Shown one piece after another: positions 1 through 64,000 of a DNA stretch of 64,000 nucleotides (its first letter is position 1; each line of letters begins with the position of its first letter). The translations under genes and the position numbers were made by a program. Where the stretch lies: positions 62,001-126,000 of the forward strand of contig CAMUML010000001.1 in assembly GCA_947089855.1 (NCBI GenBank), written 5' to 3'. This stretch comes from an uncultured Eubacterium sp. (GTDB taxonomy: Bacteria > Bacillota > Clostridia > Lachnospirales > Lachnospiraceae). Below the pieces are notes generated by a model that made no database searches, was not told the DNA's origin, and saw nothing but the letters and a program-made list of their open reading frames with translations.

Positions 1-1590
1 TGGGTGGAGGGCCGGTGTACGGTATTGTGCGCTGCAGCTGCGGCTACCATCGCAACGCTGATGATGTCGTTGTCTGGGGAGCTTTTGAATTTCCGCGATA
101 CAGCCGGTTTTATGGCCAGTGCCCTGGAGGCAGTGTTTGTATTTTCCGCAATTATGGTTGGTACAAGGTGTGTGGATTTTTTCCTTCAATTAAGTTTGAT
201 TCCGCAGAAGGCAGAGGCAGGGCATTACAATGGGCAGCGTCTTGTCAACTATGCAGATTCTTTTAGTGGGCTGTCAAAGATTTTTTCACAGATGGGCTGC
301 GCACAAAAGGAGTTGTCTACCGAACAGATGGGCCGTATCCAAAATGAGCTGACGGGAAGTTTGTGCATGAACTGCAACCAGTGTGCTTTGTGTTGGGATA
401 AAGGGGAAAGCCCGATGTATTCTTATCTTGCATATATGCTGCAATCGCTGCAGCGGACCGGGGAGCCTGACCATGAGGTTGTCGTCCAGATGCAGGAGTA
501 TTGCCCTTATACGGATGTAGTAGTCCAGGAAGCAATGCGTATTTTTGAAAAGGCCAGGCTAAATCTGGCATGGTATAACCGCCTTTTGGAAAACCGTGAG
601 ATTATTGCGCAGCAGCTGGATGCAATGGCCTATATTATGGAAGATTGTGCGAATGAACTGGTTGAAATTACACAAGAGAACCGCCAGCTCTTGGCAGAAG
701 TGAAATACCGTGCAAAAGAGCGGGGCGTGATCGTGTCCAAATTGCATTTATATGAAAATAAGGACAAGCGGTGGCGGTTTGTTTGTGATGCTTCTACCAA
801 ATATGCGGGCTGTATCAGTATGAAGGAATTGACCAAAGCTGTCTGCGTGGGCCTGGAAGTAGATATGCGCCCGCATAAGGATGAACGGGCGATGGTCAGC
901 CCGCAGGGTACAACGGTTACGTTTGAAGAAGACACCTGTTTTCATGAAACGCACGCAGTTGCACGCAGGGTAAAAGATGGCGGGCGTGTTTCTGGGGACA
1001 ATTTTTCTTTTTTGGAAATGGACAACGGGCAGATGGTTATGATGCTGTCCGACGGTATGGGCTCTGGAAGTACCGCATGTAAGGAAAGCGAGCTGGTGCT
1101 GGAGCTTTTGGAAAAATTCCTGGAAGCTGGTTTTTCCAAAGAAACGGCGTTAAAAATGATGAATTCTGCGATGGTGATCCGTGGGGAGGACGATCTATAT
1201 TCTACGGTCGACATCTGTGCGGTTGACCTGTATACGGGTATTTGCGATTTATATAAAATCGGGGCGGCAACAACGTTTATAAAACATGTAGATTTTGTAG
1301 AACGGATCGAGTCCTGTTCCCTGCCAGTTGGGGTCAGCCACCGCATGGAGATCGTAAATACAAAAAAACAGCTGGAAGATGGGGACTTCCTTGTCATGGT
1401 GTCGGATGGTGTGTTAGAATATTTGCAGGCGGAAGAGCCAGACCGGAAAATGTGCGGGATTTTAAAACAAGCTGCCTACCAGCATCCAGGGCAGATGGCA
1501 GATGCCATCCTGGAAGAAGCATTGCGTGCAAATGGGGGCGCAGCTTTGGACGATATGACAGTCATGGTATGTGCTGTCTGGAAAAAGTAA
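1..1590 (+). CDS. spoIIE: Stage II sporulation protein E (SpoIIE), 3' part
   Basis: The reading frame is already open at base 1, so the N-terminus, including most of the usual multi-span membrane region, lies outside the window; the visible part is about 529 codons. It begins with hydrophobic segments that fit the last membrane spans, followed by a central cytoplasmic region and a C-terminal PP2C-type phosphatase domain with the motif LSDGMGSG and later VMVSDGV and DDMTVMV. SpoIIE in this family dephosphorylates the anti-anti-sigma factor SpoIIAA, which releases sigma-F in the forespore, and helps polar septation. tilS, hpt and ftsH follow in the standard Firmicute order, which supports the call. 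Only the identity of the truncated start is unknown. Confidence 0.95.
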   Translation, partial: WVEGRCTVLCAAAAATIATLMMSLSGELLNFRDTAGFMASALEAVFVFSAIMVGTRCVDFFLQLSLIPQKAEAGHYNGQRLVNYADSFSGLSKIFSQMGCAQKELSTEQMGRIQNELTGSLCMNCNQCALCWDKGESPMYSYLAYMLQSLQRTGEPDHEVVVQMQEYCPYTDVVVQEAMRIFEKARLNLAWYNRLLENREIIAQQLDAMAYIMEDCANELVEITQENRQLLAEVKYRAKERGVIVSKLHLYENKDKRWRFVCDASTKYAGCISMKELTKAVCVGLEVDMRPHKDERAMVSPQGTTVTFEEDTCFHETHAVARRVKDGGRVSGDNFSFLEMDNGQMVMMLSDGMGSGSTACKESELVLELLEKFLEAGFSKETALKMMNSAMVIRGEDDLYSTVDICAVDLYTGICDLYKIGAATTFIKHVDFVERIESCSLPVGVSHRMEIVNTKKQLEDGDFLVMVSDGVLEYLQAEEPDRKMCGILKQAAYQHPGQMADAILEEALRANGGAALDDMTVMVCAVWKK

Positions 1591-1609
1591 TGGTGTTTGG
1601 AGAAAATAA

Positions 1610-3043
1610 ATGGAGATATTACAAAAGATTGAATCTTATATCAAGGAATATCATATGATAGAAGCGGGCAGCCATGTCATTGCAGGGGTTTCTGGCGGGG
1701 CGGATTCAGTATGCCTGCTGCTGGCACTGCTGAAGCTGCGGGGGCGGCTTGGGCATACAGTGTCTGTTGTGCATGTCGAACATGGCATCCGTGGGGAAGA
1801 AGCATTGCAGGATGCGGCATTTGTCAAACAATTGTGTTGGCAGTGGGGCATAGCATGCAGGGTTTGCCATTGCAAGGCGCCGGCATATGCGGCTGCGCAT
1901 GGCATAAGTGTGGAAGAGGCCGGCAGGCTATTGCGGTATGCTTTTTTTGAAGATGAAAAAAAAGTATACGAAGCCAGGGCAGCAACCAAAATAGCAGTGG
2001 CACACCATATGGGAGACCAAGCAGAAACAGTGCTGTTCCATTTAGCACGGGGGACGGGTATCCGCGGGCTGGCTGGCATGGAGCCGGTCCGTGGTGATAT
2101 TATACGGCCTCTGTTAGCGGTTAGCCGGGTTGAAATAGAGGCCTGCCTGGCCCGATACGGCCAGGGTTTTTGTACGGACCGTACAAATGAATCAGATGAT
2201 TACAGTAGGAATAAGATCCGCCATGCAGTATTGCCTGTCTTAGGGCAGGTCAACAGCAGGGCGATAGCCCATATAGGCCAGGTGGCAGAACAGTTAAGGG
2301 AGGTAGAAGCCTATTTAAAAAAACAGGCGGATTTGGCAGCAGCAGCGTGTTGTGTATGGCAGGGGGATGGCGTGTGTATTGACAAGGATGCATTTGAGCA
2401 GGCCGAACCGGTTTTGCGTGCCAAAATGCTGCACCAGATATTGGGAAGGCTGTGCGGGAGCAGCAGGGATTTTACCAAAACCCATATCAGCCAGCTTTTG
2501 GCGCTGTTTGAGCGGCAAAACAGCAGGCGCCTGGAACTCCCGTATGGGATACAGGCCGTAAGGGTATATGGCGGCATAGAGATATTTCAAAAACAGGGGG
2601 CAGGCAGTCAGGCGCAGGCAGACAAGCAAGCATTGGAACAGCAGTTCTCATTCCGGGTATTAGAGGATTTTTCTTATAATCTGATTCGAAATTCAAAAAA
2701 AACGTATACGAAATGCTTCGATTATGATAAGATAAAAGCTGGTTTCCAAGTTAGATACAGGCAGCCAGGGGATTATCTGGAAGTCGACCGTTTTGGAAAC
2801 AGGCAGAAATTGAAAAAATATCTGGTCAATGAGAAAATTCCAGTAAAGGAACGGGAACAGCTCCTGCTTCTGGCAGACGGCGCCCATATTATGTGGATAG
2901 TAGGATACCGTATCAGCAATTATTATAAAGTTGATGAACATACCAGGAGAGTATTGGAAGTTACGTTTTACGGAGGAAAAGGAGATGGATGGACAGATTC
3001 ATGTAATGATTCCGGAAGAGGAAGTGAATGCAAGGATCGCTGA
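1610..3043 (+). CDS. tilS: tRNA(Ile)-lysidine synthase TilS
   Basis: The 477-residue protein has the PP-loop ATP pyrophosphatase motif SGGADS at residues 28-33 and a C-terminal TilS domain. TilS uses ATP and lysine to convert cytidine 34 of tRNA(Ile2) to lysidine, so that the tRNA reads AUA instead of AUG; it is normally essential. The ATG at 1610 follows GGAG at a usable distance and comes 19 bases after the spoIIE stop. The last 20 or so residues run 59 bases into hpt and look like out-of-frame coding sequence rather than conserved TilS, so the C-terminus seems to have been extended by a lost stop codon. Confidence 0.95.
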   Translation: MEILQKIESYIKEYHMIEAGSHVIAGVSGGADSVCLLLALLKLRGRLGHTVSVVHVEHGIRGEEALQDAAFVKQLCWQWGIACRVCHCKAPAYAAAHGISVEEAGRLLRYAFFEDEKKVYEARAATKIAVAHHMGDQAETVLFHLARGTGIRGLAGMEPVRGDIIRPLLAVSRVEIEACLARYGQGFCTDRTNESDDYSRNKIRHAVLPVLGQVNSRAIAHIGQVAEQLREVEAYLKKQADLAAAACCVWQGDGVCIDKDAFEQAEPVLRAKMLHQILGRLCGSSRDFTKTHISQLLALFERQNSRRLELPYGIQAVRVYGGIEIFQKQGAGSQAQADKQALEQQFSFRVLEDFSYNLIRNSKKTYTKCFDYDKIKAGFQVRYRQPGDYLEVDRFGNRQKLKKYLVNEKIPVKEREQLLLLADGAHIMWIVGYRISNYYKVDEHTRRVLEVTFYGGKGDGWTDSCNDSGRGSECKDR

Positions 3044-3509
3044 GATGGCCGCACAGATCAGTGCGGATTTTCAAGGGGAGGAAATTCTTGCAGTTGGGAT
3101 TCTGCGGGGCGGCGCTTATTTTTGCACAGAGCTGACAAAGCGCATCACCGTACCAGTCATTCTGGATTTTATCGAGGCATCTAGCTATGGGGATGGCACG
3201 TGTTCCAGCGGGCAGGTTAAGATTACAAAAGATCTAGATGAGGATGCATCAGGAAAAAATGTAGTTGTGATCGAAGATATTATTGATACCGGCAGAACAC
3301 TCAGCCTGCTTATGGAGAATCTAAAAAGCCGTAATCCAAAATGCTTGAAACTGTGTACACTTTTGGATAAGCCGCAGCGGCGTGTTGTGGAAGTACACGT
3401 GGATTATAATGGGTTTCAGATTCCAAACAAATTTGTTGTGGGATATGGGATGGATTATGCGCAAAGATACAGAAATCTTCCTTATATTGGAGTTGTAGAG
3501 TTTGAGTAG
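2985..3509 (+). CDS. hpt: Hypoxanthine phosphoribosyltransferase
   Basis: The 174-residue purine salvage enzyme transfers phosphoribosyl from PRPP to hypoxanthine and guanine. The PRPP-binding loop EDIIDTGRT is at residues 97-105, and the C-terminal NKFVVGYGMDY segment is typical of the family. An in-frame ATG exists upstream at 2931, but the ATG at 2985 has a strong GGAGG at 2972-2976 and starts at the usual family N-terminus (MDGQIHVMI), so 2985 was chosen. It overlaps the end of tilS by 59 bases and lies 14 bases before ftsH, which suggests one operon. The tilS-hpt-ftsH order is conserved in Firmicutes. Confidence 0.95.
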   Translation: MDGQIHVMIPEEEVNARIAEMAAQISADFQGEEILAVGILRGGAYFCTELTKRITVPVILDFIEASSYGDGTCSSGQVKITKDLDEDASGKNVVVIEDIIDTGRTLSLLMENLKSRNPKCLKLCTLLDKPQRRVVEVHVDYNGFQIPNKFVVGYGMDYAQRYRNLPYIGVVEFE

Positions 3510-3523
3510 AAGGAGGTTATGAC

Positions 3524-5368
3524 TTGAAGAAAGGTTATCGTGGTTTTATCTTATACGTTATCTTTGTCTTGGCTGTGGTGGCAATCTGGTATTTTTTAAG
3601 TGAAACAGCGGTTACGACGGATACGTATACGTATCATCAATATCAGTTGGATTTGGAAGCAGGCAAAGTTGCATCTGTAATCATTGAACAAAATGCGGAG
3701 ACGCCAACCGGGACGCTTTTGATCACAATGCAAAACGATGCGGGTGCAGACCGCCATGAAGTGACGGTTTCCGATGTAAATGTGGAGCAGGATTTTATGC
3801 AGGAAAAGGGATTTTACAATTATTTTGTGAAAAATATCCCACGTACCAGCTGGCTTTCGACCTGGCTTCCGTACCTGATCATTTTTGGGGCAATGTTTAT
3901 TTTGTTTATTATTATGAATAATATCAACCAGTCTGCCGGTGGCGGCGGGAATCCGAAAATGATGAATTTTGGAAAAAGCCGTGCAAGGATGTATACGGAC
4001 GAGAATAAGTCAGTCAATTTTACGAAAGTAGCTGGGTTAAAAGAAGAAAAAGAAGAACTAGAAGAAATTGTGGATTTTCTGCGCGCACCGGGCAAATATA
4101 CGAAACTGGGCGCAAGGATACCAAAAGGAGTCCTGTTAGTCGGCCCTCCAGGTACAGGCAAGACATTGCTGGCCAAGGCTGTTGCAGGCGAGGCAGGTGT
4201 GCCGTTTTTTAGCATTTCCGGTTCGGATTTTGTAGAAATGTTTGTCGGCGTTGGCGCGTCCCGTGTCCGGGATTTGTTTGAAGATGCTAAGAAAAACGCA
4301 CCGTGTATTGTGTTTATTGATGAAATTGACGCTGTTGCCAGGCGGCGTGGGACTGGCATGGGCGGAGGCCATGACGAGCGGGAGCAGACCTTAAACCAGA
4401 TGCTTGTGGAAATGGACGGGTTTGGCGTAAATGAGGGTATTATTGTTATGGCAGCTACCAATAGGGTGGACATTCTTGACCCTGCAATTATGCGCCCAGG
4501 CCGGTTTGACCGCAAAGTACATGTAGGAAGGCCAGACGTAGGCGGACGGGAGGAGATCTTGCATGTCCATGCCAAAAGCAAGCCGTTGGGCGATGATGTG
4601 GATTTAAAACAGATTGCACAGACAACGGCAGGGTTTACCGGGGCTGACCTGGAAAACCTGTTAAACGAAGCGGCTATTAAAGCAGCCAAGCAGGACCGTG
4701 CCTACATTAAGCTGGATGATATACGCAGCTCTTTTGTAAAGGTCGGTATTGGCGCTGAAAAAAAGAGCCGCATCATCAGCGAAAAAGAAAAGCGGATCAC
4801 TGCATTCCACGAAGCCGGGCATGCGATTTTATTCCATGTGCTGCCGGATGTAGGGCCGGTATATTCGGTATCGATCATCCCGACCGGGGCAGGTGCGGCT
4901 GGCTATACGATGCCGTTGCCGGAAAAAGACGAAATGTTTAATACCAAGGGCAGGATGTTGCAGGAAATCGTTGTGGACCTGGGCGGGCGTGTTGCCGAAG
5001 AGCTGGTTTTTGACGATATTACGACTGGGGCTTCCCAAGATATTAAACAGGCAACCGCAATGGCGAAAGCAATGGTTACGAAATATGGGATGTCTGAAAA
5101 CCTAGGTTTAATCTGCTATGATGAAGAAGACAATGAAGTATTTATCGGCAGGGATTTGGCTCATACAAAAGGGTATGGGGAAAATGTAGCTACGGTGATC
5201 GACCAGGAAGTAAAGCGCATTATCGATGAATGCTATGAGAGTGCGAAAGAAATTATCCGCCAGCATGAACCGATACTGAACCGTTGCGCACAGCTGCTAT
5301 TAGAAAAAGAGAAGATCAGCAGGGATGAGTTTGAGGCGCTGTTTGCCGATGCTTCTGTGCAATATTAA
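3524..5368 (+). CDS. ftsH: ATP-dependent zinc metalloprotease FtsH
   Basis: The 614-residue protein has an N-terminal membrane helix (about residues 8-26), an extracytoplasmic loop, a second helix (about 112-131), an AAA+ module with Walker A GPPGTGKT at 207-214 and Walker B FIDEID, and the zinc-protease motif HEAGH at 429-433. It extracts and degrades membrane and short-lived cytosolic proteins. Translation starts at TTG 3524 behind a perfect AGGAGG; the closer ATG at 3519 runs into a stop after two codons. It is the last gene of the spoIIE-tilS-hpt-ftsH group and is followed by an intrinsic terminator at 5542-5569. Confidence 0.97.
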
Positions 5369-5541
5369 AATAAAATAGAAGTATGAAAAAAAGTTAATCG
5401 GCAATAGTTATAAAAATGGAAGAAATATTTTTTGAAGTTTGTGCAGACTTATTTACAGATAGGTGATATTATAATTCTTGTAAAACCCCCCAATACATTA
5501 TATAGTTTTTGCTATACCCCATAGTAAAAATACCTTCTCCT

Positions 5542-5569
5542 AAAAAAGACAGCGAAAGCTGTCTTTTTT
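5542..5569 (+). terminator. Intrinsic terminator after ftsH
   Basis: A perfect 12-bp stem with a GAAA tetraloop (AAAAAAGACAGC / GCTGTCTTTTTT) whose 3' arm ends in a run of six T residues. It lies 170 bases after the ftsH stop and 60 bases before the next gene; the A and T tracts would let it act in both directions. The sequence between ftsH and this hairpin has no gene that I can see. Confidence 0.85.
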
Positions 5570-5629
5570 ACTTTGCACATTTGGATTGCTGGGGCATAAG
5601 ATATAAAAAGAGCAAAAACAGGATGCGAT

Positions 5630-6766
5630 ATGCAGATCTATGTTGTCAAAGAAGGCGACACTGTTATGAAGATCGCCCAAGAGCAGGGGGTACCTGCGGA
5701 TACTATTATTTATAACAACCAGCTGGAAGACCCCTACCCGCTGGTAGTAGGACAGGCACTGCTGCTGACCAAAGGGGAGGGTGCGCTGGTCAGGCAGGCT
5801 GTGGAAACCGCAGGCTACGCATATACTTATATCAATCCGGATACGTTAGGGCAGACGCTGCCGTATTTAAGCAAATTATGTGTATTTTCTTATGGGTTTA
5901 CAGCAGAAGGCGATCTGGTGCCGCCGCAAAATGATGATTCGTTTATGATAGATATGGCCACCGCAAATGGGACAGCACCTATTTTAACAGTTACGCCGTT
6001 TGGCGCAGATGGCAAATTCAATAATTATCTTATCAGTGCAGTTACCAATGATATGGATGTACAACAGAAGTTTATCGGGCAGCTAACGGAGAAAGTGCAG
6101 CAAAAAGGGTTCCAGGGCGTGGATATTGACTTTGAATATATTCTGCCGCAAGACCGTGTGCCATTTGCGGAATTTGTTGCAAATGTACGGGAAGCCATCA
6201 ATACGCTGGGGTATCCAGTATCGGTGGCACTGGCTCCGAAAACGTCGGATAACCAAAAAGGGGTTTTGTATGAAGGCAAAGATTATGGCTTGCTGGGCGA
6301 AGCCGCGGACAATGTACTGCTAATGACTTATGAGTGGGGTTATACGTATGGGCCGCCAATGGCGGTTGCGCCGCTTCATATGGTACGCAAAGTAGTAGAA
6401 TATGCGCTGACCCGTATTCCTGCCGAAAAAGTCAATCTAGGCATCCCAAATTATGGGTACGACTGGACGCTGCCATTTGTCCAGGGCGTTTCCAGCGCCA
6501 AGGCAATCGGAAATGTGCAGGCAGTCCAGATTGCGGCGGAAAACGGTGCGCAGATCCAATTTGACGAAGTATCGCAGTCCCCATATTTCCGCTATACCAA
6601 AGATGGGCGGGAGCACGAGGTCTGGTTCGAGGATGTGCGCAGTATGCAGGCAAAATTTAACCTGGTGGAAGAATATGGGCTGCGCGGCATGGGATATTGG
6701 CAGATTATGCGCTTGTTCCGGGCAAATTGGATGTTGCTGGCAGACCAGTTTTGGATACGGCATTAA
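5630..6766 (+). CDS. LysM / glycoside hydrolase family 18 protein (SleL/YaaH type)
   Basis: The 378-residue protein begins with one LysM domain (residues 2-45: QIYVVKEGDTVMKIAQEQG onward) and continues with a GH18 chitinase-like barrel. The DxDxE catalytic motif reads DIDFE with the acid Glu at residue 169; MTYEW and the C-terminal GYW strand also fit. Relatives (SleL, YaaH, YdhD) are N-acetylglucosaminidases that trim spore cortex peptidoglycan during germination, which matches a spore former. No signal peptide is visible, as is usual for forespore-made SleL proteins. Only one LysM is present where Bacillus SleL has two. The start has a weak AGGATG-type ribosome site, so expression may be low or may depend on a sporulation sigma factor. 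Confidence 0.85.
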   Translation: MQIYVVKEGDTVMKIAQEQGVPADTIIYNNQLEDPYPLVVGQALLLTKGEGALVRQAVETAGYAYTYINPDTLGQTLPYLSKLCVFSYGFTAEGDLVPPQNDDSFMIDMATANGTAPILTVTPFGADGKFNNYLISAVTNDMDVQQKFIGQLTEKVQQKGFQGVDIDFEYILPQDRVPFAEFVANVREAINTLGYPVSVALAPKTSDNQKGVLYEGKDYGLLGEAADNVLLMTYEWGYTYGPPMAVAPLHMVRKVVEYALTRIPAEKVNLGIPNYGYDWTLPFVQGVSSAKAIGNVQAVQIAAENGAQIQFDEVSQSPYFRYTKDGREHEVWFEDVRSMQAKFNLVEEYGLRGMGYWQIMRLFRANWMLLADQFWIRH

Positions 6767-6881
6767 ATAAGCATAGAAAAATCTGTTACAAAAATCTTCT
6801 TTTATTTTTCATCTCCTATGGATTATTTTGGAAATATGGTCTATACTGAATGCAGGTGGTTTCCGGATTTACAAGCCAGAC

Positions 6882-6983
6882 TATACTGCAGGCCGCTAGA
6901 ATGCACAGTAATGTAACAAAAAAAGTGCCTGGCTGGCGGTCTGCAGCCGGGTTATACTGTAAATTTAACCGATGTGCAGTATA
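6882..6983 (+). repeat. Family A dispersed repeat, copy A1
   Basis: An about 100-base element made of two dyads. The first has arms close to CTGCAGGCCGCCAG and CTGGCGGTCTGCAG; the second is TATACTG...CAGTATA around TAAATTTAACCG. Other copies lie at 15341-15440 (minus), 24565-24643, 47264-47365 and, as only the second dyad, 17601-17631. It carries no gene and sits in the 334-base gap between the GH18 and GH13 genes. Confidence 0.85.
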
Positions 6984-6999
6984 TTCTGAAAAACACGAG

Positions 7000-7074
7000 A
7001 GTTTGCCAAATAACGCCGGCTCACGAGCGTTGTTATCTTGAGTCATGTGGTAAACTTTATCGCTCGTGAGTATA
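7000..7074 (+). repeat. Family B dispersed repeat, copy B1
   Basis: A 75-base element starting AGTTTGCCAAATAACGC and ending CTCGTGAGTATA, with a perfect 10-bp internal inverted repeat (CTCACGAGCG / CGCTCGTGAG). A second full copy lies at 17630-17704 in the opposite orientation, and a 31-base end at 22598-22628. In both full copies it lies beside a family A dyad, so A and B may form one composite mobile unit. Confidence 0.8.
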
Positions 7075-7100
7075 AATAGCAAAAGGTGGAGTTTTTGGAA

Positions 7101-9200
7101 ATGGATAAAAAATCGATATATGAATTAAACAAAGTACAGCGTTATATGATGCAGATGCGCCCGGTTTTATATAGGCAAGTCCTGTTCAGTGACGGTTCGC
7201 CGGATTACAGGCAGCCGCCAGAGCCGGATGCAGGGGAAGAAGTAACCATACGGTTCCGTACCAAAAAAGATAATGTCGACGCTGTATTTTTATGTACGCA
7301 AGACCAGAAATCTGAGATGAAAAAAATAGAATCCTGTGAAGGGTTTGACTATTATGCTTATACATTTACGATGCCGGAAGAACCGTTTGCATATTATTTT
7401 GAAGTGGCAGATGGACTGCTGATTTGGAACTATGATAATTATGGGCCAACCAGGGAAATCCGTCCGCAGTATTTTTTCCGGATCGTACCTGGCTTTAAAA
7501 CGCCGGACTGGGCGAAAGGTGCGGTTATGTACCAGATTTTGGTAGACCGGTTTTACAATGGGGATACCACAAATGATGTAGAGACAAACGAGTATTTTTA
7601 TATCCGTACTGCAAGCCAAAAGGTAGAAGACTGGCATAAGGTGCCGGAAAATTTCAGTGTGGCGGAATTTTACGGCGGCGACTTGGAAGGGGTGCGTAAA
7701 AAGCTGGATTATCTGCAAAACCTTGGCATAGAGGTGATTTATTTTAACCCATTGTTTGTTTCCCCTTCCAACCATAAGTACGATATACAAGATTATGATT
7801 ATATTGACCCGCATTATGGAAAAATCGTAGAAGATGGCGGGGAACTGCTGCATCCAGGTGCCAGGGAAAATAAGATGGCAAGCCGTTATATTAAGCGTGT
7901 GACGGATAAGCGGAATTTGGAGGCAAGCAACCAGCTGTTCGCCGAACTTGTCCAGGAGATCCATAGCCGTGGTATGAAAGTCATTTTGGACGGTGTGTTT
8001 AACCATTGCGGTTCATTTAATAAATGGATGGACAGGGAAGAGATCTACCGTGCGCAGGAAGGCTATGCGCCGGGGGCTTATGTTTCAAAAGACAGTCCAT
8101 ACCGGGATTATTTCAAATTTAAAAACCAGGATGCATGGCCGCATAATACTACTTATGACGGCTGGTGGGAGCATGATACGCTGCCAAAGTTAAATTACGA
8201 AGGTTCCAGGAATTTGTATCAGTATATTTTGGACGTTGCGAAAAAATGGGTATCCCCGCCTTATAATGCAGATGGATGGCGGCTGGATGTTGCCGCTGAT
8301 TTAGGGTACAGTGAGGAATTCAACCATCAATTCTGGAGGGATTTCCGCCAAGCGGTCAAATCGGCGAATCCGGATGCCGTGATTTTAGCGGAACACTATG
8401 GCGACCCAAAGAGCTGGCTGGCAGGAGACCAGTGGGATACCATTATGAACTATGATGCATTTATGGAGCCGGTGACCTGGTTTTTGACAGGGATGGAAAA
8501 ACACAGCGATAGTTTTGAAGGTGGTACCCTTGGAAATATTATGAACTTTGAAGGTTCCATGAACCATTATATGACCAGTTTTTTGGCGCCGTCGCTGTAT
8601 TGTTCCATGAACCAGCTGTCAAACCATGACCATTCCAGGTTCCTGACCAGGACAAACCGCAAGATCGGGCGGATCGATACGCTGGGTGCGGCAGCCGCTT
8701 CTGAAGGCGTCAATAAAGGCGTATTCCGGGAAGCAGTTGTAATCCAGATGACATGGCCAGGCGCACCAACGCTGTACTATGGGGATGAAGCAGGCTTATG
8801 CGGGTTTACTGATCCGGATAACCGCCGCACATATCCCTGGGGCCGGGAAGACCGCGACCTTATTTCTTTTCATAGGGAAATTATCCGTATCCACAAACAA
8901 TATAAGGTATTCCGTACCGGTTCCGTAAAGTTCCTGCAGGGGGAATACAACTTGTTGTGTTATGCGCGTTTTAACCGGGAGGAGCAGATGGTTATCCTGG
9001 TCAATAACGATGAGAACGAACGGGAAGTGGATGTTTCCATATGGGCAGCGGGCATACCGAAAAATGCACAGATGGAGCAGCTTATGTTTACAAATGAAAT
9101 TGGATATTCTATTCTGCCAGTTATTTATTTAGTCGAAGACGGAAGGCTGAAGCTGACAATGGCAAAGCATTCTGCTTATCTAATCCGGAGGAAAAGTTAA
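7101..9200 (+). CDS. Glycoside hydrolase family 13 alpha-glucanase (neopullulanase / cyclomaltodextrinase-like)
   Basis: The 699-residue protein has an N-terminal beta-sandwich (about 1-130) resembling the CBM34 domain of cyclomaltodextrinases, then the GH13 barrel with DGVFNH (region I), GWRLDVAAD with nucleophile Asp396, AEHYGD with acid/base Glu431 and NHDHSR with Asp510, and a C-terminal sheet. It should hydrolyse alpha-1,4 (and perhaps alpha-1,6) bonds of maltodextrins, cyclodextrins or pullulan. There is no signal peptide, so it probably works in the cytoplasm on imported oligosaccharides. A GTG five codons upstream is possible, but the ATG at 7101 has AGGTGGAG at the right distance. 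The gene stands alone behind the A1/B1 repeats. Confidence 0.9.
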   Translation: MDKKSIYELNKVQRYMMQMRPVLYRQVLFSDGSPDYRQPPEPDAGEEVTIRFRTKKDNVDAVFLCTQDQKSEMKKIESCEGFDYYAYTFTMPEEPFAYYFEVADGLLIWNYDNYGPTREIRPQYFFRIVPGFKTPDWAKGAVMYQILVDRFYNGDTTNDVETNEYFYIRTASQKVEDWHKVPENFSVAEFYGGDLEGVRKKLDYLQNLGIEVIYFNPLFVSPSNHKYDIQDYDYIDPHYGKIVEDGGELLHPGARENKMASRYIKRVTDKRNLEASNQLFAELVQEIHSRGMKVILDGVFNHCGSFNKWMDREEIYRAQEGYAPGAYVSKDSPYRDYFKFKNQDAWPHNTTYDGWWEHDTLPKLNYEGSRNLYQYILDVAKKWVSPPYNADGWRLDVAADLGYSEEFNHQFWRDFRQAVKSANPDAVILAEHYGDPKSWLAGDQWDTIMNYDAFMEPVTWFLTGMEKHSDSFEGGTLGNIMNFEGSMNHYMTSFLAPSLYCSMNQLSNHDHSRFLTRTNRKIGRIDTLGAAAASEGVNKGVFREAVVIQMTWPGAPTLYYGDEAGLCGFTDPDNRRTYPWGREDRDLISFHREIIRIHKQYKVFRTGSVKFLQGEYNLLCYARFNREEQMVILVNNDENEREVDVSIWAAGIPKNAQMEQLMFTNEIGYSILPVIYLVEDGRLKLTMAKHSAYLIRRKS

Positions 9201-9404
9201 GAATGGGTAGATTGGTTGGCCTGCACGGTTGTGCAGGCTGATTTTTATGTGGCTTTATTTTCTGCAAGCATTTTATTTTTCCACAGTTCCTAAATTTGGT
9301 GCAACACAATCAGCTCCTTTGGCCACTATATATATGTACAGTAAAACACGTGTATGAAAATAGATATGTATTTTCAATTGTACCGCGGTACAAGGAGGCT
9401 AGTT

Positions 9405-9929
9405 ATGGAAAATTATCTTGAGCGGGTGCGTTTGGCCAAACGCGGCGATACGGAGGCGTTTGCCAGCTTGTATCGGGAAATTTATGGTGATTTATACCGG
9501 TTTGCAATTTATATATTAAAAAACCCTACAGATGCGCAAGATGCAGTTAGCGATACCGTGGCAGATGCGTTTGCCGCTATCCGCAGGCTGCGTGCAGAGG
9601 AAGCGTTTAAAGGGTGGATCTTCCGTATCCTTTCCAATAAGTGTAAAAAGAAGCTAAAAGAATATGCCACTAAGGCTGTACAGTGGACAGAAGAATGGCC
9701 GGACCGGCTTGTTTTGCAGGAAGGGGGTTTGGATATGGCGGAGGATGTACAGGTACGTATGCTGTTTTGGCAATTGCCAGCAGACGACCGTATGATTATT
9801 GCAATGCATGTATTTGCCGGCTATACAAGCAGAGAAATAGCAAAACAGCTACATATGAATGAAAATACGGTGCGTTCCAGGGAAAGCCGTGCATTAAAAC
9901 GGCTAAAGGCTGGTTTGGAATGCCGTTAG
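9405..9929 (+). CDS. ECF-type RNA polymerase sigma factor
   Basis: The 174-residue protein has a sigma-70 region 2 (about residues 8-75, FASLYREIYGDLYRFAIYIL with DAQDAVSDT) and a region 4 helix-turn-helix (about 115-165, AGYTSREIAKQLHMNENTVRSRESRALKRLK), with no region 1 or 3. Such proteins direct RNA polymerase to a small regulon, normally under control of an anti-sigma factor encoded next door. ATG 9405 is chosen over upstream starts because AAGGAGG sits eight bases before it. The next gene follows after 40 bases and encodes a membrane-anchored protein with a short cytoplasmic N-terminus, which is the usual place for such a partner. Confidence 0.88.
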   Translation: MENYLERVRLAKRGDTEAFASLYREIYGDLYRFAIYILKNPTDAQDAVSDTVADAFAAIRRLRAEEAFKGWIFRILSNKCKKKLKEYATKAVQWTEEWPDRLVLQEGGLDMAEDVQVRMLFWQLPADDRMIIAMHVFAGYTSREIAKQLHMNENTVRSRESRALKRLKAGLECR

Positions 9930-9969
9930 GCGAAACAAATGGAATATTGGATCTGAGGAGGGATGTAGC

Positions 9970-12084
9970 ATGGATGAACGCAAAATGCTAGAAAAAATTG
10001 CAGAATCTGCCCGGAATGTGGAAATACCAGATGGCCTGGAGCCGCAGCGGGTACACATGTTTTTACAAAACAGGCAAAAGAAAAAACGGAGGTTTTATAA
10101 AGTGGCAGCGGCTGCCGCCTGCCTGTGCCTTTGTTTCGGAGTGGGCGGTTATACACTGCATAGGGCGGGCCGGGCGGCATCTAGTGCGCAAGAGGGCAGC
10201 CTATATGCAAACCGTGCAGATGATGCATCCGAAAAAGTGCAAAAAGCAGGTGCGGATGGGCAAGCGCCTGCAGTTATTGCACCGCTGAAAAAAATAGGCC
10301 GTATGTATACTCTGGCGGAAAATTATGGGGATGTATATGATGTGGTTATGGCATCGCAACAGAACATGAAAAACAGTGGGGAGAGAAAGGGCATTGCGGA
10401 CGGTGGAAAAGAAATAGTAGAAAATGCACGGGAAGAAAGTGCCATATTCGATATGGATGATGCTTCCAAACAAATGGCAAATGCTGCTGTTTCCAAGCAG
10501 GATGATTACTCCGGGACAAACTTACAGGTGGAAGGTGTGGATGAAAGCGATATTGTCAAAACGGATGGCAAATATATTTATGTGGTGCATAACAGCCAGG
10601 TGCAGGTTTTGAATATACAAAACCGGGCGCCAAAGAAAGCCGCAGCCATCAAGCCGGATTTGAATGAAGATACAGACATGGTTTGTGAGATGTATGTGTC
10701 CGGCAACATCCTGGTTTTACTGGTGCAGACAGAGGAAACTGCTTTGGAACAAGGGGAACCGCAGGCTGGGCAAGGGACAAGCGAAAGCAAAAAGCTTGCA
10801 CTGGATGATGTGGTTTATATGAACCTGTCCGCTTCCACAAAGGTGCTGACCTATGATATAGCAAATCCAGAAAAACCATTTTTAAAGGATACGGCTGTTC
10901 AGGACGGATGGTACCAGACATCCAGGAAAATAGGGGATTGCCTGTATCTTTTTACCAGGCAGGATATGTACCCGCCGAATGATATTTTGTACAAGGCATC
11001 GGAGGAAGGCAAAGCAGATAAACTGCGTGAACAGGCAGTTTCGGATGCTAACGCTAGCCAGTGGGTACCGCGTGTGAATGGGGAAGCGGTGGATGCCGGC
11101 TGTATTTACTTGCCAAAAAGGGGAAACAGGGGGCTGCTTATTACCTCTATTGACCTGGCGGACCACAATAAAGCCCTGGATACAAAACTGGTTATAAATA
11201 ATGCTGCAGAGCTTTATGTTACCAGGCATTCCGTATATTTATATGAAACAGATTATGTGAAAAATGTACAAAAGACCAGGATTGCCCGTTTTGCATTAGA
11301 AGAAGGCGGCAAGATTTCTGCAAAAGCTGCTGCGGTAATCAAAGGCGGAATTGAAGATACTTTTGCCATTCATGAAAGGGACGGATACTTGCAGGTGCTT
11401 ACGTGCGTTACCAGTAAAGATCCATGCGAGAACCGTGTGTATGTATTGAATGAAAATATGGAGGTAACAGGTAAACTGACTGGGTTGGCAGAAGGAGAAC
11501 TGATTTATTCTGCACGGTTTGCAGGAACGGCCGGATATTTTGTAACATACCGGAATACAGACCCTTTGTTTTCCGTAGATTTTTCAGACCCAAGCGCGCC
11601 AAAAGTAATTGGGGAATTAAAAGTGACAGGGTTTTCCGAATATTTGCATTTTTGGAGCGGCACCCAGCTGCTTGGAATAGGAAAGGAGACAAATCCGGAA
11701 AGCGGCGAGGTAATCGGCATTAAATTATCCATGTTTGACATTTCAGATCCGGCAAAAGCAGTGGAAGAAGGGAAACTTGTGTTGGAAGGGGTAGAGAATT
11801 GTGAAGGGATGTATAATTATAAGGCAGTCCTAGCTGACGGTAGAAAAAATGTAATTGCATTGACGACGGAGAGCTATCAGGATGGATATAAAAAAAATTA
11901 CCGTGTATTTTCCTATCAAGATGGGACATTCCAAAGCCAGGCTGTAAAGCCGTTAAAGGCCGATTATGAAAGCCAGTGGCGTAGTGTTTATGCCGGGGAT
12001 ATTTTATATCTGGTTGGTGAAAATAAGACGGTTGCATTCGATATGAAAGATGGCTGGAAAGTGGTTGGGAAAGTCAAATATTAA
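9970..12084 (+). CDS. Membrane-anchored beta-propeller domain protein, possible anti-sigma partner
   Basis: The 704-residue protein has a basic cytoplasmic N-terminus of about 38 residues, one membrane helix (about 39-58, AAAAACLCLCFGVGGYTL), a low-complexity linker, then a long extracytoplasmic domain starting GVDESDIVKTDGKYIYVVH. That motif and the repeated DxA...P segments match the beta-propeller family common in Clostridia (Pfam Beta_propel). Being cotranscribed with the sigma gene 40 bases upstream, it may hold the sigma factor through the N-terminal tail and sense a surface signal through the propeller; this role is inference, because the tail has no recognisable anti-sigma motif. Confidence 0.75.
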   Translation: MDERKMLEKIAESARNVEIPDGLEPQRVHMFLQNRQKKKRRFYKVAAAAACLCLCFGVGGYTLHRAGRAASSAQEGSLYANRADDASEKVQKAGADGQAPAVIAPLKKIGRMYTLAENYGDVYDVVMASQQNMKNSGERKGIADGGKEIVENAREESAIFDMDDASKQMANAAVSKQDDYSGTNLQVEGVDESDIVKTDGKYIYVVHNSQVQVLNIQNRAPKKAAAIKPDLNEDTDMVCEMYVSGNILVLLVQTEETALEQGEPQAGQGTSESKKLALDDVVYMNLSASTKVLTYDIANPEKPFLKDTAVQDGWYQTSRKIGDCLYLFTRQDMYPPNDILYKASEEGKADKLREQAVSDANASQWVPRVNGEAVDAGCIYLPKRGNRGLLITSIDLADHNKALDTKLVINNAAELYVTRHSVYLYETDYVKNVQKTRIARFALEEGGKISAKAAAVIKGGIEDTFAIHERDGYLQVLTCVTSKDPCENRVYVLNENMEVTGKLTGLAEGELIYSARFAGTAGYFVTYRNTDPLFSVDFSDPSAPKVIGELKVTGFSEYLHFWSGTQLLGIGKETNPESGEVIGIKLSMFDISDPAKAVEEGKLVLEGVENCEGMYNYKAVLADGRKNVIALTTESYQDGYKKNYRVFSYQDGTFQSQAVKPLKADYESQWRSVYAGDILYLVGENKTVAFDMKDGWKVVGKVKY

Positions 12085-12104
12085 AAAGGGTATAGAATCC
12101 GAAT

Positions 12105-12158
12105 GGTTACTATGAGCGGCCTCCAGGCCGTGAATAGTAACGGTTGTAAATAGTAACC
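12105..12158 (+). repeat. Family D palindrome
   Basis: Two converging arms, GGTTACTATGAGCGGCCT and AGGCCGTGAATAGTAAC, followed by a third arm GGTTGTAAATAGTAACC. Related arms occur at 22290-22306, 22399-22415 with 22581-22595, and 53776-53860. It lies between the stop of the beta-propeller gene and the next start and could fold as a terminator-like hairpin, although no T-run follows. Confidence 0.7.
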
Positions 12159-12275
12159 ATGTATTCAGTTTGGATTTGTCTTGCATTTTAGGAAAAACGG
12201 AGTAGAATTAGGGCAGGGGATGTAAAATAGAAATAGGAAATTGGTAAAATTATGTCATGGGGAGGCATTTTTCCA

Positions 12276-13304
12276 ATGAAGTCAAGCCATAAAAATCAGC
12301 TTAGTTATTTATTTTTTATCCTGCTTGCTGTACTTGCCCTGTATACGGTGTTTCATGATAATGATGCAGGTTTGATTATGGCATCGTTAAAAAAGATGCG
12401 CATTGCACATTTATTGCTGGCAGTGGCTGTTGCCCTTGTATTTACTATGATGGAAGGTATGATGATCTGGTATTTGCTGCGTGGCCTGCAGGGGAAAGCA
12501 GTATTTGGGCCATGTATCCGTTATTCGTTTGTTGGATTTTTGTATTCAGGTATTACCCCGTCGGCTACCGGTGGCCAGCCAATGCAGTTATACCATATGA
12601 ACCGGGATGGCAACAGCCTGTCTGCAAGTACAGTTGTACTGATGACGGTAGCATTAATATATAAACTGGTACTGGTACTGATGGGGATGGCCATGCTGGT
12701 TTTCCGTTTTTCTGTTTTAAAAGGGCATCTTGGGACGTACCTGCCTTTGTTTTATTTAGGTATGTTTTTAAATACTGCGTTGGTAGCTGTACTGCTTATG
12801 GTTATGCTGCTGCCCAATATTGCACGCTGTATGCTGATAACTGCAGAAGGGCTGCTTGTCCGCATAAAAATTTTCAAGAAATCTGCAGTAAGGGCGGATA
12901 CAATAGAGCGGTTTATCCAAAGTTATCAGGATGCAGTATTGTTTTTGGTCCATCATAAAAAACAGGTTGCTATCGTTGGCATGGCGACATTTTTACAACG
13001 CTGCCTTGTTTTTGGATTGCCGTACATTGTTTACCGTGGGTTTGGGCTGAGTGGTACAAGTGTACTTGATATTCTAACGGTACAGATGGCGATTTATCTA
13101 GCAGTTGATATGCTGCCGCTCCCAGGGGCACAGGGGATTACGGAACTGATGTACCAGCATGTATTTTATGATATTTTTACAGCAGAGTTTGTTGTACCGT
13201 CTATGTGTGTGACGAGGGGGGTCAGTTTTTATTTTTTGCTGTTTTTCAGCATGGGGGTATGTATCGTCCATCATATACAGTTCCGTTTGCAATATAGAAA
13301 TTGA
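12276..13304 (+). CDS. Lysylphosphatidylglycerol-synthase-type membrane domain protein (flippase-like)
   Basis: The 342-residue integral membrane protein has about eight hydrophobic segments and the signatures YSGITPSATGGQPMQ and DMLPLPGAQGITE that mark the UPF0104 / LPG synthase transmembrane family. In MprF this region flips lysyl-phosphatidylglycerol; stand-alone members are of unknown substrate and sit in the cytoplasmic membrane. The ATG at 12276 has GGGGAGG ten bases before it and was preferred to the ATG at 12252. There is no attached aminoacyl-transferase domain, so a lipid-lysylation role cannot be claimed. Confidence 0.8.
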   Translation: MKSSHKNQLSYLFFILLAVLALYTVFHDNDAGLIMASLKKMRIAHLLLAVAVALVFTMMEGMMIWYLLRGLQGKAVFGPCIRYSFVGFLYSGITPSATGGQPMQLYHMNRDGNSLSASTVVLMTVALIYKLVLVLMGMAMLVFRFSVLKGHLGTYLPLFYLGMFLNTALVAVLLMVMLLPNIARCMLITAEGLLVRIKIFKKSAVRADTIERFIQSYQDAVLFLVHHKKQVAIVGMATFLQRCLVFGLPYIVYRGFGLSGTSVLDILTVQMAIYLAVDMLPLPGAQGITELMYQHVFYDIFTAEFVVPSMCVTRGVSFYFLLFFSMGVCIVHHIQFRLQYRN

Positions 13305-13457
13305 TGCATTTGTTTTTCCGGATAGTATGTTTTTTGTACGGGATTCATATGATACAACAGCAACCGGATGTAAAGATAGCATATGATAACATTAGGGACC
13401 TGTAGAAAATAGGCAAGGCCAGAAAGATAGGGTAACTAAGTATAGATAGGAGGCAGT

Positions 13458-14396
13458 ATGGCAGGGGAAATCACAACGGATTTTGACCAGGTGGTGGAAA
13501 AGATCACACGAAATTATATATCTGATGAGGTATTTGTAACAAAGGACAACCGCCGCCTGCCGGGCAGGAGCAGCATTATTATATTGATCAAACGGCTGCG
13601 GTCGCTGATGTTTCCTGGATATTTTGAGGAAAAAAACTTTGAATACCAGGATGCACGTTATTTCGTAGGGAATACGCTTAACAGTATCCGCAGGGAACTG
13701 CGGCAGCAGGTAGAGACGGCGCTGCTTTATACCAATGACAGCCATACCAGGGAACAGGTTGCTGAAAAATCGGATGCAATTGCAAAGCATTTTATTGGAA
13801 AGCTGGCTGAGATACAAAGCTTGCTGTTAAAGGATGTGCAGGCAGGTTTTGACGGGGATCCGGCGGCGAAAAGCAGGCAGGAAATTATTTCGTCTTATCC
13901 AGGTGTGTTTGCGATTTTTGTATACCGTATGGCACACGAATTATATTTACAGCAGGTGCCGTTTATCCCACGTATTATGTCGGAATATGCACATAGCCGT
14001 ACCGGAATTGACATTAATCCGGGGGCGGTGATCGGAGAATATTTCTTTATCGACCACGGAACCGGTGTTGTCATTGGGGAGACAACAAAGATTGGTGATA
14101 ATGTTAAGCTTTACCAGGGGGTAACGCTGGGGGCGCTTTCAACTAGGAAAGGGCAGCTTCTGGCCGATGTAAAGCGCCATCCGACAATTGAAAATAACGT
14201 TACCATTTATTCCGGTGCAACGATCCTGGGCGGGGAAACGGTAATCGGTGCAAATTCAATTATCGGTGGAAATACATTTATTACGGAATCCGTCCCAGCT
14301 TATACAAAAGTATCGCTAAAGGCCCCAGAGATGGTATTCCAGGTAGATACGCCGAAGGACGATGGCCAGGTATGGATGTGGGACTGGGTGATTTAG
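13458..14396 (+). CDS. cysE: Serine O-acetyltransferase (EpsC-type)
   Basis: The 312-residue protein has an alpha-helical N-terminal part and a C-terminal left-handed beta-helix of hexapeptide repeats (TGIDINPGAVIGE ... IGDNVKLYQGVTLGA). The catalytic His sits in FFIDHGTGVVIGE. It acetylates serine with acetyl-CoA, the first step of cysteine synthesis. The N-terminal extension compared with classic CysE is that of the EpsC-type branch seen in many Clostridia and Bacteroides. AGGAGG lies five bases before the ATG. It appears monocistronic; no T-box leader was recognised in the 150 bases before it. Confidence 0.9.
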   Translation: MAGEITTDFDQVVEKITRNYISDEVFVTKDNRRLPGRSSIIILIKRLRSLMFPGYFEEKNFEYQDARYFVGNTLNSIRRELRQQVETALLYTNDSHTREQVAEKSDAIAKHFIGKLAEIQSLLLKDVQAGFDGDPAAKSRQEIISSYPGVFAIFVYRMAHELYLQQVPFIPRIMSEYAHSRTGIDINPGAVIGEYFFIDHGTGVVIGETTKIGDNVKLYQGVTLGALSTRKGQLLADVKRHPTIENNVTIYSGATILGGETVIGANSIIGGNTFITESVPAYTKVSLKAPEMVFQVDTPKDDGQVWMWDWVI

Positions 14397-14512
14397 GGTG
14401 TGTTTTACGGCCTGTCGATTTGGTGCGCCGATATGCGCATATTATGGGATTTTAGATACGTACTTTAGTAAATGCCAATACGATTGGCCAAGGTATGGCA
14501 ACATTATGGCGT

Positions 14513-15307
14513 TTATTTTTCAGGCTGTATGTCACTAACCGTGACAATACAGCTTGCTTTTACGCCGTCTTCACGGGCATAGATGTATGCACGGCCTTTT
14601 TGGCGTGCAGTAATCTGCCCGTTTTCGTCTACGGTAACGACATTCAAATTGCTTGTGCTCCATTCTGGCGTACATCCAGAAGAAACCGAAGCGGTGAGGC
14701 GATAGGTATCTCCGGTTTTTAGGGAAAGATTGGAAGCGGAGAGCTTGATCTTCGGCTGTTTTACAGTGATGGTACAAGACTTGGATACGCCGTCTACGGT
14801 GGCAGTGATTTTGGCAGTTCCATGCTTGACGGCCGTTACCAGGCCATTTTCATCGACCACTGCTACACTGCTTTTACTTGATTTCCAGGTGGGTTCATGC
14901 CCAGTTGATACGCTTGCTATCAGCTGTTTTGTACCCTGGCGGTACATAGAAAGGTTCGTAGGCTTTAAAGTAACTGCCGTTGGCCTTACGGTGATGCGGC
15001 AGGATGCTTCTGCATTTTTGATTTTTGCTGTAATCTTGCAGGTTCCTGCTTTTTTCGCGACGATATGGCCATAGGTATTGACAGATGCGATAGAAGATTT
15101 GCTGCTTTTGAACGTAGGCATCTTGCCATTGGAAGCCACTGCGGCTAAATAGAATTCGTCCCCGATAGACATGGTATGGGAATACTTGGTGAGTACGATC
15201 AAAGGATATAGTTTTGCATCGACCGTCATTCTGGTAAATGGGGTAAATAAGAATACCACCGATAATAGTAATACTGAAATAATAGAATATTTAGATCTGC
15301 GTGTCAT
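14513..15307 (-). CDS. Secreted protein with three Ig-like (BIG2) domains
   Basis: The 264-residue protein has an N-terminal signal sequence (about 1-31, SIISVLLLSVVFLFTPF) followed by three bacterial Ig-like group 2 domains, each with the pattern W/F-KSSKSSIASV...G-hydrophobic-V-A-K-G-T-KITA. No anchor motif, cell-wall-binding repeat or enzymatic domain is visible. Such domains are found in surface adhesins and stalks, so it is presumably exported, but its partner is unknown. An AAGGAGGT site is placed well before the ATG at 15307. The A2 repeat lies 34 bases upstream. Confidence 0.8.
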   Translation of the reverse strand: MTRRSKYSIISVLLLSVVFLFTPFTRMTVDAKLYPLIVLTKYSHTMSIGDEFYLAAVASNGKMPTFKSSKSSIASVNTYGHIVAKKAGTCKITAKIKNAEASCRITVRPTAVTLKPTNLSMYRQGTKQLIASVSTGHEPTWKSSKSSVAVVDENGLVTAVKHGTAKITATVDGVSKSCTITVKQPKIKLSASNLSLKTGDTYRLTASVSSGCTPEWSTSNLNVVTVDENGQITARQKGRAYIYAREDGVKASCIVTVSDIQPEK

Positions 15308-15340
15308 ATCAGATACCTCCTTGCATATACTTGCTTATTT

Positions 15341-15440
15341 GTACTGCACACCAGCTAAATTTACAGTATAAACTGACTGCAGGCCGCCAGCCAGGCACTT
15401 TTTTGGTTACATTACTGTACATTCTGGCGGTTTGCAGTTA
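15341..15440 (-). repeat. Family A dispersed repeat, copy A2
   Basis: In reverse orientation it matches A1 and A4 closely, with the arms CTGGCGGCCTGCAG and TATACTGTAAATTTAGC and the end GTGTGCAGTAC. It lies in the 400-base gap between the divergent Ig-like and DUF308 genes; the rest of the gap holds only the promoter at 15631. Confidence 0.8.
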
Positions 15441-15630
15441 TCATGCTGCCTGCATATACGGTATCGGACACACCGAATCGATGGAGAGATGATAACATGA
15501 AAGATGTAAGCTGTAAATGGGTAGAAATTCACAAAAATTTTATACGGAAGTTTCTGGAAAAGACTGTATGGGCTTATAAATAAAGGGATAGGGCTTGTCA
15601 AAATTTATGAAAAAGTTATTGGAACAAGTC

Positions 15631-15659
15631 TTGTTATTTTTGTACAAATAACCTATAAT
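15631..15659 (+). promoter_or_regulatory. Sigma-A type promoter for the DUF308 gene
   Basis: TTGTTA at 15631-15636 and TATAAT at 15654-15659 with a 17-base spacer, 49 bases before the start codon. It is near consensus and correctly oriented. Confidence 0.75.
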
Positions 15660-15708
15660 AACCAATAATGAGGGGGTTTCGGGGAATACGGCAAAAGGAG
15701 AGGATTGC

Positions 15709-16290
15709 ATGAAAGAACTATTTCAAAGGCTGCGGATTGCAGCATATATGTCAGCTGTACTGACAGTTGCGTTAGGCATTGTACTGGTTGCCTGGCCGAT
15801 GGAAGTTACCGGCTTGATCTGCCGCATTTTGGGCGCTCTGTTGGCAGTCATGGGTGCAGTATACTTATTTGGTTATTTTATGGAAGGCAGGGGTATTTTG
15901 TCTGTTGCAGGCGGGCTGTTGTTTTTGCTGCTTGGCGTGTGGATCTTTATAACGCCAACGTCGATTGCTACCCTTGTACCGATTGTTATCGGCGTGGTTT
16001 TGCTGGTACACAGCCTAAAAGATTTCCAGATGGCTTCCGAGGCGAAACGCAGCGGAAGTGAGCGCTGGGTTATGATGTTTTTACTCGCGTTTTTAAATAG
16101 TGCATTGGGTGTAGTCTGTATTTGCGATTCCTTTGGGCTTGTATCGGTAGCAGTACGGCTGCTGGGGATGGCGCTTATTTTTGACGGTATCTCTAATATT
16201 ATCATTGTATATCATACAGTGCAGGTAGTACGCCGTGCGGCAGAAAAAATAGAACCGATTGATGTAGAAGCGCGTGAGGAAGAATTGTAA
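15709..16290 (+). CDS. DUF308 / HdeD-family membrane protein
   Basis: The 193-residue protein has six hydrophobic helices in two similar halves (starting AAYMSAVLTVALGIVLVAWP and WVMMFLLAFLNSALGVV) and a charged cytoplasmic tail ending EEEL. The pattern with repeated G-hydrophobic stretches is that of the HdeD/DUF308 family; E. coli HdeD is linked to acid resistance, but the clostridial members are uncharacterised. A ribosome site (AGGAG) lies eight bases before ATG 15709. Confidence 0.8.
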   Translation: MKELFQRLRIAAYMSAVLTVALGIVLVAWPMEVTGLICRILGALLAVMGAVYLFGYFMEGRGILSVAGGLLFLLLGVWIFITPTSIATLVPIVIGVVLLVHSLKDFQMASEAKRSGSERWVMMFLLAFLNSALGVVCICDSFGLVSVAVRLLGMALIFDGISNIIIVYHTVQVVRRAAEKIEPIDVEAREEEL

Positions 16291-16371
16291 ATCATGCAAT
16301 TGCAGCGCATACGCGTTTTTTAGGAAAACTTGGGCTGATATATGATAGAAATGTAGGCAGGGGGCAAAATT

Positions 16372-16602
16372 ATGCGCCAGATGGAATTTAAAATGGAACG
16401 GACCGGGCTATTGAAAGAAGGGGACGTGCTTCCGGTTACAGAAGGGCGGCTTCCGGATTCTTATTATTATACGCTTGGCAGCGCTTTTGCGATGTCGGCA
16501 AATTACAAATACCGGGAGCGGCTAAAGTCGTCAGAAGGAAAAGTGGTAAGGGTCCATGAAACGGAAAAGGGTTTTTTTGTAACGGTAGAATTTGATGAGT
16601 AA
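16372..16602 (+). CDS. Small hypothetical protein, 76 aa
   Basis: I do not recognise this protein. It is soluble and charged, with no membrane segment or cysteines, and ends in a beta-rich stretch (GKVVRVHETEKGFFVTVEFDE). It has a purine-rich ribosome site (GGCAGGGGG) seven bases before the ATG. The second unknown gene and the TetR gene follow closely in the same direction, so the three may be cotranscribed. Confidence 0.6.
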   Translation: MRQMEFKMERTGLLKEGDVLPVTEGRLPDSYYYTLGSAFAMSANYKYRERLKSSEGKVVRVHETEKGFFVTVEFDE

Positions 16603-16676
16603 GGCAGGCCAGGATTCCCAGGATAGGCGGGGGTCCGGCAGCCTATATGGCCAGGCTTCTGGCCAGGGAGGGGAAT

Positions 16677-17030
16677 ATGGCATATTTGGATAATGGTACG
16701 TTGGATATATTGTCCATCCAGTATCGTCTGGAAAATGGATTTGTAGTAAACAGAATAAGGCTGAAGCCGCTGGCATATATTATGCGTGTGGATGAACCTG
16801 AAAAAAACAGTGTAGGGAAAATTGTGTTTGCAAAAGTATACGGCCTGACGATAAAAGGGCAAAAAGTGTGGCTGTTAGGCGAGCAGGATCTGGAGGCAAG
16901 CGGGATTTACGACGATACTTGGGTGTGCCGGGTAGAAGGTACGCATCAGCTTGTCTGCTGGAGGGAAGGGACAAAAGAGCTGCAGCCAGTGCCAGAGGAC
17001 TTATGGAATAATAAGCTGGAGGAAAAATAA
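16677..17030 (+). CDS. Hypothetical protein, 117 aa
   Basis: I do not recognise this protein. It is a soluble, mixed-strand sequence (NGTLDILSIQYRLENGFVV ... LEASGIYDDTWVCRVEG). The ATG at 16677 has GGGAGGGG just before it and was preferred over the ATG ten codons upstream, which lies in a small GGCCAG/CTGGCC hairpin. The stop is three bases before the TetR start, so translation is probably coupled. Confidence 0.55.
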   Translation: MAYLDNGTLDILSIQYRLENGFVVNRIRLKPLAYIMRVDEPEKNSVGKIVFAKVYGLTIKGQKVWLLGEQDLEASGIYDDTWVCRVEGTHQLVCWREGTKELQPVPEDLWNNKLEEK

Positions 17031-17033
17031 TAC

Positions 17034-17597
17034 ATGGCCCAGGGAAAGAAGGAGATAGACGGGCTGCTTGCAGACAGTTTTAAAGAGCTGGCATGCCAGA
17101 ATCCGATTGAGAAGATTACGATCAAAGAGATAACAGACCGTGCAGGCGTTATCCGGCCGACGTTTTATAACCATTTCCAGGATAAATATGAGCTGCTGGA
17201 ATGGATCATTAACCGTGACCTGATAGAGCCGGTCAGGCCGTTTATCCGCAGCGGGCTGACAACGCAGGCAATGACATTTTTATTTATCAATATTGAGAAA
17301 GAAAAAGAATTTTATATGAAGGCCAGTAGGCTGGAAGGGCAAAATTCCTTTTACAGCATTGCACAGCATGGGATCCAGGTGCTATTTGAAGAAGTGTGCG
17401 GAGAACACAGCCAGCGCAGGCATCCGAAATATGAATGGCTGACGCCGGAACGGCTGGCACAGTATTATGGCCAGTCAATGGTTTTTGTACTCATCCAGTG
17501 GATACAGAGCGGTATGACAATATCCGGCCAGGATTTGGCGGAACTGTACCAGTATATGATCAGCCATTCGCTGGAAGAAGCGTTAAAGGACTTATAA
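17034..17597 (+). CDS. TetR-family transcriptional regulator
   Basis: The 187-residue protein has an N-terminal helix-turn-helix (about residues 22-45, ITIKEITDRAGVIRPTFYNHF) and a helical C-terminal domain with WIQSGM and LYQYMI, as in the DhaS-like TetR_C_8 group. TetR proteins repress nearby promoters until a ligand binds. An MMPL exporter and its partner follow in the same direction after an intervening terminator, a common arrangement in which the regulator controls the exporter. No operator could be picked out with confidence. Confidence 0.85.
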   Translation: MAQGKKEIDGLLADSFKELACQNPIEKITIKEITDRAGVIRPTFYNHFQDKYELLEWIINRDLIEPVRPFIRSGLTTQAMTFLFINIEKEKEFYMKASRLEGQNSFYSIAQHGIQVLFEEVCGEHSQRRHPKYEWLTPERLAQYYGQSMVFVLIQWIQSGMTISGQDLAELYQYMISHSLEEALKDL

Positions 17598-17600
17598 ATC

Positions 17601-17704
17601 TATACTGTAAATTTAACTGGTATGCAGTATATACTCACGAGTGGTAAAGGTTGCCATATGATTTAAGATAATGACACCCGTGAGGCAGCGTTATTTGGCA
17701 AACT
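17601..17704. repeat. Composite repeat: partial family A (A5) joined to family B copy B2
   Basis: Bases 17601-17631 hold only the second dyad of family A (TATACTG...CAGTATA). Bases 17630-17704 hold a full reverse copy of family B (TATACTCACGAG to GGCAAACT). It begins three bases after the tetR stop. Confidence 0.75.
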
Positions 17705-17808
17705 TTAGTGTTTGCCAGGATAGATGCAGGGGGCACCATATACAATTCTGCTGATTTGTATCCGTATTTTAACAAAATTGAAGAAATGTAAATGAATAGA
17801 TACATACC

Positions 17809-17844
17809 AAAAAGATTGAATATGTTAAAATTCAATCTTTTTTT
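17809..17844 (+). terminator. Intrinsic terminator after tetR
   Basis: A perfect 12-bp stem (AAAAAGATTGAA / TTCAATCTTTTT) with a 10-base loop, followed by more T residues. It separates the TetR gene from the MMPL gene, so the exporter probably has its own promoter. Confidence 0.8.
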
Positions 17845-17908
17845 ATATGATTTGTTACAGCACTGGTGCAATGGAAACCATTATGCAGGCAAAAAAATAT
17901 AGAAAGAG

Positions 17909-20026
17909 ATGAGTGGAGACATGATCAAGTTTGGAAAAAAAGTAGTTAAGTTTAGGATACCGATTTTGATTATCAGCCTTTTGCTGCTGGTTCCATCCAT
18001 TATCGGTTATCTGAATACCCGCATCAATTATGATATTTTGTCCTATCTTCCAGGGGATATTGAAACAATGGAAGGGCAGGATATTTTGCTGGAAGAGTTT
18101 GGCACAGGGGCGTTTTCCGTTGCGGTAGTAGAAGGGATGGAAAATAAAGATGTGGCGATATTAAAAGAAGAGATTGAGCAGGTTGACCATGTCAAGGATG
18201 TGCTTTGGTATGATTCCATTGCCGACCTTTCCATACCAATGGAAATTCTGCCGGCCGATATTAAAAACGAGTTGAAAAATGAAGATAAAAATGCAACGGT
18301 TATGATTATTATGATGGATACGTCGATGTCGGCGGATGAAACATTGGATGCAGTTGAAAAAATCCGCGGCCTGACTGACCAAAAATGCCTGTTAAGCGGA
18401 ATGTCTGCCGTGGTAGCCGATATTAAAAAGATTTGCAACAGTGAGGCAATTATGTATGTTGTGATAGCGGCCGGGCTGTCAACGGTTGTGCTGTCACTGA
18501 CGATGGATTCTTTTTTAATCCCTCTGTTTTTCCTATTAAGTATTGGGATGGCAATTATATACAATCTTGGTACAAATTTTGTAGCTGGAGAAATTTCATT
18601 TATCACACAGGCACTGGCAGCTGTCCTGCAGCTTGCAGTTACGATGGATTATTCGATTTTTTTGTGGCATAGCTATCAGGAAAACCAGGAACGGTATCCG
18701 GGGGATAAAAAACGGGCAATGGCACATGCCATTTCCAATACCATTTCTTCTGTGGTAGGAAGTTCCATTACAACAGTGGCTGGCTTCCTTGCCATGTGTT
18801 TTATGACGTTTACCCTTGGGCTGGATTTAGGGATTGTTATGGCAAAAGGCGTCGTATTTGGGGTAATTGGCTGTGTTACAATTTTGCCGTCTATGATTTT
18901 GATTTTTGACCGGGCAATTGAGAAAACAAGGCACCGTGCAGTTATACCGGACCTTGGGCGTATCGGAAATTTTGTAACAAAGAAATATATGGTATTTATA
19001 GCGCTGTTTTGTATTATTTTAGGCCCTGCTTATTACGGATATACCCATAACCAGGTGTATTACGATCTGGTCGGCACACTGCCGGACCACTTGGAAAGCG
19101 TTATGTCCAATACCAAGTTAGAAGAAGATTTCCAGATGGGCGCGACCCATGTTATTATTGCAGACAGTAGCCTGGAAGCAAAGCAGGCAAGGGCAATGCT
19201 GAAAGAACTGGAAGAGGTAAAAGGGGTAAAACTGGTAATGGGCCTGGATTCCTTGTTGGGGCCGTTAGTTCCAAGGGAAATGATACCAGACAGTTACCAG
19301 CAGATATTGGATAACGGCAAATATCAGATGATGTTTATCATATCTGAGTATAAAACCGCTTCAGATGAAGTGAATGCGCAGTGCGATACAATTAAAGGTA
19401 TTATCAAACAGTACGACAGTACGGCAATGCTGATAGGGGAAGCGCCGTGTACACAGGATCTGATTACGATTACAGATAAAGATTTTAAGACAGTTAGCGC
19501 TGTGTCTATTGTATTGATTTTTATTATTATAGCAGTTGTATTAAAATCCGCTTCACTTCCGGTCATACTGGTAAGCGTTATTGAGTTCGCCATTTTTATT
19601 AATATGGGGATCCCGTCCTATACGGGGACAGTGCTGCCGTTTATAGCGTCAATCGTAATCGGTACGATCCAGTTGGGTGCAACCGTGGATTATGCCATCT
19701 TGATGACAAATAAATATAAAAAGGCCAGGTATGGGGGCGCAAGCAAGCAGGAATCGATTTCTACGGCGCTAAATAGCTCGCTGCAATCGGTATTTGTAAG
19801 CGCACTAAGCTTTTTTGCAGCGACATTTGGCGTGGGCCTGTATTCCAGTATCGATATGATCAGCGCGCTGTGTGTGCTGCTTGCAAGAGGTGCAATCATC
19901 AGCTTTTTGGTTGTTGCATTTATTTTACCGGCGATGTTTATGGTTTTTGATAAGCTGATATGCAAAACGAGCGCGGGTTTTTTGCATAAAGAAAAGAAAG
20001 TAAAAGCAGAATCCGCTATTTTATAA
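17909..20026 (+). CDS. MMPL/RND-family exporter
   Basis: The 705-residue protein has the RND-like plan of two repeats, each one helix, a large extracytoplasmic loop and five more helices; motifs AVTMDYSIFLWHSYQE and GATVDYAILMTNKYK mark the equivalent helices, with the proton-relay Asp in each. MMPL proteins move lipids, peptides or drugs using the proton gradient. Two starts are possible (17909 or the ATG at 17921, which is next to GAGTGGAG). The following gene starts 35 bases later and encodes a YhgE-like extracytoplasmic protein, a frequent partner. The substrate is unknown. Confidence 0.85.
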   Translation: MSGDMIKFGKKVVKFRIPILIISLLLLVPSIIGYLNTRINYDILSYLPGDIETMEGQDILLEEFGTGAFSVAVVEGMENKDVAILKEEIEQVDHVKDVLWYDSIADLSIPMEILPADIKNELKNEDKNATVMIIMMDTSMSADETLDAVEKIRGLTDQKCLLSGMSAVVADIKKICNSEAIMYVVIAAGLSTVVLSLTMDSFLIPLFFLLSIGMAIIYNLGTNFVAGEISFITQALAAVLQLAVTMDYSIFLWHSYQENQERYPGDKKRAMAHAISNTISSVVGSSITTVAGFLAMCFMTFTLGLDLGIVMAKGVVFGVIGCVTILPSMILIFDRAIEKTRHRAVIPDLGRIGNFVTKKYMVFIALFCIILGPAYYGYTHNQVYYDLVGTLPDHLESVMSNTKLEEDFQMGATHVIIADSSLEAKQARAMLKELEEVKGVKLVMGLDSLLGPLVPREMIPDSYQQILDNGKYQMMFIISEYKTASDEVNAQCDTIKGIIKQYDSTAMLIGEAPCTQDLITITDKDFKTVSAVSIVLIFIIIAVVLKSASLPVILVSVIEFAIFINMGIPSYTGTVLPFIASIVIGTIQLGATVDYAILMTNKYKKARYGGASKQESISTALNSSLQSVFVSALSFFAATFGVGLYSSIDMISALCVLLARGAIISFLVVAFILPAMFMVFDKLICKTSAGFLHKEKKVKAESAIL

Positions 20027-20061
20027 CAGCCGCAAAAGGCAGGAAGTGGAGGAAAAGGGAT

Positions 20062-22284
20062 ATGAAATTTCGCGAATTAAAGGAAAAATTTCAAAATAAA
20101 TTTACAATACGGATGATCGCAGGTATTTTATGCGTGGCATTAGCTGGAGGAAGTTTTGCCGTTTCCCAGCCACAGGTACAAAGGCTGGAAGCAGCCAAAA
20201 AAAGTGCAGGCGCATCCAGCTCTGGCAAGGGCAAGGCACAGGGGGAAACAAAATCTGATTCAGAAAAAGGTTTATCTGGCAGGCTGATGTCTGCGTTAAG
20301 CGAAGGTATGGAGTCAGAAGAAAAACTGGATGGAAAAGAAGAAACCGTTTACTTGATCACAGACGCTAGTGGAAAGGTGAACCAGACCATTGTAAGCAGC
20401 TGGCTGAAAAACGGTTCAAACCGTGCAGAAATAAAAGATGTTTCCAGCTTAACCGATATTGAAAATGTAAAAGGCGAGGAAACATTTATCCAAGATGGGG
20501 ATCAGATCACTTGGCAGGCAGGCGGCGAAGATATTTTTTACCGGGGGACTACGTCCAAAGAACTGCCGATTACCGAGCGGCTAACCTATTATTTGGATGG
20601 TGTGGAAGTAAAACCGGAAGAACTGGCTGGAAAAAGCGGGAAAGTTACCATCCGTTTTGACTATGAAAACCATGCTAAGGCAAAAGTAAAAATCAATGGC
20701 AAAAAAGAAGATATTTATGTGCCGTTTACCGTAGTTTCCGGTATGGTGTTAGGCGATGGCTTCCGGAATGTGCATGTAAATAATGGCAAGATTTTATCAG
20801 ATGGAAACAAGGTCACTGTGGTGGGCCTTGCAATGCCGGGCTTAAAAGAAAGCCTGGATATAGACGAAAAAGATTTTGACGGGGATGCTGATTTCCTGGA
20901 TTATGTGGAAGTGACTGCAGATGTAGAAAACTTTTCATTGGAAATGACTGCAACGGCTGCAGTGGCAGGGCTTATGTCGGACAGCAGCCTTTCACAGAAA
21001 ATGGACCTTAGTGAATTGGATAAACGGGTGGACGAAGTCACAGATGCGATGGGCCAGTTAAAAAACGGCAGCGGGGAATTGGCAGACGGCCTGGATACAT
21101 TAAAAGACAGCATGGGCAGCTTTAAAGACGGCATCAGCTCTTTACAGGACGGCGTAAATGCATATACGGACGGGGCATCCCGGCTGGCAGGCGGCATCCA
21201 GTCTTTAAGTGACAGTTCTGGTTCCTTGGAATCCGGTGTCAATGCGCTCAATTCCAGTGCAAAAACGATTAACGACGGGGTACAGCAGCTGGCGGCGGCG
21301 TTGCATACCCAGATGACGGACCAGGAGAAGGCGGCAGCGCAGCAGCAGGTTGACCAGGCAGTGGAAACCCAATTCCAAAAAGGTTCACAGGCATATAATA
21401 TGGTGTATAATGGTGCTGTAAGCAATTTTACCAACACCCTGACTGCAGAGGCAGCCGTAAACAGCGTGCAGGCAGGCATCCAGGCCGGAATGCAGGCACA
21501 GGGGCTGACTTCAGAAGGCGTCGTGGCAGCCCTTGCAGAGTATTATGCGCAAAATGGCTTTACCGATGCTTCTGGAAAGACCTATTCGGCGCAAGCGTGC
21601 CAGGCGAATGTGCCAGGGACAGAAACCACCTTTGCAGCCTACTTTGCAAATGCTGTATTAAATGGCGGGTTATCATCGGCGCTGGCAGGCGGCATTACGG
21701 ATGGCATTGCCAAACAAGGTTCTGCAGCCGTAGGGGAAGCCGTAGTCGGGGCATGCAAAATGGCTGCGAAACAGGCAGGAGGTACTGCAGCCGTAACAGG
21801 TGCGGAATCTGCAAAGCAACAGGCGGCAGCGGCGATAGAAACCGTCGGCGCCAGCGGCTACAGCCTGGTGTCTGGCACTCAGGCATTGTGTACTGGTACG
21901 CAGCAGCTGGCAGACAGCATACCAGCCTTGAAGGACGGCATCGGCACGCTGTTAAATGGTGCAAATGAACTGGCAGGCAAAAATGATGCGTTAAAAAACG
22001 GGGTATTAAAACTGGCGGACGGTTCTGAACAGATCAGCGACGGGGTCGGAAAACTCAAAGACGGCGCGCACGAACTGGAAGACGGCCTGGTCGAGTTTGA
22101 CGACAAGGCCATTGCAAAGCTGGTCGAAACATATCACGGGGATGTGAAAGCACTGGCTGAACGTATGAAAAAAATTGTGAAAGCCGGGGAAGATTATGGG
22201 ACGTTTTGCGGTGCAAAAGAGGGGACATCGGCAACAACGAAATTTATTTTCAGGACGGATGCGGTAAAAGTGCTGGAAGAGTAG
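20062..22284 (+). CDS. YhgE/Pip-like secreted coiled-coil protein, exporter partner
   Basis: The 740-residue protein has an N-terminal signal or anchor helix (about 17-36), a beta-rich domain (about 95-310), and a long region with repeated L-x-D-G spacing (NGSGELADGLDTLKDSM ... LSSLQDGV, again near the C-terminus LKNGVLKLADGSEQISDGV). That heptad-like pattern is typical of YhgE/Pip and RND-accessory proteins in Gram-positives. It lacks C-terminal membrane spans, unlike YhgE, so it is probably held by its N-terminus. It most likely works with the MMPL protein encoded just upstream. Confidence 0.7.
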   Translation: MKFRELKEKFQNKFTIRMIAGILCVALAGGSFAVSQPQVQRLEAAKKSAGASSSGKGKAQGETKSDSEKGLSGRLMSALSEGMESEEKLDGKEETVYLITDASGKVNQTIVSSWLKNGSNRAEIKDVSSLTDIENVKGEETFIQDGDQITWQAGGEDIFYRGTTSKELPITERLTYYLDGVEVKPEELAGKSGKVTIRFDYENHAKAKVKINGKKEDIYVPFTVVSGMVLGDGFRNVHVNNGKILSDGNKVTVVGLAMPGLKESLDIDEKDFDGDADFLDYVEVTADVENFSLEMTATAAVAGLMSDSSLSQKMDLSELDKRVDEVTDAMGQLKNGSGELADGLDTLKDSMGSFKDGISSLQDGVNAYTDGASRLAGGIQSLSDSSGSLESGVNALNSSAKTINDGVQQLAAALHTQMTDQEKAAAQQQVDQAVETQFQKGSQAYNMVYNGAVSNFTNTLTAEAAVNSVQAGIQAGMQAQGLTSEGVVAALAEYYAQNGFTDASGKTYSAQACQANVPGTETTFAAYFANAVLNGGLSSALAGGITDGIAKQGSAAVGEAVVGACKMAAKQAGGTAAVTGAESAKQQAAAAIETVGASGYSLVSGTQALCTGTQQLADSIPALKDGIGTLLNGANELAGKNDALKNGVLKLADGSEQISDGVGKLKDGAHELEDGLVEFDDKAIAKLVETYHGDVKALAERMKKIVKAGEDYGTFCGAKEGTSATTKFIFRTDAVKVLEE

Positions 22285-22289
22285 CATAT

Positions 22290-22350
22290 GTTACTATTCA
22301 TGGGCCAGGAATTGCGCATAAACTGCGCATTCCGTGAGAACATGATTCAG
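22290..22350 (+). repeat. Family D arm joined to family C palindrome
   Basis: GTTACTATTCATGGGCC is followed by AGGAATTGCGCATAAACTGCGCATTCC and GTGAGAACATGATTCAG. The part from 22302 to 22350 recurs at 60511-60558 with one base indel. The core is the palindrome GGAAT(T)GCGCA/TGCGCATTCC. A further stem, GGGGCGAT/ATCGCCCC, lies between this and the next family D arm. Confidence 0.75.
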
Positions 22351-22415
22351 GAGTGAGGGGCGATTTTGCGAAGCAAACTTTCAATATCGCCCCGAATTGT
22401 TACTGTGAGCGGCCC

Positions 22416-22580
22416 CTAGTACACCGTAAAATAAATAACTGGCCATTTTGTTTGTCTAAATCTCCGGGAGCACATGGCAAAAATCCGAGGTGCTCCCCGG
22501 TACACCTCCGGTTTTTGCCATGCACTCTCGAAGATTTATCCGGCGCAATATAACCAGTTATTTATTTTACGGTGTACTAG
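22416..22580. mobile_element. 165-bp MITE-like element with 27-bp terminal inverted repeats
   Basis: The ends at 22416-22442 and 22554-22580 are perfect inverted copies over 27 bases (CTAGTACACCG...ATAACTGG). Further arms continue inward (CTAAATCT/AGATTTAT, CATGGCAAAAA/TTTTTGCCATG), so the whole element is nearly a palindrome. It encodes nothing. It interrupts a family D palindrome: GTGAGCGGCCC lies on its left and GCCGTGAATAGTAAC on its right. CTAG at both ends may be a 4-base target duplication. Confidence 0.8.
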
Positions 22581-22597
22581 GCCGTGAATAGTAACAG

Positions 22598-22628
22598 CAT
22601 ATGGCAAACTTTATCGCTTGTGAGTATA
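22598..22628 (+). repeat. Family B fragment, B3
   Basis: Thirty-one bases (CATATGGCAAACTTTATCGC to TGAGTATA) match the right end of B1 and B2. It lies directly after the family D arm that follows the MITE-like element, so four repeat types are stacked in the 446-base gap before the next gene. Confidence 0.7.
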
Positions 22629-22731
22629 GCAGGCTTTACACATGAAACAACATACACTATAATGATGGTGCGGACTTATTGTATTTAGAAAGCAGCGAAA
22701 CAACTGCATGAATCAAAAGGCGGTGAAAATT

Positions 22732-22929
22732 ATGGATGTAATGGGAATGACGAAAGAAGAAATGATACAAAAGAATGTCGAAGAGTTTGCAAGATTACAA
22801 AAATACATGCGTTTATCTGATAAAGAATCAGATGCATACAGGGAAATGAAAGAAAGATATAAAGAATTAAAAGTTATACTTACTACATCTGGTGTAAACC
22901 TTACCGAAATTGATTATATTAAAGAGTAA
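22732..22929 (+). CDS. Small hypothetical protein, 65 aa
   Basis: I do not recognise this protein. It is helical and charged (MTKEEMIQKNVEEFARLQKYM ... YKELKVILTTSGVNLTEIDYIKE, given here in two pieces) with no membrane segment. ATG 22732 follows AAGGCGGTGA at a good distance and is preferred to the ATG at 22708. It stands alone between a repeat cluster and a terminator. Confidence 0.6.
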   Translation: MDVMGMTKEEMIQKNVEEFARLQKYMRLSDKESDAYREMKERYKELKVILTTSGVNLTEIDYIKE

Positions 22930-22957
22930 CAAGTATATTACTAGCAAATTAGAGTGT

Positions 22958-22995
22958 AAAGCCTATTGGATTGCCAATAGGCTTTATACTTTTTA
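22958..22995 (+). terminator. Intrinsic terminator
   Basis: Stem AAAGCCTATTGG / CCAATAGGCTTT with an ATTG loop, then ATACTTTTT. It follows the 65-aa gene by about 30 bases. Confidence 0.8.
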
Positions 22996-23195
22996 ATGAT
23001 CGATGCAGGCCAATCTGTAAATATTTTTGATAAGTTTCTGTCATACATACAAAATTTTCCGTTTCATTTCGTATTTATTGTATAGCAGCTGCATCGGCAG
23101 GCTATCCCCATACGGATGCCACGGTGCGGCCACCGCCTGTGGAAGCATTTGTTTACAGCGGGCATTATTTTGATGTTTAACGGAGGCGCATACAA

Positions 23196-23828
23196 ATGAA
23201 AAAACGTACCGCCCAGATTCTTAACCGCCTGGATGAAATGTATGGCACACAAGCAATCTGCTACCTGCACCATGAGAATGCATGGCAGCTTTTGATCGCT
23301 GTTATTTTAAGTGCCCAGTGTACGGATGCAAGGGTCAATATTGTTACGGCAGACTTGTTTCAAAAGTATGATACGCTGGAAAAATTTGCGGGTGCGGATC
23401 TGGAAGAATTGGAACAGGATATTCATTCAATTGGGTTTTACCACAGCAAGGCAAAAAATATTATTTCGTGCTGCCGGGATTTGGTTACGAAATTTGGCGG
23501 GGAAGTGCCTTCTTCGCTGGAAGATTTAACCAGCCTTGCCGGTGTGGGGAGGAAAACGGCAAATGTGATCCGGGGCAATGTTTATAACGAACCCAGTATT
23601 GTGGTAGATACGCATGTCAAGCGTATTTCCAACCGCTTGGGATTTACCAAAGAGTCGGATCCTGCCAAGATAGAACAGGATTTGATGAAGGTGCTGCCAA
23701 AGGATCACTGGATTTTATATAATATGCAGATCATTACATTTGGGCGCAGTATCTGTATTGCGCGCAGCCCCAAATGCAGTGAATGTTTTTTGCAGGATTT
23801 ATGTAAGGCAGGGGACAAAAGGGTTTGA
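23196..23828 (+). CDS. nth: Endonuclease III
   Basis: The 210-residue DNA glycosylase/AP lyase removes oxidised pyrimidines in base excision repair. It shows LLIAVILSAQCTDARVN near the N-terminus, the helix-hairpin-helix with the catalytic Lys (LAGVGRKTANVI), the conserved Asp (VVDTHVKR), and a C-terminal 4Fe-4S loop with the spacing C-x6-C-x2-C-x5-C. The stop overlaps the start of the next gene, which points to cotranscription and coupled translation. Confidence 0.95.
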   Translation: MKKRTAQILNRLDEMYGTQAICYLHHENAWQLLIAVILSAQCTDARVNIVTADLFQKYDTLEKFAGADLEELEQDIHSIGFYHSKAKNIISCCRDLVTKFGGEVPSSLEDLTSLAGVGRKTANVIRGNVYNEPSIVVDTHVKRISNRLGFTKESDPAKIEQDLMKVLPKDHWILYNMQIITFGRSICIARSPKCSECFLQDLCKAGDKRV

Positions 23829-24595
23829 TTTTAAACGATTATGTAGCAATTGACTTGGAAATGACCGGGCTGAACGCCAAATGCGACCGGATCCTAGAAA
23901 TCGGGGCAGTCCGGGTAAAAGATAAGAAAAGGGAAGCGGTATACCAGGCGCTGGTGAACCCTCATCTGGAATTGACGAAAGAAGTGGTTGAACTGACTGG
24001 GATTACAAATGAGATTGCGGCCAGCGGGCGTGAAATGAAAGAGGTGCTGCCAGAAATTGTGGATTTTTGCGGGAATTTTGTGCTGCTGGGGCACAATATC
24101 ATTTTCGACTATGGGTTTTTAAAACAGGAGGCAAGAAACCACGATATAGAGTTCGAGCATGATGGGGTGGATACGCTGAAGATTGCAAGGAAATTGCTTG
24201 CGCCGGATGATAAAAAAACGCTGCAGGCTTTATGTGACCACTTTGGCATTGCAAGGGAACATAAGCACCGTGCGCTGGATGATGCAAAAGCGGCAGGGGA
24301 ATTGTATGAATTGCTGGAGGCTGCGTATGAGGCACAGCAGCCGGACGTATTTGTACCATATCCGTTGGTTTATAAGGTAAAAAAACAGCAGCCAGCGACA
24401 AAAAGGCAGAAAACCCACTTGCAGGAATTGGCAAGCTACCATAAAATTGTATTAAATGTGTCGTGGGAGACATTGACTAAAAATGAGGCATCCAGGCAGA
24501 TTGACCGGCTGATCGCACAGTATGGGAGGATCCCAAAACAGGAAACGGCAGACAGCGGCAGCAGTTATACTGCAGGCCGCCAGAAGGTACAGTAA
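23825..24595 (+). CDS. DnaQ-family 3'-5' exonuclease, C-terminus replaced by repeat A3
   Basis: The 256-residue protein has an exonuclease domain of the DEDDh type: AIDLEMTGL (Asp and Glu), GHNIIFDYGFL (Asp) and HRALDDAKAAG (His and Asp), then a C-terminal extension of about 90 residues. Relatives are the proofreading epsilon subunit and RNase T-like nucleases; without polymerase context the substrate is uncertain. It starts at TTG 23825, overlapping the nth stop; no later start would keep the first motif. The final codons (YTAGRQKVQ and the stop) lie inside the family A repeat that begins at 24565, so the original C-terminus has been cut or altered. Confidence 0.8.
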   Translation: MILNDYVAIDLEMTGLNAKCDRILEIGAVRVKDKKREAVYQALVNPHLELTKEVVELTGITNEIAASGREMKEVLPEIVDFCGNFVLLGHNIIFDYGFLKQEARNHDIEFEHDGVDTLKIARKLLAPDDKKTLQALCDHFGIAREHKHRALDDAKAAGELYELLEAAYEAQQPDVFVPYPLVYKVKKQQPATKRQKTHLQELASYHKIVLNVSWETLTKNEASRQIDRLIAQYGRIPKQETADSGSSYTAGRQKVQ

Positions 24596-24643
24596 TGTAA
24601 CCAAGAAAGTGCTTGGCTGGCGGTGTGCAGCCGGGTTATACTG
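24565..24643 (+). repeat. Family A dispersed repeat, copy A3 (lacks second dyad)
   Basis: Matches A1 from TTATACTGCAGGCCGCCAG through CTGGCGG and CCGGGTTATACTG, but stops before TAAATTTAACC. Its first 31 bases are coding sequence at the 3' end of the exonuclease gene. Its right end is 14 bases from the 3' end of the opposite-strand gene. Confidence 0.8.
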
Positions 24644-24656
24644 CCAATTGGATTGG

Positions 24657-25253
24657 CTATTGCGCCAGTTTTTCCAATATCGACTCTTTTAAAAGAAGGT
24701 CCATATTCCGTACGGTTTCTGTTAGCTGGCCTAGCTTTGCCGTTTGCCCATGCTCCCGGTACAGCGAGCCAAGCAGCGTGTAGTTTTTACTGATGTCAGT
24801 ACCGCAGGAAACGCCAAATTCCAATACTTGGATGGCTTCCTGCCAATGCCCGAGTTCGGCTAGGCGTTCCCCGTAAGCCAGGATGGTTTTGGCAAGCAGT
24901 GTAAAGTTTGCATCGCAGTCCGATAAAACGGGCAGGTTGGCGGGGCCATACTGCAGCTTTAGATCGGTATTGGACTGCCCGGTCAGGTTTAGGATCTTGC
25001 GTGTGCCCAGGTTTTGAAGGGTTCCTTCCAGTGCTGCCAGCTTGCCATCTGGAAACTTGCCGGCCGGGAATTCATCCAGTGGGATTTGGATATAGTCCAG
25101 CCCGCTTATATCCTTTTTCCGTACCATATTTGCACGCTGTTCTTTTTCCCAAAAGGAGTCCTGTTTTTTTTCATAAGACTGCTGGGAGCGGTTGCGCAGC
25201 AGGCTAAAGAAACAGAGCAGGAGGATAAAAAAAGGCAATATCATCATTGGCAT
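24657..25253 (-). CDS. Hypothetical membrane-anchored protein with TPR-like region
   Basis: The 198-residue protein has one N-terminal membrane helix (about 2-19, PMMILPFFILLLCFFSLL) followed by a basic stretch, then a soluble domain whose second half (LAELGHWQEAIQVLEFGVSC ... LGSLYREHGQTAKL) has helix-pair spacing like tetratricopeptide repeats. I do not recognise the family. The ribosome site on the minus strand is AAAGGA, ten bases before ATG 25253. Confidence 0.65.
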   Translation of the reverse strand: MPMMILPFFILLLCFFSLLRNRSQQSYEKKQDSFWEKEQRANMVRKKDISGLDYIQIPLDEFPAGKFPDGKLAALEGTLQNLGTRKILNLTGQSNTDLKLQYGPANLPVLSDCDANFTLLAKTILAYGERLAELGHWQEAIQVLEFGVSCGTDISKNYTLLGSLYREHGQTAKLGQLTETVRNMDLLLKESILEKLAQ

Positions 25254-25362
25254 CGTAAATCGCTTCCTTTCTTAAATTGATTGGGTTTATAGGTAAAACT
25301 AGTATGGACAAATAAAAAATAAATGATAACAGGCTGCCATGCGGCCTGGGAAAGAGGTTATC

Positions 25363-25491
25363 ATGTCAAAAAGCAAAAAAAATAAAACGACTATCTATAC
25401 TTCTAAAAAGAAGCGGACTGCAGCAGCCGTCCTCTGTATCCTGCTGGCCGCAGCTATGTTGCTGCCGCTGCTTTTATCAGCATTTGTGTGA
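25363..25491 (+). CDS. 42-residue small membrane protein
   Basis: An ATG at 25363 behind AAAGAGG opens a 42-codon frame: a lysine-rich head (MSKSKKNKTTIYTSKKKR) followed by one hydrophobic helix (AAAVLCILLAAAMLLPLLLS) and a TGA at 25489. The layout, a positively charged tail and one transmembrane segment, is that of small regulatory membrane proteins. GATAAC and GTTATC flank the ribosome site in a possible hairpin. No family is recognised, and it is called from composition and start signals only. Confidence 0.5.
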   Translation: MSKSKKNKTTIYTSKKKRTAAAVLCILLAAAMLLPLLLSAFV

Positions 25492-25569
25492 GCGGCCATA
25501 CGTAAATCATATCGTGTATAATATACAGAAATTGAGCGCATATGTCAAATATATTTGTTACTATTTCGC

Positions 25570-25599
25570 TTGAATAATTGGCATTATATGCGATAGAAT
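25570..25599 (+). promoter_or_regulatory. Possible promoter for the VanW gene
   Basis: TTGAAT at 25570-25575 and TAGAAT at 25594-25599 with an 18-base spacer, 50 bases before the start codon. Confidence 0.5.
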
Positions 25600-25648
25600 G
25601 GTAGAAAGCGCCGGTAAATGATGAAAATGAAAGAAAGGAACAGCAGCA

Positions 25649-27472
25649 GTGAGGTTAAAACATATTAAAAAGTGTATTGTCGGCGGGGTTGCGGCAGCAG
25701 CTATTTTTGCGGCTGGGTTTGCCATAAACCGGGCTTATGCAGATGGCCGCGACACGATTTTGGAAAACGTTTATATTGGAGAGGTTGCGGTTGGCGGGAT
25801 GACCGAGCAGGAAGCCGGCCAGGCTGTGGCAGATTATGTCAAAAGCATCCAGGAAACAAAACTTACCCTGAAGGCTGCGGGAAAAAGCATCCAGGTTCCA
25901 GCAGGCAAGCTGGGTGTGGAATGGAAAAATACGGGGGTTGTCGCGGAAGCAGCCCAGATTGGCAAAAGCGGCAGCCTAATTACCAGGTATAAGGACAAAA
26001 AAGACTTGGAACACGAGCCAAAGAAACTAGAGCTTTCCTTTGGCGCGGATGAGTCCAAGATCGAATCTTATCTGAAAAAAAAGAAAAAGAAGCTGGACCA
26101 AAAGGCAGTGGATGGCGGCCTTGTGCGGGAAAATGGCGGATTTACGATTACCGGCGGCAAAGAAGGGATTACCGTTAACACTTCGGAGTCTGCGAAAACA
26201 ATTGCAGCCTATATTGAAAATGAGTGGGACGCAAAAGAGGCAGGCATTGAGCTGGCAGCAGAAGTTGCCAAGCCGCGGGGCACAAAGGAAGAGTTGGCAA
26301 AAGTAAAAGATGTGCTAGGGACATTTACAACAGATTACAGCAGTTCCAGCGCAGGGCGTGCCATGAATGTGGAAAATGGCTGCAATAAGATCAATGGGAC
26401 GCTGCTGTATCCAGGGGATCAATTTTCGGTGCATGACCTAGTAGCGCCGATTGACGCAGAGCATGGGTATGCGCTTGCTCCTTCCTATGAGAATGGGACG
26501 GTAGTAGAATCTTATGGCGGCGGGATCTGCCAAGTATCTACGACGTTATATAATGCAGTGATCCGCTCGGAGCTGGAAGTTACAGAACGCCATCCGCATT
26601 CTATGATCGTAGGCTATGTACAGCCATCTATGGATGCGGCGATTGCAGGGACAGTGCTGGACCTTAAGTTTAAAAATAACTGGAAAACACCAGTATTTAT
26701 TGAAGGCATTGCGCAAGGCGGGCAATTAACTTTTAATATTTACGGGGCAGAAACAAGGCCGGCGAACCGTGAAGTTATTTTTGAAAGCGAGGTTGTCAGT
26801 GAATCTGTGCCGCCAACGCAGATTCAAGGGTCTTCCAGCTATAATGTAGGCTATGTCGGCGTACAGGAATCTTCACATATTGGTAAAGTGGCAAGATTGT
26901 GGAAAATTGTGAAAGTAGATGGTGAAGAAGAAAGCCGTGAGGAATTCAATAACAGCAACTATATGTCTTCACCGAGGATTATCACAGTAGGCACAAATAC
27001 ATCCAGTGACGAGGCAAGGGCGTATATCCAAAATGCAATTGCTTCGCAAAGCGAGAGTGGGATCTATGCGGCGGCCAAGACAGCTGCTGAGATTGCGGCA
27101 CGCCCGCAAGAGCCGGAAAATCCACCGGAAGAAGACCCATCGGAGGAAGATCCGTCTGGAGAAGGCCCATCGGAAGAAGATCCATCCGGCGAAGATCCAA
27201 AAGACAAGGACAAGGATAAGGATAAAGACAAGGACAAGGATAAAGACAAAGACGCAAATAAAGACGCAAACGATAACAAACCTGCAAAAGAAGATCCAAA
27301 TAAAGGCGGGGAGGGCCAAACAGAAACTCCGAAAGAAGATCCGAAAAAGGAGGAAGGAAAGCAGGAAGCTCCAAAGAAGGAAGAGCAGCCAAAAGAGGAG
27401 AATACAAAAAGCGGGAAAGAAGGCCAGGCTGAGACAACCGCCGACAAAGAAGGCGGGGAGGGCCAGGAATAA
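25649..27472 (+). CDS. VanW-family cell-envelope protein with acidic/lysine repeat tail
   Basis: The 607-residue protein has a signal or anchor helix (about 9-30), a putative peptidoglycan-binding domain repeat (about 40-210), a VanW domain (about 215-375, with YSSSSAGRAMNVENGCNKIN and YGGGICQVSTTLYNAV), a G5-like region, and a low-complexity tail after residue 480 with DPSEEDPSGE and (DK)n runs. VanW was named from vancomycin operons, but its function is unknown; it is probably exported and bound to the wall. The start is GTG 25649 behind AAAGGA. The tail reads open in other frames, which is a by-product of its repeats. Confidence 0.85.
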   Translation: MRLKHIKKCIVGGVAAAAIFAAGFAINRAYADGRDTILENVYIGEVAVGGMTEQEAGQAVADYVKSIQETKLTLKAAGKSIQVPAGKLGVEWKNTGVVAEAAQIGKSGSLITRYKDKKDLEHEPKKLELSFGADESKIESYLKKKKKKLDQKAVDGGLVRENGGFTITGGKEGITVNTSESAKTIAAYIENEWDAKEAGIELAAEVAKPRGTKEELAKVKDVLGTFTTDYSSSSAGRAMNVENGCNKINGTLLYPGDQFSVHDLVAPIDAEHGYALAPSYENGTVVESYGGGICQVSTTLYNAVIRSELEVTERHPHSMIVGYVQPSMDAAIAGTVLDLKFKNNWKTPVFIEGIAQGGQLTFNIYGAETRPANREVIFESEVVSESVPPTQIQGSSSYNVGYVGVQESSHIGKVARLWKIVKVDGEEESREEFNNSNYMSSPRIITVGTNTSSDEARAYIQNAIASQSESGIYAAAKTAAEIAARPQEPENPPEEDPSEEDPSGEGPSEEDPSGEDPKDKDKDKDKDKDKDKDKDANKDANDNKPAKEDPNKGGEGQTETPKEDPKKEEGKQEAPKKEEQPKEENTKSGKEGQAETTADKEGGEGQE

Positions 27473-27502
27473 GGTTCCGCAAAAGGCAAAGGCAGGCAAA
27501 AT

Positions 27503-28486
27503 ATGAAAATTGGAAAAATACCGGAAGCGGTGTTAAAACGTTCCGTATTGAATCAGATCCATAGCTGCAGGGATGAGGTGCTGACTGGCGCTTCCTTAGG
27601 GGAAGACTGTGCAGCGGTTGCAGTAGCGCCCGACGAGATGCTTGTGATGTCTACAGATCCGATCACAGGCACAGTACAGGATATAGGCGAACTTGCAGTC
27701 CAGATAACAATGAATGACTTGGCAAGTGCAGGGGCAGAGCCTATCGGCATTATGCTTACGGTACTGCTTCCGGAAAATGTCAGCGAACAAAAACTGCGGC
27801 ATATCATAGGGCAGGCAGAGGCAGCGTGCAAGGCAGTCCATGTCCAGATTATGGGCGGCCATACAGAGGTGACAAGGGCGGTGAACCAGCCCTTGCTCTC
27901 GGTTGTCGGCGTTGGGAAAACCAAAAAAGGCAGGATGGTTTCTACGGCGGGCGCACGCCCCGGCATGGATATTGTGGTCACGAAGTGGGTTGGCATTGAG
28001 GGGACTGCAATTATTGCAAAAGAAAAAGAGGCGGAGCTGCGTACCCATTTTCCAGAGCCGTTTATCCAGCGGGCAAAAGCATTTGACCAATACCTGTCGG
28101 TACTTCCAGAGGCTGCGGTAGCGGTAAAGGTTGGCGTTGGGGCGATGCATGATGTAACAGAAGGCGGCATTTTCGGTGCACTTTGGGAAATGGCGGAAGC
28201 ATCCGGCGTGGGGCTTGAGATTGATCTAAAGAAAATACCAATCCGGCAGGAAACGATAGAGATTTGCGAATTTTATGGGATAAACCCTTATGAATTGATT
28301 TCCAGCGGCTGTATGCTGATGGCGGCAGACGATGGAAATGCAATTGTACAGGAACTGGAAAAGCAGGGGATCCACGCAGTGGCAGCAGGAAAAGCAGTAG
28401 CGGGCAATGACCGCATCTTATATACGGCTCAAGAGCGCCGGTTTTTGGAGCCGCCGAAAGCGGATGAATTGTATAAAGTAGTATAA
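27503..28486 (+). CDS. AIR synthase (PurM/HypE-like) family protein
   Basis: The 327-residue protein has the PurM-like fold: an N-terminal ATP-binding half with GEDCAAV and ITMNDLASAGAEP and a C-terminal half with MHDVTEGGIFGALWEMAE and SSGCMLMA. HypE, ThiL, SelD and PurM share this plan. The closest look is to the HypE-like group, but neither the C-terminal PRIC motif of HypE nor other hydrogenase genes are present, so the substrate is unknown. It ends just before a strong hairpin and the Lrp-type gene. Confidence 0.75.
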   Translation: MKIGKIPEAVLKRSVLNQIHSCRDEVLTGASLGEDCAAVAVAPDEMLVMSTDPITGTVQDIGELAVQITMNDLASAGAEPIGIMLTVLLPENVSEQKLRHIIGQAEAACKAVHVQIMGGHTEVTRAVNQPLLSVVGVGKTKKGRMVSTAGARPGMDIVVTKWVGIEGTAIIAKEKEAELRTHFPEPFIQRAKAFDQYLSVLPEAAVAVKVGVGAMHDVTEGGIFGALWEMAEASGVGLEIDLKKIPIRQETIEICEFYGINPYELISSGCMLMAADDGNAIVQELEKQGIHAVAAGKAVAGNDRILYTAQERRFLEPPKADELYKVV

Positions 28487-28491
28487 ATAGG

Positions 28492-28521
28492 CTGCGTACC
28501 GGCAGTGGCGCCGGTACGCAG
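28492..28521 (+). promoter_or_regulatory. Perfect 12-bp hairpin before the Lrp-type gene
   Basis: CTGCGTACCGGC / GCCGGTACGCAG with a six-base loop, placed between the upstream stop and the ribosome site of the regulator. There is no T-run after it, so it is unlikely to be a full terminator; it could be an operator or an mRNA stabiliser. Confidence 0.55.
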
Positions 28522-28544
28522 TGGATTTGGCAGAGGGAGGCCAT

Positions 28545-29027
28545 ATGCGCGAAAAGATATTAACTTATATAGAAAAAAACAGCCGTGTGGACTTAAAAGA
28601 ACTGGCTGTGATCATAGGGGTAGACGAAGTAACGGTAGCTCAGGAATTAAAAAGGATGGAAGAAGAACATGTTATCTGCGGCTATCATACGCTGATCAAT
28701 TGGGATAAGACAGGGGTAGAAAAAGTAACGGCTATGATAGAAGTGCGTGTTACCCCACAGCGGGAAATGGGTTTTGACAAAGTGGCAGAACGGATTTATA
28801 AATATCCGGAAGTAAATGCCGTTTTTTTGATTTCAGGGGGTTTTGACCTGATGGTAACGTTGGAAGGAAAGACGCTGCGTGAAGTTTCGCAGTTTGTAAC
28901 GGATAAGCTTTCTACCCTGGATTCTGTTTTAAGTACGAAGACCAATTTTATTTTAAAAAAATATAAAGACCACGGGACTATAATGGCAGCAGCGCCAAAG
29001 GATGAAAGGATGTCGTTTACACCATGA
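28545..29027 (+). CDS. Lrp/AsnC-family transcriptional regulator
   Basis: The 160-residue protein has an N-terminal winged helix-turn-helix (about 5-48, VDLKELAVIIGVDEVTVAQEL) and a C-terminal RAM domain (about 62-145, VTAMIEVRVTPQ ... VFLISGGFDLMVTLEG) that in this family binds amino acids. ATG 28545 follows GAGGGAGG; an upstream GTG is in frame but lies inside the hairpin. Its stop overlaps the aminotransferase start (ATGA), so it probably regulates amino-acid use together with that enzyme. Confidence 0.88.
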   Translation: MREKILTYIEKNSRVDLKELAVIIGVDEVTVAQELKRMEEEHVICGYHTLINWDKTGVEKVTAMIEVRVTPQREMGFDKVAERIYKYPEVNAVFLISGGFDLMVTLEGKTLREVSQFVTDKLSTLDSVLSTKTNFILKKYKDHGTIMAAAPKDERMSFTP

Positions 29028-30196
29028 GAAACCCATTATCAAAAGAAATAGTAAATATCCAGCCTTCCGGCATCCGGAAATTTTTTGATATTGTCAGTGA
29101 GATGGAAGACGCGATTTCCTTGGGCGTAGGCGAACCGGATTTTGATACGCCCTGGCATATCCGGGATGAGGGCATTTATTCGCTTGAAAAAGGCAGGACG
29201 TTCTATACTTCCAATGCGGGGCTGAAAGAATTAAAAATAGAGATTTCCCACTATTTAAAGCGCAGGTTTGGCCTAGACTATGATTATAACAGTGAAGTGC
29301 TGGTAACCGTAGGGGGCAGCGAAGCAATCGATATTGCAATGCGCGCAATGCTGGATGCAGGGGATGAAGTGCTGATCCCGCAGCCTTGCTATGTTTCCTA
29401 TGAGCCTTGCTGCCTGCTTGCAAACGGAAAGCCGGTTATTATTGAATTGCAGGAAGAAAATGAGTTCCGCCTGACAAAGGAGGAGCTGGAGGCAGCGATT
29501 ACGCCGCATACAAAAATATTGGTGCTTCCTTATCCGAATAATCCGACTGGGGCAGTTATGGAACGGCGCGATTTGGAAGAGATTGCTAAGGTCGTAAAAG
29601 CCCATGACTTATTTGTAATAAGCGATGAAATCTATGCGGAACTGACGTATGTCGAAGGTGCAGACCATGTGTCGATTGCGTCATTGCCGGGCATGCGGGA
29701 ACGGACAGTGGTCATCAACGGCTTGTCAAAATCCCATGCGATGACGGGATGGCGGATTGGCTATGCTTGCGGGCCGCAGGTTATATTGGAGCAGATGCTG
29801 AAGATCCATCAGTATGCAATTATGTGTGCGCCTACAAACAGCCAGTATGCGGCGGTAGATGCGCTGCGCAATGGGGATGTGGACGTAGCTTCCATGCGTG
29901 AACAGTATAATGGAAGGCGGCGCTACCTGATGCATTTATTTGACGAAATGGGCTTGAAATGTTTTGAGCCGTTCGGGGCATTTTATGTATTTCCATGTAT
30001 CAAAGAATTTGGCATGGCGTCGGAGGCGTTTGCAGAAAAACTATTGGAACAGGAAAAAGTAGCCGTTGTGCCGGGTACGGCATTTGGAAAAAGCGGGGAA
30101 GGGTTTGTGCGCATTTCTTATGCATACTCGCTTGAAAATTTGAAAGTAGCTTTGGAACGTGTAGGCAGGTTTATTGGAAAACTAAGAAACAGCTAG
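29024..30196 (+). CDS. Class I/II PLP-dependent aminotransferase
   Basis: The 390-residue fold-type I aminotransferase has the PLP lysine at residue 236 in INGLSKSHAMTGWRIGYA, an upstream LVLPYPNNPTGAV segment and SDEIYAEL. It is of the aspartate/aromatic or alanine-type group; the substrate cannot be read from sequence. It overlaps the Lrp-type gene by four bases and is clearly translated with it. Confidence 0.88.
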   Translation: MRNPLSKEIVNIQPSGIRKFFDIVSEMEDAISLGVGEPDFDTPWHIRDEGIYSLEKGRTFYTSNAGLKELKIEISHYLKRRFGLDYDYNSEVLVTVGGSEAIDIAMRAMLDAGDEVLIPQPCYVSYEPCCLLANGKPVIIELQEENEFRLTKEELEAAITPHTKILVLPYPNNPTGAVMERRDLEEIAKVVKAHDLFVISDEIYAELTYVEGADHVSIASLPGMRERTVVINGLSKSHAMTGWRIGYACGPQVILEQMLKIHQYAIMCAPTNSQYAAVDALRNGDVDVASMREQYNGRRRYLMHLFDEMGLKCFEPFGAFYVFPCIKEFGMASEAFAEKLLEQEKVAVVPGTAFGKSGEGFVRISYAYSLENLKVALERVGRFIGKLRNS

Positions 30197-30241
30197 CCAA
30201 TCATTCCATCGCCCGAGAGTATAGAAAGTGGGGCAAATAGG

Positions 30242-30739
30242 ATGGCCAGATTCAATATTGTACTCTATGAGCCGGAAATTCCGCAAAATACAGGGAATAT
30301 CGGCCGTACATGTGTAGCTGCGGGGGCGCGCCTGCATTTGATCGAACCGTTGGGTTTTTTATTAAATGAAAAAAACTTAAAAAGGGCCGGTATGGACTAT
30401 TGGGATGAATTGGATGTAACCACTTACGTCAATTATGAAGAATTTTTGGAAAAAAATCCAGGGGCGGACATTTATTATGCAACCACAAAAGCACGCCAGC
30501 TATACAGCAGTGTTTCGTATGAACCGGATTGTTACCTGATGTTTGGAAAAGAAAGCGGAGGGATACCGGAGGAGATTTTAAAGGAGCATCCAGGCACCTG
30601 CATACGCATTCCTATGATCGGGGAGGCACGTTCACTGAACCTGGCAAATGCAGCTGCGGTGGTGTTATATGAAGCGCTGCGCCAGAACCAGTTTGCAGGC
30701 ATGAAGCTTTCCGGGCAGCTGCACCGGCTGCAATGGTAA
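30242..30739 (+). CDS. trmL: tRNA (cytidine(34)-2'-O)-methyltransferase
   Basis: The 165-residue SPOUT methyltransferase shows EPEIPQNTGNIGRTC, LMFGKESGGIPEEIL and IPMIGEARSLNLANAAAV, the knot-forming motifs of TrmL. TrmL uses S-adenosylmethionine to methylate the 2'-OH of the wobble base in leucine tRNAs. Length and motifs match the family. It lies 16 bases before the ECF transporter genes. Confidence 0.93.
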   Translation: MARFNIVLYEPEIPQNTGNIGRTCVAAGARLHLIEPLGFLLNEKNLKRAGMDYWDELDVTTYVNYEEFLEKNPGADIYYATTKARQLYSSVSYEPDCYLMFGKESGGIPEEILKEHPGTCIRIPMIGEARSLNLANAAAVVLYEALRQNQFAGMKLSGQLHRLQW

Positions 30740-30755
30740 GGCAGGGGAAAATAGT

Positions 30756-31628
30756 ATGGTGGATATGATCAAAGCGGCAAAGCTGGTCTATGAATACATC
30801 CGGCGGGATGAAGAGGGCAATGTAGAAGCGATCCAGACTGCTTTAGACCAGGTAGACCTGGATGTAAAAGAGGGTGAATTTATTGCAATCCTTGGCCCAA
30901 ACGGTTCCGGCAAATCCACGCTGGCAAAGCACATCAATGCGATCTTATCGCCTTCGGAGGGGTTTCTTTGGGTGGACGGGAAAGATGCGACAGATATGGA
31001 TCAGTTATGGGAAGTGCGCCAGAGTGCCGGCATGGTTTTTCAAAATCCGGATAACCAGATGGTGGCAAGCGTAGTGGAAGAAGACGTAGGGTTTGGCCCG
31101 GAAAACATCGGCATCCCGACGGAAGAGATCTGGAACCGGGTACGGAAGAGCTTACAGGCAGTCGGTATGTTAAAATTCCAGAAGCATTCTCCAAACAAAC
31201 TTTCCGGCGGACAAAAGCAGCGTGTAGCGATTGCGGGGGTAGTGGCCATGCAGCCGAAATGCATCATCCTAGACGAACCGACCGCTATGCTTGACCCGTC
31301 TGGCCGCGCAGATGTGCTAAAAACAGTGCATGGGCTAAACCAGGAATTGGGGACGACGATTATTTTTATTACCCATAATATGGAAGAAGCAATTGCTGCA
31401 GACCGCATCTATGTGATGGATGGGGGTAAAATCGTGATGCAGGGGACGCCCAAACAGGTTTTTTCGAAGGTAGATGAGCTGAAAGCACACCGGCTAGATG
31501 TGCCCCAGGCCACGCTGCTGGCCCATGAACTGCGCTTGGCAGGGCTTCCGTTGCCGCCAGGCATATTGACGCGCCAGGAACTGCTCGATGCGCTGCTGCA
31601 GATAGCTGCTGGTACTGCGTTGTATTAA
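30756..31628 (+). CDS. ecfA1: Energy-coupling factor transporter ATPase EcfA1
   Basis: The 290-residue ABC ATPase has Walker A GPNGSGKST at residues 47-55, the signature LSGGQKQRVAIAG and Walker B CIILDEPTAMLDPSG. It pairs with EcfA2 to power the shared EcfT module used by many vitamin-binding S components. The genes ecfA1-ecfA2-ecfT-truA-rplM-rpsI are in their usual order, so this is a group II ECF transporter. No riboswitch was seen upstream. Confidence 0.95.
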   Translation: MVDMIKAAKLVYEYIRRDEEGNVEAIQTALDQVDLDVKEGEFIAILGPNGSGKSTLAKHINAILSPSEGFLWVDGKDATDMDQLWEVRQSAGMVFQNPDNQMVASVVEEDVGFGPENIGIPTEEIWNRVRKSLQAVGMLKFQKHSPNKLSGGQKQRVAIAGVVAMQPKCIILDEPTAMLDPSGRADVLKTVHGLNQELGTTIIFITHNMEEAIAADRIYVMDGGKIVMQGTPKQVFSKVDELKAHRLDVPQATLLAHELRLAGLPLPPGILTRQELLDALLQIAAGTALY

Positions 31629-31698
31629 CAGGCTATTTCCGGCGGCATTGGCTGCCGCTTCGGCCGGTCCTTGTCAAAGGCAGAAAGGGATTTGTTAT

Positions 31699-32556
31699 AT
31701 GTCTATTATACTGGATAAAGTCAATTACGTATATAGCCAGGGGACTGCATATGAAGTACAGGCGCTAAAAGGCATTAACCTAAAAATTGCAGATGGCGAG
31801 TGTATCGGGGTGGTTGGGCACACTGGCTGCGGCAAATCTACCCTGATCCAACATTTCAATGGGCTGCTGAAAGCAACCAGCGGCGGGATTTATTATAATG
31901 GCGAAGATATTTACGACGAAGATTATGACCTAAGAACACTGCGCAGCAAAGTCGGCCTTGTTTTCCAGTATCCGGAACACCAGTTGTTTGAGGCGACGAT
32001 TTTTGACGACGTCTGCTTTGGCCCAATGAACCAGGGGTTGACGAAAAATGCGGCCGGGCTGCGTGCATTTGAGGCATTAAAAAGCGTCGGGATGCCAGAA
32101 GAGCTGTATTACCAGCCGCCGTTTGCCTTATCTGGAGGGCAGAAGCGCCTGGTAGCCATTGCAGGGGTCCTTGCAATGAAGCCGGAAGTGCTTGTATTGG
32201 ATGAGCCGACAGCCGGGCTGGACCCCAAAGGGCGCGACGAGCTTTTTGCGCAGATTATGCGGATGCATAAGGAAGAACATATTACCATTATTTTGGTATC
32301 GCACAGCATGGAAGACATTGCGCAGTACGTCGGTCGTATGATTGTGATGAACCAGGGGCAGATTGTATACGACGATGCGCCTGCCAATGTATTCCGGCAT
32401 TATAAAGAACTGGAAGAAATCGGCCTGGCAGCGCCGCAGGTATCGTATCTGATGCATGAAATGCAGGATGCAGGTTTTGCAGTAGATACAGGCGCGGTAA
32501 CGGTAGCGGAAGCAAAAGCGGAGATCTTAAAGTGCCTGTTTCCATCAGCGGGGTAA
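31699..32556 (+). CDS. ecfA2: Energy-coupling factor transporter ATPase EcfA2
   Basis: The 285-residue ABC ATPase has Walker A GHTGCGKST at residues 40-48, the signature ALSGGQKRLVAIAG and Walker B VLVLDEPTAGLDPKG. The frame is open further upstream, but ATG 31699 starts at the normal MSIILDKVNYVY N-terminus behind GAAAGGGA. It works as a heterodimer with EcfA1. The EcfT gene begins seven bases after its stop. Confidence 0.95.
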   Translation: MSIILDKVNYVYSQGTAYEVQALKGINLKIADGECIGVVGHTGCGKSTLIQHFNGLLKATSGGIYYNGEDIYDEDYDLRTLRSKVGLVFQYPEHQLFEATIFDDVCFGPMNQGLTKNAAGLRAFEALKSVGMPEELYYQPPFALSGGQKRLVAIAGVLAMKPEVLVLDEPTAGLDPKGRDELFAQIMRMHKEEHITIILVSHSMEDIAQYVGRMIVMNQGQIVYDDAPANVFRHYKELEEIGLAAPQVSYLMHEMQDAGFAVDTGAVTVAEAKAEILKCLFPSAG

Positions 32557-32562
32557 CAGTAT

Positions 32563-33375
32563 ATGATAAGGGATATTACGATAGGCCAATATTATCCAGC
32601 GGATTCGGTATTGCACAGGCTGGATCCACGTGTTAAATTATGCGGAACATTTTTGTTCCTGCTCTCTGTCTTTATGTTCCAGGGCGCGGACGGGCTGGTA
32701 TGGATCACTCTGTTTGTAGCCATTTCCGTTAAGCTGTCCCATGTCCCATTCCGGTATATGGCCAGAGGGTTAAAAGCGGTCCTAGCGCTGATGGTTGTTA
32801 CGGCGTTTTTTAATTTGTTATTTACCGGCGGTATGCATACAGTCTGGGAGTGGAAATGGCTGCGCATTACCCAGGAAGGAATCCTGCTTACCATACGGAT
32901 GACGATCCGCCTATCTTATCTGGTGGTCGGCACATCCATTATGACATTAACGACAACGCCAAATGAACTGACAAACGGTTTGGAAAAAGCTTTAAAACCG
33001 CTGCAGCGTGTCCATGTACCGGTACATGAGATAACGATGATGATGGCCATTGCCCTGCGTTTTATACCCATTTTAATGGAAGAAACAGATAAGATTATGC
33101 GGGCGCAGATGGCAAGGGGCGCCGATTTTCAAAATAAAAACCTGATAAAAAGGGCAAAATCAATGATACCGCTGCTCGTCCCGCTGTTTGTATCCGCCTT
33201 CCGCCGTGCGAACGACCTGGCAATGGCAATGGAGGCCCGCTGTTACCGTGGCGGGGAAGGCAGGACCAAGATGAAGCCGTTAAAATATGCAAAACGGGAT
33301 TTTGCAGCCTATCTTTTCCTGGCGGTATATATGTTAGGCGTTATAATACTGCGCCATTTTAGGTTTTTGGGATAA
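32563..33375 (+). CDS. ecfT: Energy-coupling factor transporter transmembrane protein EcfT
   Basis: The 270-residue membrane protein starts RDITIGQYYPADSVLHRLDPRVKL, here split from its helices, and has about five membrane segments. The two coupling motifs with the A-R-G pattern are visible as AQMARGADFQ and AMEARCYRGGEGR. EcfT links the two ATPases to interchangeable substrate-binding S components. No S component is encoded in the window. truA follows after 14 bases. Confidence 0.94.
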   Translation: MIRDITIGQYYPADSVLHRLDPRVKLCGTFLFLLSVFMFQGADGLVWITLFVAISVKLSHVPFRYMARGLKAVLALMVVTAFFNLLFTGGMHTVWEWKWLRITQEGILLTIRMTIRLSYLVVGTSIMTLTTTPNELTNGLEKALKPLQRVHVPVHEITMMMAIALRFIPILMEETDKIMRAQMARGADFQNKNLIKRAKSMIPLLVPLFVSAFRRANDLAMAMEARCYRGGEGRTKMKPLKYAKRDFAAYLFLAVYMLGVIILRHFRFLG

Positions 33376-33389
33376 GAAGGGGATAGCCT

Positions 33390-34133
33390 GTGAAAAGGAT
33401 AAAGCTAATTGTCGCATACGAAGGGACAAATTACAATGGATGGCAGGTGCAGCCAAATGGAATAACCATAGAAGGTGTGCTGAATGGATGCCTGACAGCA
33501 TTGTGCGGGGAACCGGTAGCCGTTATTGGTGCCAGCCGTACCGATTCCGGCGTCCATTCGCTAGGAAATGTAGCAGTATTTGATACCCGCTGCAAAATCC
33601 CGCCGGAAAAAATCGCTTATGCATTAAACCAGCGGCTCCCGCAAGACATTGTCATCCAGGATTCCCGTGAAGTGCCGCCGGATTTCCATCCACGGCGCTG
33701 CGAAAGCCGTAAAACATATGAGTATAAAATTTTAAACCGTAGGTTTCCCTCACCGTTAGCGCGCCGCGATACGTATTTTTGTTACCGCAAAATAAATCTG
33801 GAACATATGCAGCAGGCGGCACAGTACTTGGTAGGCGAACACGATTTTAAAAGTTTTTGTTCGATCCATACACAGGCAGAGACGACCATCCGCACCATCT
33901 ATGAATTAACCGTAGCAAAAGAGAAAGATCTAATCACAATCCATGTATGCGGCAATGGTTTTTTATATAACATGGTCCGTATCCTGGCAGGTACACTGGT
34001 TCAAGTTGGGATTGGAGAAAAAAAACCAGAAGATATGCCATTCATTTTGGCAGCGTGCGACCGTGCAGCAGCAGGCCCGACTGCCCCCGCGCATGGCTTG
34101 ACAATGGTTGGGATCGCTTTTGGGAAAATCTGA
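33390..34133 (+). CDS. truA: tRNA pseudouridine(38-40) synthase
   Basis: The 247-residue enzyme converts uridines 38-40 of the anticodon arm to pseudouridine. The catalytic Asp52 is in GASRTDSGVHS; the FHPRRCESRKTYEY and GNGFLYNMVR motifs fit. It starts at GTG 33390 behind GGGGATAG. It is the usual gene between ecfT and rplM. The rplM promoter begins nine bases after its stop. Confidence 0.95.
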   Translation: MKRIKLIVAYEGTNYNGWQVQPNGITIEGVLNGCLTALCGEPVAVIGASRTDSGVHSLGNVAVFDTRCKIPPEKIAYALNQRLPQDIVIQDSREVPPDFHPRRCESRKTYEYKILNRRFPSPLARRDTYFCYRKINLEHMQQAAQYLVGEHDFKSFCSIHTQAETTIRTIYELTVAKEKDLITIHVCGNGFLYNMVRILAGTLVQVGIGEKKPEDMPFILAACDRAAAGPTAPAHGLTMVGIAFGKI

Positions 34134-34141
34134 AAAATTCC

Positions 34142-34170
34142 TTGACATGTATGGGTTTGGATACTATAAT
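34142..34170 (+). promoter_or_regulatory. Consensus sigma-A promoter for rplM-rpsI
   Basis: TTGACA at 34142-34147 and TATAAT at 34165-34170 with a 17-base spacer, the exact consensus. It starts a leader of about 135 bases before rplM, which fits the high expression of ribosomal protein genes. Confidence 0.9.
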
Positions 34171-34236
34171 ATATTAGTCTGACATAGTGAAAAAATGTAG
34201 ATACTTTGCTATTTGCATTTTAACTATATATTATCG

Positions 34237-34287
34237 AAGAAAGCAGGGGATAAGGCTTCCGGGCATGGCTGAATTTTCTGGTTTCTT
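34237..34287 (+). ncRNA. Likely ribosomal protein L13 leader
   Basis: The 5' leader of rplM folds into a stem-loop with outer arms AAGAAAGCAG (34237-34246) and CTGGTTTCTT (34278-34287), which pair at 9 of 10 positions, and an inner GGCTTCCGGGCATGGC part. A structured leader at this place in Firmicutes is the known L13 autoregulatory element; the match here rests on position and fold, not on a covariance search. Confidence 0.6.
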
Positions 34288-34311
34288 ACTATTTTTCAAG
34301 GAGGCAGACCA

Positions 34312-34740
34312 ATGAAAACAGTTATGGTGACTGAATCTACCATTGAAAGAAAATGGTATGTAGTAGACGCAGAAGGAAAAACTTTAGGACGCCTGTCATC
34401 GGAAGTTGCTAGGATATTAAGGGGAAAACATAAACCAATCTTTACCCCGCATATGGATACAGGTGATTATGTAATTGTCGTCAATGCGGAAAAAGTGAAA
34501 GTCACAGGCAAAAAGCTTGACCAAAAGATTTACTACAGGCATTCCGGTTATGTGGGCGGCATGAAGCAGACCACATTAAAGGATATGTTGAAAAAGCATC
34601 CGGAAAGAGTTGTAGAACATGCAGTAAAAGGCATGCTGCCAAAAGGGCCATTAGGCAGGAAAATGTACAAAAAGTTATTTGTCTATGTGGGGCCAGATCA
34701 TAAGCAGGCAGCGCAAAAACCGGAGGTTTTGACATTTTAA
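34312..34740 (+). CDS. rplM: 50S ribosomal protein L13
   Basis: The 142-residue protein contains the L13 hallmarks [27 protein letters not shown], and [18 protein letters not shown]. It binds 23S rRNA early in assembly of the large subunit. AAGGAGG is eight bases before the ATG. It is cotranscribed with rpsI, 23 bases downstream. Confidence 0.98.
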
Positions 34741-34763
34741 TCGGAAATAGGAGGTAGAGGAAA

Positions 34764-35156
34764 GTGGCTAGTGCAAGATTTTATGGAACGGGGAGAAGGA
34801 AAAGCTCTGTTGCCAGAGTATACCTGATACCAGGGACAGGCAAGATTACCATTAATAAAAGGGACATTGACGATTATCTGGATCTGGAAACATTAAAAGT
34901 AATTGTCCGCCAGCCATTAGTGGCGACAGGTACGGTTGATAAATTTGACGTAAAAGTAAATGTCAAAGGCGGCGGCTATACAGGACAAGCAGGCGCAATC
35001 CGTCATGGCATTGCAAGGGCCCTGCTGGAAGCGGATGCAGATTACCGGCCTACATTAAAGAGCGCTGGATATTTGACACGTGACCCACGTATGAAGGAAA
35101 GGAAGAAATACGGCTTGAAAGCAGCACGCCGGGCGCCGCAGTTCTCCAAGAGATAA
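34764..35156 (+). CDS. rpsI: 30S ribosomal protein S9
   Basis: The 130-residue protein has [15 protein letters not shown] at the start, [19 protein letters not shown] in the middle and the basic tail ending RRAPQFSKR that reaches the P-site tRNA. It starts at GTG 34764. It ends the operon at the terminator 35183-35218, which exists in two copies (see the repeat at 36131-36173). Confidence 0.98.
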
Positions 35157-35175
35157 TTACAATACAATGAAAGAG

Positions 35176-35218
35176 ATTAGTGAAACCCTTGAAAGTCCAG
35201 TATTTTCAAGGGTTTTCT
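35176..35218 (+). terminator. rpsI terminator, also left copy of a 43-bp direct repeat
   Basis: The stem AAACCCTTGAAA / TTTCAAGGGTTT with a nine-base loop ends in TTTT and lies 27 bases after rpsI. The 43 bases from 35176 to 35218 recur at 36131-36173 with one mismatch (42 of 43 identical). Confidence 0.88.
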
Positions 35219-35296
35219 ATTTAAAAAAAATTTTATAAGCCTTGGGTGTAAAAAATCTGGCGGTTACATCGATTCCCTACCTTATGTGTATATTTA

Positions 35297-35641
35297 TTAA
35301 AGTGCCAACTTGTATAATGCTAACTGATTAAGGCTTACCCCCTCTTTTTCTGCTTCAATAGCTAATCTTTGATGCAAAGATTTTGGAAGCCTTACAACAA
35401 ACTTGCCGCTGTAATTACTTGGCGTTTCTGGAATTGGTATAGAGAGATTGTTTTCTATTTTTATTTGAATATATCCTTTCATTGCTTCATTAAGGCTTTC
35501 ATATAATCCTTCAAGTGTATCACTGGTACTTTGGCATCCGTCAAGTTCCAAAATTCTGCCATAGAAATAGTGTCCGCTTTCATCGTTCATTTCCTGTACT
35601 AATCTTGTATAGGGCAATTTCATATAATCTTTAACTTCCAT
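35297..35641 (-). CDS. hicB: HicB-type antitoxin
   Basis: The 114-residue protein has an N-terminal degraded RNase-H-like HicB domain (SGHYFYGRILELDGCQSTSDTLE, shown here only as YFYGRILELDGC and TLEGLYESLNEAM) and a C-terminal ribbon-helix-helix (GKFVVRLPKSLHQRLAIEAE). HicB binds and neutralises the HicA mRNA interferase and represses the operon. AAGGAGCAGG lies before the ATG. The toxin gene just upstream is broken, so the antitoxin survives alone. Confidence 0.88.
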   Translation of the reverse strand: MEVKDYMKLPYTRLVQEMNDESGHYFYGRILELDGCQSTSDTLEGLYESLNEAMKGYIQIKIENNLSIPIPETPSNYSGKFVVRLPKSLHQRLAIEAEKEGVSLNQLALYKLAL

Positions 35642-35683
35642 GCTTTCCTGCTCCTTTCCGCTTGCTATGCCATGATAAGGGGA

Positions 35684-35918
35684 TTATTCCACTATCCTAT
35701 TCAGCACATCTACAACATAAGCCTTTTTTAATGGACTCTCTTGCTTTATTGTTATCAAATCTCCTGTTTCTTTATTCAGATAATGTTTATGGCTTCCTTT
35801 TTGTCTTGCCGGAATATAGCCGTAAGCCGTATGCTGCTAAAACTTTGTCTATTTCTTCTGGCCGTATTCCATTTGGCTGTTGCTTCATTTTTTCAATTAT
35901 CTTTTTTACAGTTGGCAC
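35684..35918 (-). pseudogene. hicA: hicA toxin gene broken by a 7-bp tandem duplication
   Basis: From a GTG at 35918 behind GGGAG the frame reads MPTVKKIIEKMKQQPNGIRP... and then is lost at a duplicated TACGGCT (plus-strand AGCCGTA at 35818-35824 and 35825-35831). If one copy is removed, the translation continues as a 75-residue HicA with the catalytic-loop pattern GSHKHY and the end SPLKKAYVVDVLNRIVE. The broken frame stops soon after. HicA cleaves mRNA; this copy should be inactive. It precedes hicB in the usual order. Confidence 0.85.
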
Positions 35919-35942
35919 TGTAATTATCTCCCTTCTTATAAC

Positions 35943-35971
35943 ATGGTATCATATATAGTACTATGTGTCAA
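35943..35971 (-). promoter_or_regulatory. Possible hicAB promoter
   Basis: On the minus strand TTGACA (35971 to 35966) and TACCAT (35948 to 35943) are spaced by 17 bases, 25 bases before the hicA start. A small palindrome, ATAGTACTAT, lies between the two boxes and could be the antitoxin operator. Confidence 0.5.
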
Positions 35972-36029
35972 TATGAAAATAAATTATTGCTTCTATGTTT
36001 GTGCAGTATCAAAATAGGAAGTATATAAT

Positions 36030-36131
36030 AAGGGCATAGAGCTTGTATTTCTGAAAGAGCCGCATATCAACACAAGCACATACAAGAAAGCATTAGAGAG
36101 CAATATATCAATGGCCGGGACAAATGTATAA
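36030..36131 (+). pseudogene. Serine resolvase remnant
   Basis: About 33 codons read KGIELVFLKEPHINTSTYKK and continue to a stop at the edge of the direct repeat. The GIELVFLKEPHINTSTY pattern is that of the end of the catalytic domain of small serine resolvases carried by Clostridial mobile elements. There is no start, no N-terminal catalytic part and no C-terminal DNA-binding part, so only a scar remains. Confidence 0.65.
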
Positions 36132-36173
36132 TTAGTAAAACCCTTGAAAGTCCAGTATTTTCAAGGGTTTTCT
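36131..36173 (+). repeat. Right copy of the 43-bp rpsI-terminator repeat
   Basis: Differs from 35176-35218 only at the seventh base. It contains the full hairpin and T-run. The two copies bracket hicB, the broken hicA and the resolvase remnant (955 bases from copy to copy). Confidence 0.88.
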
Positions 36174-36243
36174 TTCTATCTGCGTTTTCAAAAAAGGCTT
36201 TGCCACTAAAAGATACAGGAAACTTTCGGTACCGTAATGAAAA

Positions 36244-36797
36244 TTAGATATTTAGCTTTTTAAAGTTAATCCATAAGTCATCATAGATGTTGGCTTTTAT
36301 CCTGTCCTGGAATGTGTACATTTCATAACTAAAATTATCCAATTCCAGATTGTATATCAAAATGCGTTCCTGGCGTGGGTCAATGATCCAGTATTCCCGT
36401 ACACCGGCATCTGCGTACAAATGAAGCTTCAATATAAAGTCATGGCTGGGGTTGCTGGGAGAAATAATTTCAATGATCCAGTCTGGGGCATCGGTGCAGC
36501 CACGGGCTGTTAATTTATTTGGATCACATATAACACTTATATCAGGCTCAACAATGGTTTTATTGTCATGAAACAGTTTTACAGCAAATGGAGCCGGATA
36601 AACCTCGCAGGGGCCTTTGGATATACGAATATAATCGTGAATTGCAGCGAAAAGTTCCATTAATATTTTTTGATGTAACCGGTTAGGTACAGCCATATTG
36701 TAGAATTGCCCGTAATCAGTTCAGCCCGGATGTTTTCCGGTAGATTGTAATAATCATCCTCGGTATAGATATTAGGTTGTACCAATGGTTGTGGCAT
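36244..36797 (-). pseudogene. Uma2-family (DUF820) nuclease-like gene with a frameshift
   Basis: The open part from ATG 36696 (150 codons) has the Uma2 core VEPDISVICDPNK and APDWIIEIISPSN and GVREYWIIDP, which resembles restriction-endonuclease-like folds. Upstream, from ATG 36797 with AAAGGAGT before it, 28 more codons (MPQPLVQPNIYTEDDYYNLP and on to AELI) join it after one missing base near 36713. With that base restored the product is about 184 residues with a normal Uma2 start. Either the gene is dead, or it uses a shortened start, or the base is a sequencing error. Confidence 0.7.
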
Positions 36798-36836
36798 TAC
36801 GGCACTCCTTTCTTTTGAAGCCTTCTCTTTTCCTGG

Positions 36837-37382
36837 TCAACAGTTCCCCAGTCCACGCAATATCATAATATGATACTCTTCATCCTGTATAATGCGTGCC
36901 AAGACAGCACATACATCCTCATCCCGTATCATTTTCATATGCATACGGTATTGCTGTATAGCTGCCTGCTCCGACTCAATGCCGATAGCTGCCATCTGCG
37001 CTGGGAGCTGTGCCAAAGACAGGTATTCAGGCGTCCATAACCGCATCCTGCCGTTTGGCTGTTTGGCAGCATAATCAAGGTTGCCCCCAAGCAGGCAGAT
37101 AAGTTCCCCCAATTTTTGAAGATGCATCATTTCAGCCATTGCGATACTTAAAATGGTACGTGCCATAGTACAATTGACCGAAGCAAGCCGGTTTTCATTG
37201 TTAATATACTGTGTAATTGCTGACAGCTCAGATACAGAGCCGCAGTAATCGATACTGAGCAGGTTTGCGTAAGATGGATTTTTCCCTTTTACCCGTATAG
37301 GCGGGTAAGGCAGCTCCATCATAGCAGGGTGTATGCCGGAAAAGCTGCACGGTGCAGCGGTGTTTGTTTTTGCTTCTTCCAT
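36837..37382 (-). CDS. Ferritin-like di-iron protein
   Basis: The 181-residue protein consists of long helices with pairs of metal-ligand patterns: SELSAITQYINNENR, AEMMHLQKLGEL, IESEQAAIQQYRMHM and DEEYHIMIL, as in the ferritin/rubrerythrin superfamily. It has no rubredoxin cysteines. Related clostridial proteins are annotated only as ferritin-like; a role in peroxide or iron handling is likely but not shown. GGAAGGAG lies before the ATG. Confidence 0.75.
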   Translation of the reverse strand: MEEAKTNTAAPCSFSGIHPAMMELPYPPIRVKGKNPSYANLLSIDYCGSVSELSAITQYINNENRLASVNCTMARTILSIAMAEMMHLQKLGELICLLGGNLDYAAKQPNGRMRLWTPEYLSLAQLPAQMAAIGIESEQAAIQQYRMHMKMIRDEDVCAVLARIIQDEEYHIMILRGLGNC

Positions 37383-37506
37383 AGTTATTCTCCTTCCAAT
37401 ATGGATTCCTATTCATAGCCATGCAAGCCGTTTTGGCTTGAAAATGGCTTTATTAATAGCGTTCTACTATAATATATTGGAATTGGAAAAATGTGTGTAT
37501 GGATGT

Positions 37507-38928
37507 TTATTTCTTCATACAGCAATGCTTGTATTTTTTTCCGGATCCACATGGGCAAGGGTCATTGCGCCCAATCTTTTGCGTTTGGCGTACATATGGC
37601 CTGTCCGGAAAGCTGTTGTCCAACCTGGTCCCCATAACCTTTGTTTTTTCCTGTGGGTATTCTTCATAATAGTATCCGCAAGAAAAAAGTGGTTCGAGGC
37701 GGCGGTAAGTTTTTTGAAGCTTTTCTTTTAAGTGTACAATATTTTTGGTATATTGCAATTGTTCGATAAATTCAGCAATTTTTTCGTATTCCTGCGGGTG
37801 TTCCTTTTGGATGATGTTAGCCTGTGCGATAACCTCGTCCTGCTGTTCGATCAAACATAGCTGTGTATCCAGTATGGCAAATTTCTGGTAGGCAGAATCC
37901 GCATCGGACAGATCATAATAGATTTCGATATAACGGGCGAGCGTGTCGCAAATCCGGCTGTCTTCGATAACACGGTGGTGGTAGTATTCGGTTACGGCTT
38001 CTTCTACCCGTTCTTCGTTTGGGCTATTGGCGCATAGCTTGCGCAGGGCATCAAATACCCGTTCCACTTGTATGTATTCTGCCGAACCATACGTGGGCCT
38101 TACACACGTCCGGGCGACTACCATTGCAATATCAGGTACATGTGGTTTTAGGTAAATACCGTATTGGCCTAATGTGTTATATAAACGCTCTAAAATTTCC
38201 AAAAGCGGTGGTTCTTGCTGAATTGCTTCTTTTGCAGGCTTATGGAACGCTGCATAATAATTCATGCTTAATAAGCACATATAAGACTCGATCAAAAATT
38301 GAATTTCATTTTTGTGCCACCGTTTATCTTGCCGGATGACCTGCAGCAAGACCGGGATCCCTGTGCTGTACAGGCGGCTTTCCCGGCATGCATTGGCATA
38401 GGACAAGAGGAATTCCGTATCTTGGCAGCCAAGCTGATAAGCTTGTTCAAAAGCAGAAATGGCTTTTTTGGTATAGCCACGTTCTAAATAGGAAAAGGCC
38501 AGTTCACGGCGGAACCATTTGTTTTCCGGCTCTTTTTTGACCAGAAGTTCGCTGCTTTTTACAGCTTTTCCAGTATTATGGCACCGGCGCTGTGCAATAT
38601 TCAGCATATAAAGGAACTGTATTTCGTCCGGGAAATGCGCCCAGGCTTCTTCACAGGCATCCCGGTATTTTTCGTTGTTCCGCTGCCGGTTGTATTTTTC
38701 GATCTGCTCCAGCATTTTTTTTGCCCAAGGTTCAGATGGGGACGGAAATACAGGGCCTGACGGTGCTTCCTGTGCATTTTTAAGCTGTTCATATGCTTCC
38801 CGGATCTGTTGGAACCGTTCTGGATCGGATTCCGGAGAATACCGCCGGATCAATCGGAAATAAGCACGTTTGATTTCCGCCTGCGTTGCGCCAGGCTGCA
38901 GGCCAAGTATTTCATAGTATAAATTCAT
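37507..38928 (-). CDS. J-domain protein with SEC-C zinc motif, part of accessory chaperone operon
   Basis: The 473-residue protein starts with a J-like domain (residues 1-50, [19 protein letters not shown] and [20 protein letters not shown]), continues with helical TPR-like repeats, and ends with a SEC-C motif ([17 protein letters not shown]). The J-domain loop that should read HPD reads SPE, so normal stimulation of an Hsp70 is in doubt. It is the third gene after a GrpE-like protein and an Hsp70, with an 18-base gap, so the three probably act together. Confidence 0.85.
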
Positions 38929-38946
38929 AAAGGCTGTTCCTCAATT

Positions 38947-40653
38947 TTATATTTCAAAATCTTCTAAAGTATCTAAAAGTTCCTGCTCGGCTTCTTTTGC
39001 AGCAGCCAGGTCTTCCAGCAGCAGGGATTCTTTCAGTTCGTATAGGGTTTCTTCCAGGTCTTCTTTTAAAAACGCATCTTTTTCAACGCGCGGGTCTTCC
39101 AGTGCACGTTCGGTACGGCGTATAATGGTACGGAACTGGCGTGCATTCGGCGCCTCTTTCCATTTACTGACATCGATTTTTGGTGCGGTAGTATCGTGCT
39201 CCTGCATCATGTCAATATCGATCGAAGCGTCTGCCCCAGTACTTAATATCGATGCTTTGACGTTCAGCATGCCATTCATATTATAAGAAAATTCCACATT
39301 GATTTTTTCAACGCCGGCTTTCCTAGGCGGGATGTCACGGATAATAAAATCCCCCAACGAGTGGTTGCGGCTTGCGTAAGGGCTTTCCCCTTGGTAAACA
39401 TCAATATGCGCTTCCATCTGGTAATCCCAGCTTGTATAATAAATATGGCTGCGGGTCGTTGGGATCGTTACATTCCGGGGGATTACGACGCTCATGCGGT
39501 CGTCGGTCATTTCATCCATAGCGCGGATGCCGAGCGTATACGGATTTACATCAGTCATCATAATGCTGTTTTCCTGGCTGATGCTGCCCTCAATAATGCC
39601 TGCTTGGATTGAAGCGCCTTCTGCTACGGCATAATCTGGGTTGACCGCCTGGGAAGGTTCGATGTCCAGGTAATTTTTGATGTCTTTGGATACGATCGGC
39701 ATTCTGGTAGACCCGCCGACTAAGATCACACGGTCGATTTCAGAGGCCAGGATTTCACTGTCAGCCAGTACGACGTCGATTGGCTGATGGGTCCGTTCCA
39801 GCAGTTCCTGTGCCATTTCTTCAAATTCTTCGACCGTAACCGTTTCATCTAAGGCCAGTGGCTCCCCATCTTTTTCCGCAATCATTGGGATGAGCACATG
39901 GTAAGAAGATTCTGTGCTTAATGTTTTTTTGCAGCGTTCCGCTTCTTCTTTTAATTTTACCATAGCGAATTTATTGCTGCTTAAATCTACGCCGTGTTTT
40001 TCTTGGAACTGGCTGATAAAACGGCTAATCAGCTTTTCATCGAAATCTTTGCCACCGAGCTGGTTATCGCCGCTGCTGGCTTTTACTTCCAGTACGCCGT
40101 CAAACATTTCAAGCAGCGTCACGTCAAACGTGCCGCCGCCCAGGTCGTATACCAGTATGTGGCTTTCTTCTTCCATATGTTCCAGCCCATAGCTTAAAGC
40201 AGCTGCGGTTGGTTCATTTAAAATACGTTCTACTTCCAGCCCCGCCTTGGTACCGGCTTCTACAGTAGCCTGGCGCTGGATGTCGTCAAAATATGCGGGT
40301 ACGGAAATAACCGCGCGGGTAATGGGTTCGTTTAAATATTCCGAAGCATAGGACTTTACGTATTCCAGCAGTTTTGCAGAAAGTTCAACGGGTGTATAGG
40401 AAAGGCCGCCCAATGGGATTTTTTCCGTAGTACCGATTTTCCGTTTTATTTCAATAGCGGTATTTTCCGGCGACAGTAAATATTGTGCACGTGCTTTTTC
40501 CCCTATCATAAAATTGCCTTCCGGATCCTTGCCGACAGCTGACGGTGTGATAATTTCATTTTCTAGATTGACAATCATAACCGGTTTTCCGTCACGGATC
40601 ACAGCGGCTTCTGTTGTAGATGTACCTAAATCAATGCCGATAATTGTGCTCAT
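38947..40653 (-). CDS. Accessory Hsp70 (DnaK-like) chaperone
   Basis: The 568-residue protein has the Hsp70 ATPase domain (IIGIDLGTSTTEAAV, VYDLGGGTFDVTLLEM, VILVGGSTRMP) and a substrate-binding domain starting NPYTLGI with a short helical lid. It lacks the long C-terminal tail of DnaK and is about 50 residues shorter. The start used here is ATG 40653, with AGGAGT before it; the frame runs ten codons further. It lies in an operon with GrpE-like and J-like genes, separate from the standard heat-shock operon and without hrcA. Confidence 0.88.
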   Translation of the reverse strand: MSTIIGIDLGTSTTEAAVIRDGKPVMIVNLENEIITPSAVGKDPEGNFMIGEKARAQYLLSPENTAIEIKRKIGTTEKIPLGGLSYTPVELSAKLLEYVKSYASEYLNEPITRAVISVPAYFDDIQRQATVEAGTKAGLEVERILNEPTAAALSYGLEHMEEESHILVYDLGGGTFDVTLLEMFDGVLEVKASSGDNQLGGKDFDEKLISRFISQFQEKHGVDLSSNKFAMVKLKEEAERCKKTLSTESSYHVLIPMIAEKDGEPLALDETVTVEEFEEMAQELLERTHQPIDVVLADSEILASEIDRVILVGGSTRMPIVSKDIKNYLDIEPSQAVNPDYAVAEGASIQAGIIEGSISQENSIMMTDVNPYTLGIRAMDEMTDDRMSVVIPRNVTIPTTRSHIYYTSWDYQMEAHIDVYQGESPYASRNHSLGDFIIRDIPPRKAGVEKINVEFSYNMNGMLNVKASILSTGADASIDIDMMQEHDTTAPKIDVSKWKEAPNARQFRTIIRRTERALEDPRVEKDAFLKEDLEETLYELKESLLLEDLAAAKEAEQELLDTLEDFEI

Positions 40654-40722
40654 TTGTACTCCTATTCTTTGTTGCTGCGGCAAAATATGCGGGATTGCCG
40701 CGCGGTTGATAATATTTGCATG

Positions 40723-41511
40723 TTATTCTTTTCCGGTTTTCGGTACCATACGGTATGCAGCAGCCTGTGCTTTCTTTTTTACCTTCCCTTTATAAATATA
40801 TCCGCAGCGGTAAATATCTGAGATTTTTTTATCTAAGGCCGGGTCAGTGGTTTCTACGGCTTCCACAATTTCATGCAGTGCATAGTCGACCTTAGCACCG
40901 CGTTCCTGGATGATACGGATGCCGCATTGCTGTAGGCTGCGCTGCAGGTTTTGTTCCATAAGCGCTACCTGTTTTGACCATTTGCCGCCGGTTGCTTCGG
41001 CAAAACGTTTTAAGTTCCAAAACTGTTCCTGGTAGGCTTCAAACAGGTCTAGCAGCAGTTTTTCAGTATGCGCGTGTTCCCGGAACCTGTCCTGGATGCC
41101 CTGTTCGTCGGACTTTTTTTCTTCCCATTCATCCAATAGGTCTTCAATTGCCATGTCATGCTTTTGCACTGCGGTATGGAGCTGGTTGATATTCTGGCCC
41201 AAGCGGCCGTCCAGTTCAGTAACTGCCTTGTTTAAAGCAGCAAGCTGGCCTGCGGTTTTGCCAAGGGAATCCAGATCCAGCTTCTGCAGGTTAGTGCTAA
41301 GGGAGTCCAAGTCCAGCTTCTGCAGGTTAGTGCTAAGGGAGTCCAAGTCCAGCTTCTGTAAATTTTGGCCCAGTGGGCCAAGATCTGGATGGGGAAGCTG
41401 GCTAAGGGCATCTAACTGGGAAGTATTGGCACAGATTGCCTCTTCCATTGACTGGAGCCGTTCTTCCACTTTTTGAAAAAACGCTTCCTGCTGTTTATTT
41501 CGAAAAAACAT
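40723..41511 (-). CDS. GrpE-like nucleotide exchange factor with 12-residue repeats
   Basis: The 262-residue protein has an N-terminal coiled coil that contains three tandem copies of NLQKLDLDSLST (about residues 49-85), a helical middle and a C-terminal GrpE-type domain (HEIVEAVETTDP ... IYRCGYIYKGKVKKKAQAAAYR, in two pieces). GrpE releases ADP from Hsp70. The protein is longer than normal GrpE because of the repeated N-terminal rod. It heads the operon and has a promoter at 41556-41583. Confidence 0.8.
   Translation of the reverse strand: MFFRNKQQEAFFQKVEERLQSMEEAICANTSQLDALSQLPHPDLGPLGQNLQKLDLDSLSTNLQKLDLDSLSTNLQKLDLDSLGKTAGQLAALNKAVTELDGRLGQNINQLHTAVQKHDMAIEDLLDEWEEKKSDEQGIQDRFREHAHTEKLLLDLFEAYQEQFWNLKRFAEATGGKWSKQVALMEQNLQRSLQQCGIRIIQERGAKVDYALHEIVEAVETTDPALDKKISDIYRCGYIYKGKVKKKAQAAAYRMVPKTGKE
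41278..41385 (-). repeat. 36-bp in-frame tandem repeat inside the GrpE-like gene
   Basis: Two identical 36-base units (41278-41313 and 41314-41349) and a third diverged unit, coding for NLQKLDLDSLST. The period is a multiple of three, so copy-number change would lengthen or shorten the coiled coil without a frameshift. Confidence 0.9.
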
Positions 41512-41555
41512 ATAATATTCCTTCCTAAAAATAATTAAGCCGTTTTCTATCCCCT

Positions 41556-41583
41556 AGTATAACACGAAAATGCAGATACTCAA
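41556..41583 (-). promoter_or_regulatory. Promoter of the accessory chaperone operon
   Basis: On the minus strand TTGAGT (41583 to 41578) and TATACT (41561 to 41556) with a 16-base spacer, 45 bases before the GrpE-like start. No CIRCE-type inverted repeat was seen. Confidence 0.6.
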
Positions 41584-41639
41584 CCACATTTTTGCAGAAT
41601 AAAGCAGATATTGTTATAATTCTGGTTAGAATAGTAACT

Positions 41640-41850
41640 AATTCTGCAACAGTTCAGATAGGCCTGCGCATTTACTGCGCTGACTGTATGAAACTGTAGT
41701 GGCTGTAGGGCATCCGGTCTTCACTCCGTTTCGGCCGTTGCTGAACAAGCGCCACTGGCGTTTAGCAACCCATCGTGAAGCGATTTGCAATGGCTGGATA
41801 CGTAACAGTTCAATGGGTTATCTTGGCGTTACATAATTCTTGGGTCAGGA
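41640..41850. repeat. Palindrome-rich intergenic region (family E and others)
   Basis: This is most of the 524-base gap between the divergent GrpE-like and ferredoxin-like genes. It holds AGGCCTGCGCATTTACTGCG (41670 onward), which recurs in reverse at 46428-46448, a hairpin near GTTGCTGAAC/GTTTAGCAAC, and the repeated phrase AACAGTTCA at both ends. No gene is seen. Confidence 0.55.
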
Positions 41851-42035
41851 ACACACACCATCTGCAGATATTATTACGGTTCAAACATATCCAAATGCAT
41901 TGAAACTGGCAGCTATTTGTGGTAACCTATTGATCAATCCTTCCAGCCGCACCGGGCATCGCTTATGCCTGCCTGGCTGGGTAGGGCGCAAAATTTTCTG
42001 CTTGACAGTATAGAAAACAGGGGGTGAAAGGCAGT

Positions 42036-43328
42036 ATGGGGCATTTAACAACAAGGGACGCTTATAAAAATCTGGAGGAACGGATCAACTGGTTTACACA
42101 AGGGGCGCCGCCATCGGATACGCTTTATAAAATCCTTCAGGTATTGTATACCGAAAAAGAGGCAAAATGGGCAGCGTTGCTTCCTGTCCGGCCTTTTACG
42201 TTAAAAAAAGCTGCAAAAGTATGGGGTACTACGCAGGCCAAGGCGGAAAAGCTGTTAGACCATCTTTGTGAAAAAGCGCTGTTGGTGGATTCTGAATATC
42301 ATGGAGAACGGCAGTTTGTAATGCCGCCGCCAATGGCAGGGTTTATTGAGTTTGCGTTAATGCGGACAAGAGGGGATATAGACCAGAAGTATTTAAGTAA
42401 CCTGTATTACCAGTATATGAATGTGGAAGAAGATTTTATTAAGGACCTGTTTTTTGCTACCGAAACAAGGCTGGGGCGTGTTTTTGTACAGGAGCCGGTG
42501 CTGGCAAATGCAAAGACAAACCACATTTTAGACTATGAACGTGCGACACATATTGTGGAGGAAGCGTCTTATATTGGGCTTGGCACTTGCTATTGCAGGC
42601 ATAAAATGTACCATGCCGGGCATCCCTGCGAAATAAATGCGCCGTGGGATGTGTGCCTGACGTTTGGCAATGTGGCACGTTCCCTTGCCGAACATGGTTC
42701 TTATGCGCGGCTCATTTCAAAAGAAGAAGCAAAGGATGTGCTGGCGCGTTCTTATGCAAGCAACCTGGTGCAGATCGGGGAAAATGTCAGGGAACATCCG
42801 GCCTTTATCTGCAACTGCTGTGGATGCTGCTGTGAAGCATTGCAGGCGGCAAGGCGTTTTGGCCCGATGCAGCCGGTGGCAACGACGAATTATATCCCAA
42901 AAATATCTTACCAGAAATGTATCGGATGCGGCAAATGCGCGAAAGCCTGCCCGATTTTGGCGATTGCAGTAGAAACGAAGGAAAATGGCAAAGCAAAGCC
43001 TGCCATTGATACCGAAATCTGCCTTGGCTGCGGTGTCTGTGCCAGGAATTGCCCTGTGGGGGCAATCGAACTGGAACGGCGGCCAATACAAGTGATCACG
43101 CCAGTGAACAGTACCCATCGGTTTGTTTTACAGGCAATTGAAAAAGGGACGCTGCAGAACCTGATTTTTGATAACCAGGCGTTTGCAAACCACCGGGCAA
43201 TGGCGGCAGTGTTTGCAACGATACTGAAACTGCCGCCTTTAAAACAGGCACTGGCAAGCAAGCAGTTTCGGTCGGTGTATCTGGATAAGCTGCTGTCTAT
43301 GCAGAAAAAGCACAGTGAAAAGGATTAG
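42036..43328 (+). CDS. 4Fe-4S dicluster protein
   Basis: The 430-residue protein has an N-terminal winged-helix-like part (about 10-100), a cysteine-rich middle (GTCYCRHKMYHAGHPCE and CNCCGCCCE), and two C-terminal ferredoxin motifs, CIGCGKCAKACP and CLGCGVCARNCP, that should hold two 4Fe-4S clusters. Annotated relatives are widespread in anaerobes without a known role; electron transfer in the cytoplasm is likely. ATG 42036 is preferred over the GTG four codons upstream because of the GGGGGTGA site. Confidence 0.8.
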   Translation: MGHLTTRDAYKNLEERINWFTQGAPPSDTLYKILQVLYTEKEAKWAALLPVRPFTLKKAAKVWGTTQAKAEKLLDHLCEKALLVDSEYHGERQFVMPPPMAGFIEFALMRTRGDIDQKYLSNLYYQYMNVEEDFIKDLFFATETRLGRVFVQEPVLANAKTNHILDYERATHIVEEASYIGLGTCYCRHKMYHAGHPCEINAPWDVCLTFGNVARSLAEHGSYARLISKEEAKDVLARSYASNLVQIGENVREHPAFICNCCGCCCEALQAARRFGPMQPVATTNYIPKISYQKCIGCGKCAKACPILAIAVETKENGKAKPAIDTEICLGCGVCARNCPVGAIELERRPIQVITPVNSTHRFVLQAIEKGTLQNLIFDNQAFANHRAMAAVFATILKLPPLKQALASKQFRSVYLDKLLSMQKKHSEKD

Positions 43329-43336
43329 GATCATAG

Positions 43337-43368
43337 AAAAGCAGAGGGCTACGGGCCTTCTGCTTTTT
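43337..43368 (+). terminator. Intrinsic terminator after the 4Fe-4S gene
   Basis: Stem AAAAGCAGAGGGC / GGCCTTCTGCTTTT with a short loop and a T-run. It separates this gene from the recombinase. Confidence 0.75.
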
Positions 43369-43425
43369 GTTTGCCCATGATACAATCCATATCGTTATGC
43401 AATAAGTAAAAGAATGGAGGCAAAA

Positions 43426-44055
43426 ATGGAATTACAAAAGAAGTATGGGTATATGCGGGTGTCTACCAAAGAGCAGAATGAGGATAGGCAGCGGCTGGCG
43501 TTGTTGGAGGCAGGTGTCCCAAAGGGGCAGATTTTTATGGATAAACAATCTGGAAAAGATTTTAACCGGTCACAGTATCAGCGCCTTTTACGCAGGCTGG
43601 ATGAACATTCCGTGCTGTTTGTCAAATCCATCGACCGGCTGGGAAGGAATTATTCAGATTTAAATGAGCAGTGGCGCATTATTACAAAAGAAAAAGGGGC
43701 GGATATTGTGGTGATCGACATGCCGCTGCTGGATACCAGGAGGGAGAAAAACCTGCTTGGTACGTTTATCAGCGATATTGTATTGGCACTGTTTAGCTAT
43801 GTAGCGGAAAATGAACGTACCAATATAAAACAGCGGCAGGCGGAAGGCATAGCGGCAGCAAAGGCAAAAGGCGTGCAGTTTGGCAGGCCGCCGCTTCCGC
43901 TGCCGGATAATTTCCATAAAATGCACCAGGATTGGCGCAGTGGGGAAATTTCAATGGAGGAAGCCGCACAGGCGTGCGGGATGAGGCCGAAAACATTTTA
44001 CAGCAAAGCGGTGCAGTGTGAAAAAGATGGGATTGTTATACAATGTGGTAAGTAA
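43426..44055 (+). CDS. Small serine recombinase (Hin/Gin-size), likely flagellin-switch invertase
   Basis: The 209-residue protein has the serine recombinase catalytic domain with the nucleophile in MRVSTKEQ (Ser13), the arginines of SIDRLGRN (Arg71, Arg74), the long E-helix ENERTNIKQRQAEGIAAAKA, the GVQFGRPP hinge, and a C-terminal helix-turn-helix (ISMEEAAQACGMRPKTFY). Size and layout fit invertases and resolvases rather than large integrases. ATG 43426 follows ATGGAGG. Ten bases after its stop begins the 18-bp inverted repeat pair that brackets a flagellar promoter, so its likely job is to invert that segment. No transposon ends lie around it. Confidence 0.85.
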   Translation: MELQKKYGYMRVSTKEQNEDRQRLALLEAGVPKGQIFMDKQSGKDFNRSQYQRLLRRLDEHSVLFVKSIDRLGRNYSDLNEQWRIITKEKGADIVVIDMPLLDTRREKNLLGTFISDIVLALFSYVAENERTNIKQRQAEGIAAAKAKGVQFGRPPLPLPDNFHKMHQDWRSGEISMEEAAQACGMRPKTFYSKAVQCEKDGIVIQCGK

Positions 44056-44065
44056 AATAATCTGT

Positions 44066-44203
44066 AAAAGTATACTTTTTCAGAATACGATAAATGGCCA
44101 AAAAAAATAAAAAAATTGCTAATTAATTACTACTATATCGGCAAAAAATACCAATTATTTAATGATTTGAGGAAAATTTAGTGGACTGAAAAAGTATACT
44201 TTT
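44066..44203. promoter_or_regulatory. Candidate invertible promoter segment bounded by 18-bp inverted repeats
   Basis: The left repeat AAAAGTATACTTTTTCAG (44066-44083) and the right repeat CTGAAAAAGTATACTTTT (44186-44203) are perfect inverted copies around 102 bases. Each has a 14-bp palindromic core centred on TA, as expected for a serine-recombinase crossover site. The enclosed DNA holds one flagellar promoter on the minus strand. Confidence 0.8.
44135..44161 (-). promoter_or_regulatory. Sigma-D/sigma-28 flagellar promoter facing away from flagellin 1
   Basis: On the minus strand TAAA (44161 to 44158), a 15-base spacer and GCCGATAT (44142 to 44135) match the sigma-28 consensus TAAA-N15-GCCGATAA except for the last base. 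It points toward the recombinase 3' end. No similar promoter was found on the plus strand between here and the flagellin start, so flagellin 1 looks unexpressed in this orientation. Confidence 0.82.
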
Positions 44204-44276
44204 TTAGATATTTCTGTGTGAAAAGAAATAGCAAAAAATTAAATGGAAGGATATAACTCAAGGAGGAGATGATAGT

Positions 44277-46265
44277 ATGCAGGTATTGGCGCACAATTTG
44301 CTTTCGCAGTTTACAAACAGGCAGTTAAATGTAACTACGGAAGAAAAAGGGAAAAATACAGAAAAGCTGGCGTCTGGATATAAAATTAACCGGAGTGCGG
44401 ATGATTCTGCGGGATTAGAAATTTCAGAAAATATGCGGTGGCAAATTCGTGGTTTAAGCAGAGGGAAAAGCAATATTAAAGAGGGAATTTCACTTGTAGG
44501 TACGGCAGACGGCGCTCTAGATGAAATGCAAAGTATCTTGCAGCGTGTCAGGGAGCTTTCGGTACAGGCTTATAATGATACGAATACGGAGGCTGACCGT
44601 GATGCGATTCAAAGTGAAGTAGATGATATTTTAAATGAGGTCGACCGGATAGCAGACACGACGACGTTTAATACAAAGCAGTTGCTTAGGGGGAATCCTT
44701 TAGAAAAAATCCGTATATCAGCAGACCGGACAGTTGAAAGGGTAACAACACTTCCGCCAAAGGTAAAGGATTTGCCGGATTGGCTGAAAGATAATATGGA
44801 TCTGAGGTTAGAAGTCCATCCGAACTATACGCAAGCGCAGGATGTAACGGGTACGATGGAACATGTCGATCCAACGACTGGGCAATATCAGTACTATGGA
44901 CCTCAAAATCAATGTCCGCCGGGGTTTGATTTTATGGGTGAGTGGACTCCGACAATTGAAAACAATGTGTCAGCTCAGATGGATTTTCAAGGGCTTATAA
45001 AGCTTCCGCCAACGGTAGCTACTGCTTTAGATTTATATGAGGATATTTACAATTTAGTGGGTACGAAAGTATCATTTCCTTGCGGTACCTGTAATACTGT
45101 GATAAACAGCCTTTCATTTTGGGGTAATGAGGATATGCTTACAGTGCAAGGATTTCAAAATCCATCATGGCAAACGGACCATGAAGGGAAGATCAATTTA
45201 TCAGAAGAGCCGTTTGAATATAATGGTACGACGTATTCGGGGTATTTTGAAGCGGTGCAGGACTTAATCGACCAATATAGCGACAATTACGATAGTTCTA
45301 GTGGTTCCGCACCGGGTGATAATAATGAAAGTGCAGATGTAATAGCTTTGGCCGAGAAAATTGCAGAGGATCTGAGGGATAAGGCATTCGATGTATTGGA
45401 TAGGAAAATTGCACAGACAAACCATTTTGACAGGGTAGTTAAGGGTGATAGTCCATATAGTTTAATAGTTTACGATTATCGGGATGATAGTGCTTTGACG
45501 AATATGCATGCAGCGGACGCTACCGTTAAGACAGAATCTACTGTAATATATAAGACTAAAACCAATCAGCTGATACCAGGGACGGTTATAGAAGCAGAAG
45601 CGCCGATGAAAATTATGTGTGGCGCCCTTAAGTCCAGCTATATAGATATAGAATTATCGGATGCTTCAAGGGACGCGCTTGGATTATCTCCCTATCGGGT
45701 AAACCATTATGATGTGATAGCAACTTACAGTGATGATTATAACAGAAGGATGCTTGAGTGGGAAAGCAGTGCTACACAAAGAATCATCACGGAAGATTAT
45801 ATGGCAGATGTTATAGATCAGCAGATTCCGCCCGTTTATGGTCTAAGAAACGGGGAACGTGTTCTGATTCAGCCAGGGCAGATTACTTTTCGGCAGGAAC
45901 TTCGTACCAGAACCTATACCATCATAGAACATAGCCCTGCGAATCCGCCAATCCCAGGCCCTGATGATGTGTCGATAAAAAGAGTTTATAATCCAGATTC
46001 CCTGTATTTGGTAGACAATGCCATTGATTATGTATCGGATATAAGGTCAAGGCTGGGTGCTATTCAAAACCGTTTGGAATATGCTTACAATTTGAACGCT
46101 GGGACTTCGGAAAACACGCAGGCAGCTGAATCGCGCATTCGGGATACCGATATGGCGGAGGAAATGGTTGGATATGCAAAGCATTCCATTTTAGAACAGG
46201 CGGGGCAGTCGATGTTGGCGCAAGCGAACCAGGTTCCGCAAAGAATACTTAGCCTGTTGAGTTAG
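44277..46265 (+). CDS. Flagellin 1, under the invertible promoter
   Basis: The 662-residue flagellin has the conserved N-terminal D0/D1 helices (TEKLASGYKINRSADDSAGL) and C-terminal D1/D0 (ENTQAAESRIRDTDMAEEMV and SMLAQANQ) around a central region of about 430 residues that I cannot assign. It is divergent at the N-terminus (MQVLAHNLLSQFTNRQLNVT). Filament subunits are exported by the flagellar type III system without a signal peptide, as here. AAGGAGGAG lies before the ATG. Its only recognisable promoter lies reversed in the segment 44066-44203. Confidence 0.9.
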   Translation: MQVLAHNLLSQFTNRQLNVTTEEKGKNTEKLASGYKINRSADDSAGLEISENMRWQIRGLSRGKSNIKEGISLVGTADGALDEMQSILQRVRELSVQAYNDTNTEADRDAIQSEVDDILNEVDRIADTTTFNTKQLLRGNPLEKIRISADRTVERVTTLPPKVKDLPDWLKDNMDLRLEVHPNYTQAQDVTGTMEHVDPTTGQYQYYGPQNQCPPGFDFMGEWTPTIENNVSAQMDFQGLIKLPPTVATALDLYEDIYNLVGTKVSFPCGTCNTVINSLSFWGNEDMLTVQGFQNPSWQTDHEGKINLSEEPFEYNGTTYSGYFEAVQDLIDQYSDNYDSSSGSAPGDNNESADVIALAEKIAEDLRDKAFDVLDRKIAQTNHFDRVVKGDSPYSLIVYDYRDDSALTNMHAADATVKTESTVIYKTKTNQLIPGTVIEAEAPMKIMCGALKSSYIDIELSDASRDALGLSPYRVNHYDVIATYSDDYNRRMLEWESSATQRIITEDYMADVIDQQIPPVYGLRNGERVLIQPGQITFRQELRTRTYTIIEHSPANPPIPGPDDVSIKRVYNPDSLYLVDNAIDYVSDIRSRLGAIQNRLEYAYNLNAGTSENTQAAESRIRDTDMAEEMVGYAKHSILEQAGQSMLAQANQVPQRILSLLS

Positions 46266-46308
46266 ATTGCATTCCCTTGCAGTTACTTTTGCGGTAGCCA
46301 GACGTTAT

Positions 46309-46355
46309 ACTTTGTGGAGGATTTGCCCCATATTTGGGGCAAATCCTCTGCAAAG
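46309..46355 (+). terminator. Strong palindrome after flagellin 1
   Basis: A perfect 13-bp stem GAGGATTTGCCCC / GGGGCAAATCCTC (46317-46329 and 46336-46348), extendable with CTTTG/CAAAG. It lacks a T-run but is the only candidate terminator between flagellin 1 and the convergent Ig-like gene. The rest of this gap has the reverse family E copy at 46428-46448. Confidence 0.55.
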
Positions 46356-46462
46356 CAGGGAATGTATGCCCAGCCATTTAAAACCGCTCCGCGGTGGGCT
46401 GGATACCTGCAGCTACTGCATTTGGCCGGCGCAGTAAATGCGCAGGCCTGCCTCAACGGTTA

Positions 46463-47128
46463 CTATACTTCTTCAACCGTTAAAGTAATATCCATCCCCA
46501 TCATATTTTTTTTGGTAGAAAATGAAGTATAATCATCTTTATCCAGGGTAAGTGTTTCCGAAAATGTTTTCCCGCCTGCTTTTACGGTAATGGTTACTTT
46601 TTTGCCTTTTACGACTGCCTTATAAGTACCGGAAAATTCTTCCATTTCAAAGGTGCTTTCATTTAGTTTTGAACCTTCTGCAGTACCGTCTTCGTTAAAC
46701 GTGATTGTCATAACGTCCATACTGCCTTGATCCGTACCAGCCGTCCCTTTGTAGGATTTCCCGGCCAGCAGTTCGGAAATATCTTTGGAATTTGTACTGG
46801 AACCAGATTCCTCTTCTACGGTTATTTTGCACTTCAATGTTTTTTTGCTTACCGTTGCTTTTACGATTGCTTTTCCGGCAGCCTTTGCCGTTACTACGCC
46901 TTTGGAAGAAACGGCGGCAATGGATTTATCGGTACTCGACCATTTGATAGCGGCGCCTTTTTTTATATTTTGTACTTTAAGGGTTACCTTTTTGCCGACA
47001 GCCAGAGTGGCTGAGGTTTTGTTTAGCTTTGGGGAAGCAGCCTGGACGTTAGCTGGTGAACCCGCCAGGGAAGCAACGATCAAAGCGGCTGACAGGCATC
47101 CGCAAGAGAATTTTTTGGTAAGTTTCAT
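46463..47128 (-). CDS. Secreted protein with one Ig-like (BIG2) domain
   Basis: The 221-residue protein has a signal peptide (about 1-30, ending SPANVQAAS), one BIG2 domain (about 33-105, LNKTSATLAVGKKVTLKV) and a C-terminal beta-rich domain (about 118-221, GSMDVMTITFNEDGTAEGS) of unknown family. It is probably exported. It lies inside the flagellin locus in the opposite direction. AGGAGG lies ten bases before the ATG. It shares only the Ig-like domain with the protein at 14513-15307. Confidence 0.78.
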   Translation of the reverse strand: MKLTKKFSCGCLSAALIVASLAGSPANVQAASPKLNKTSATLAVGKKVTLKVQNIKKGAAIKWSSTDKSIAAVSSKGVVTAKAAGKAIVKATVSKKTLKCKITVEEESGSSTNSKDISELLAGKSYKGTAGTDQGSMDVMTITFNEDGTAEGSKLNESTFEMEEFSGTYKAVVKGKKVTITVKAGGKTFSETLTLDKDDYTSFSTKKNMMGMDITLTVEEV

Positions 47129-47263
47129 TTTGGGTTTCCTCCTGTACTAGTTTTTTGATAGTGGTTTGGATGGGTTTATCATACCACAATTCACTGGAAA
47201 TGTTACTATACAATTTCATAAAAATGTATAAAGAAATGGACGCTAGCTTTGTATTTCTTTTGC

Positions 47264-47365
47264 TATACCGCAGACCGCCAGAATATACAGTCATGTAACT
47301 AAGAAAGTGCCTGGCTGGCGGTCTGCAGTCGGGTTATACTGTAAATTTAACCGGTGTGCAGTATA
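47264..47365 (+). repeat. Family A dispersed repeat, copy A4
   Basis: A full copy with both dyads (arms CGCAGACCGCCAG and CTGGCGGTCTGCAG, then TATACTG...CAGTATA). Its end is only 18 bases before the -35 box of the flagellin 2 promoter. Confidence 0.85.
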
Positions 47366-47383
47366 AGTTATCGGAGGAAGTAT

Positions 47384-47410
47384 TAAGTATTTGTCCACAT
47401 GTACCGATAT
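47384..47410 (+). promoter_or_regulatory. Sigma-D/sigma-28 promoter of flagellin 2
   Basis: TAAG (47384-47387), 15 bases, and ACCGATAT (47403-47410) match the flagellar consensus with two changes. It points toward flagellin 2 and gives a leader of about 305 bases. A second family of boxes was not seen closer to the gene. Confidence 0.72.
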
Positions 47411-47420
47411 AATTTGTTAA

Positions 47421-47429
47421 GGGGGGGGG
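47421..47429 (+). repeat. Nine-G tract at the start of the flagellin 2 transcript
   Basis: Nine consecutive G residues begin 11 bases after the -10 box, at about the transcription start. Such tracts are prone to length change by slippage. A 23-codon frame starts at ATG 47438 just after it; whether it is translated is unknown. Confidence 0.7.
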
Positions 47430-47514
47430 TATTTGGAATGGAAAACGTTCAGTGCCATAGCCAGGTACCTGCTGAAAAATTGCTAGTGTACCGTCCGGAC
47501 AGAAATTAGAGTTT

Positions 47515-47629
47515 AGAGTTCTGCATAGCCTGATTTATGTCAGTGTAAGGCGAAATTTTGACGACGATGGGTGGCATCGGCTAAAAATTTTAATGCCGCA
47601 ATGGCGCAAAGCAGCTTGTGAAGAACTCT
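47515..47629. repeat. Possible 115-bp inverted-repeat element in the flagellin 2 leader
   Basis: The ends are AGAGTTCT and AGAACTCT (8-bp inverted). Inside, AAATTTT...CGATG...CATCG...AAAATTTT forms a second dyad. It could be a small mobile element or a regulatory fold of the leader RNA. No gene is seen in the 594-base gap apart from the items listed. Confidence 0.4.
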
Positions 47630-47722
47630 TATTTTTATCTGGATGGTATCCTAGATTAAAGTTCGAAAAAGGTATAGAAACAGCATGGATGTAAATAAAA
47701 ATACTCAGGGAGGAGAATCAAT

Positions 47723-49555
47723 ATGCAGGTAGTAGCGCATAATCTGCCGGCACAATTTACAAATAGGCAGTTAAATATAACGACGGCAGATAAAGCAAAA
47801 AGTGCGGAAAAGTTATCGTCGGGCTATCGGATCAACCGTGCAGCAGATGATGCAGCGGGCCTTGGTATTTCGGAGACTATGCGCTGGCAGATCCGGGGCC
47901 TTGATAAAGGCTCTAGCAATACACAGGATGGCATGTCTCTGCTTCAGGTAGCAGATGGTGCCTTGGCCCAGGTGCATAGTATGTTGGACCGGGTAAAAGA
48001 ATTATCTGTACAGGCAGCAAATGATACGAATACATTGCAAGACAGGCAGGCGATCCAAAAGGAAATTAACCAGATCATATTGGAAATAGACCGGATAGGG
48101 GATGATACCGAGTTTAATACAATAAAGGTTTTTCAAGGTGGGTATTCAAGAAGATATGGTCCTGATGGCAATCCGATTTATGGCCCAATACCGATTGAGT
48201 GTCTGCATTTGCAGTTAACGAATCCACCATTTACGGAGAATACGCCTGCAGATAGATTGTTTTTATCCGTTGTACCGGAAGGAGTTACGTCTGAAGGTGT
48301 GGCAGTAAGCGATAGATGGGAGTTATTGTATCCAAGTGGTACATCACCTTTTTCTGTTCGTGTTACTTATCCAGATCCAAATGTCAGCGGGCAGTTTAAG
48401 ACAGTGGATCATGAGATAACACTTAATGATTTGGATCGAGGAAGTTATTCATCGCAAAATGGTGTTAGCGAACGAAAGTTTAAACATGACTTTGGTGATG
48501 GAGTTGCGGTTTGTATAACACAGCGGATTGAAGTAGGACAGCATACTGGACATAGCCAAGATTATAAATTCACTTATACAATCGAGAATACAGGTTCAAC
48601 ATCAGCGGATATAAAATTTTTATTTACAGCAGATACAGCTTATAAGCCGAATGGTATTTCGAATGAAGACGCAGATAGGCGAGAAGCGTATTACATAGAA
48701 GGTCAGCGAGTAGATAATTTTTGTATGTATACACAAAATTCAGATTATTTGGCTCAGGGAACCAATAATAATTTAGATAGTATAAAAAATTTAACGAGTT
48801 ATCCAGGAACCAGAAGCTTGTCTGTAGTAGGATTAAAAGAGCGAGGTGGGACAACATTATCAGATGAATCTTTCTCTCAGAAATGGTCTTGGGCAGAGGA
48901 TCCAGAGACATTGGTAATAGGACGCTATGGTCGGTTTGATAGTTGGGACAAGTTTCAAGATGTGAGTAATACGGGTGGCCCTAGAGGAAACATGCTTGGG
49001 TATCCTACAAGAAATGATGATATAGCCCTTAGCATGATATGGAATTGTGGAACTGGAAAAGAAATAAATTTTAGTTATGGGATTGTAGAAAGGGAAAGTG
49101 ATTCAAATGTACAAGGAGCACCTGTTGATTACGATATGTCTGGTATTATACATTCAGACCATATGGATTTATGGATCCAGTCGGGTGCTTTACAATGGAG
49201 TGGGCAGTTTATTACAATTGGAGAAATGAATTCGCGTATTTTAGGAATCAGTGACTTGGATGTAACTTCACATGAAAATGCAAGCCAATCGATTGCCGCC
49301 ACAGACTGGGCCATTGACCATATCTCAGCCCAGCGCAGCTTAATTGGCGCACAGACCAACCGTCTGGAACATACGAAAATGATTGACGATAACACATCTG
49401 AAAATACACAGGCCGCGGAGTCCAGGCTGCGGGATACCGATATGGCAGAAGAAATGGTGGATTATTCCAAACATTCGATTTTAGAGCAGGCGGGGGAAGC
49501 TATGCTGGCGCAGGCAAACCAGATGCCGCAAGGGATTTTAAACTTACTGTTTTAA
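47723..49555 (+). CDS. Flagellin 2
   Basis: The 610-residue flagellin has conserved ends (SAEKLSSGYRINRAADDAAG and ENTQAAESRLRDTDMAEEMV) around a 350-residue middle that begins after FNTIKVFQGGY. The middle is beta-rich, with an HTGHSQDYKFTYTIENTG stretch, is AT-rich compared with the ends, and is not recognised. It has its own sigma-D promoter at 47384 and GGGAGGAG before the ATG. It is likely a main filament subunit in the state shown here. Confidence 0.9.
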   Translation: MQVVAHNLPAQFTNRQLNITTADKAKSAEKLSSGYRINRAADDAAGLGISETMRWQIRGLDKGSSNTQDGMSLLQVADGALAQVHSMLDRVKELSVQAANDTNTLQDRQAIQKEINQIILEIDRIGDDTEFNTIKVFQGGYSRRYGPDGNPIYGPIPIECLHLQLTNPPFTENTPADRLFLSVVPEGVTSEGVAVSDRWELLYPSGTSPFSVRVTYPDPNVSGQFKTVDHEITLNDLDRGSYSSQNGVSERKFKHDFGDGVAVCITQRIEVGQHTGHSQDYKFTYTIENTGSTSADIKFLFTADTAYKPNGISNEDADRREAYYIEGQRVDNFCMYTQNSDYLAQGTNNNLDSIKNLTSYPGTRSLSVVGLKERGGTTLSDESFSQKWSWAEDPETLVIGRYGRFDSWDKFQDVSNTGGPRGNMLGYPTRNDDIALSMIWNCGTGKEINFSYGIVERESDSNVQGAPVDYDMSGIIHSDHMDLWIQSGALQWSGQFITIGEMNSRILGISDLDVTSHENASQSIAATDWAIDHISAQRSLIGAQTNRLEHTKMIDDNTSENTQAAESRLRDTDMAEEMVDYSKHSILEQAGEAMLAQANQMPQGILNLLF

Positions 49556-49578
49556 CAATCTTATTTCTTGGAAAAAGG

Positions 49579-49612
49579 GGCAGCTTTCTATACAGAAAAC
49601 TGCCTGCTGTTT
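49579..49612 (+). terminator. Possible terminator after flagellin 2
   Basis: GGCAGCTTTCT / AGAAAACTGCC (one mismatch) with a four-base loop, then TGCTGTTTT. It starts 24 bases after the flagellin 2 stop. Confidence 0.55.
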
Positions 49613-49663
49613 TCTACAGCAGATAAAACCAGTAATATCATTTGATAAAAGGAGCGGTTGCAT

Positions 49664-50041
49664 ATGGGGCAGATTAAGCAATATAGCTGTAAATGCGGCT
49701 ATGAAAAACGGGTATTTGCCGGAGGCGGGCTGTTTGGGTGCAATGTCAAACATATTGCAAAATTTTTCCCGGAAGAAGTCGTGCAGTTTCAAAAAGAACG
49801 GGAAGAAGGCAGGGTAAAGAGCTATATTATGGAAAACGAGCTATTTTCGTGCAGCACCTGCCAGGAAATCATGGAGCTGCCGGTATTTTCTTATAAAAGG
49901 AAGGACGGCTATACCTGCCGCTTCCAGAAAAACTGCCCGGATTGCGGAGGGGCGGTATCTGTACAGGAAGATGAAGAAAACCCCGCATGCCCGAAATGCG
50001 GCTTGCGGATGCGGTATGAGGTCCTGGGTGATTGGGATTAG
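49664..50041 (+). CDS. Zinc-ribbon protein between flagellin genes
   Basis: The 125-residue soluble protein has three cysteine pairs: CKCGY near the start, CSTC in the middle, and CPDC / CPKCGLRMRYE at the end, which suggests two zinc ribbons. I do not recognise a function. AAAGGAG lies before ATG 49664. It ends 74 bases before flagellin 3 in the same direction, so both may be cotranscribed. Confidence 0.65.
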   Translation: MGQIKQYSCKCGYEKRVFAGGGLFGCNVKHIAKFFPEEVVQFQKEREEGRVKSYIMENELFSCSTCQEIMELPVFSYKRKDGYTCRFQKNCPDCGGAVSVQEDEENPACPKCGLRMRYEVLGDWD

Positions 50042-50115
50042 CAACTGCGTTGGCAAATGGAAAGGATCCGGGCGGCTAGAGGAAGGCCGGATATTTACTA
50101 CATGGAGGTAGAAAC

Positions 50116-52056
50116 ATGGTTTTACAGCATAACCTGGAGGCAATGAATGCCCATCGAAGTTTAAATACAACGGCAAAGAAGCAGTCGAAAAGTGCAGAAA
50201 AATTGTCTTCCGGCTATAAGATCAACCGTGCAGCGGACGATGCCGCAGGATTGACGATTAGCGAAGGGATGCGTGCAATGGTCCGCGGGCTGGGCCGTGC
50301 ATCCGATAATACGCAGGATGGGCTTTCGCTTCTGCAGACAGCGGATGGCGCTTTAAACGAAGTCCACAGTATCCTGCACCGGGCGAAGGAACTGTCTGTG
50401 CAGGCAGCAAACGATACCAATACTGAATTGGACCGTGCTGCCATCCAGGGTGAAGTGGATGAGCTTTTAAAGGAAATAAACCGGATTGCAGATACGACGG
50501 AGTTTAATACGTTAAAGTTATTAGACGGCAGCATTGCAGGGGAAGGGGATTCAGCCAGCCCGCTGGTTTCACCCAATGCGGCGGCTGGATCGGCCCGTCT
50601 GCAGGAAGGGATGCGGGATGTAAACAATACTATTATCCGGAATCCGCTTACACAGGCAAGTGCATCTGCAGTATGTACGCCAGGGCAGATAACGAGTGTG
50701 GAAAACGTAGTTGGTAGTGCAGTACCGAAAGCAGTAGGCGCGGTTATCAATTCCCTTTCGGTATTCAATAGCAATGAAGTCAGCGATTCGATAGGTGTGA
50801 GTTTGTATGCAGACGGTTCGTCTACTTTGGCATATGTAGAGTGCCGCTATTCATATGACGGCAGTGGCAGGATCCTTGGACTGCAATTAAACCTTTCCGT
50901 AAATGTCCAGAGCCTGGATTTCGATCCGGCAAATCCGAATAATTTAACGAACGATAGTCGACGGGCTTTGGAAGCTACCATAGCACATGAGATGATGCAT
51001 GCATTTATGGACGACGTCTTTACAAACGGGATGTTGGGTGCAACCCAAGGGATACGGGATAAAAGCAATGCATTCCCAGGATGGTTTAAGGAAGGGATGG
51101 CCCAGGTTGCAGCTGGCGGCTGTTCTAATGACAACGACTGGGTAAATGGCGGGCTGGGGCTTGCGCCAGGTGCATCAGCGGGTACGGTAAGTTCCGTTGT
51201 CCAATCATCAGGCAATAAGCTGTCCAGCGGTACCACTGCTTCCAAATACGGTACCGGCTACTTGGCCTGCATGTACCTTGGGTATCTCGCATCTGGGAAT
51301 ACAACGGTTGATGCGACGAACCTTCGGACAGGGATGAACAATCTTTTGCAGAAGATTAAAGATGGGACGTCCCTTAGCGCTGCGATTAAAGAATTTTCTG
51401 GCGGCAGGTACCGGGGGTTAAGTGATTTTCAGAATAAATTCGGGGATGCGGATTCTGCCCAGTTTGTAAGCCAGTTATTGGCAGCGGTTGGTGGCACTGG
51501 AAATGGTAGTTTGATCAACGGTGACCTGACGAACTCAGATATTTTAACGAGTGCTCCAACAAATAATAGCAAGTATGTACCTGATTTTAGTTCCTATTAT
51601 ACCGTGTCACCGGGGCCGCACCTGCTGAATGACGGGGGCAGCGGCGGATACAGGGACGGAGGCCCAGCTTTGAATTTACAGGTTGGTTCACTGGGGAAAC
51701 AGGGGGTTGCGATCGCGATTTATGATACCCATACAATGGCATTGGGGATTGATGAAATATCCGTTATGAGTTTTGAGGATGCATCGGAAGCAATCTATTC
51801 CTTTGACTATGCGTTGCAAATAGTCTCAGAAAACCGTTCTTCCATCGGGGCTTATATGAACCGTCTGGAGCATACGATAGCAAATGTAGATAATACAGAG
51901 GAAAATACGCAGGCTGCAGAAAGCCGGATCCGTGATACTGATATGGCGGAAGAAATGGTTACCTATTCCACACAAAATATTCTAGCCCAGGCAGGCCAGT
52001 CCATGCTAGCCCAGGCGAACCAGGGCAAACAGGGGATTTTACAGCTTTTGCAGTAA
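50116..52056 (+). CDS. Flagellin 3 with a zinc metalloprotease domain (flagellinolysin-like)
   Basis: The 646-residue flagellin has normal ends (SAEKLSSGYKINRAADDAAG, ENTQAAESRIRDTDMAEEMV) and a middle of about 400 residues that holds a protease motif: ATIAHEMMHAFMDD with zinc ligands His291 and His295 and catalytic Glu292, followed by GWFKEGMAQ with Glu326 as probable third ligand, the gluzincin plan. Flagellinolysins are flagellins of this architecture that assemble into filaments with proteolytic activity. TGGAGG lies before the ATG. Its promoter was not identified; it may be read from the zinc-ribbon gene. Confidence 0.85.
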   Translation: MVLQHNLEAMNAHRSLNTTAKKQSKSAEKLSSGYKINRAADDAAGLTISEGMRAMVRGLGRASDNTQDGLSLLQTADGALNEVHSILHRAKELSVQAANDTNTELDRAAIQGEVDELLKEINRIADTTEFNTLKLLDGSIAGEGDSASPLVSPNAAAGSARLQEGMRDVNNTIIRNPLTQASASAVCTPGQITSVENVVGSAVPKAVGAVINSLSVFNSNEVSDSIGVSLYADGSSTLAYVECRYSYDGSGRILGLQLNLSVNVQSLDFDPANPNNLTNDSRRALEATIAHEMMHAFMDDVFTNGMLGATQGIRDKSNAFPGWFKEGMAQVAAGGCSNDNDWVNGGLGLAPGASAGTVSSVVQSSGNKLSSGTTASKYGTGYLACMYLGYLASGNTTVDATNLRTGMNNLLQKIKDGTSLSAAIKEFSGGRYRGLSDFQNKFGDADSAQFVSQLLAAVGGTGNGSLINGDLTNSDILTSAPTNNSKYVPDFSSYYTVSPGPHLLNDGGSGGYRDGGPALNLQVGSLGKQGVAIAIYDTHTMALGIDEISVMSFEDASEAIYSFDYALQIVSENRSSIGAYMNRLEHTIANVDNTEENTQAAESRIRDTDMAEEMVTYSTQNILAQAGQSMLAQANQGKQGILQLLQ

Positions 52057-52164
52057 AATAGTGGGGGGATATGCGATGCAGCTGTAGCCTGGACAGGGAA
52101 ACTATTAGAATCGGAATATCATAATATATGATGGATTAGGAGCGTTTGATTGGAAGCGTTTTGA

Positions 52165-52203
52165 AAAAGGAATGGGATGGCGGATCCTCCCATTCCTTTT
52201 GTT
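52165..52203 (+). terminator. Intrinsic terminator after flagellin 3
   Basis: A 13-bp perfect stem AAAAGGAATGGGA / TCCCATTCCTTTT with a ten-base loop and T-rich end. Confidence 0.85.
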
Positions 52204-52301
52204 TGTGTATAGATTTGGAGGGTTTCCATTGATACGTTCAGGGCAATTGATTGATATTGTATACTGGGTTCTGTTACAATTGTGTCTTGTGGAGAAGAAT
52301 C

Positions 52302-53663
52302 CTATATATTGGAATCTTCCCCAGCAATATCTTGCGTAGCGGAACTGTGCATATCCGAATCTTCTCTAGCTGTATCTTGTGAAGCGGGACTCTGTATAGT
52401 GGAATTTTTCCCATCAGCATTTTGTATAGTAGAATCTTGTGTAGCGGAATTTTTCCCATCAGCATTTTGTATAGTAGAATCTTGTGTAGCGGAATTTTTT
52501 TCATCCATGTTTTGTGTAGCAGCATCCTGTATCACAGGACCTGAATTTTTTCCATCCGTGTTTTGCTGGGCAGTATTTGTTATATCCGCATCTACAGGGG
52601 CAGCCTGGCTCTTATTTGATTTTACTGGGCCTTTGTGGTAGATGCTTTGGTATCCGGTTTCCGTATAACTTGCGGCAGAAATAGCCCTCCGTTTTTTCAG
52701 ACATTTCCATATGCATACAACAACTATTACAGCGGCTGCTGCCAGAAGCAGCATCGGCAGCGAGCTTATTACCCATACTGCCAAGGAACGTAGCCATTGC
52801 CCAGCAAGATACAGATTATCGGATAATTTATCGCCTACTTCTTCCCAAAACCCTGCTTTTACCGGTGTCATGGTCGATGTGCGTTCCACCTCGGAAATAG
52901 TTAGGTTCAGGGTACTATAATCAACCAAGTTATCGTATGTGCGCAGCTGGGATTCATAGGATTCGATCTCATACCGCACTTCGGTAAGCTGGCTTTGCAG
53001 GGCAATAATGTCCTTTAATTTCTCAGCCTTACCAATTAGCTCCAGTAAGGTTTCCTGTTCTGTGCGCAAGGCTTTGATATGGCTTTGCAAATCGACATAT
53101 TGCAGTGTCACGTTGTCAATGCTGCTGCTGCTGTAAATAACGTTTGCGTTTGCTTCTATCATAGACAGCATTTGGTCCATTTGATTGGCAGGAATCCGCA
53201 GGGTTAGGTCAGCATCGCGGTTGAGATGGTCCGATGCGCTGCCGTTGACTTCCGAATTTTCCACATATCCGCCAAGCTGCGCGGCTTTTTGTGTAATATC
53301 TTTGGTAAAAGAATCAAACTCTTTTGTTTCCACAGTATAATGGTATGTATAAACTAATTTTTCAGACTGTTTCTGTGCAGAATGGGAATCACTGCCGCCC
53401 GTTTTGTATTCCGGATCAGATGCTTCCATATCTTCCACGCCCGCGTCATAATCTCCGGCAGATTTTTTAACAGCATCAAATTCGCCAGCGGATTCTTTTA
53501 AGTCCATAGCTGATTCGTAGGCGTTTGCGTCATTTCCGCTGGTTGTAGCACCGTTTTCAGCAGCAGTACTGGTGTCTGGATTGCTGCCTGCGCCGCATCC
53601 GCTGGCAAACAGTGTAGCCCCTAAGATACATGCCAATGTAATTCCTATCAGTTGTTTTTTCAT
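52302..53663 (-). CDS. DUF4349-family lipoprotein with a repetitive cytoplasmic tail
   Basis: The 453-residue protein has a lipoprotein signal (LFASGC, lipid Cys at residue 23), a DUF4349 domain with coiled coil (about 105-265), one C-terminal membrane helix (about 295-320) followed by KCLKKRR, and a polar tail with 15-residue repeats SATQDSTIQNADGKN. The helix and basic stop-transfer place the tail in the cytoplasm. The family is of unknown function; similar proteins lie near sigma/anti-sigma genes in other bacteria. AGGAGG-like purines precede the ATG. Confidence 0.8.
   Translation of the reverse strand: MKKQLIGITLACILGATLFASGCGAGSNPDTSTAAENGATTSGNDANAYESAMDLKESAGEFDAVKKSAGDYDAGVEDMEASDPEYKTGGSDSHSAQKQSEKLVYTYHYTVETKEFDSFTKDITQKAAQLGGYVENSEVNGSASDHLNRDADLTLRIPANQMDQMLSMIEANANVIYSSSSIDNVTLQYVDLQSHIKALRTEQETLLELIGKAEKLKDIIALQSQLTEVRYEIESYESQLRTYDNLVDYSTLNLTISEVERTSTMTPVKAGFWEEVGDKLSDNLYLAGQWLRSLAVWVISSLPMLLLAAAAVIVVVCIWKCLKKRRAISAASYTETGYQSIYHKGPVKSNKSQAAPVDADITNTAQQNTDGKNSGPVIQDAATQNMDEKNSATQDSTIQNADGKNSATQDSTIQNADGKNSTIQSPASQDTAREDSDMHSSATQDIAGEDSNI
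52401..52500 (-). repeat. 45-bp in-frame tandem repeat in the DUF4349 gene
   Basis: Two identical 45-base units (52401-52445 and 52446-52490) and the start of a third. They encode a 15-residue unit, so slippage would alter the tail length without shifting frame. Confidence 0.88.
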
Positions 53664-53775
53664 AGGTCAACCCCTCCTTTTTGTTGTAAGCAGTGCATTG
53701 TTAGTGCCATCGTTACATTGTGGCCTCCCGGACGCCACAATTAACAGCGTTCCTGGTTTGGCATTTTCTGGGTCT

Positions 53776-53860
53776 GGCTGTGAATGTAACTAACAGGTTA
53801 CTATTTACAGCCTCATAACTTAGAATATTTGTCAAGAGCAAATTGGCTGTGAATAGTAAC
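53776..53860. repeat. Family D palindrome with three arms
   Basis: GTTACTATTTACAGCC (53797-53812) and GGCTGTGAATAGTAAC (53845-53860) are inverted with one mismatch; a third arm GGCTGTGAATGTAAC lies at 53776-53790. This is the only structure seen in the 408-base gap between the divergent-end genes; no promoter or gene was found. Confidence 0.7.
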
Positions 53861-54071
53861 AATACTAACAGTGCATTTTGTCTGGACATTGCAGGATTAG
53901 GCTTTCAATTTTCTTAGGAAATTCCTGATGTTAATAATATAGACGCAAGAAAAGTAGAGATGGTTGTGTCAATAACAGATTTTTATGAATGATTATTTAT
54001 TTATTTTTTAATGGCCCGGACGCCAGATAATGGAGTGGTGGACTGGCTTCCGGTTCCCAACCTTTCGGTAT

Positions 54072-55208
54072 TTAACTTTTATCCGGAATACGCCTGGCTA
54101 TGATGCAGGCAATTTCCATAGCAGTCGCCGATACCGGATGGGCATCCAAATACGCCTGGATCTCCTTACAGGCTGGCGCATCGGGTTTATCCGCCAGCAT
54201 TGCAGCCAGGCGCCCATCCGGTTCGCTGGCATAGGGCAGGCGGTTTTCCAGCGTTTCAGCAAAACGGTTCAATTCTTTCAATTGCCCCAGCAGTTCATCA
54301 AATGAAAGGCCGCGTGCGAGCATTGGTTTTTCACCGTAGCTTTTTTCATATTCACAGGTAGCAATCACCTGCATACACAGTTTTAATTCTCCTTTTATAT
54401 CCGACGCTTCCATAAGTACATCGGGCCGTTTTTCCAACTGCTGCAAAAGGTATTGTTTGGCACCGGCAATATCCTGGGCCGCAAAATAACGGGCCAGCTG
54501 CTGTTTGAGTTCTTCTGTTTCGCATTTTTCCGCACTCATCCCTACACGGCTTTCATAGACATGCAGCCTGTTTTTGGCAATCCAGACGGTCTGCAGGAAC
54601 TCGGATAAAAAGCCGAATACCCGTTTCCGGTAATTGTCATATCCGGTCAGGTCAATACGCTTTTGTACCTCAAACAAAATGTCAAATAGCCAAGTGCAGT
54701 ATGCATCATACAAGGGCTTGCGGCAGATAAGCATATTTGCAAAATAAGTCTCTTTTTCATGTACCATCTTATGGAACAGTTGCGCATAGTCTGGATATTT
54801 TTCCGTTACTACGCGTTCCGTTTCCACCAGGTCTTTTTCATCGTGCGTTGCTGCAAACCCGTCATAGTACGGCATACGCAGCTCCAGCTTTTTGGAGACA
54901 ACCATATCATATTGGGCCAGCAGGCGTTCGATGTCGGCCTGGGTATATAGGTGTCCGTCTTCCGCGATAAAATAGCGGCGGTAATGGCAGATGCCGATTA
55001 TATCGGCCTTCCGGTAGTTTTTCCACAGCCAGTATACACCGGTCAGCTCACTGTAGTAGGCATTTAAGCCGGAAATATGGTCGCCGGTATGGTCGGCCGC
55101 ATATCCAAGCGGGCTGCTGCAGGCGCGGCCAACTTGCATCGGCACATACATGGGGTCTGGCGGTGGTGTAAATGTTTTATGTGTCATTGCAAATATTTGT
55201 ACGTCCAT
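54072..55208 (-). CDS. DUF4422 (capsular polysaccharide glycosyltransferase-like) protein
   Basis: The 378-residue protein carries the DUF4422 pattern: ADHTGDHISGLNAYYSELTG, YWLWKN, IIGICHYRRYF and ANMLICRKPLYDAYC. The HYRR motif and lack of a membrane segment are typical of glycosyltransferases acting on capsule or glycan precursors in the cytoplasm. About 130 C-terminal residues are a helical extension of unknown role. No other glycan genes are next to it. Confidence 0.8.
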   Translation of the reverse strand: MDVQIFAMTHKTFTPPPDPMYVPMQVGRACSSPLGYAADHTGDHISGLNAYYSELTGVYWLWKNYRKADIIGICHYRRYFIAEDGHLYTQADIERLLAQYDMVVSKKLELRMPYYDGFAATHDEKDLVETERVVTEKYPDYAQLFHKMVHEKETYFANMLICRKPLYDAYCTWLFDILFEVQKRIDLTGYDNYRKRVFGFLSEFLQTVWIAKNRLHVYESRVGMSAEKCETEELKQQLARYFAAQDIAGAKQYLLQQLEKRPDVLMEASDIKGELKLCMQVIATCEYEKSYGEKPMLARGLSFDELLGQLKELNRFAETLENRLPYASEPDGRLAAMLADKPDAPACKEIQAYLDAHPVSATAMEIACIIARRIPDKS

Positions 55209-55302
55209 AGGCTACCTCTTTTCAGTATGCGGGTCAGCTACCATTTCACGGCGTCCTTACCGCCAAAAAATAACAGGCATCTCCAGATCGGAGTAAAAGC
55301 AA

Positions 55303-56178
55303 TCAGTAAGAAAGCACCTCAGCCCCGTCCTCAGTCACTAATACCATAATCTCCCATTGCGCTGATGGTTTCCCATCCTCCGTATATACAGTCCAGTCAT
55401 TGGCCTCGTCAACATATATTTCCACACGCCCCATATTTACCATTGGTTCAATCGTAAAGATCATACCCGGTACGATCAGCATCTCTTCCCCACGTTTGCT
55501 GTTGTAGCTGACCCACGGGTCTTCGTGGAAGGCAAGCCCGACTCCGTGCCCGCCGATCTCACGTACAACGGTATAGCCGTTTGCAAATGCGTGGTCATGT
55601 ACCGCCTGCCCCATATCGCCCAAAAACCCCCAAGGCTTGACAGCTTCCAGGCCAAGCTGTACACATTCTTTTGTAACTTCTACAAGGCGTTTTTTTTCAG
55701 GCCCAACGTCCCCAATGCAATACATCCGGGACGAATCAGAATAATATCCATTTAGGATTGTAGAAGCGTCTACGTTTATAATATCCCCTTCTTTTAGGAT
55801 TACATCCTTGGATGGGATACCGTGGCAAACCTGGTTGTTAATAGAAGTACACACGCTTTTAGGATAACCGTCGTAATGTAATGGTGCTGGGATACCTCCC
55901 ATTTTAGTTGTCAGTTCATAAACCATCTGGTCGATTTCTTCAGTACTCATACCGGCATGGATGTTTTGCCCTACATGGTCCAGTACTGCAATATTTATTT
56001 TGGCACTTTGGCGGATACCAGCGATCTGGTCAGCGTTTTTGATCATTTCCCGTTCCGGCACTGGGTGTCCCTGCTGTGCAATGCGTTCAATTTTTTCGTC
56101 GAATGCTTGATGGCACTGTTTATATTTGCGTTTGCTGCCGCACCAGCATTTATCGTTTCGTCCTAATTTCTTCAGCAT
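55303..56178 (-). CDS. map: Methionine aminopeptidase with N-terminal SEC-C motif
   Basis: The 291-residue type I methionine aminopeptidase removes the initiator Met from new proteins. It begins with a zinc-binding SEC-C motif (GRNDKCWCGSKRKYKQCH, residues 6-23), then the pita-bread fold with the five metal ligands in NVDAS, YYSDSS, GHGVGLAFHE, FTIEPM and QWEIMV. The N-terminal tag should aid docking at the ribosome. The start follows AAAGTTGGGG. It is the second SEC-C protein in the window. Confidence 0.94.
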   Translation of the reverse strand: MLKKLGRNDKCWCGSKRKYKQCHQAFDEKIERIAQQGHPVPEREMIKNADQIAGIRQSAKINIAVLDHVGQNIHAGMSTEEIDQMVYELTTKMGGIPAPLHYDGYPKSVCTSINNQVCHGIPSKDVILKEGDIINVDASTILNGYYSDSSRMYCIGDVGPEKKRLVEVTKECVQLGLEAVKPWGFLGDMGQAVHDHAFANGYTVVREIGGHGVGLAFHEDPWVSYNSKRGEEMLIVPGMIFTIEPMVNMGRVEIYVDEANDWTVYTEDGKPSAQWEIMVLVTEDGAEVLSY

Positions 56179-56285
56179 TTTTTCATCCCCAACTTTTCAC
56201 AATAGTATTACATATTTATTATAAGCCTGTTATTTTATTTGGCAAGATAAATAAGATATATTTTCAGGCATTTCTTTCAGCCTGG

Positions 56286-56327
56286 AATAAAAAACCGCTA
56301 TGGAATATGCGCCTCCATAGCGGTTTT
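56286..56327 (-). terminator. Intrinsic terminator after the NlpC/P60 gene
   Basis: A 13-bp perfect stem AAAACCGCTATGG / CCATAGCGGTTTT; on the minus strand it ends in a run of T residues. It lies 12 bases after the stop codon. Confidence 0.82.
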
Positions 56328-56338
56328 CCTATTTATGG

Positions 56339-57763
56339 TTAGTTGATGATCCTTCTTACGGATACAATAGTACGGTATGTAGCATTTTGCGTAGCAATTC
56401 CGGTACGGGAACTTTGTGCGCCTACAATCATGCCGCCGCCCATATATAATGCAACATGTCCGCCATAGCAGATCAGGTCGCCTGGCTGTGCTTCACTGTA
56501 GCTGACGCCTCTGCCGCAGTTCATCATATCCCAGGAAGTACGCGGGAGGGAATAGCCAAAATGTGCATATACGCTCATAACAAACCCAGAACAGTCTGCG
56601 CCGTTGGTAAGGCTTGTGCCGCCCCATACATAAGGGTTGCCGACAAACTGTACTGCATAGTTAATTACATCTGTGCCGGTTGCGCCCGATGGGCTGACAG
56701 CAGGCGTACTGCTCGAATTTTGTGTACTGCTGGAATTGGAAGTATTGCTGCCGGAGTTTTGTGTACTGCCGGAATTGGAAGAACCGCCAGAATTTTGTGT
56801 ACTGCCGGAATTGGAAGTACTTCCGCCAGAGTTGGAAGCGCCTGTCCCTGTATTTGCGGAACCGGCAGCTGTATTCTGGTTAGCGCTGGCAGCCTGCCTT
56901 GCAGCGGCTTCCTGTGCGGCACGCTGTGCAGCGGCGCGTTCTTCCGCTTCCTGTGCGGCACGTCTTTGACGCTCTTCTTCAGCGGCCCTTGCCTGTTCAG
57001 CGGCAATCCGTTCTTTTTCTTCTTCATCGCGGATAATCTGGTTTTGCTGCTGGATTGTTTCACGGTAAGAAGCTGCTAGAACCTTAGCTTGTGACAGCTG
57101 CGATTCAAAATCGTCCATTGTGGCTTCTTTTGTTGCAACCATCTGGTTTAGGTCAGCTTCCTGCATTTTGTAATTGTCCTGCATTTCTTCCATTTCGGAC
57201 TGTTCTGTTTCAAGCTGGTCTTTTAGGTCGATGACCTCTTGCTTTGTTTCTTTATAACGTTCCAGCTGATCCCTGTCATAGTCGTATACAGCGTTATGGT
57301 AATTGACTTTATTTAGGAAATCGGACATGCTGGTTGCACCGAAAAGTGCTTCAATAATGGATTCATCTCCGCGTTCATACATATAGCGGATACGGTTTTT
57401 CATTCGTTCGTACTGATCGGCTTCTTCTTTTTTTGCAGCTTTCAGGTCTTCATTGGCCTGTTTTATTTCCAGCTCCTTTTCATCTAGGTCACTGGATAAA
57501 ATATCCATATTTATCAGCAGCTCTACCAGTTCAGAATCGAGCGCATTAATTTCTTGCTGTAATTGCTGTTGCTTGGAAGTGATGCTGCTGATATTATTGT
57601 TCACAGAATTTAAGCTGCTTTCGGCTGCCCGTTTTGCATCCTGTGCCTGTGACTTGCGGCTGGCGAATGCTGGCTGCATAGATGCAGTGCCGACAGCGGT
57701 AGCCAGAAACAGGGAGGCAATTTTCATAGTTGAACTCTTAAACATAGTGTAGTGTGTTTTCAC
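56339..57763 (-). CDS. NlpC/P60 peptidoglycan hydrolase with coiled coil
   Basis: The 474-residue protein has a signal peptide (to about AFAS), a long coiled coil (about 40-250) as in PcsB/CwlO proteins, a serine/asparagine-rich linker with NSGSTQNSG repeats, and a C-terminal NlpC/P60 domain with the catalytic Cys in GADCSGFVMSVYAHFGYSL and His in YGGHVALYMG. It should cut D-Glu-gamma-diamino acid stem peptides outside the cell, probably during cell separation. GTG 57763 is the start because AAAGGAG precedes it; the frame extends upstream without a ribosome site. Confidence 0.9.
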   Translation of the reverse strand: MKTHYTMFKSSTMKIASLFLATAVGTASMQPAFASRKSQAQDAKRAAESSLNSVNNNISSITSKQQQLQQEINALDSELVELLINMDILSSDLDEKELEIKQANEDLKAAKKEEADQYERMKNRIRYMYERGDESIIEALFGATSMSDFLNKVNYHNAVYDYDRDQLERYKETKQEVIDLKDQLETEQSEMEEMQDNYKMQEADLNQMVATKEATMDDFESQLSQAKVLAASYRETIQQQNQIIRDEEEKERIAAEQARAAEEERQRRAAQEAEERAAAQRAAQEAAARQAASANQNTAAGSANTGTGASNSGGSTSNSGSTQNSGGSSNSGSTQNSGSNTSNSSSTQNSSSTPAVSPSGATGTDVINYAVQFVGNPYVWGGTSLTNGADCSGFVMSVYAHFGYSLPRTSWDMMNCGRGVSYSEAQPGDLICYGGHVALYMGGGMIVGAQSSRTGIATQNATYRTIVSVRRIIN

Positions 57764-57883
57764 GATTGGCTCCTTTGTGTTGTGTTTTCTTAGCATCTGG
57801 AACAGTATAGCACGCCTTTCGCAGAATTTCAACCGGACAAGTGGTAGAATTTTGCAAATAAATGTGAAATTTTTTTGAACAAT

Positions 57884-59455
57884 TTATACGGAACCGGCTG
57901 CTGTGCCCATCTGTTTGACAATTAAGAGCTTATCGCCGCGGTTTACGTGGCCGCCAGAAAGCTGGTTCATTTGTATAACATCGGAAACGGTCGTGTGGTG
58001 TTCTTTGGCGATGTCCCAAAGCCGGTCGCCCGCCTTTACGATATATCCGGCAATCCCTGGCTGTTTTTCATATTGTTCCAAATCAACCGGGTGCCTGGAC
58101 ATCCCGGTAATCAGGGAAGTACATTGCCTGCGGAATACAATGCTGTCTAGTCCGATTACGGCCTTAATGTCAGCCTGGCTGTTGTCTGCAAGGATAACGG
58201 TTAACTGGTCGATGCCTGCTGAAAGTTCATAGGTGTCTTCCGGCCGTATGCCTTCGGCTTCGATTTGGCGGGTAAATGGGATAACGCCTTCGGCGACGCC
58301 AATTGGCATATCGTCGCTTGCAGTAATATAGAGCATACGTACTTTTAGGATGCCTTCAGCTTCAATGCCGTCAGGGATAATATGGCTGTCTTCTATAAAC
58401 ACCTCACCTACGCTGGCGCAAAGCTGAAGGATTTCAGCAGGCTGGTTTTCCAGCGGGATTTGGTCGGCAATCTTAAATTTAGAATCATTTTTCACCAATA
58501 AGCTCTGTAAGTTGACCGGTTCGCGTTCTAATGTCAATTCATCCTGCAGGGAATAGGCATCTTCCAAGACCTGCAGTTCTTCTTCCCGCCAGATACGCAG
58601 ATAAAAATCAAGCGTCCCCTCCAACATTAGGACGCGGTTTTCACCGTCTTCATCCTCGGTAGGCGTTACTTCTAGCTGGATCTGTAGCGGTACAAGCTTA
58701 AACAGCGTATCCGGTTCGCATACGCTGCATTCAATCCGCTCATGCAGGGCAACGGTTGTTTCCATGCATTGTACCTGTTTTTCGTCTTCTTCGCCTTTGT
58801 ATACGATATTTACCAGCAGTTCGCCAGTCAATTCGATTTCGCCGGCACGTACCCGGCTGTCAAAACCGCGCAGCTGCACGCTCTGCCAAAGCAGGCGGCT
58901 GATATTCGGGCGGTTGGAAGGCAGCAGTATCTCGCTGTGTATACGGCAGATGTCTTTTTTTTGTGTTAAAAGCTGCAGCATTTTTTGCTGCTGGTACAAA
59001 GCCTGTACGGACGTATCTTCCATACCGGTCGGCAATTCTATCTGCTGTTCCATGTGGTCAATGGCTTCTAGATTGATAAGCGCACGGATATTTAACTTTC
59101 GGGAATTGATCATGCCAAGGGACAGGTCTTCCATACTGCTGCGCAGCACAAGCTGGTCCGTTTCCTGGATACCCTCCATATGTATCGTTTCAGTAAATGG
59201 CACCTCCCCTTGCAGGCTGCAGATGGCGCCGGATTCGGTGCATTTGTATAGCGCCTGGAAAAACAGCGCGCCGTTTACGACAGCCTGGTCTGGTTCCACA
59301 TGCGTCTCATGGATACGGGCCGTACCTTTGCGGTCGATCAGTTTGATCATATCCGGTTCAAAGTCTGGCAAATTAAAATCGCTTTCTACGGTCATCTGGA
59401 TGGATGCCCGTCCACGCTCCTGGTTAGCCTGTAATAATTTCTTTATAAAATCCAA
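57884..59455 (-). CDS. sipL: SipL-like spore protein (SPOCS/DUF3794 and LysM)
   Basis: The 523-residue protein has two or three SPOCS (DUF3794) repeats (the last about 330-460) and a C-terminal LysM (about 468-515, GYIVKAGDRLWDIAKEHHTT). Clostridioides difficile SipL has the same length and layout and ties the SpoIVA coat base to the forespore. No signal peptide is present, as expected. It starts at TTG 59455; its GGAGGG lies in the 3' arm of the terminator hairpin after veg. Confidence 0.88.
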   Translation of the reverse strand: MDFIKKLLQANQERGRASIQMTVESDFNLPDFEPDMIKLIDRKGTARIHETHVEPDQAVVNGALFFQALYKCTESGAICSLQGEVPFTETIHMEGIQETDQLVLRSSMEDLSLGMINSRKLNIRALINLEAIDHMEQQIELPTGMEDTSVQALYQQQKMLQLLTQKKDICRIHSEILLPSNRPNISRLLWQSVQLRGFDSRVRAGEIELTGELLVNIVYKGEEDEKQVQCMETTVALHERIECSVCEPDTLFKLVPLQIQLEVTPTEDEDGENRVLMLEGTLDFYLRIWREEELQVLEDAYSLQDELTLEREPVNLQSLLVKNDSKFKIADQIPLENQPAEILQLCASVGEVFIEDSHIIPDGIEAEGILKVRMLYITASDDMPIGVAEGVIPFTRQIEAEGIRPEDTYELSAGIDQLTVILADNSQADIKAVIGLDSIVFRRQCTSLITGMSRHPVDLEQYEKQPGIAGYIVKAGDRLWDIAKEHHTTVSDVIQMNQLSGGHVNRGDKLLIVKQMGTAAGSV

Positions 59456-59458
59456 TAA

Positions 59459-59513
59459 AAAACCCTCCGATTCTGAATTGTTTTTTATATCCTATTCAGA
59501 ACCGGGGGGTTTT
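59459..59513 (-). terminator. Terminator between veg and the SipL gene
   Basis: On the minus strand the arms near AACCCCCCGGTTCTGAAT and ATTCAGAATCGGAGGGTT form a long imperfect stem followed by TTTTTTATT. The 3' arm contains the ribosome site of the downstream gene. Confidence 0.78.
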
Positions 59514-59530
59514 ATGTGTTTAATTATCCA

Positions 59531-59773
59531 TTAACATAACTTCATTCGAATATCCCTTGTAATTATATCACTATAGCTGAAAGATAGCAGTTGTGGAGGA
59601 TTTTTCTCATCCTTATCATCTACTAACACGGTGAATACGCTTGGATAGGCTCCCTGGATAACGCCGCTTTGGATGTCGACTTTGTTCCGGCCACGGTCAA
59701 GCTGAATCATAACCTTACTCCCACATTGCTGATGTACTGACGCACGCACTTTTTCTATATCTGTTCGCTGCAT
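59531..59773 (-). CDS. veg: Veg family protein
   Basis: The 80-residue protein matches Veg: RTDIEKVRASVHQQCGSKVM, NKVDIQSGVIQGAYPSVF and QLLSFSYSDIITRDI. Bacillus Veg is very highly expressed and has been linked to spore outgrowth and biofilm control. ATG 59773 follows AGAGGAGGA; the frame extends further upstream without support. It has a near-consensus promoter. Confidence 0.92.
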   Translation of the reverse strand: MQRTDIEKVRASVHQQCGSKVMIQLDRGRNKVDIQSGVIQGAYPSVFTVLVDDKDEKNPPQLLSFSYSDIITRDIRMKLC

Positions 59774-59882
59774 TTTATCTTCCTCCTCTGATTGCAGTCC
59801 TGCGGCATGCTGCAGGTGCTGCATCTGCTATATTTTTCCAATTATAAAATCTGGAATTAGTATTATCTGGAATACTGGGTAT

Positions 59883-59911
59883 AGTATAGCACTGTATTGG
59901 GGAAAAGTCAA
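59883..59911 (-). promoter_or_regulatory. Strong promoter for veg
   Basis: On the minus strand TTGACT (59911 to 59906) and TATACT (59888 to 59883) with a 17-base spacer, about 110 bases before veg. This agrees with the strong veg promoter known in Bacillus. Confidence 0.82.
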
Positions 59912-59919
59912 TCGATTTC

Positions 59920-60375
59920 CTAATCGAATACTATATTTTGTTTATAGCCTTTTGTTTTAACCACAATATATGGATAACTTGGCTTTTTTTGCGGGTTGGA
60001 GCCATGTTCCGGGCCAAGCAGTTCCGTATCAAAATACAATGCATTTTTGGTCAGATAGCATCCCCTGACCACAACGCTGTAGCCGCCGGTCTCCTGTTCG
60101 CCATATCCGTGGACAATGTATAAGTCGCCGTTATTTTCAAAAGACAGTTTAAATTCGGCGGCTTTTTTTTGTTCGATTGTTTCGAGCAGTTTTTCAGGAA
60201 TATCCGATTCTTCTATTACGGTGTAGTCGACATCCCTGATTTTTTTTACTTCTTCTTTGGAAAGGGAGCAGCCGGTCAAAAGGGCAAGCAGGATGCCGGC
60301 AGCAACTGCCGAAATTAGTGCGAGGCTGCTGCGTGTGCTGTCAGTATGGAGTTTGATGCGTGGATTTATATGCAT
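59920..60375 (-). CDS. PrcB-like lipoprotein
   Basis: The 151-residue protein has a lipoprotein signal (ALLTGCSLS, Cys about residue 36) and a C-terminal domain ending KPSYPYIVVKTKGYKQNIVF, the pattern of the PrcB C-terminal domain, which in Treponema assists the dentilisin protease. It should be tethered outside the membrane. No protease partner lies near it. The veg promoter begins nine bases after its stop. Confidence 0.7.
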   Translation of the reverse strand: MHINPRIKLHTDSTRSSLALISAVAAGILLALLTGCSLSKEEVKKIRDVDYTVIEESDIPEKLLETIEQKKAAEFKLSFENNGDLYIVHGYGEQETGGYSVVVRGCYLTKNALYFDTELLGPEHGSNPQKKPSYPYIVVKTKGYKQNIVFD

Positions 60376-60510
60376 AATGTTTACTGCCAGAGGTTTCTTA
60401 TTTCATTCTATGGGAGTGGCTTATCCAATATTCCAAGGGAGAGGGGCGTCCGCGCCGCCAAAGCCTATCCCTTTTTATTCAGGACTGTTACAGCGCCTGT
60501 TACTAGTCAC

Positions 60511-60558
60511 GGGCCAGGAATGCGCATAAACTGCGCATTCCGTGAGAACATGATTCAG
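60511..60558 (+). repeat. Family C palindrome, second copy
   Basis: GGGCCAGGAATGCGCATAAA and its continuation to ATGATTCAG match 22302-22350 except for one base. It follows TTACTAGTCAC, a diverged family D arm. It lies in the 303-base gap between the PrcB-like gene and plsC. Confidence 0.75.
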
Positions 60559-60595
60559 TGCCTCCTATGAATTTTAATCAGAATGCCAAAATATA

Positions 60596-60624
60596 TTGCA
60601 TGTATAGCAAATATTTCATATAAT
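60596..60624 (+). promoter_or_regulatory. Promoter for plsC
   Basis: TTGCAT (60596-60601) and TATAAT (60619-60624) with a 17-base spacer, 54 bases before the start codon. Confidence 0.72.
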
Positions 60625-60678
60625 TTAAATTGGATCAATAAAAGGCAGTATCTTCACGGAAAGGAACTATAGTTAGCA

Positions 60679-61416
60679 ATGATTCGTACATGTTTGATCT
60701 TGATATTTTTGATTGCATTTTTTATTGTGGGCATTTTTATATGGGCAGCCGCATGGGCGATTGGGCATTTTGATAAATATAAGCAGGATATGATTTGCCT
60801 GCGTACGGTACAGGCAGCGTTTAAATTTATCCTGATGATTGCAGGCGTCCGGGTAGAGGTATATGGGGAAGAGAATGTGCCGAAAGAAGAACCGGTGCTT
60901 TATATCGGCAACCACCGCAGCTATTTTGATATTGTGATTACTTATGCAAGGTGCCCAAGGCTGACCGGTTATGTGGCGAAAGACAGTATGCTAAAAATAC
61001 CGTTTTTAAGTGCATGGATGAAGCGGCTGCACTGCCTATTTTTAAACCGCACGGATATTAAAGCAGGCATGAAAATGATACTGGCTGGAATTGACCAGAT
61101 CCGTAATGGGATTTCTATGTGTATTTTTCCAGAAGGGACGCGGGCTAAGGATGGGATAGAAACCGATCTGCTGCCGTTTAAGGAAGGAAGCCTGAAAATG
61201 GCGGAAAAGACAGGATGCGCGATTGTCCCGATGGCTTTGGTGCATACGGCTGATATTTTTGAGAAACATATTCCATTTATCCGCCGTACACGGGTGGTCT
61301 TAATATATGGAAAACCAATTTATACAAAAGATTTGCCGAAAGAGGAAAAGAAACATCTTGGCGCATATACACAGCGGATCATTAAAGGGATGCTGGAAGA
61401 AGGGCTTCAGATGTAA
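60679..61416 (+). CDS. plsC: 1-acyl-sn-glycerol-3-phosphate acyltransferase
   Basis: The 245-residue enzyme has an N-terminal membrane helix (about 4-25) and the acyltransferase motifs NHRSYFDI (His and Asp), LFLNRTD and FPEGTRAKDG. It adds the second acyl chain to lysophosphatidic acid at the inner face of the membrane in phospholipid synthesis. The start has a GGAAAGGA site 15 bases upstream, a slightly long distance. Some relatives act on other lysolipids. Confidence 0.9.
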   Translation: MIRTCLILIFLIAFFIVGIFIWAAAWAIGHFDKYKQDMICLRTVQAAFKFILMIAGVRVEVYGEENVPKEEPVLYIGNHRSYFDIVITYARCPRLTGYVAKDSMLKIPFLSAWMKRLHCLFLNRTDIKAGMKMILAGIDQIRNGISMCIFPEGTRAKDGIETDLLPFKEGSLKMAEKTGCAIVPMALVHTADIFEKHIPFIRRTRVVLIYGKPIYTKDLPKEEKKHLGAYTQRIIKGMLEEGLQM

Positions 61417-61520
61417 GGGTAAAGTATAAATGGGTCCGGATGTAATGGGATTTCATAGGTTTCAAATGCAAAAAGGCTTGAAGAGAAAAGAATTTTAAAT
61501 GTAAAAGGCTGAATAGATAA

Positions 61521-61574
61521 AAAGGGCAGGGGATGGCCGGATACCAGGGCCCGGTATCCGGAGCAGCACCTGCC
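61521..61574 (-). terminator. Terminator after murF (possibly both directions)
   Basis: Nested arms CCGGATACC / GGTATCCGG and GGCAGG / CCTGCC form a long hairpin; on the minus strand CCCTTTTTATC follows. It lies between the convergent plsC and murF genes. Confidence 0.75.
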
Positions 61575-62968
61575 TACATTGTAATCACTGCTTCTACTAC
61601 TTCTTGGAATTCCATAAAATGAGATGCTTTGACTAATACAGCATCGCCTTCCCGTAAAAACGGCAGCAGTTCTTTGAGCATGTCGTTCCTTTCGTCAAAT
61701 TCATGTATATCACAGGCTGGGTTATGCGTGCGGGCTGCTTTAGCCAGTTCATGTGACAGTTCTCCGGCACAGAATAATACATGGATGCCTTTTTGGGCTA
61801 TATATGTGCCAACCTCATAATGCAGCGCTTTTTTGTTTTCCCCAAGCTCATTCATATCCCCTAATACGGCGACTGTCCTGCCGTCGGCGGTTGCAAGTAC
61901 ATCAATGGATGCCTTCATCGAAACCGGGTTTGCATTGTAGCAGTCGTCAATAACGGTTAGCCATCCGGTATCAATGAGGTTGGTGCGTCCGCCAATCGTG
62001 CGCGCTTTTTCTATGCCGGCTTGGATCTGTTCGATGGTTAGGCCAAGCTGCTGGCCGACAGCTGCTGCAGCCAATGCATTGTATACATTGTGTTCGCCCG
62101 GAATTGGGATTCTGGCCGGAAAAGATTTTGCACCAAAATGGATATTCAGGCGGATGCCTTTCAAACCAAGGTTTTCTATATCGGATGCATACACTGATTT
62201 ATCCGTATAGGCAGCATTCTCTGGGCGGTCTGCCCCGATACCATAAAAAATAGGTGCTTTTCCCTGTACTTGGGCGATGGTGCATAATTTGCCGTCGTCT
62301 CCGTTTAGGATTACGGAAGCGCCGCTGCGCAGATGTTGGAACATTTCGGTTTTTGCTTCTAGGATGCCGTCCCTTGTTTTTAAAGTTTCCAGGTGGCACA
62401 TGCCGATGTTTGTAATTACAGCAATGTCTGGACGGGAAATGGAAGCCAGCCGGTGCATTTCACCAAATTCAGAAATCCCCATTTCAAGTACGGCGATTTG
62501 GTGTTCTTCGCGGATTTTGAATATGGTAAGCGGCAGGCCGATCTCGTTGTTGAAATTTCCCTCTGTTTTATGTACCGTATATTTTTGTGACAGGACGGAT
62601 GCGATCATCTCTTTGGTACTGGTTTTGCCTACACTGCCGCTGATGCCGATTACTTTTATATCCAGCAGGCTTAAATAATATGCTGCAAGGTCTTTCAAAG
62701 CCTGTTTTGTAGATGTTACCAGAATGTATGGCTTGTGGATGTCCAGCGGGCGTTCTGAAATAACAGCCAGCGCGCCTTCTGCAAAAACCTGTTCGATATA
62801 ATCGTGCCCATCCGTCCGTTCACCTTTGACTGCAATAAACACGTAGTTTTCATGTACCAGGCGGCTGTCAATGACAATGCCTTCTGCTTTTAAATACTGC
62901 ATACCGACTGCTCCGGCCAATGTTCCTTGGCAGGCTTTTGCCATAGCGTCTAAAGTCATACCTTTCAT
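61574..62968 (-). CDS. murF: UDP-N-acetylmuramoyl-tripeptide--D-alanyl-D-alanine ligase
   Basis: The 464-residue Mur ligase has an N-terminal UDP-binding domain, the ATP-binding GSVGKTS at residues 111-117, NEIGLPLTIFK, and GGRTNLIDTGWLTVIDDCYN in the C-terminal half. It adds D-Ala-D-Ala, the product of the adjacent Ddl, to the peptidoglycan precursor. It follows ddl after 31 bases in the same direction, so the two form an operon. Confidence 0.95.
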   Translation of the reverse strand: MKGMTLDAMAKACQGTLAGAVGMQYLKAEGIVIDSRLVHENYVFIAVKGERTDGHDYIEQVFAEGALAVISERPLDIHKPYILVTSTKQALKDLAAYYLSLLDIKVIGISGSVGKTSTKEMIASVLSQKYTVHKTEGNFNNEIGLPLTIFKIREEHQIAVLEMGISEFGEMHRLASISRPDIAVITNIGMCHLETLKTRDGILEAKTEMFQHLRSGASVILNGDDGKLCTIAQVQGKAPIFYGIGADRPENAAYTDKSVYASDIENLGLKGIRLNIHFGAKSFPARIPIPGEHNVYNALAAAAVGQQLGLTIEQIQAGIEKARTIGGRTNLIDTGWLTVIDDCYNANPVSMKASIDVLATADGRTVAVLGDMNELGENKKALHYEVGTYIAQKGIHVLFCAGELSHELAKAARTHNPACDIHEFDERNDMLKELLPFLREGDAVLVKASHFMEFQEVVEAVITM

Positions 62969-62999
62969 GCTGCAATCTCCTTTTACAATTGTTATAGCA

Positions 63000-64000
63000 T
63001 TATTGCCATTTTTTTAATGAAATGTTTATCAGGTGTTCGCATAAATCCGCAAAGCTCATTCCGATTGCTTTTGCTTCCTGCGGGATCAGGCTGGTCGGCG
63101 TCATGCCTGGCAGGGTATTTGCTTCCAGGCAAAATATATGGTTTTGCATATCCAGCATAAAATCCATACGTGCATAAGTATCCAGCCCCAGTGCTTCCGC
63201 CGCGGTTACTGCATAATCCTGCATTTGTTTAAACGTGTTAGGCGGCAGGTCGGCAGGGCAGGTTTCTACCGTGCAGCCTGGAGTATATTTGTTTTTGTAG
63301 TCATAGAAACCTTCTTTTGGGGCAATTTCAATGACAGGAAGCGCTTTCTTTTCAATAACAGCAACGGAAAATTCACGCCCCTGGATATATTCTTCTAAAA
63401 TAACTTCGTCTTCCAGCTGGAACGCTGCCGAAAGTGCAGCTGCATATTCGTCCGGTGTATGTACCAATGAAATCCCGACGCTGGATCCGCCGCAGCATGG
63501 CTTTACAATACAAGGCAGGGCAAGGCCCGTATCGGAAAAATCAGCGGAATAGTCTGGTTTTTTCAATAGTATCCCTTTCGGGACCGGAATTCTGGCTGTT
63601 TCAAAAAAACGCTTGCTAAGATGTTTATTCATAGCAATCGCACTGCTTAAATAGCCGCTGCCGGTATAGCGGATGCCAAACAGGTCAAATGTAGCCTGCA
63701 CCCGCCCGTTTTCCCCGTTTTCCCCATGCAACGCCATAAATACAATGTCCGCTATACGGCACAGTGCAAGGACATTTGGGCCAAAGAAACTATCCGACGG
63801 GCCTTCCCGCATGGCCTTTATTTTTTCTATATCAGGCGCAGTTTCAGCTACGCTGCGTGCTTGTATGCCGGCACTGGTGCCCTGGTCAAACATCCCGTCC
63901 AGGCAGTCCCCATCCTGGCCGATACCTAAAAATACATCCAGCAAAAGCACCTGGTGGCCTTTTTCACGGAGTGCGCTGCTGACCATATGCCCGGTTGCCA
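63000..64000 (-). CDS. ddl: D-alanine--D-alanine ligase, 5' end outside window
   Basis: The visible 333 codons cover most of an ATP-grasp ligase: LHGENGENGRVQATFDLFGI, YTGSGYLSSAIAMNK, CIVKPCCGGSSVGISLV, EEYIQGREFSVAVI, RMDFMLD and EANTLPGMTPTSLIPQ. It joins two D-alanines for MurF, which follows. The frame is open to the window edge, so the true N-terminus (about 15-20 residues, with the GGxSxE strand) is missing; the Met at 63986 is internal. Confidence 0.94.
   Translation of the reverse strand, partial: ATGHMVSSALREKGHQVLLLDVFLGIGQDGDCLDGMFDQGTSAGIQARSVAETAPDIEKIKAMREGPSDSFFGPNVLALCRIADIVFMALHGENGENGRVQATFDLFGIRYTGSGYLSSAIAMNKHLSKRFFETARIPVPKGILLKKPDYSADFSDTGLALPCIVKPCCGGSSVGISLVHTPDEYAAALSAAFQLEDEVILEEYIQGREFSVAVIEKKALPVIEIAPKEGFYDYKNKYTPGCTVETCPADLPPNTFKQMQDYAVTAAEALGLDTYARMDFMLDMQNHIFCLEANTLPGMTPTSLIPQEAKAIGMSFADLCEHLINISLKKWQ

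Follow-up and report, generated by a model that had tools for sequence, protein, structure and literature searches.

A candidate phase-variation module in Lachnospiraceae: a serine recombinase gene, a probably invertible sigma-28 promoter and a flagellin gene

Organization of the locus

We analyzed a 64-kb window (a stretch of 64,000 nucleotides from one contig of an uncultured Eubacterium sp. of the Lachnospiraceae). In this window a small recombinase gene, a promoter enclosed by paired sites and a flagellin gene follow one another directly:

43414-44055, plus strand: small serine recombinase (invertase), ORF of 213 aa in an intact frame
44062-44083, no strand: left recombination site CTGTAAAAGTATACTTTTTCAG, 14-bp core at 44066-44079, crossover AT
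44080-44189, no strand: predicted invertible segment, between both 14-bp site cores
44135-44161, minus strand: sigma-28 (FliA/SigD) type promoter TAAA-N15-GCCGATAT, directed away from flagellin 1 (OFF)
44186-44207, no strand: right recombination site CTGAAAAAGTATACTTTTTTAG, 14-bp core at 44190-44203, crossover AT
44260-44268, plus strand: ribosome-binding site of flagellin 1, sequence AAGGAGGAG
44277-46265, plus strand: flagellin 1, predicted switch target, 662 aa, with Flagellin_N and Flagellin_C domains

An earlier note on this DNA had described a serine recombinase gene of Hin size ending at 44055, perfect 18-bp inverted repeats from 44066 to 44203 around a minus-strand sigma-28 promoter, and a flagellin start just past the right repeat, and our analysis bears out all three. 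The recombinase matches the resolvase catalytic domain (PF00239, 102.4 bits, cut-off 23.3) and ends at that coordinate, the two arms (44066-44083 and 44186-44203) are perfect, inverted and face the segment, and 73 bases separate the right arm from the flagellin start. Both 14-bp site cores read AAAAGTATACTTTT, beginning at 44066 and 44190, 124 bp apart. Beyond the earlier reading, both sites are near-palindromes in their own right, and their crossover core is AT. The pair thus also reads as a direct repeat, and each site is without polarity. Inverted repeats of 18 bp with a gap of at most 300 number 12 in the window, one of them in 43414-46265, and none in 20 shuffled windows.

The perfect TAAA-N15-GCCGATAT motif (no mismatch) has a single copy in the 64 kb, the minus-strand one between the sites, which is directed towards the recombinase gene's 3' end. 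Allowing up to two mismatches gives 17 matches in the 64-kb window against 8.3 expected, and two copies of the looser form TAAR-N15-NCCGATA are present where 0.27 would be expected (a count of two is reached in 4 of 100 shuffles), the second copy lying at 47384, forward, upstream of flagellin 2. This is the well-known sigma-28 promoter motif, and it also stands upstream of flagellins here. The earlier claim that flagellin 1 has no other visible promoter was slightly too strong, since a weak forward sigma-70-like match (9/12) at 44033-44061 could allow some flagellin transcription without inversion.

The recombinase

The recombinase start is likelier at 43426 (209 aa) than at 43414, because GGAGG directly precedes 43426. 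Among solved chains, the nearest are the Sin, gamma-delta and Tn3 resolvases and Gin. The nucleophilic serine and the DRLGR arginines (S17, R75 and R78) are invariant across 24 sequences, and the catalytic serine and arginine positions align with those of Sin and gamma-delta. The predicted fold (mean pLDDT 79.1, pTM 0.55) comprises a catalytic domain, a long E helix (114-151) and C-terminal helices at 167-175, 181-188 and 192-204; the best fold match of this model is 2gm4, a gamma-delta/Hin chimaera.

Relatives of the recombinase were found in 36 of the 61 relatives searched. In separate searches they occurred in 13/13 genus genomes at E <1e-60, in 53 of 397 genomes of the family (1e-75) and in 43 of 391 of the class (1e-60). 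Divergence is greatest at third codon positions (identity 0.41-0.60, compared with 0.85-0.90 at second positions), which shows the gene to be under purifying selection.

Flagellin 1 and the sigma-28 context

Flagellin 1 has full-length relatives at 49% (genome G009) and 53% (G010) identity, and the next sizeable ORF after it (46463-47128) is on the minus strand. In the window, with the segment flipped in silico, the sigma-28 promoter (TAAA) would stand 169 bp from the ATG; for G009 the corresponding distance is 160 bp. Forward sigma-28 matches within 500 nt upstream occur at 10 of 30 genus flagellin loci (two of these loci being the same gene). Eight of these fixed promoters lie 152-182 bp from the start, which in one of the eight (L190) is estimated, and the others lie at 291 and 339 bp. 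In both class and ON geometry, the window promoter therefore agrees with ordinary flagellin promoters, and the genome encodes FliA (266 bits, cut-off 189.6). In a third species, the G010 flagellin relative has a forward sigma-28-type promoter, TAAT-N15-ACCGATAT, at 136 bp, outside the 152-182 bp range, and no site pair was found when looked for at that locus. In the window, an ordinary type of flagellin promoter has been placed in a segment predicted to flip.

Another flagellin of the window, flagellin 3 (50116-52056), contains an HExxH motif, and its full length can be aligned to the flagellinolysin model, at 186.6 bits, slightly below the cut-off of 205; judging by its sequence, it is likely a protease-bearing flagellin.

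A wider family of recombinases with site pairs

We identified 125 distinct recombinase loci, of which 14 with less than 400 nt downstream were dropped. A site pair lies 3' of the gene at 59 of the 111 loci counted, compared with 2/333 shuffled and 3/113 upstream control regions; the same test found no adjacent pair at the other 52. Given these counts and the lack of such repeats in the shuffled windows, a chance origin of the repeat pair was rejected. Of the 13 genus genomes, 6 contain exact AT-core pairs, against 0 in the control.

The core dinucleotides at the 59 loci are GT/AC (41), AT/AT (11), CT/AG (3), AA/TT (1), AC/GT (1) and non-matching (2). Cores are complementary in the inverted sense at 57 of 59 loci, a figure scored without the core, whereas permuting partners gave a mean of 32.2 and a maximum of 43 in 20000 permutations. 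Scoring with the core included, which is biased, gave 58/58. At the two exceptions, L140 and L152, a scoring that favours spacing had chosen complementary pairs; this scoring was kept out of the spacing statistics. Asymmetric cores in inverted array are the requirement for inversion.

A second, class-wide set comprised 25 loci, 3 of which were too short and were dropped. A pair was present at 12 of the remaining 22, with complementary cores in 11 of the 12; one locus, L227, had been chosen by its pair, and the counts without it are 11/21 and 10/11. No sigma-28 match or flagellin was found in the paired loci of this set.

In 44 representatives the site distances form three main groups (123-128, 135-139 and 166-168 bp), and isolated values outside these reach 453. 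A period of 10.55 bp fits best (R 0.70; p 0.0002 against a jitter null), and 38 of the 44 spacings differ by no more than 2 bp from a multiple of 10.5 bp; counting each distance below 180 bp once gives p 0.0024. Clustering the representatives at 85% identity reduced shared ancestry among them but did not remove it. The window spacing of 124 bp corresponds to 11.8 turns, and spacings in the class-wide set are 127, 135-138, 148 and 209.

Segments in both orientations among relatives

Comparison of similar segments yielded 22 pairs, 8 of which have downstream 150-nt flanks at least 75% identical; three of the eight are flipped and five are not. The flipped orthologous pairs, in which the flank is unflipped, are L066/L161, L123/L126 and L140/L151, and a separate comparison added L091/L093, making four. 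The cleanest is L066/L161, where the segment is 97% identical in inverted orientation, the downstream flank is 97% identical and the cores are AT, like those of the window; a consensus promoter faces the gene in L161 only, not in L066. Within the recombinase family, orthologous segments thus exist naturally in both orientations. In genome G005 (C18:29497-29762; L262 and L264), three AT-core sites bound two head-to-head segments in a perfect 268-bp palindrome, which reflects either a duplication produced by recombination without polarity or an assembly that ran through the two orientations in turn.

The strict sigma-28 motif is found in three of the 59 paired segments, those of the window, G008 and G009. 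The window locus is known from one assembly, in reversed orientation, and the other two segments are oriented likewise; each of the three loci retains exactly one segment. In the sister species G009, the recombinase (77%), the sites and the flagellin follow one another as in the window, and the parts are intact. The G008 segment precedes a vWA/Big_2 protein rather than a flagellin. A flagellin lies within 6 kb of the recombinase at 2 of the 125 distinct loci, many of which cover only 1.5 kb on each side. We looked for a flipped form of the window locus, in a genus of 13 genomes and with a record search that may omit entries close to the window's genome, and did not find one.

Interpretation and alternatives

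The site pairs, their cores and spacing, the flipped relatives, the ON distance and the fixed promoter of the G010 relative together make an OFF-state invertible promoter well supported. The recombinase very probably inverts the segment, the inverted form would drive flagellin 1, and the assembled state would be OFF. The earlier proposal of a complete module (invertase, invertible sigma-28 promoter and flagellin, assembled OFF) thus gains support from the pairs at 59 of 111 loci, the related inversions, the ON distance and the G009 locus. A recombinase dimer would bind each palindromic site, and the two sites would synapse over about 12 helical turns; cutting at the AT core, rotation and rejoining would then reverse the promoter. 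With the switch ON, transcription by FliA-RNA polymerase would begin 169 bp upstream of flagellin 1, measured from TAAA to ATG. With the switch OFF, transcripts from this promoter may run antisense to the recombinase gene's 3' end. With a FliA promoter in an invertible segment, the arrangement would act as an AND gate: the flagellar checkpoint must be passed and the switch must be ON.

The locus may once have been a switch and now be locked OFF, with flagellin 1 kept in reserve, silent or weakly expressed. The single reversed orientation seen in all three sigma-28 cassettes is what a locked or biased state would also produce, and the sigma-A-like promoters across the 59 segments also lean this way (21 reversed, 9 forward and 29 unclassified). 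We nevertheless consider it improbable that the switch is locked, since the recombinase frame is intact and under purifying selection, both 18-bp arms are perfect, flagellin 1 retains both terminal domains, and the parts of the orthologous G009 module are intact too. Because an AT core lacks polarity, deletion or duplication could compete with inversion, and the sites might mainly excise or duplicate the segment, so that copy-number change would prevail over clean inversion. The palindromic AT-core sites and the 268-bp palindrome of G005 agree with this. However, L066/L161 invert cleanly with AT cores, the window, G009 and G008 each keep one segment, and the G005 palindrome could come from an assembler walking both orientations; a locus that mainly changes copy number therefore seems to us a minor prospect.

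The position of palindromic sites just past the recombinase gene would also suit paired operators through which the recombinase represses transcription without recombination. Neither the complementary asymmetric cores (GT/AC, CT/AG, AA/TT) nor the flipped orthologous segments could arise in the family without recombination, and on these grounds an operator-only role was rejected; as the catalytic serine and arginine positions are conserved as well, it is very improbable.

Within the preferred reading of an invertible promoter, we offer a broader proposal tentatively and think it somewhat more likely wrong than right. The family would consist of polarity-free, helically phased invertons, in which the loop of about 12 turns between palindromic AT-core sites sets the outcome without an asymmetric core. 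Capture of a sigma-28 promoter would have placed a gate of checkpoint AND phase variation on one flagellin, and the same enzyme would flip further AT-core invertons, such as that on contig C25 described below, in trans. If so, the flagellin antigen and other loci would be shuffled by one enzyme.

Relation to known systems

In Flavonifractor plautii, hin has been described in 2026 with FliA-promoter inversions of about 120 bp at csrA-tldR(-fliC) loci (PMC13418256). As in that description, the invertase gene here is directly upstream of a FliA-promoter region of about 120 bp, predicted to invert, with control of a flagellin isoform. Unlike in the csrA-tldR loci, the window segment stands directly before flagellin 1, which is the first ORF after it, and the locus has no adjacent csrA or tldR. 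We found no CsrA match in the window's genome (89.7% complete). The comparison with Flavonifractor hin rests on the published description. The window locus thus belongs to a broad invertase family, in which it represents a variant lacking csrA and a neighbouring tldR, and the Flavonifractor parallel lowers its novelty relative to the earlier reading. In the open-licence literature we found no report of this module in Lachnospiraceae.

In the Salmonella Hin/hix/fljBA system, a serine invertase flips the promoter of a flagellin operon; hin is inside the invertible segment, the operon encodes FljA, and Fis with an enhancer directs inversion (PMC9368917, PMC3798978, PMC11868660). The window locus resembles this system in combining a serine invertase with a probable promoter flip for a flagellin. 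It differs in that the recombinase gene (ending at 44055) is outside the 124-bp segment, whose left site begins at 44062, and in that no FljA-like gene follows flagellin 1, the next sizeable ORF being on the minus strand.

RecV of Clostridioides difficile is a tyrosine recombinase. The flagellar switch of that species is a 154-bp invertible element with 21-bp inverted repeats upstream of flgB, on which RecV acts in trans (PMC5386303). The window locus would likewise bring about flagellar phase variation in Clostridia through a small invertible element, but it has a serine recombinase next to one flagellin gene rather than RecV and an element upstream of flgB. The same paper names the Mpi invertons of Bacteroides fragilis (PMC5386303). 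These share with the window a serine invertase (by NCBIfam label) and small promoters that are invertible, or in the window predicted to be so; action in trans on several loci may be a further parallel. The window recombinase, however, scores 45.3 bits against the Mpi family model, below the cut-off of 272, and the Mpi site sequence differs from the window sites.

In the gut, the flagellins of Lachnospiraceae are among the main targets of immunity, and a compact switch for one flagellin among several would explain part of variable flagellin display; its state can be read from metagenome reads. The wider family supplies natural invertase/site pairs that differ in their core dinucleotides and are ready for use, and its AT-core members allow a test of what governs the choice of inversion over deletion, the polarity of the core or the geometry of the DNA.

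Other cassettes in the genome and in relatives

The window's genome (G000) has a second AT-core pair (C25:3274-3414, L219), with sites at 3274 and 3401, 127 bp apart, no adjacent recombinase, and an ABC-transporter-like ATPase ORF after it. From its sequence, this pair is a possible trans target of the window recombinase.

Three further cassettes resemble invertible promoters, with sites of the form CTCAAAAAGT-GT/AC-ACTTTTTGAG 128 bp apart (G000:C23:5132-5281, C23:37897-38046 and C56:21430-21579; L215, L216 and L217), and single sites of the GT/AC type occur at the contig ends of C64 and C3. The three cassettes adjoin TnpB/Cas12f-like proteins and have no adjacent recombinase. The proteins at C23:5132 and C56 match PF07282 (cut-off 26.3) with 29.9 and 33.5 bits. 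On visual inspection both seem to lack the acidic RuvC positions, so they are possibly nuclease-dead and TldR-like. Similar stretches follow the TnpB-like ORFs of L215 (about 6670-7000) and L217, and may represent a conserved RNA, which could be the scaffold of a guide RNA. Comparison with Rfam gave no family above its cut-off in L215, L216, L217 or the window. Guide-like matches of the two TnpB-like loci to the window were rejected, as they amounted to a single 14-base match, at chance level.

Cargo of the related cassettes was scanned for families in 47 of 56 cargo ORFs (3 of the 59 cassettes have no ORF in range). In cassettes L089, L134, L107, L147, L091, L093, L117, L113, L051 and L112 it includes an EcoRI-type methylase, a C5 methylase, helicase/restriction-like proteins, acyltransferases, glycosyltransferases and MBOAT proteins, some named by sequence alone. 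Surface proteins are also among the cargo of the wider family. This range suggests that one invertase family may serve many phase-variable functions. The sole viral-contig match to the site-pair pattern is L227, on an IMG/VR contig, with a recombinase at 55%, zinc-ribbon cargo and no flagellin; this cassette adjoins phage-like structural ORFs.
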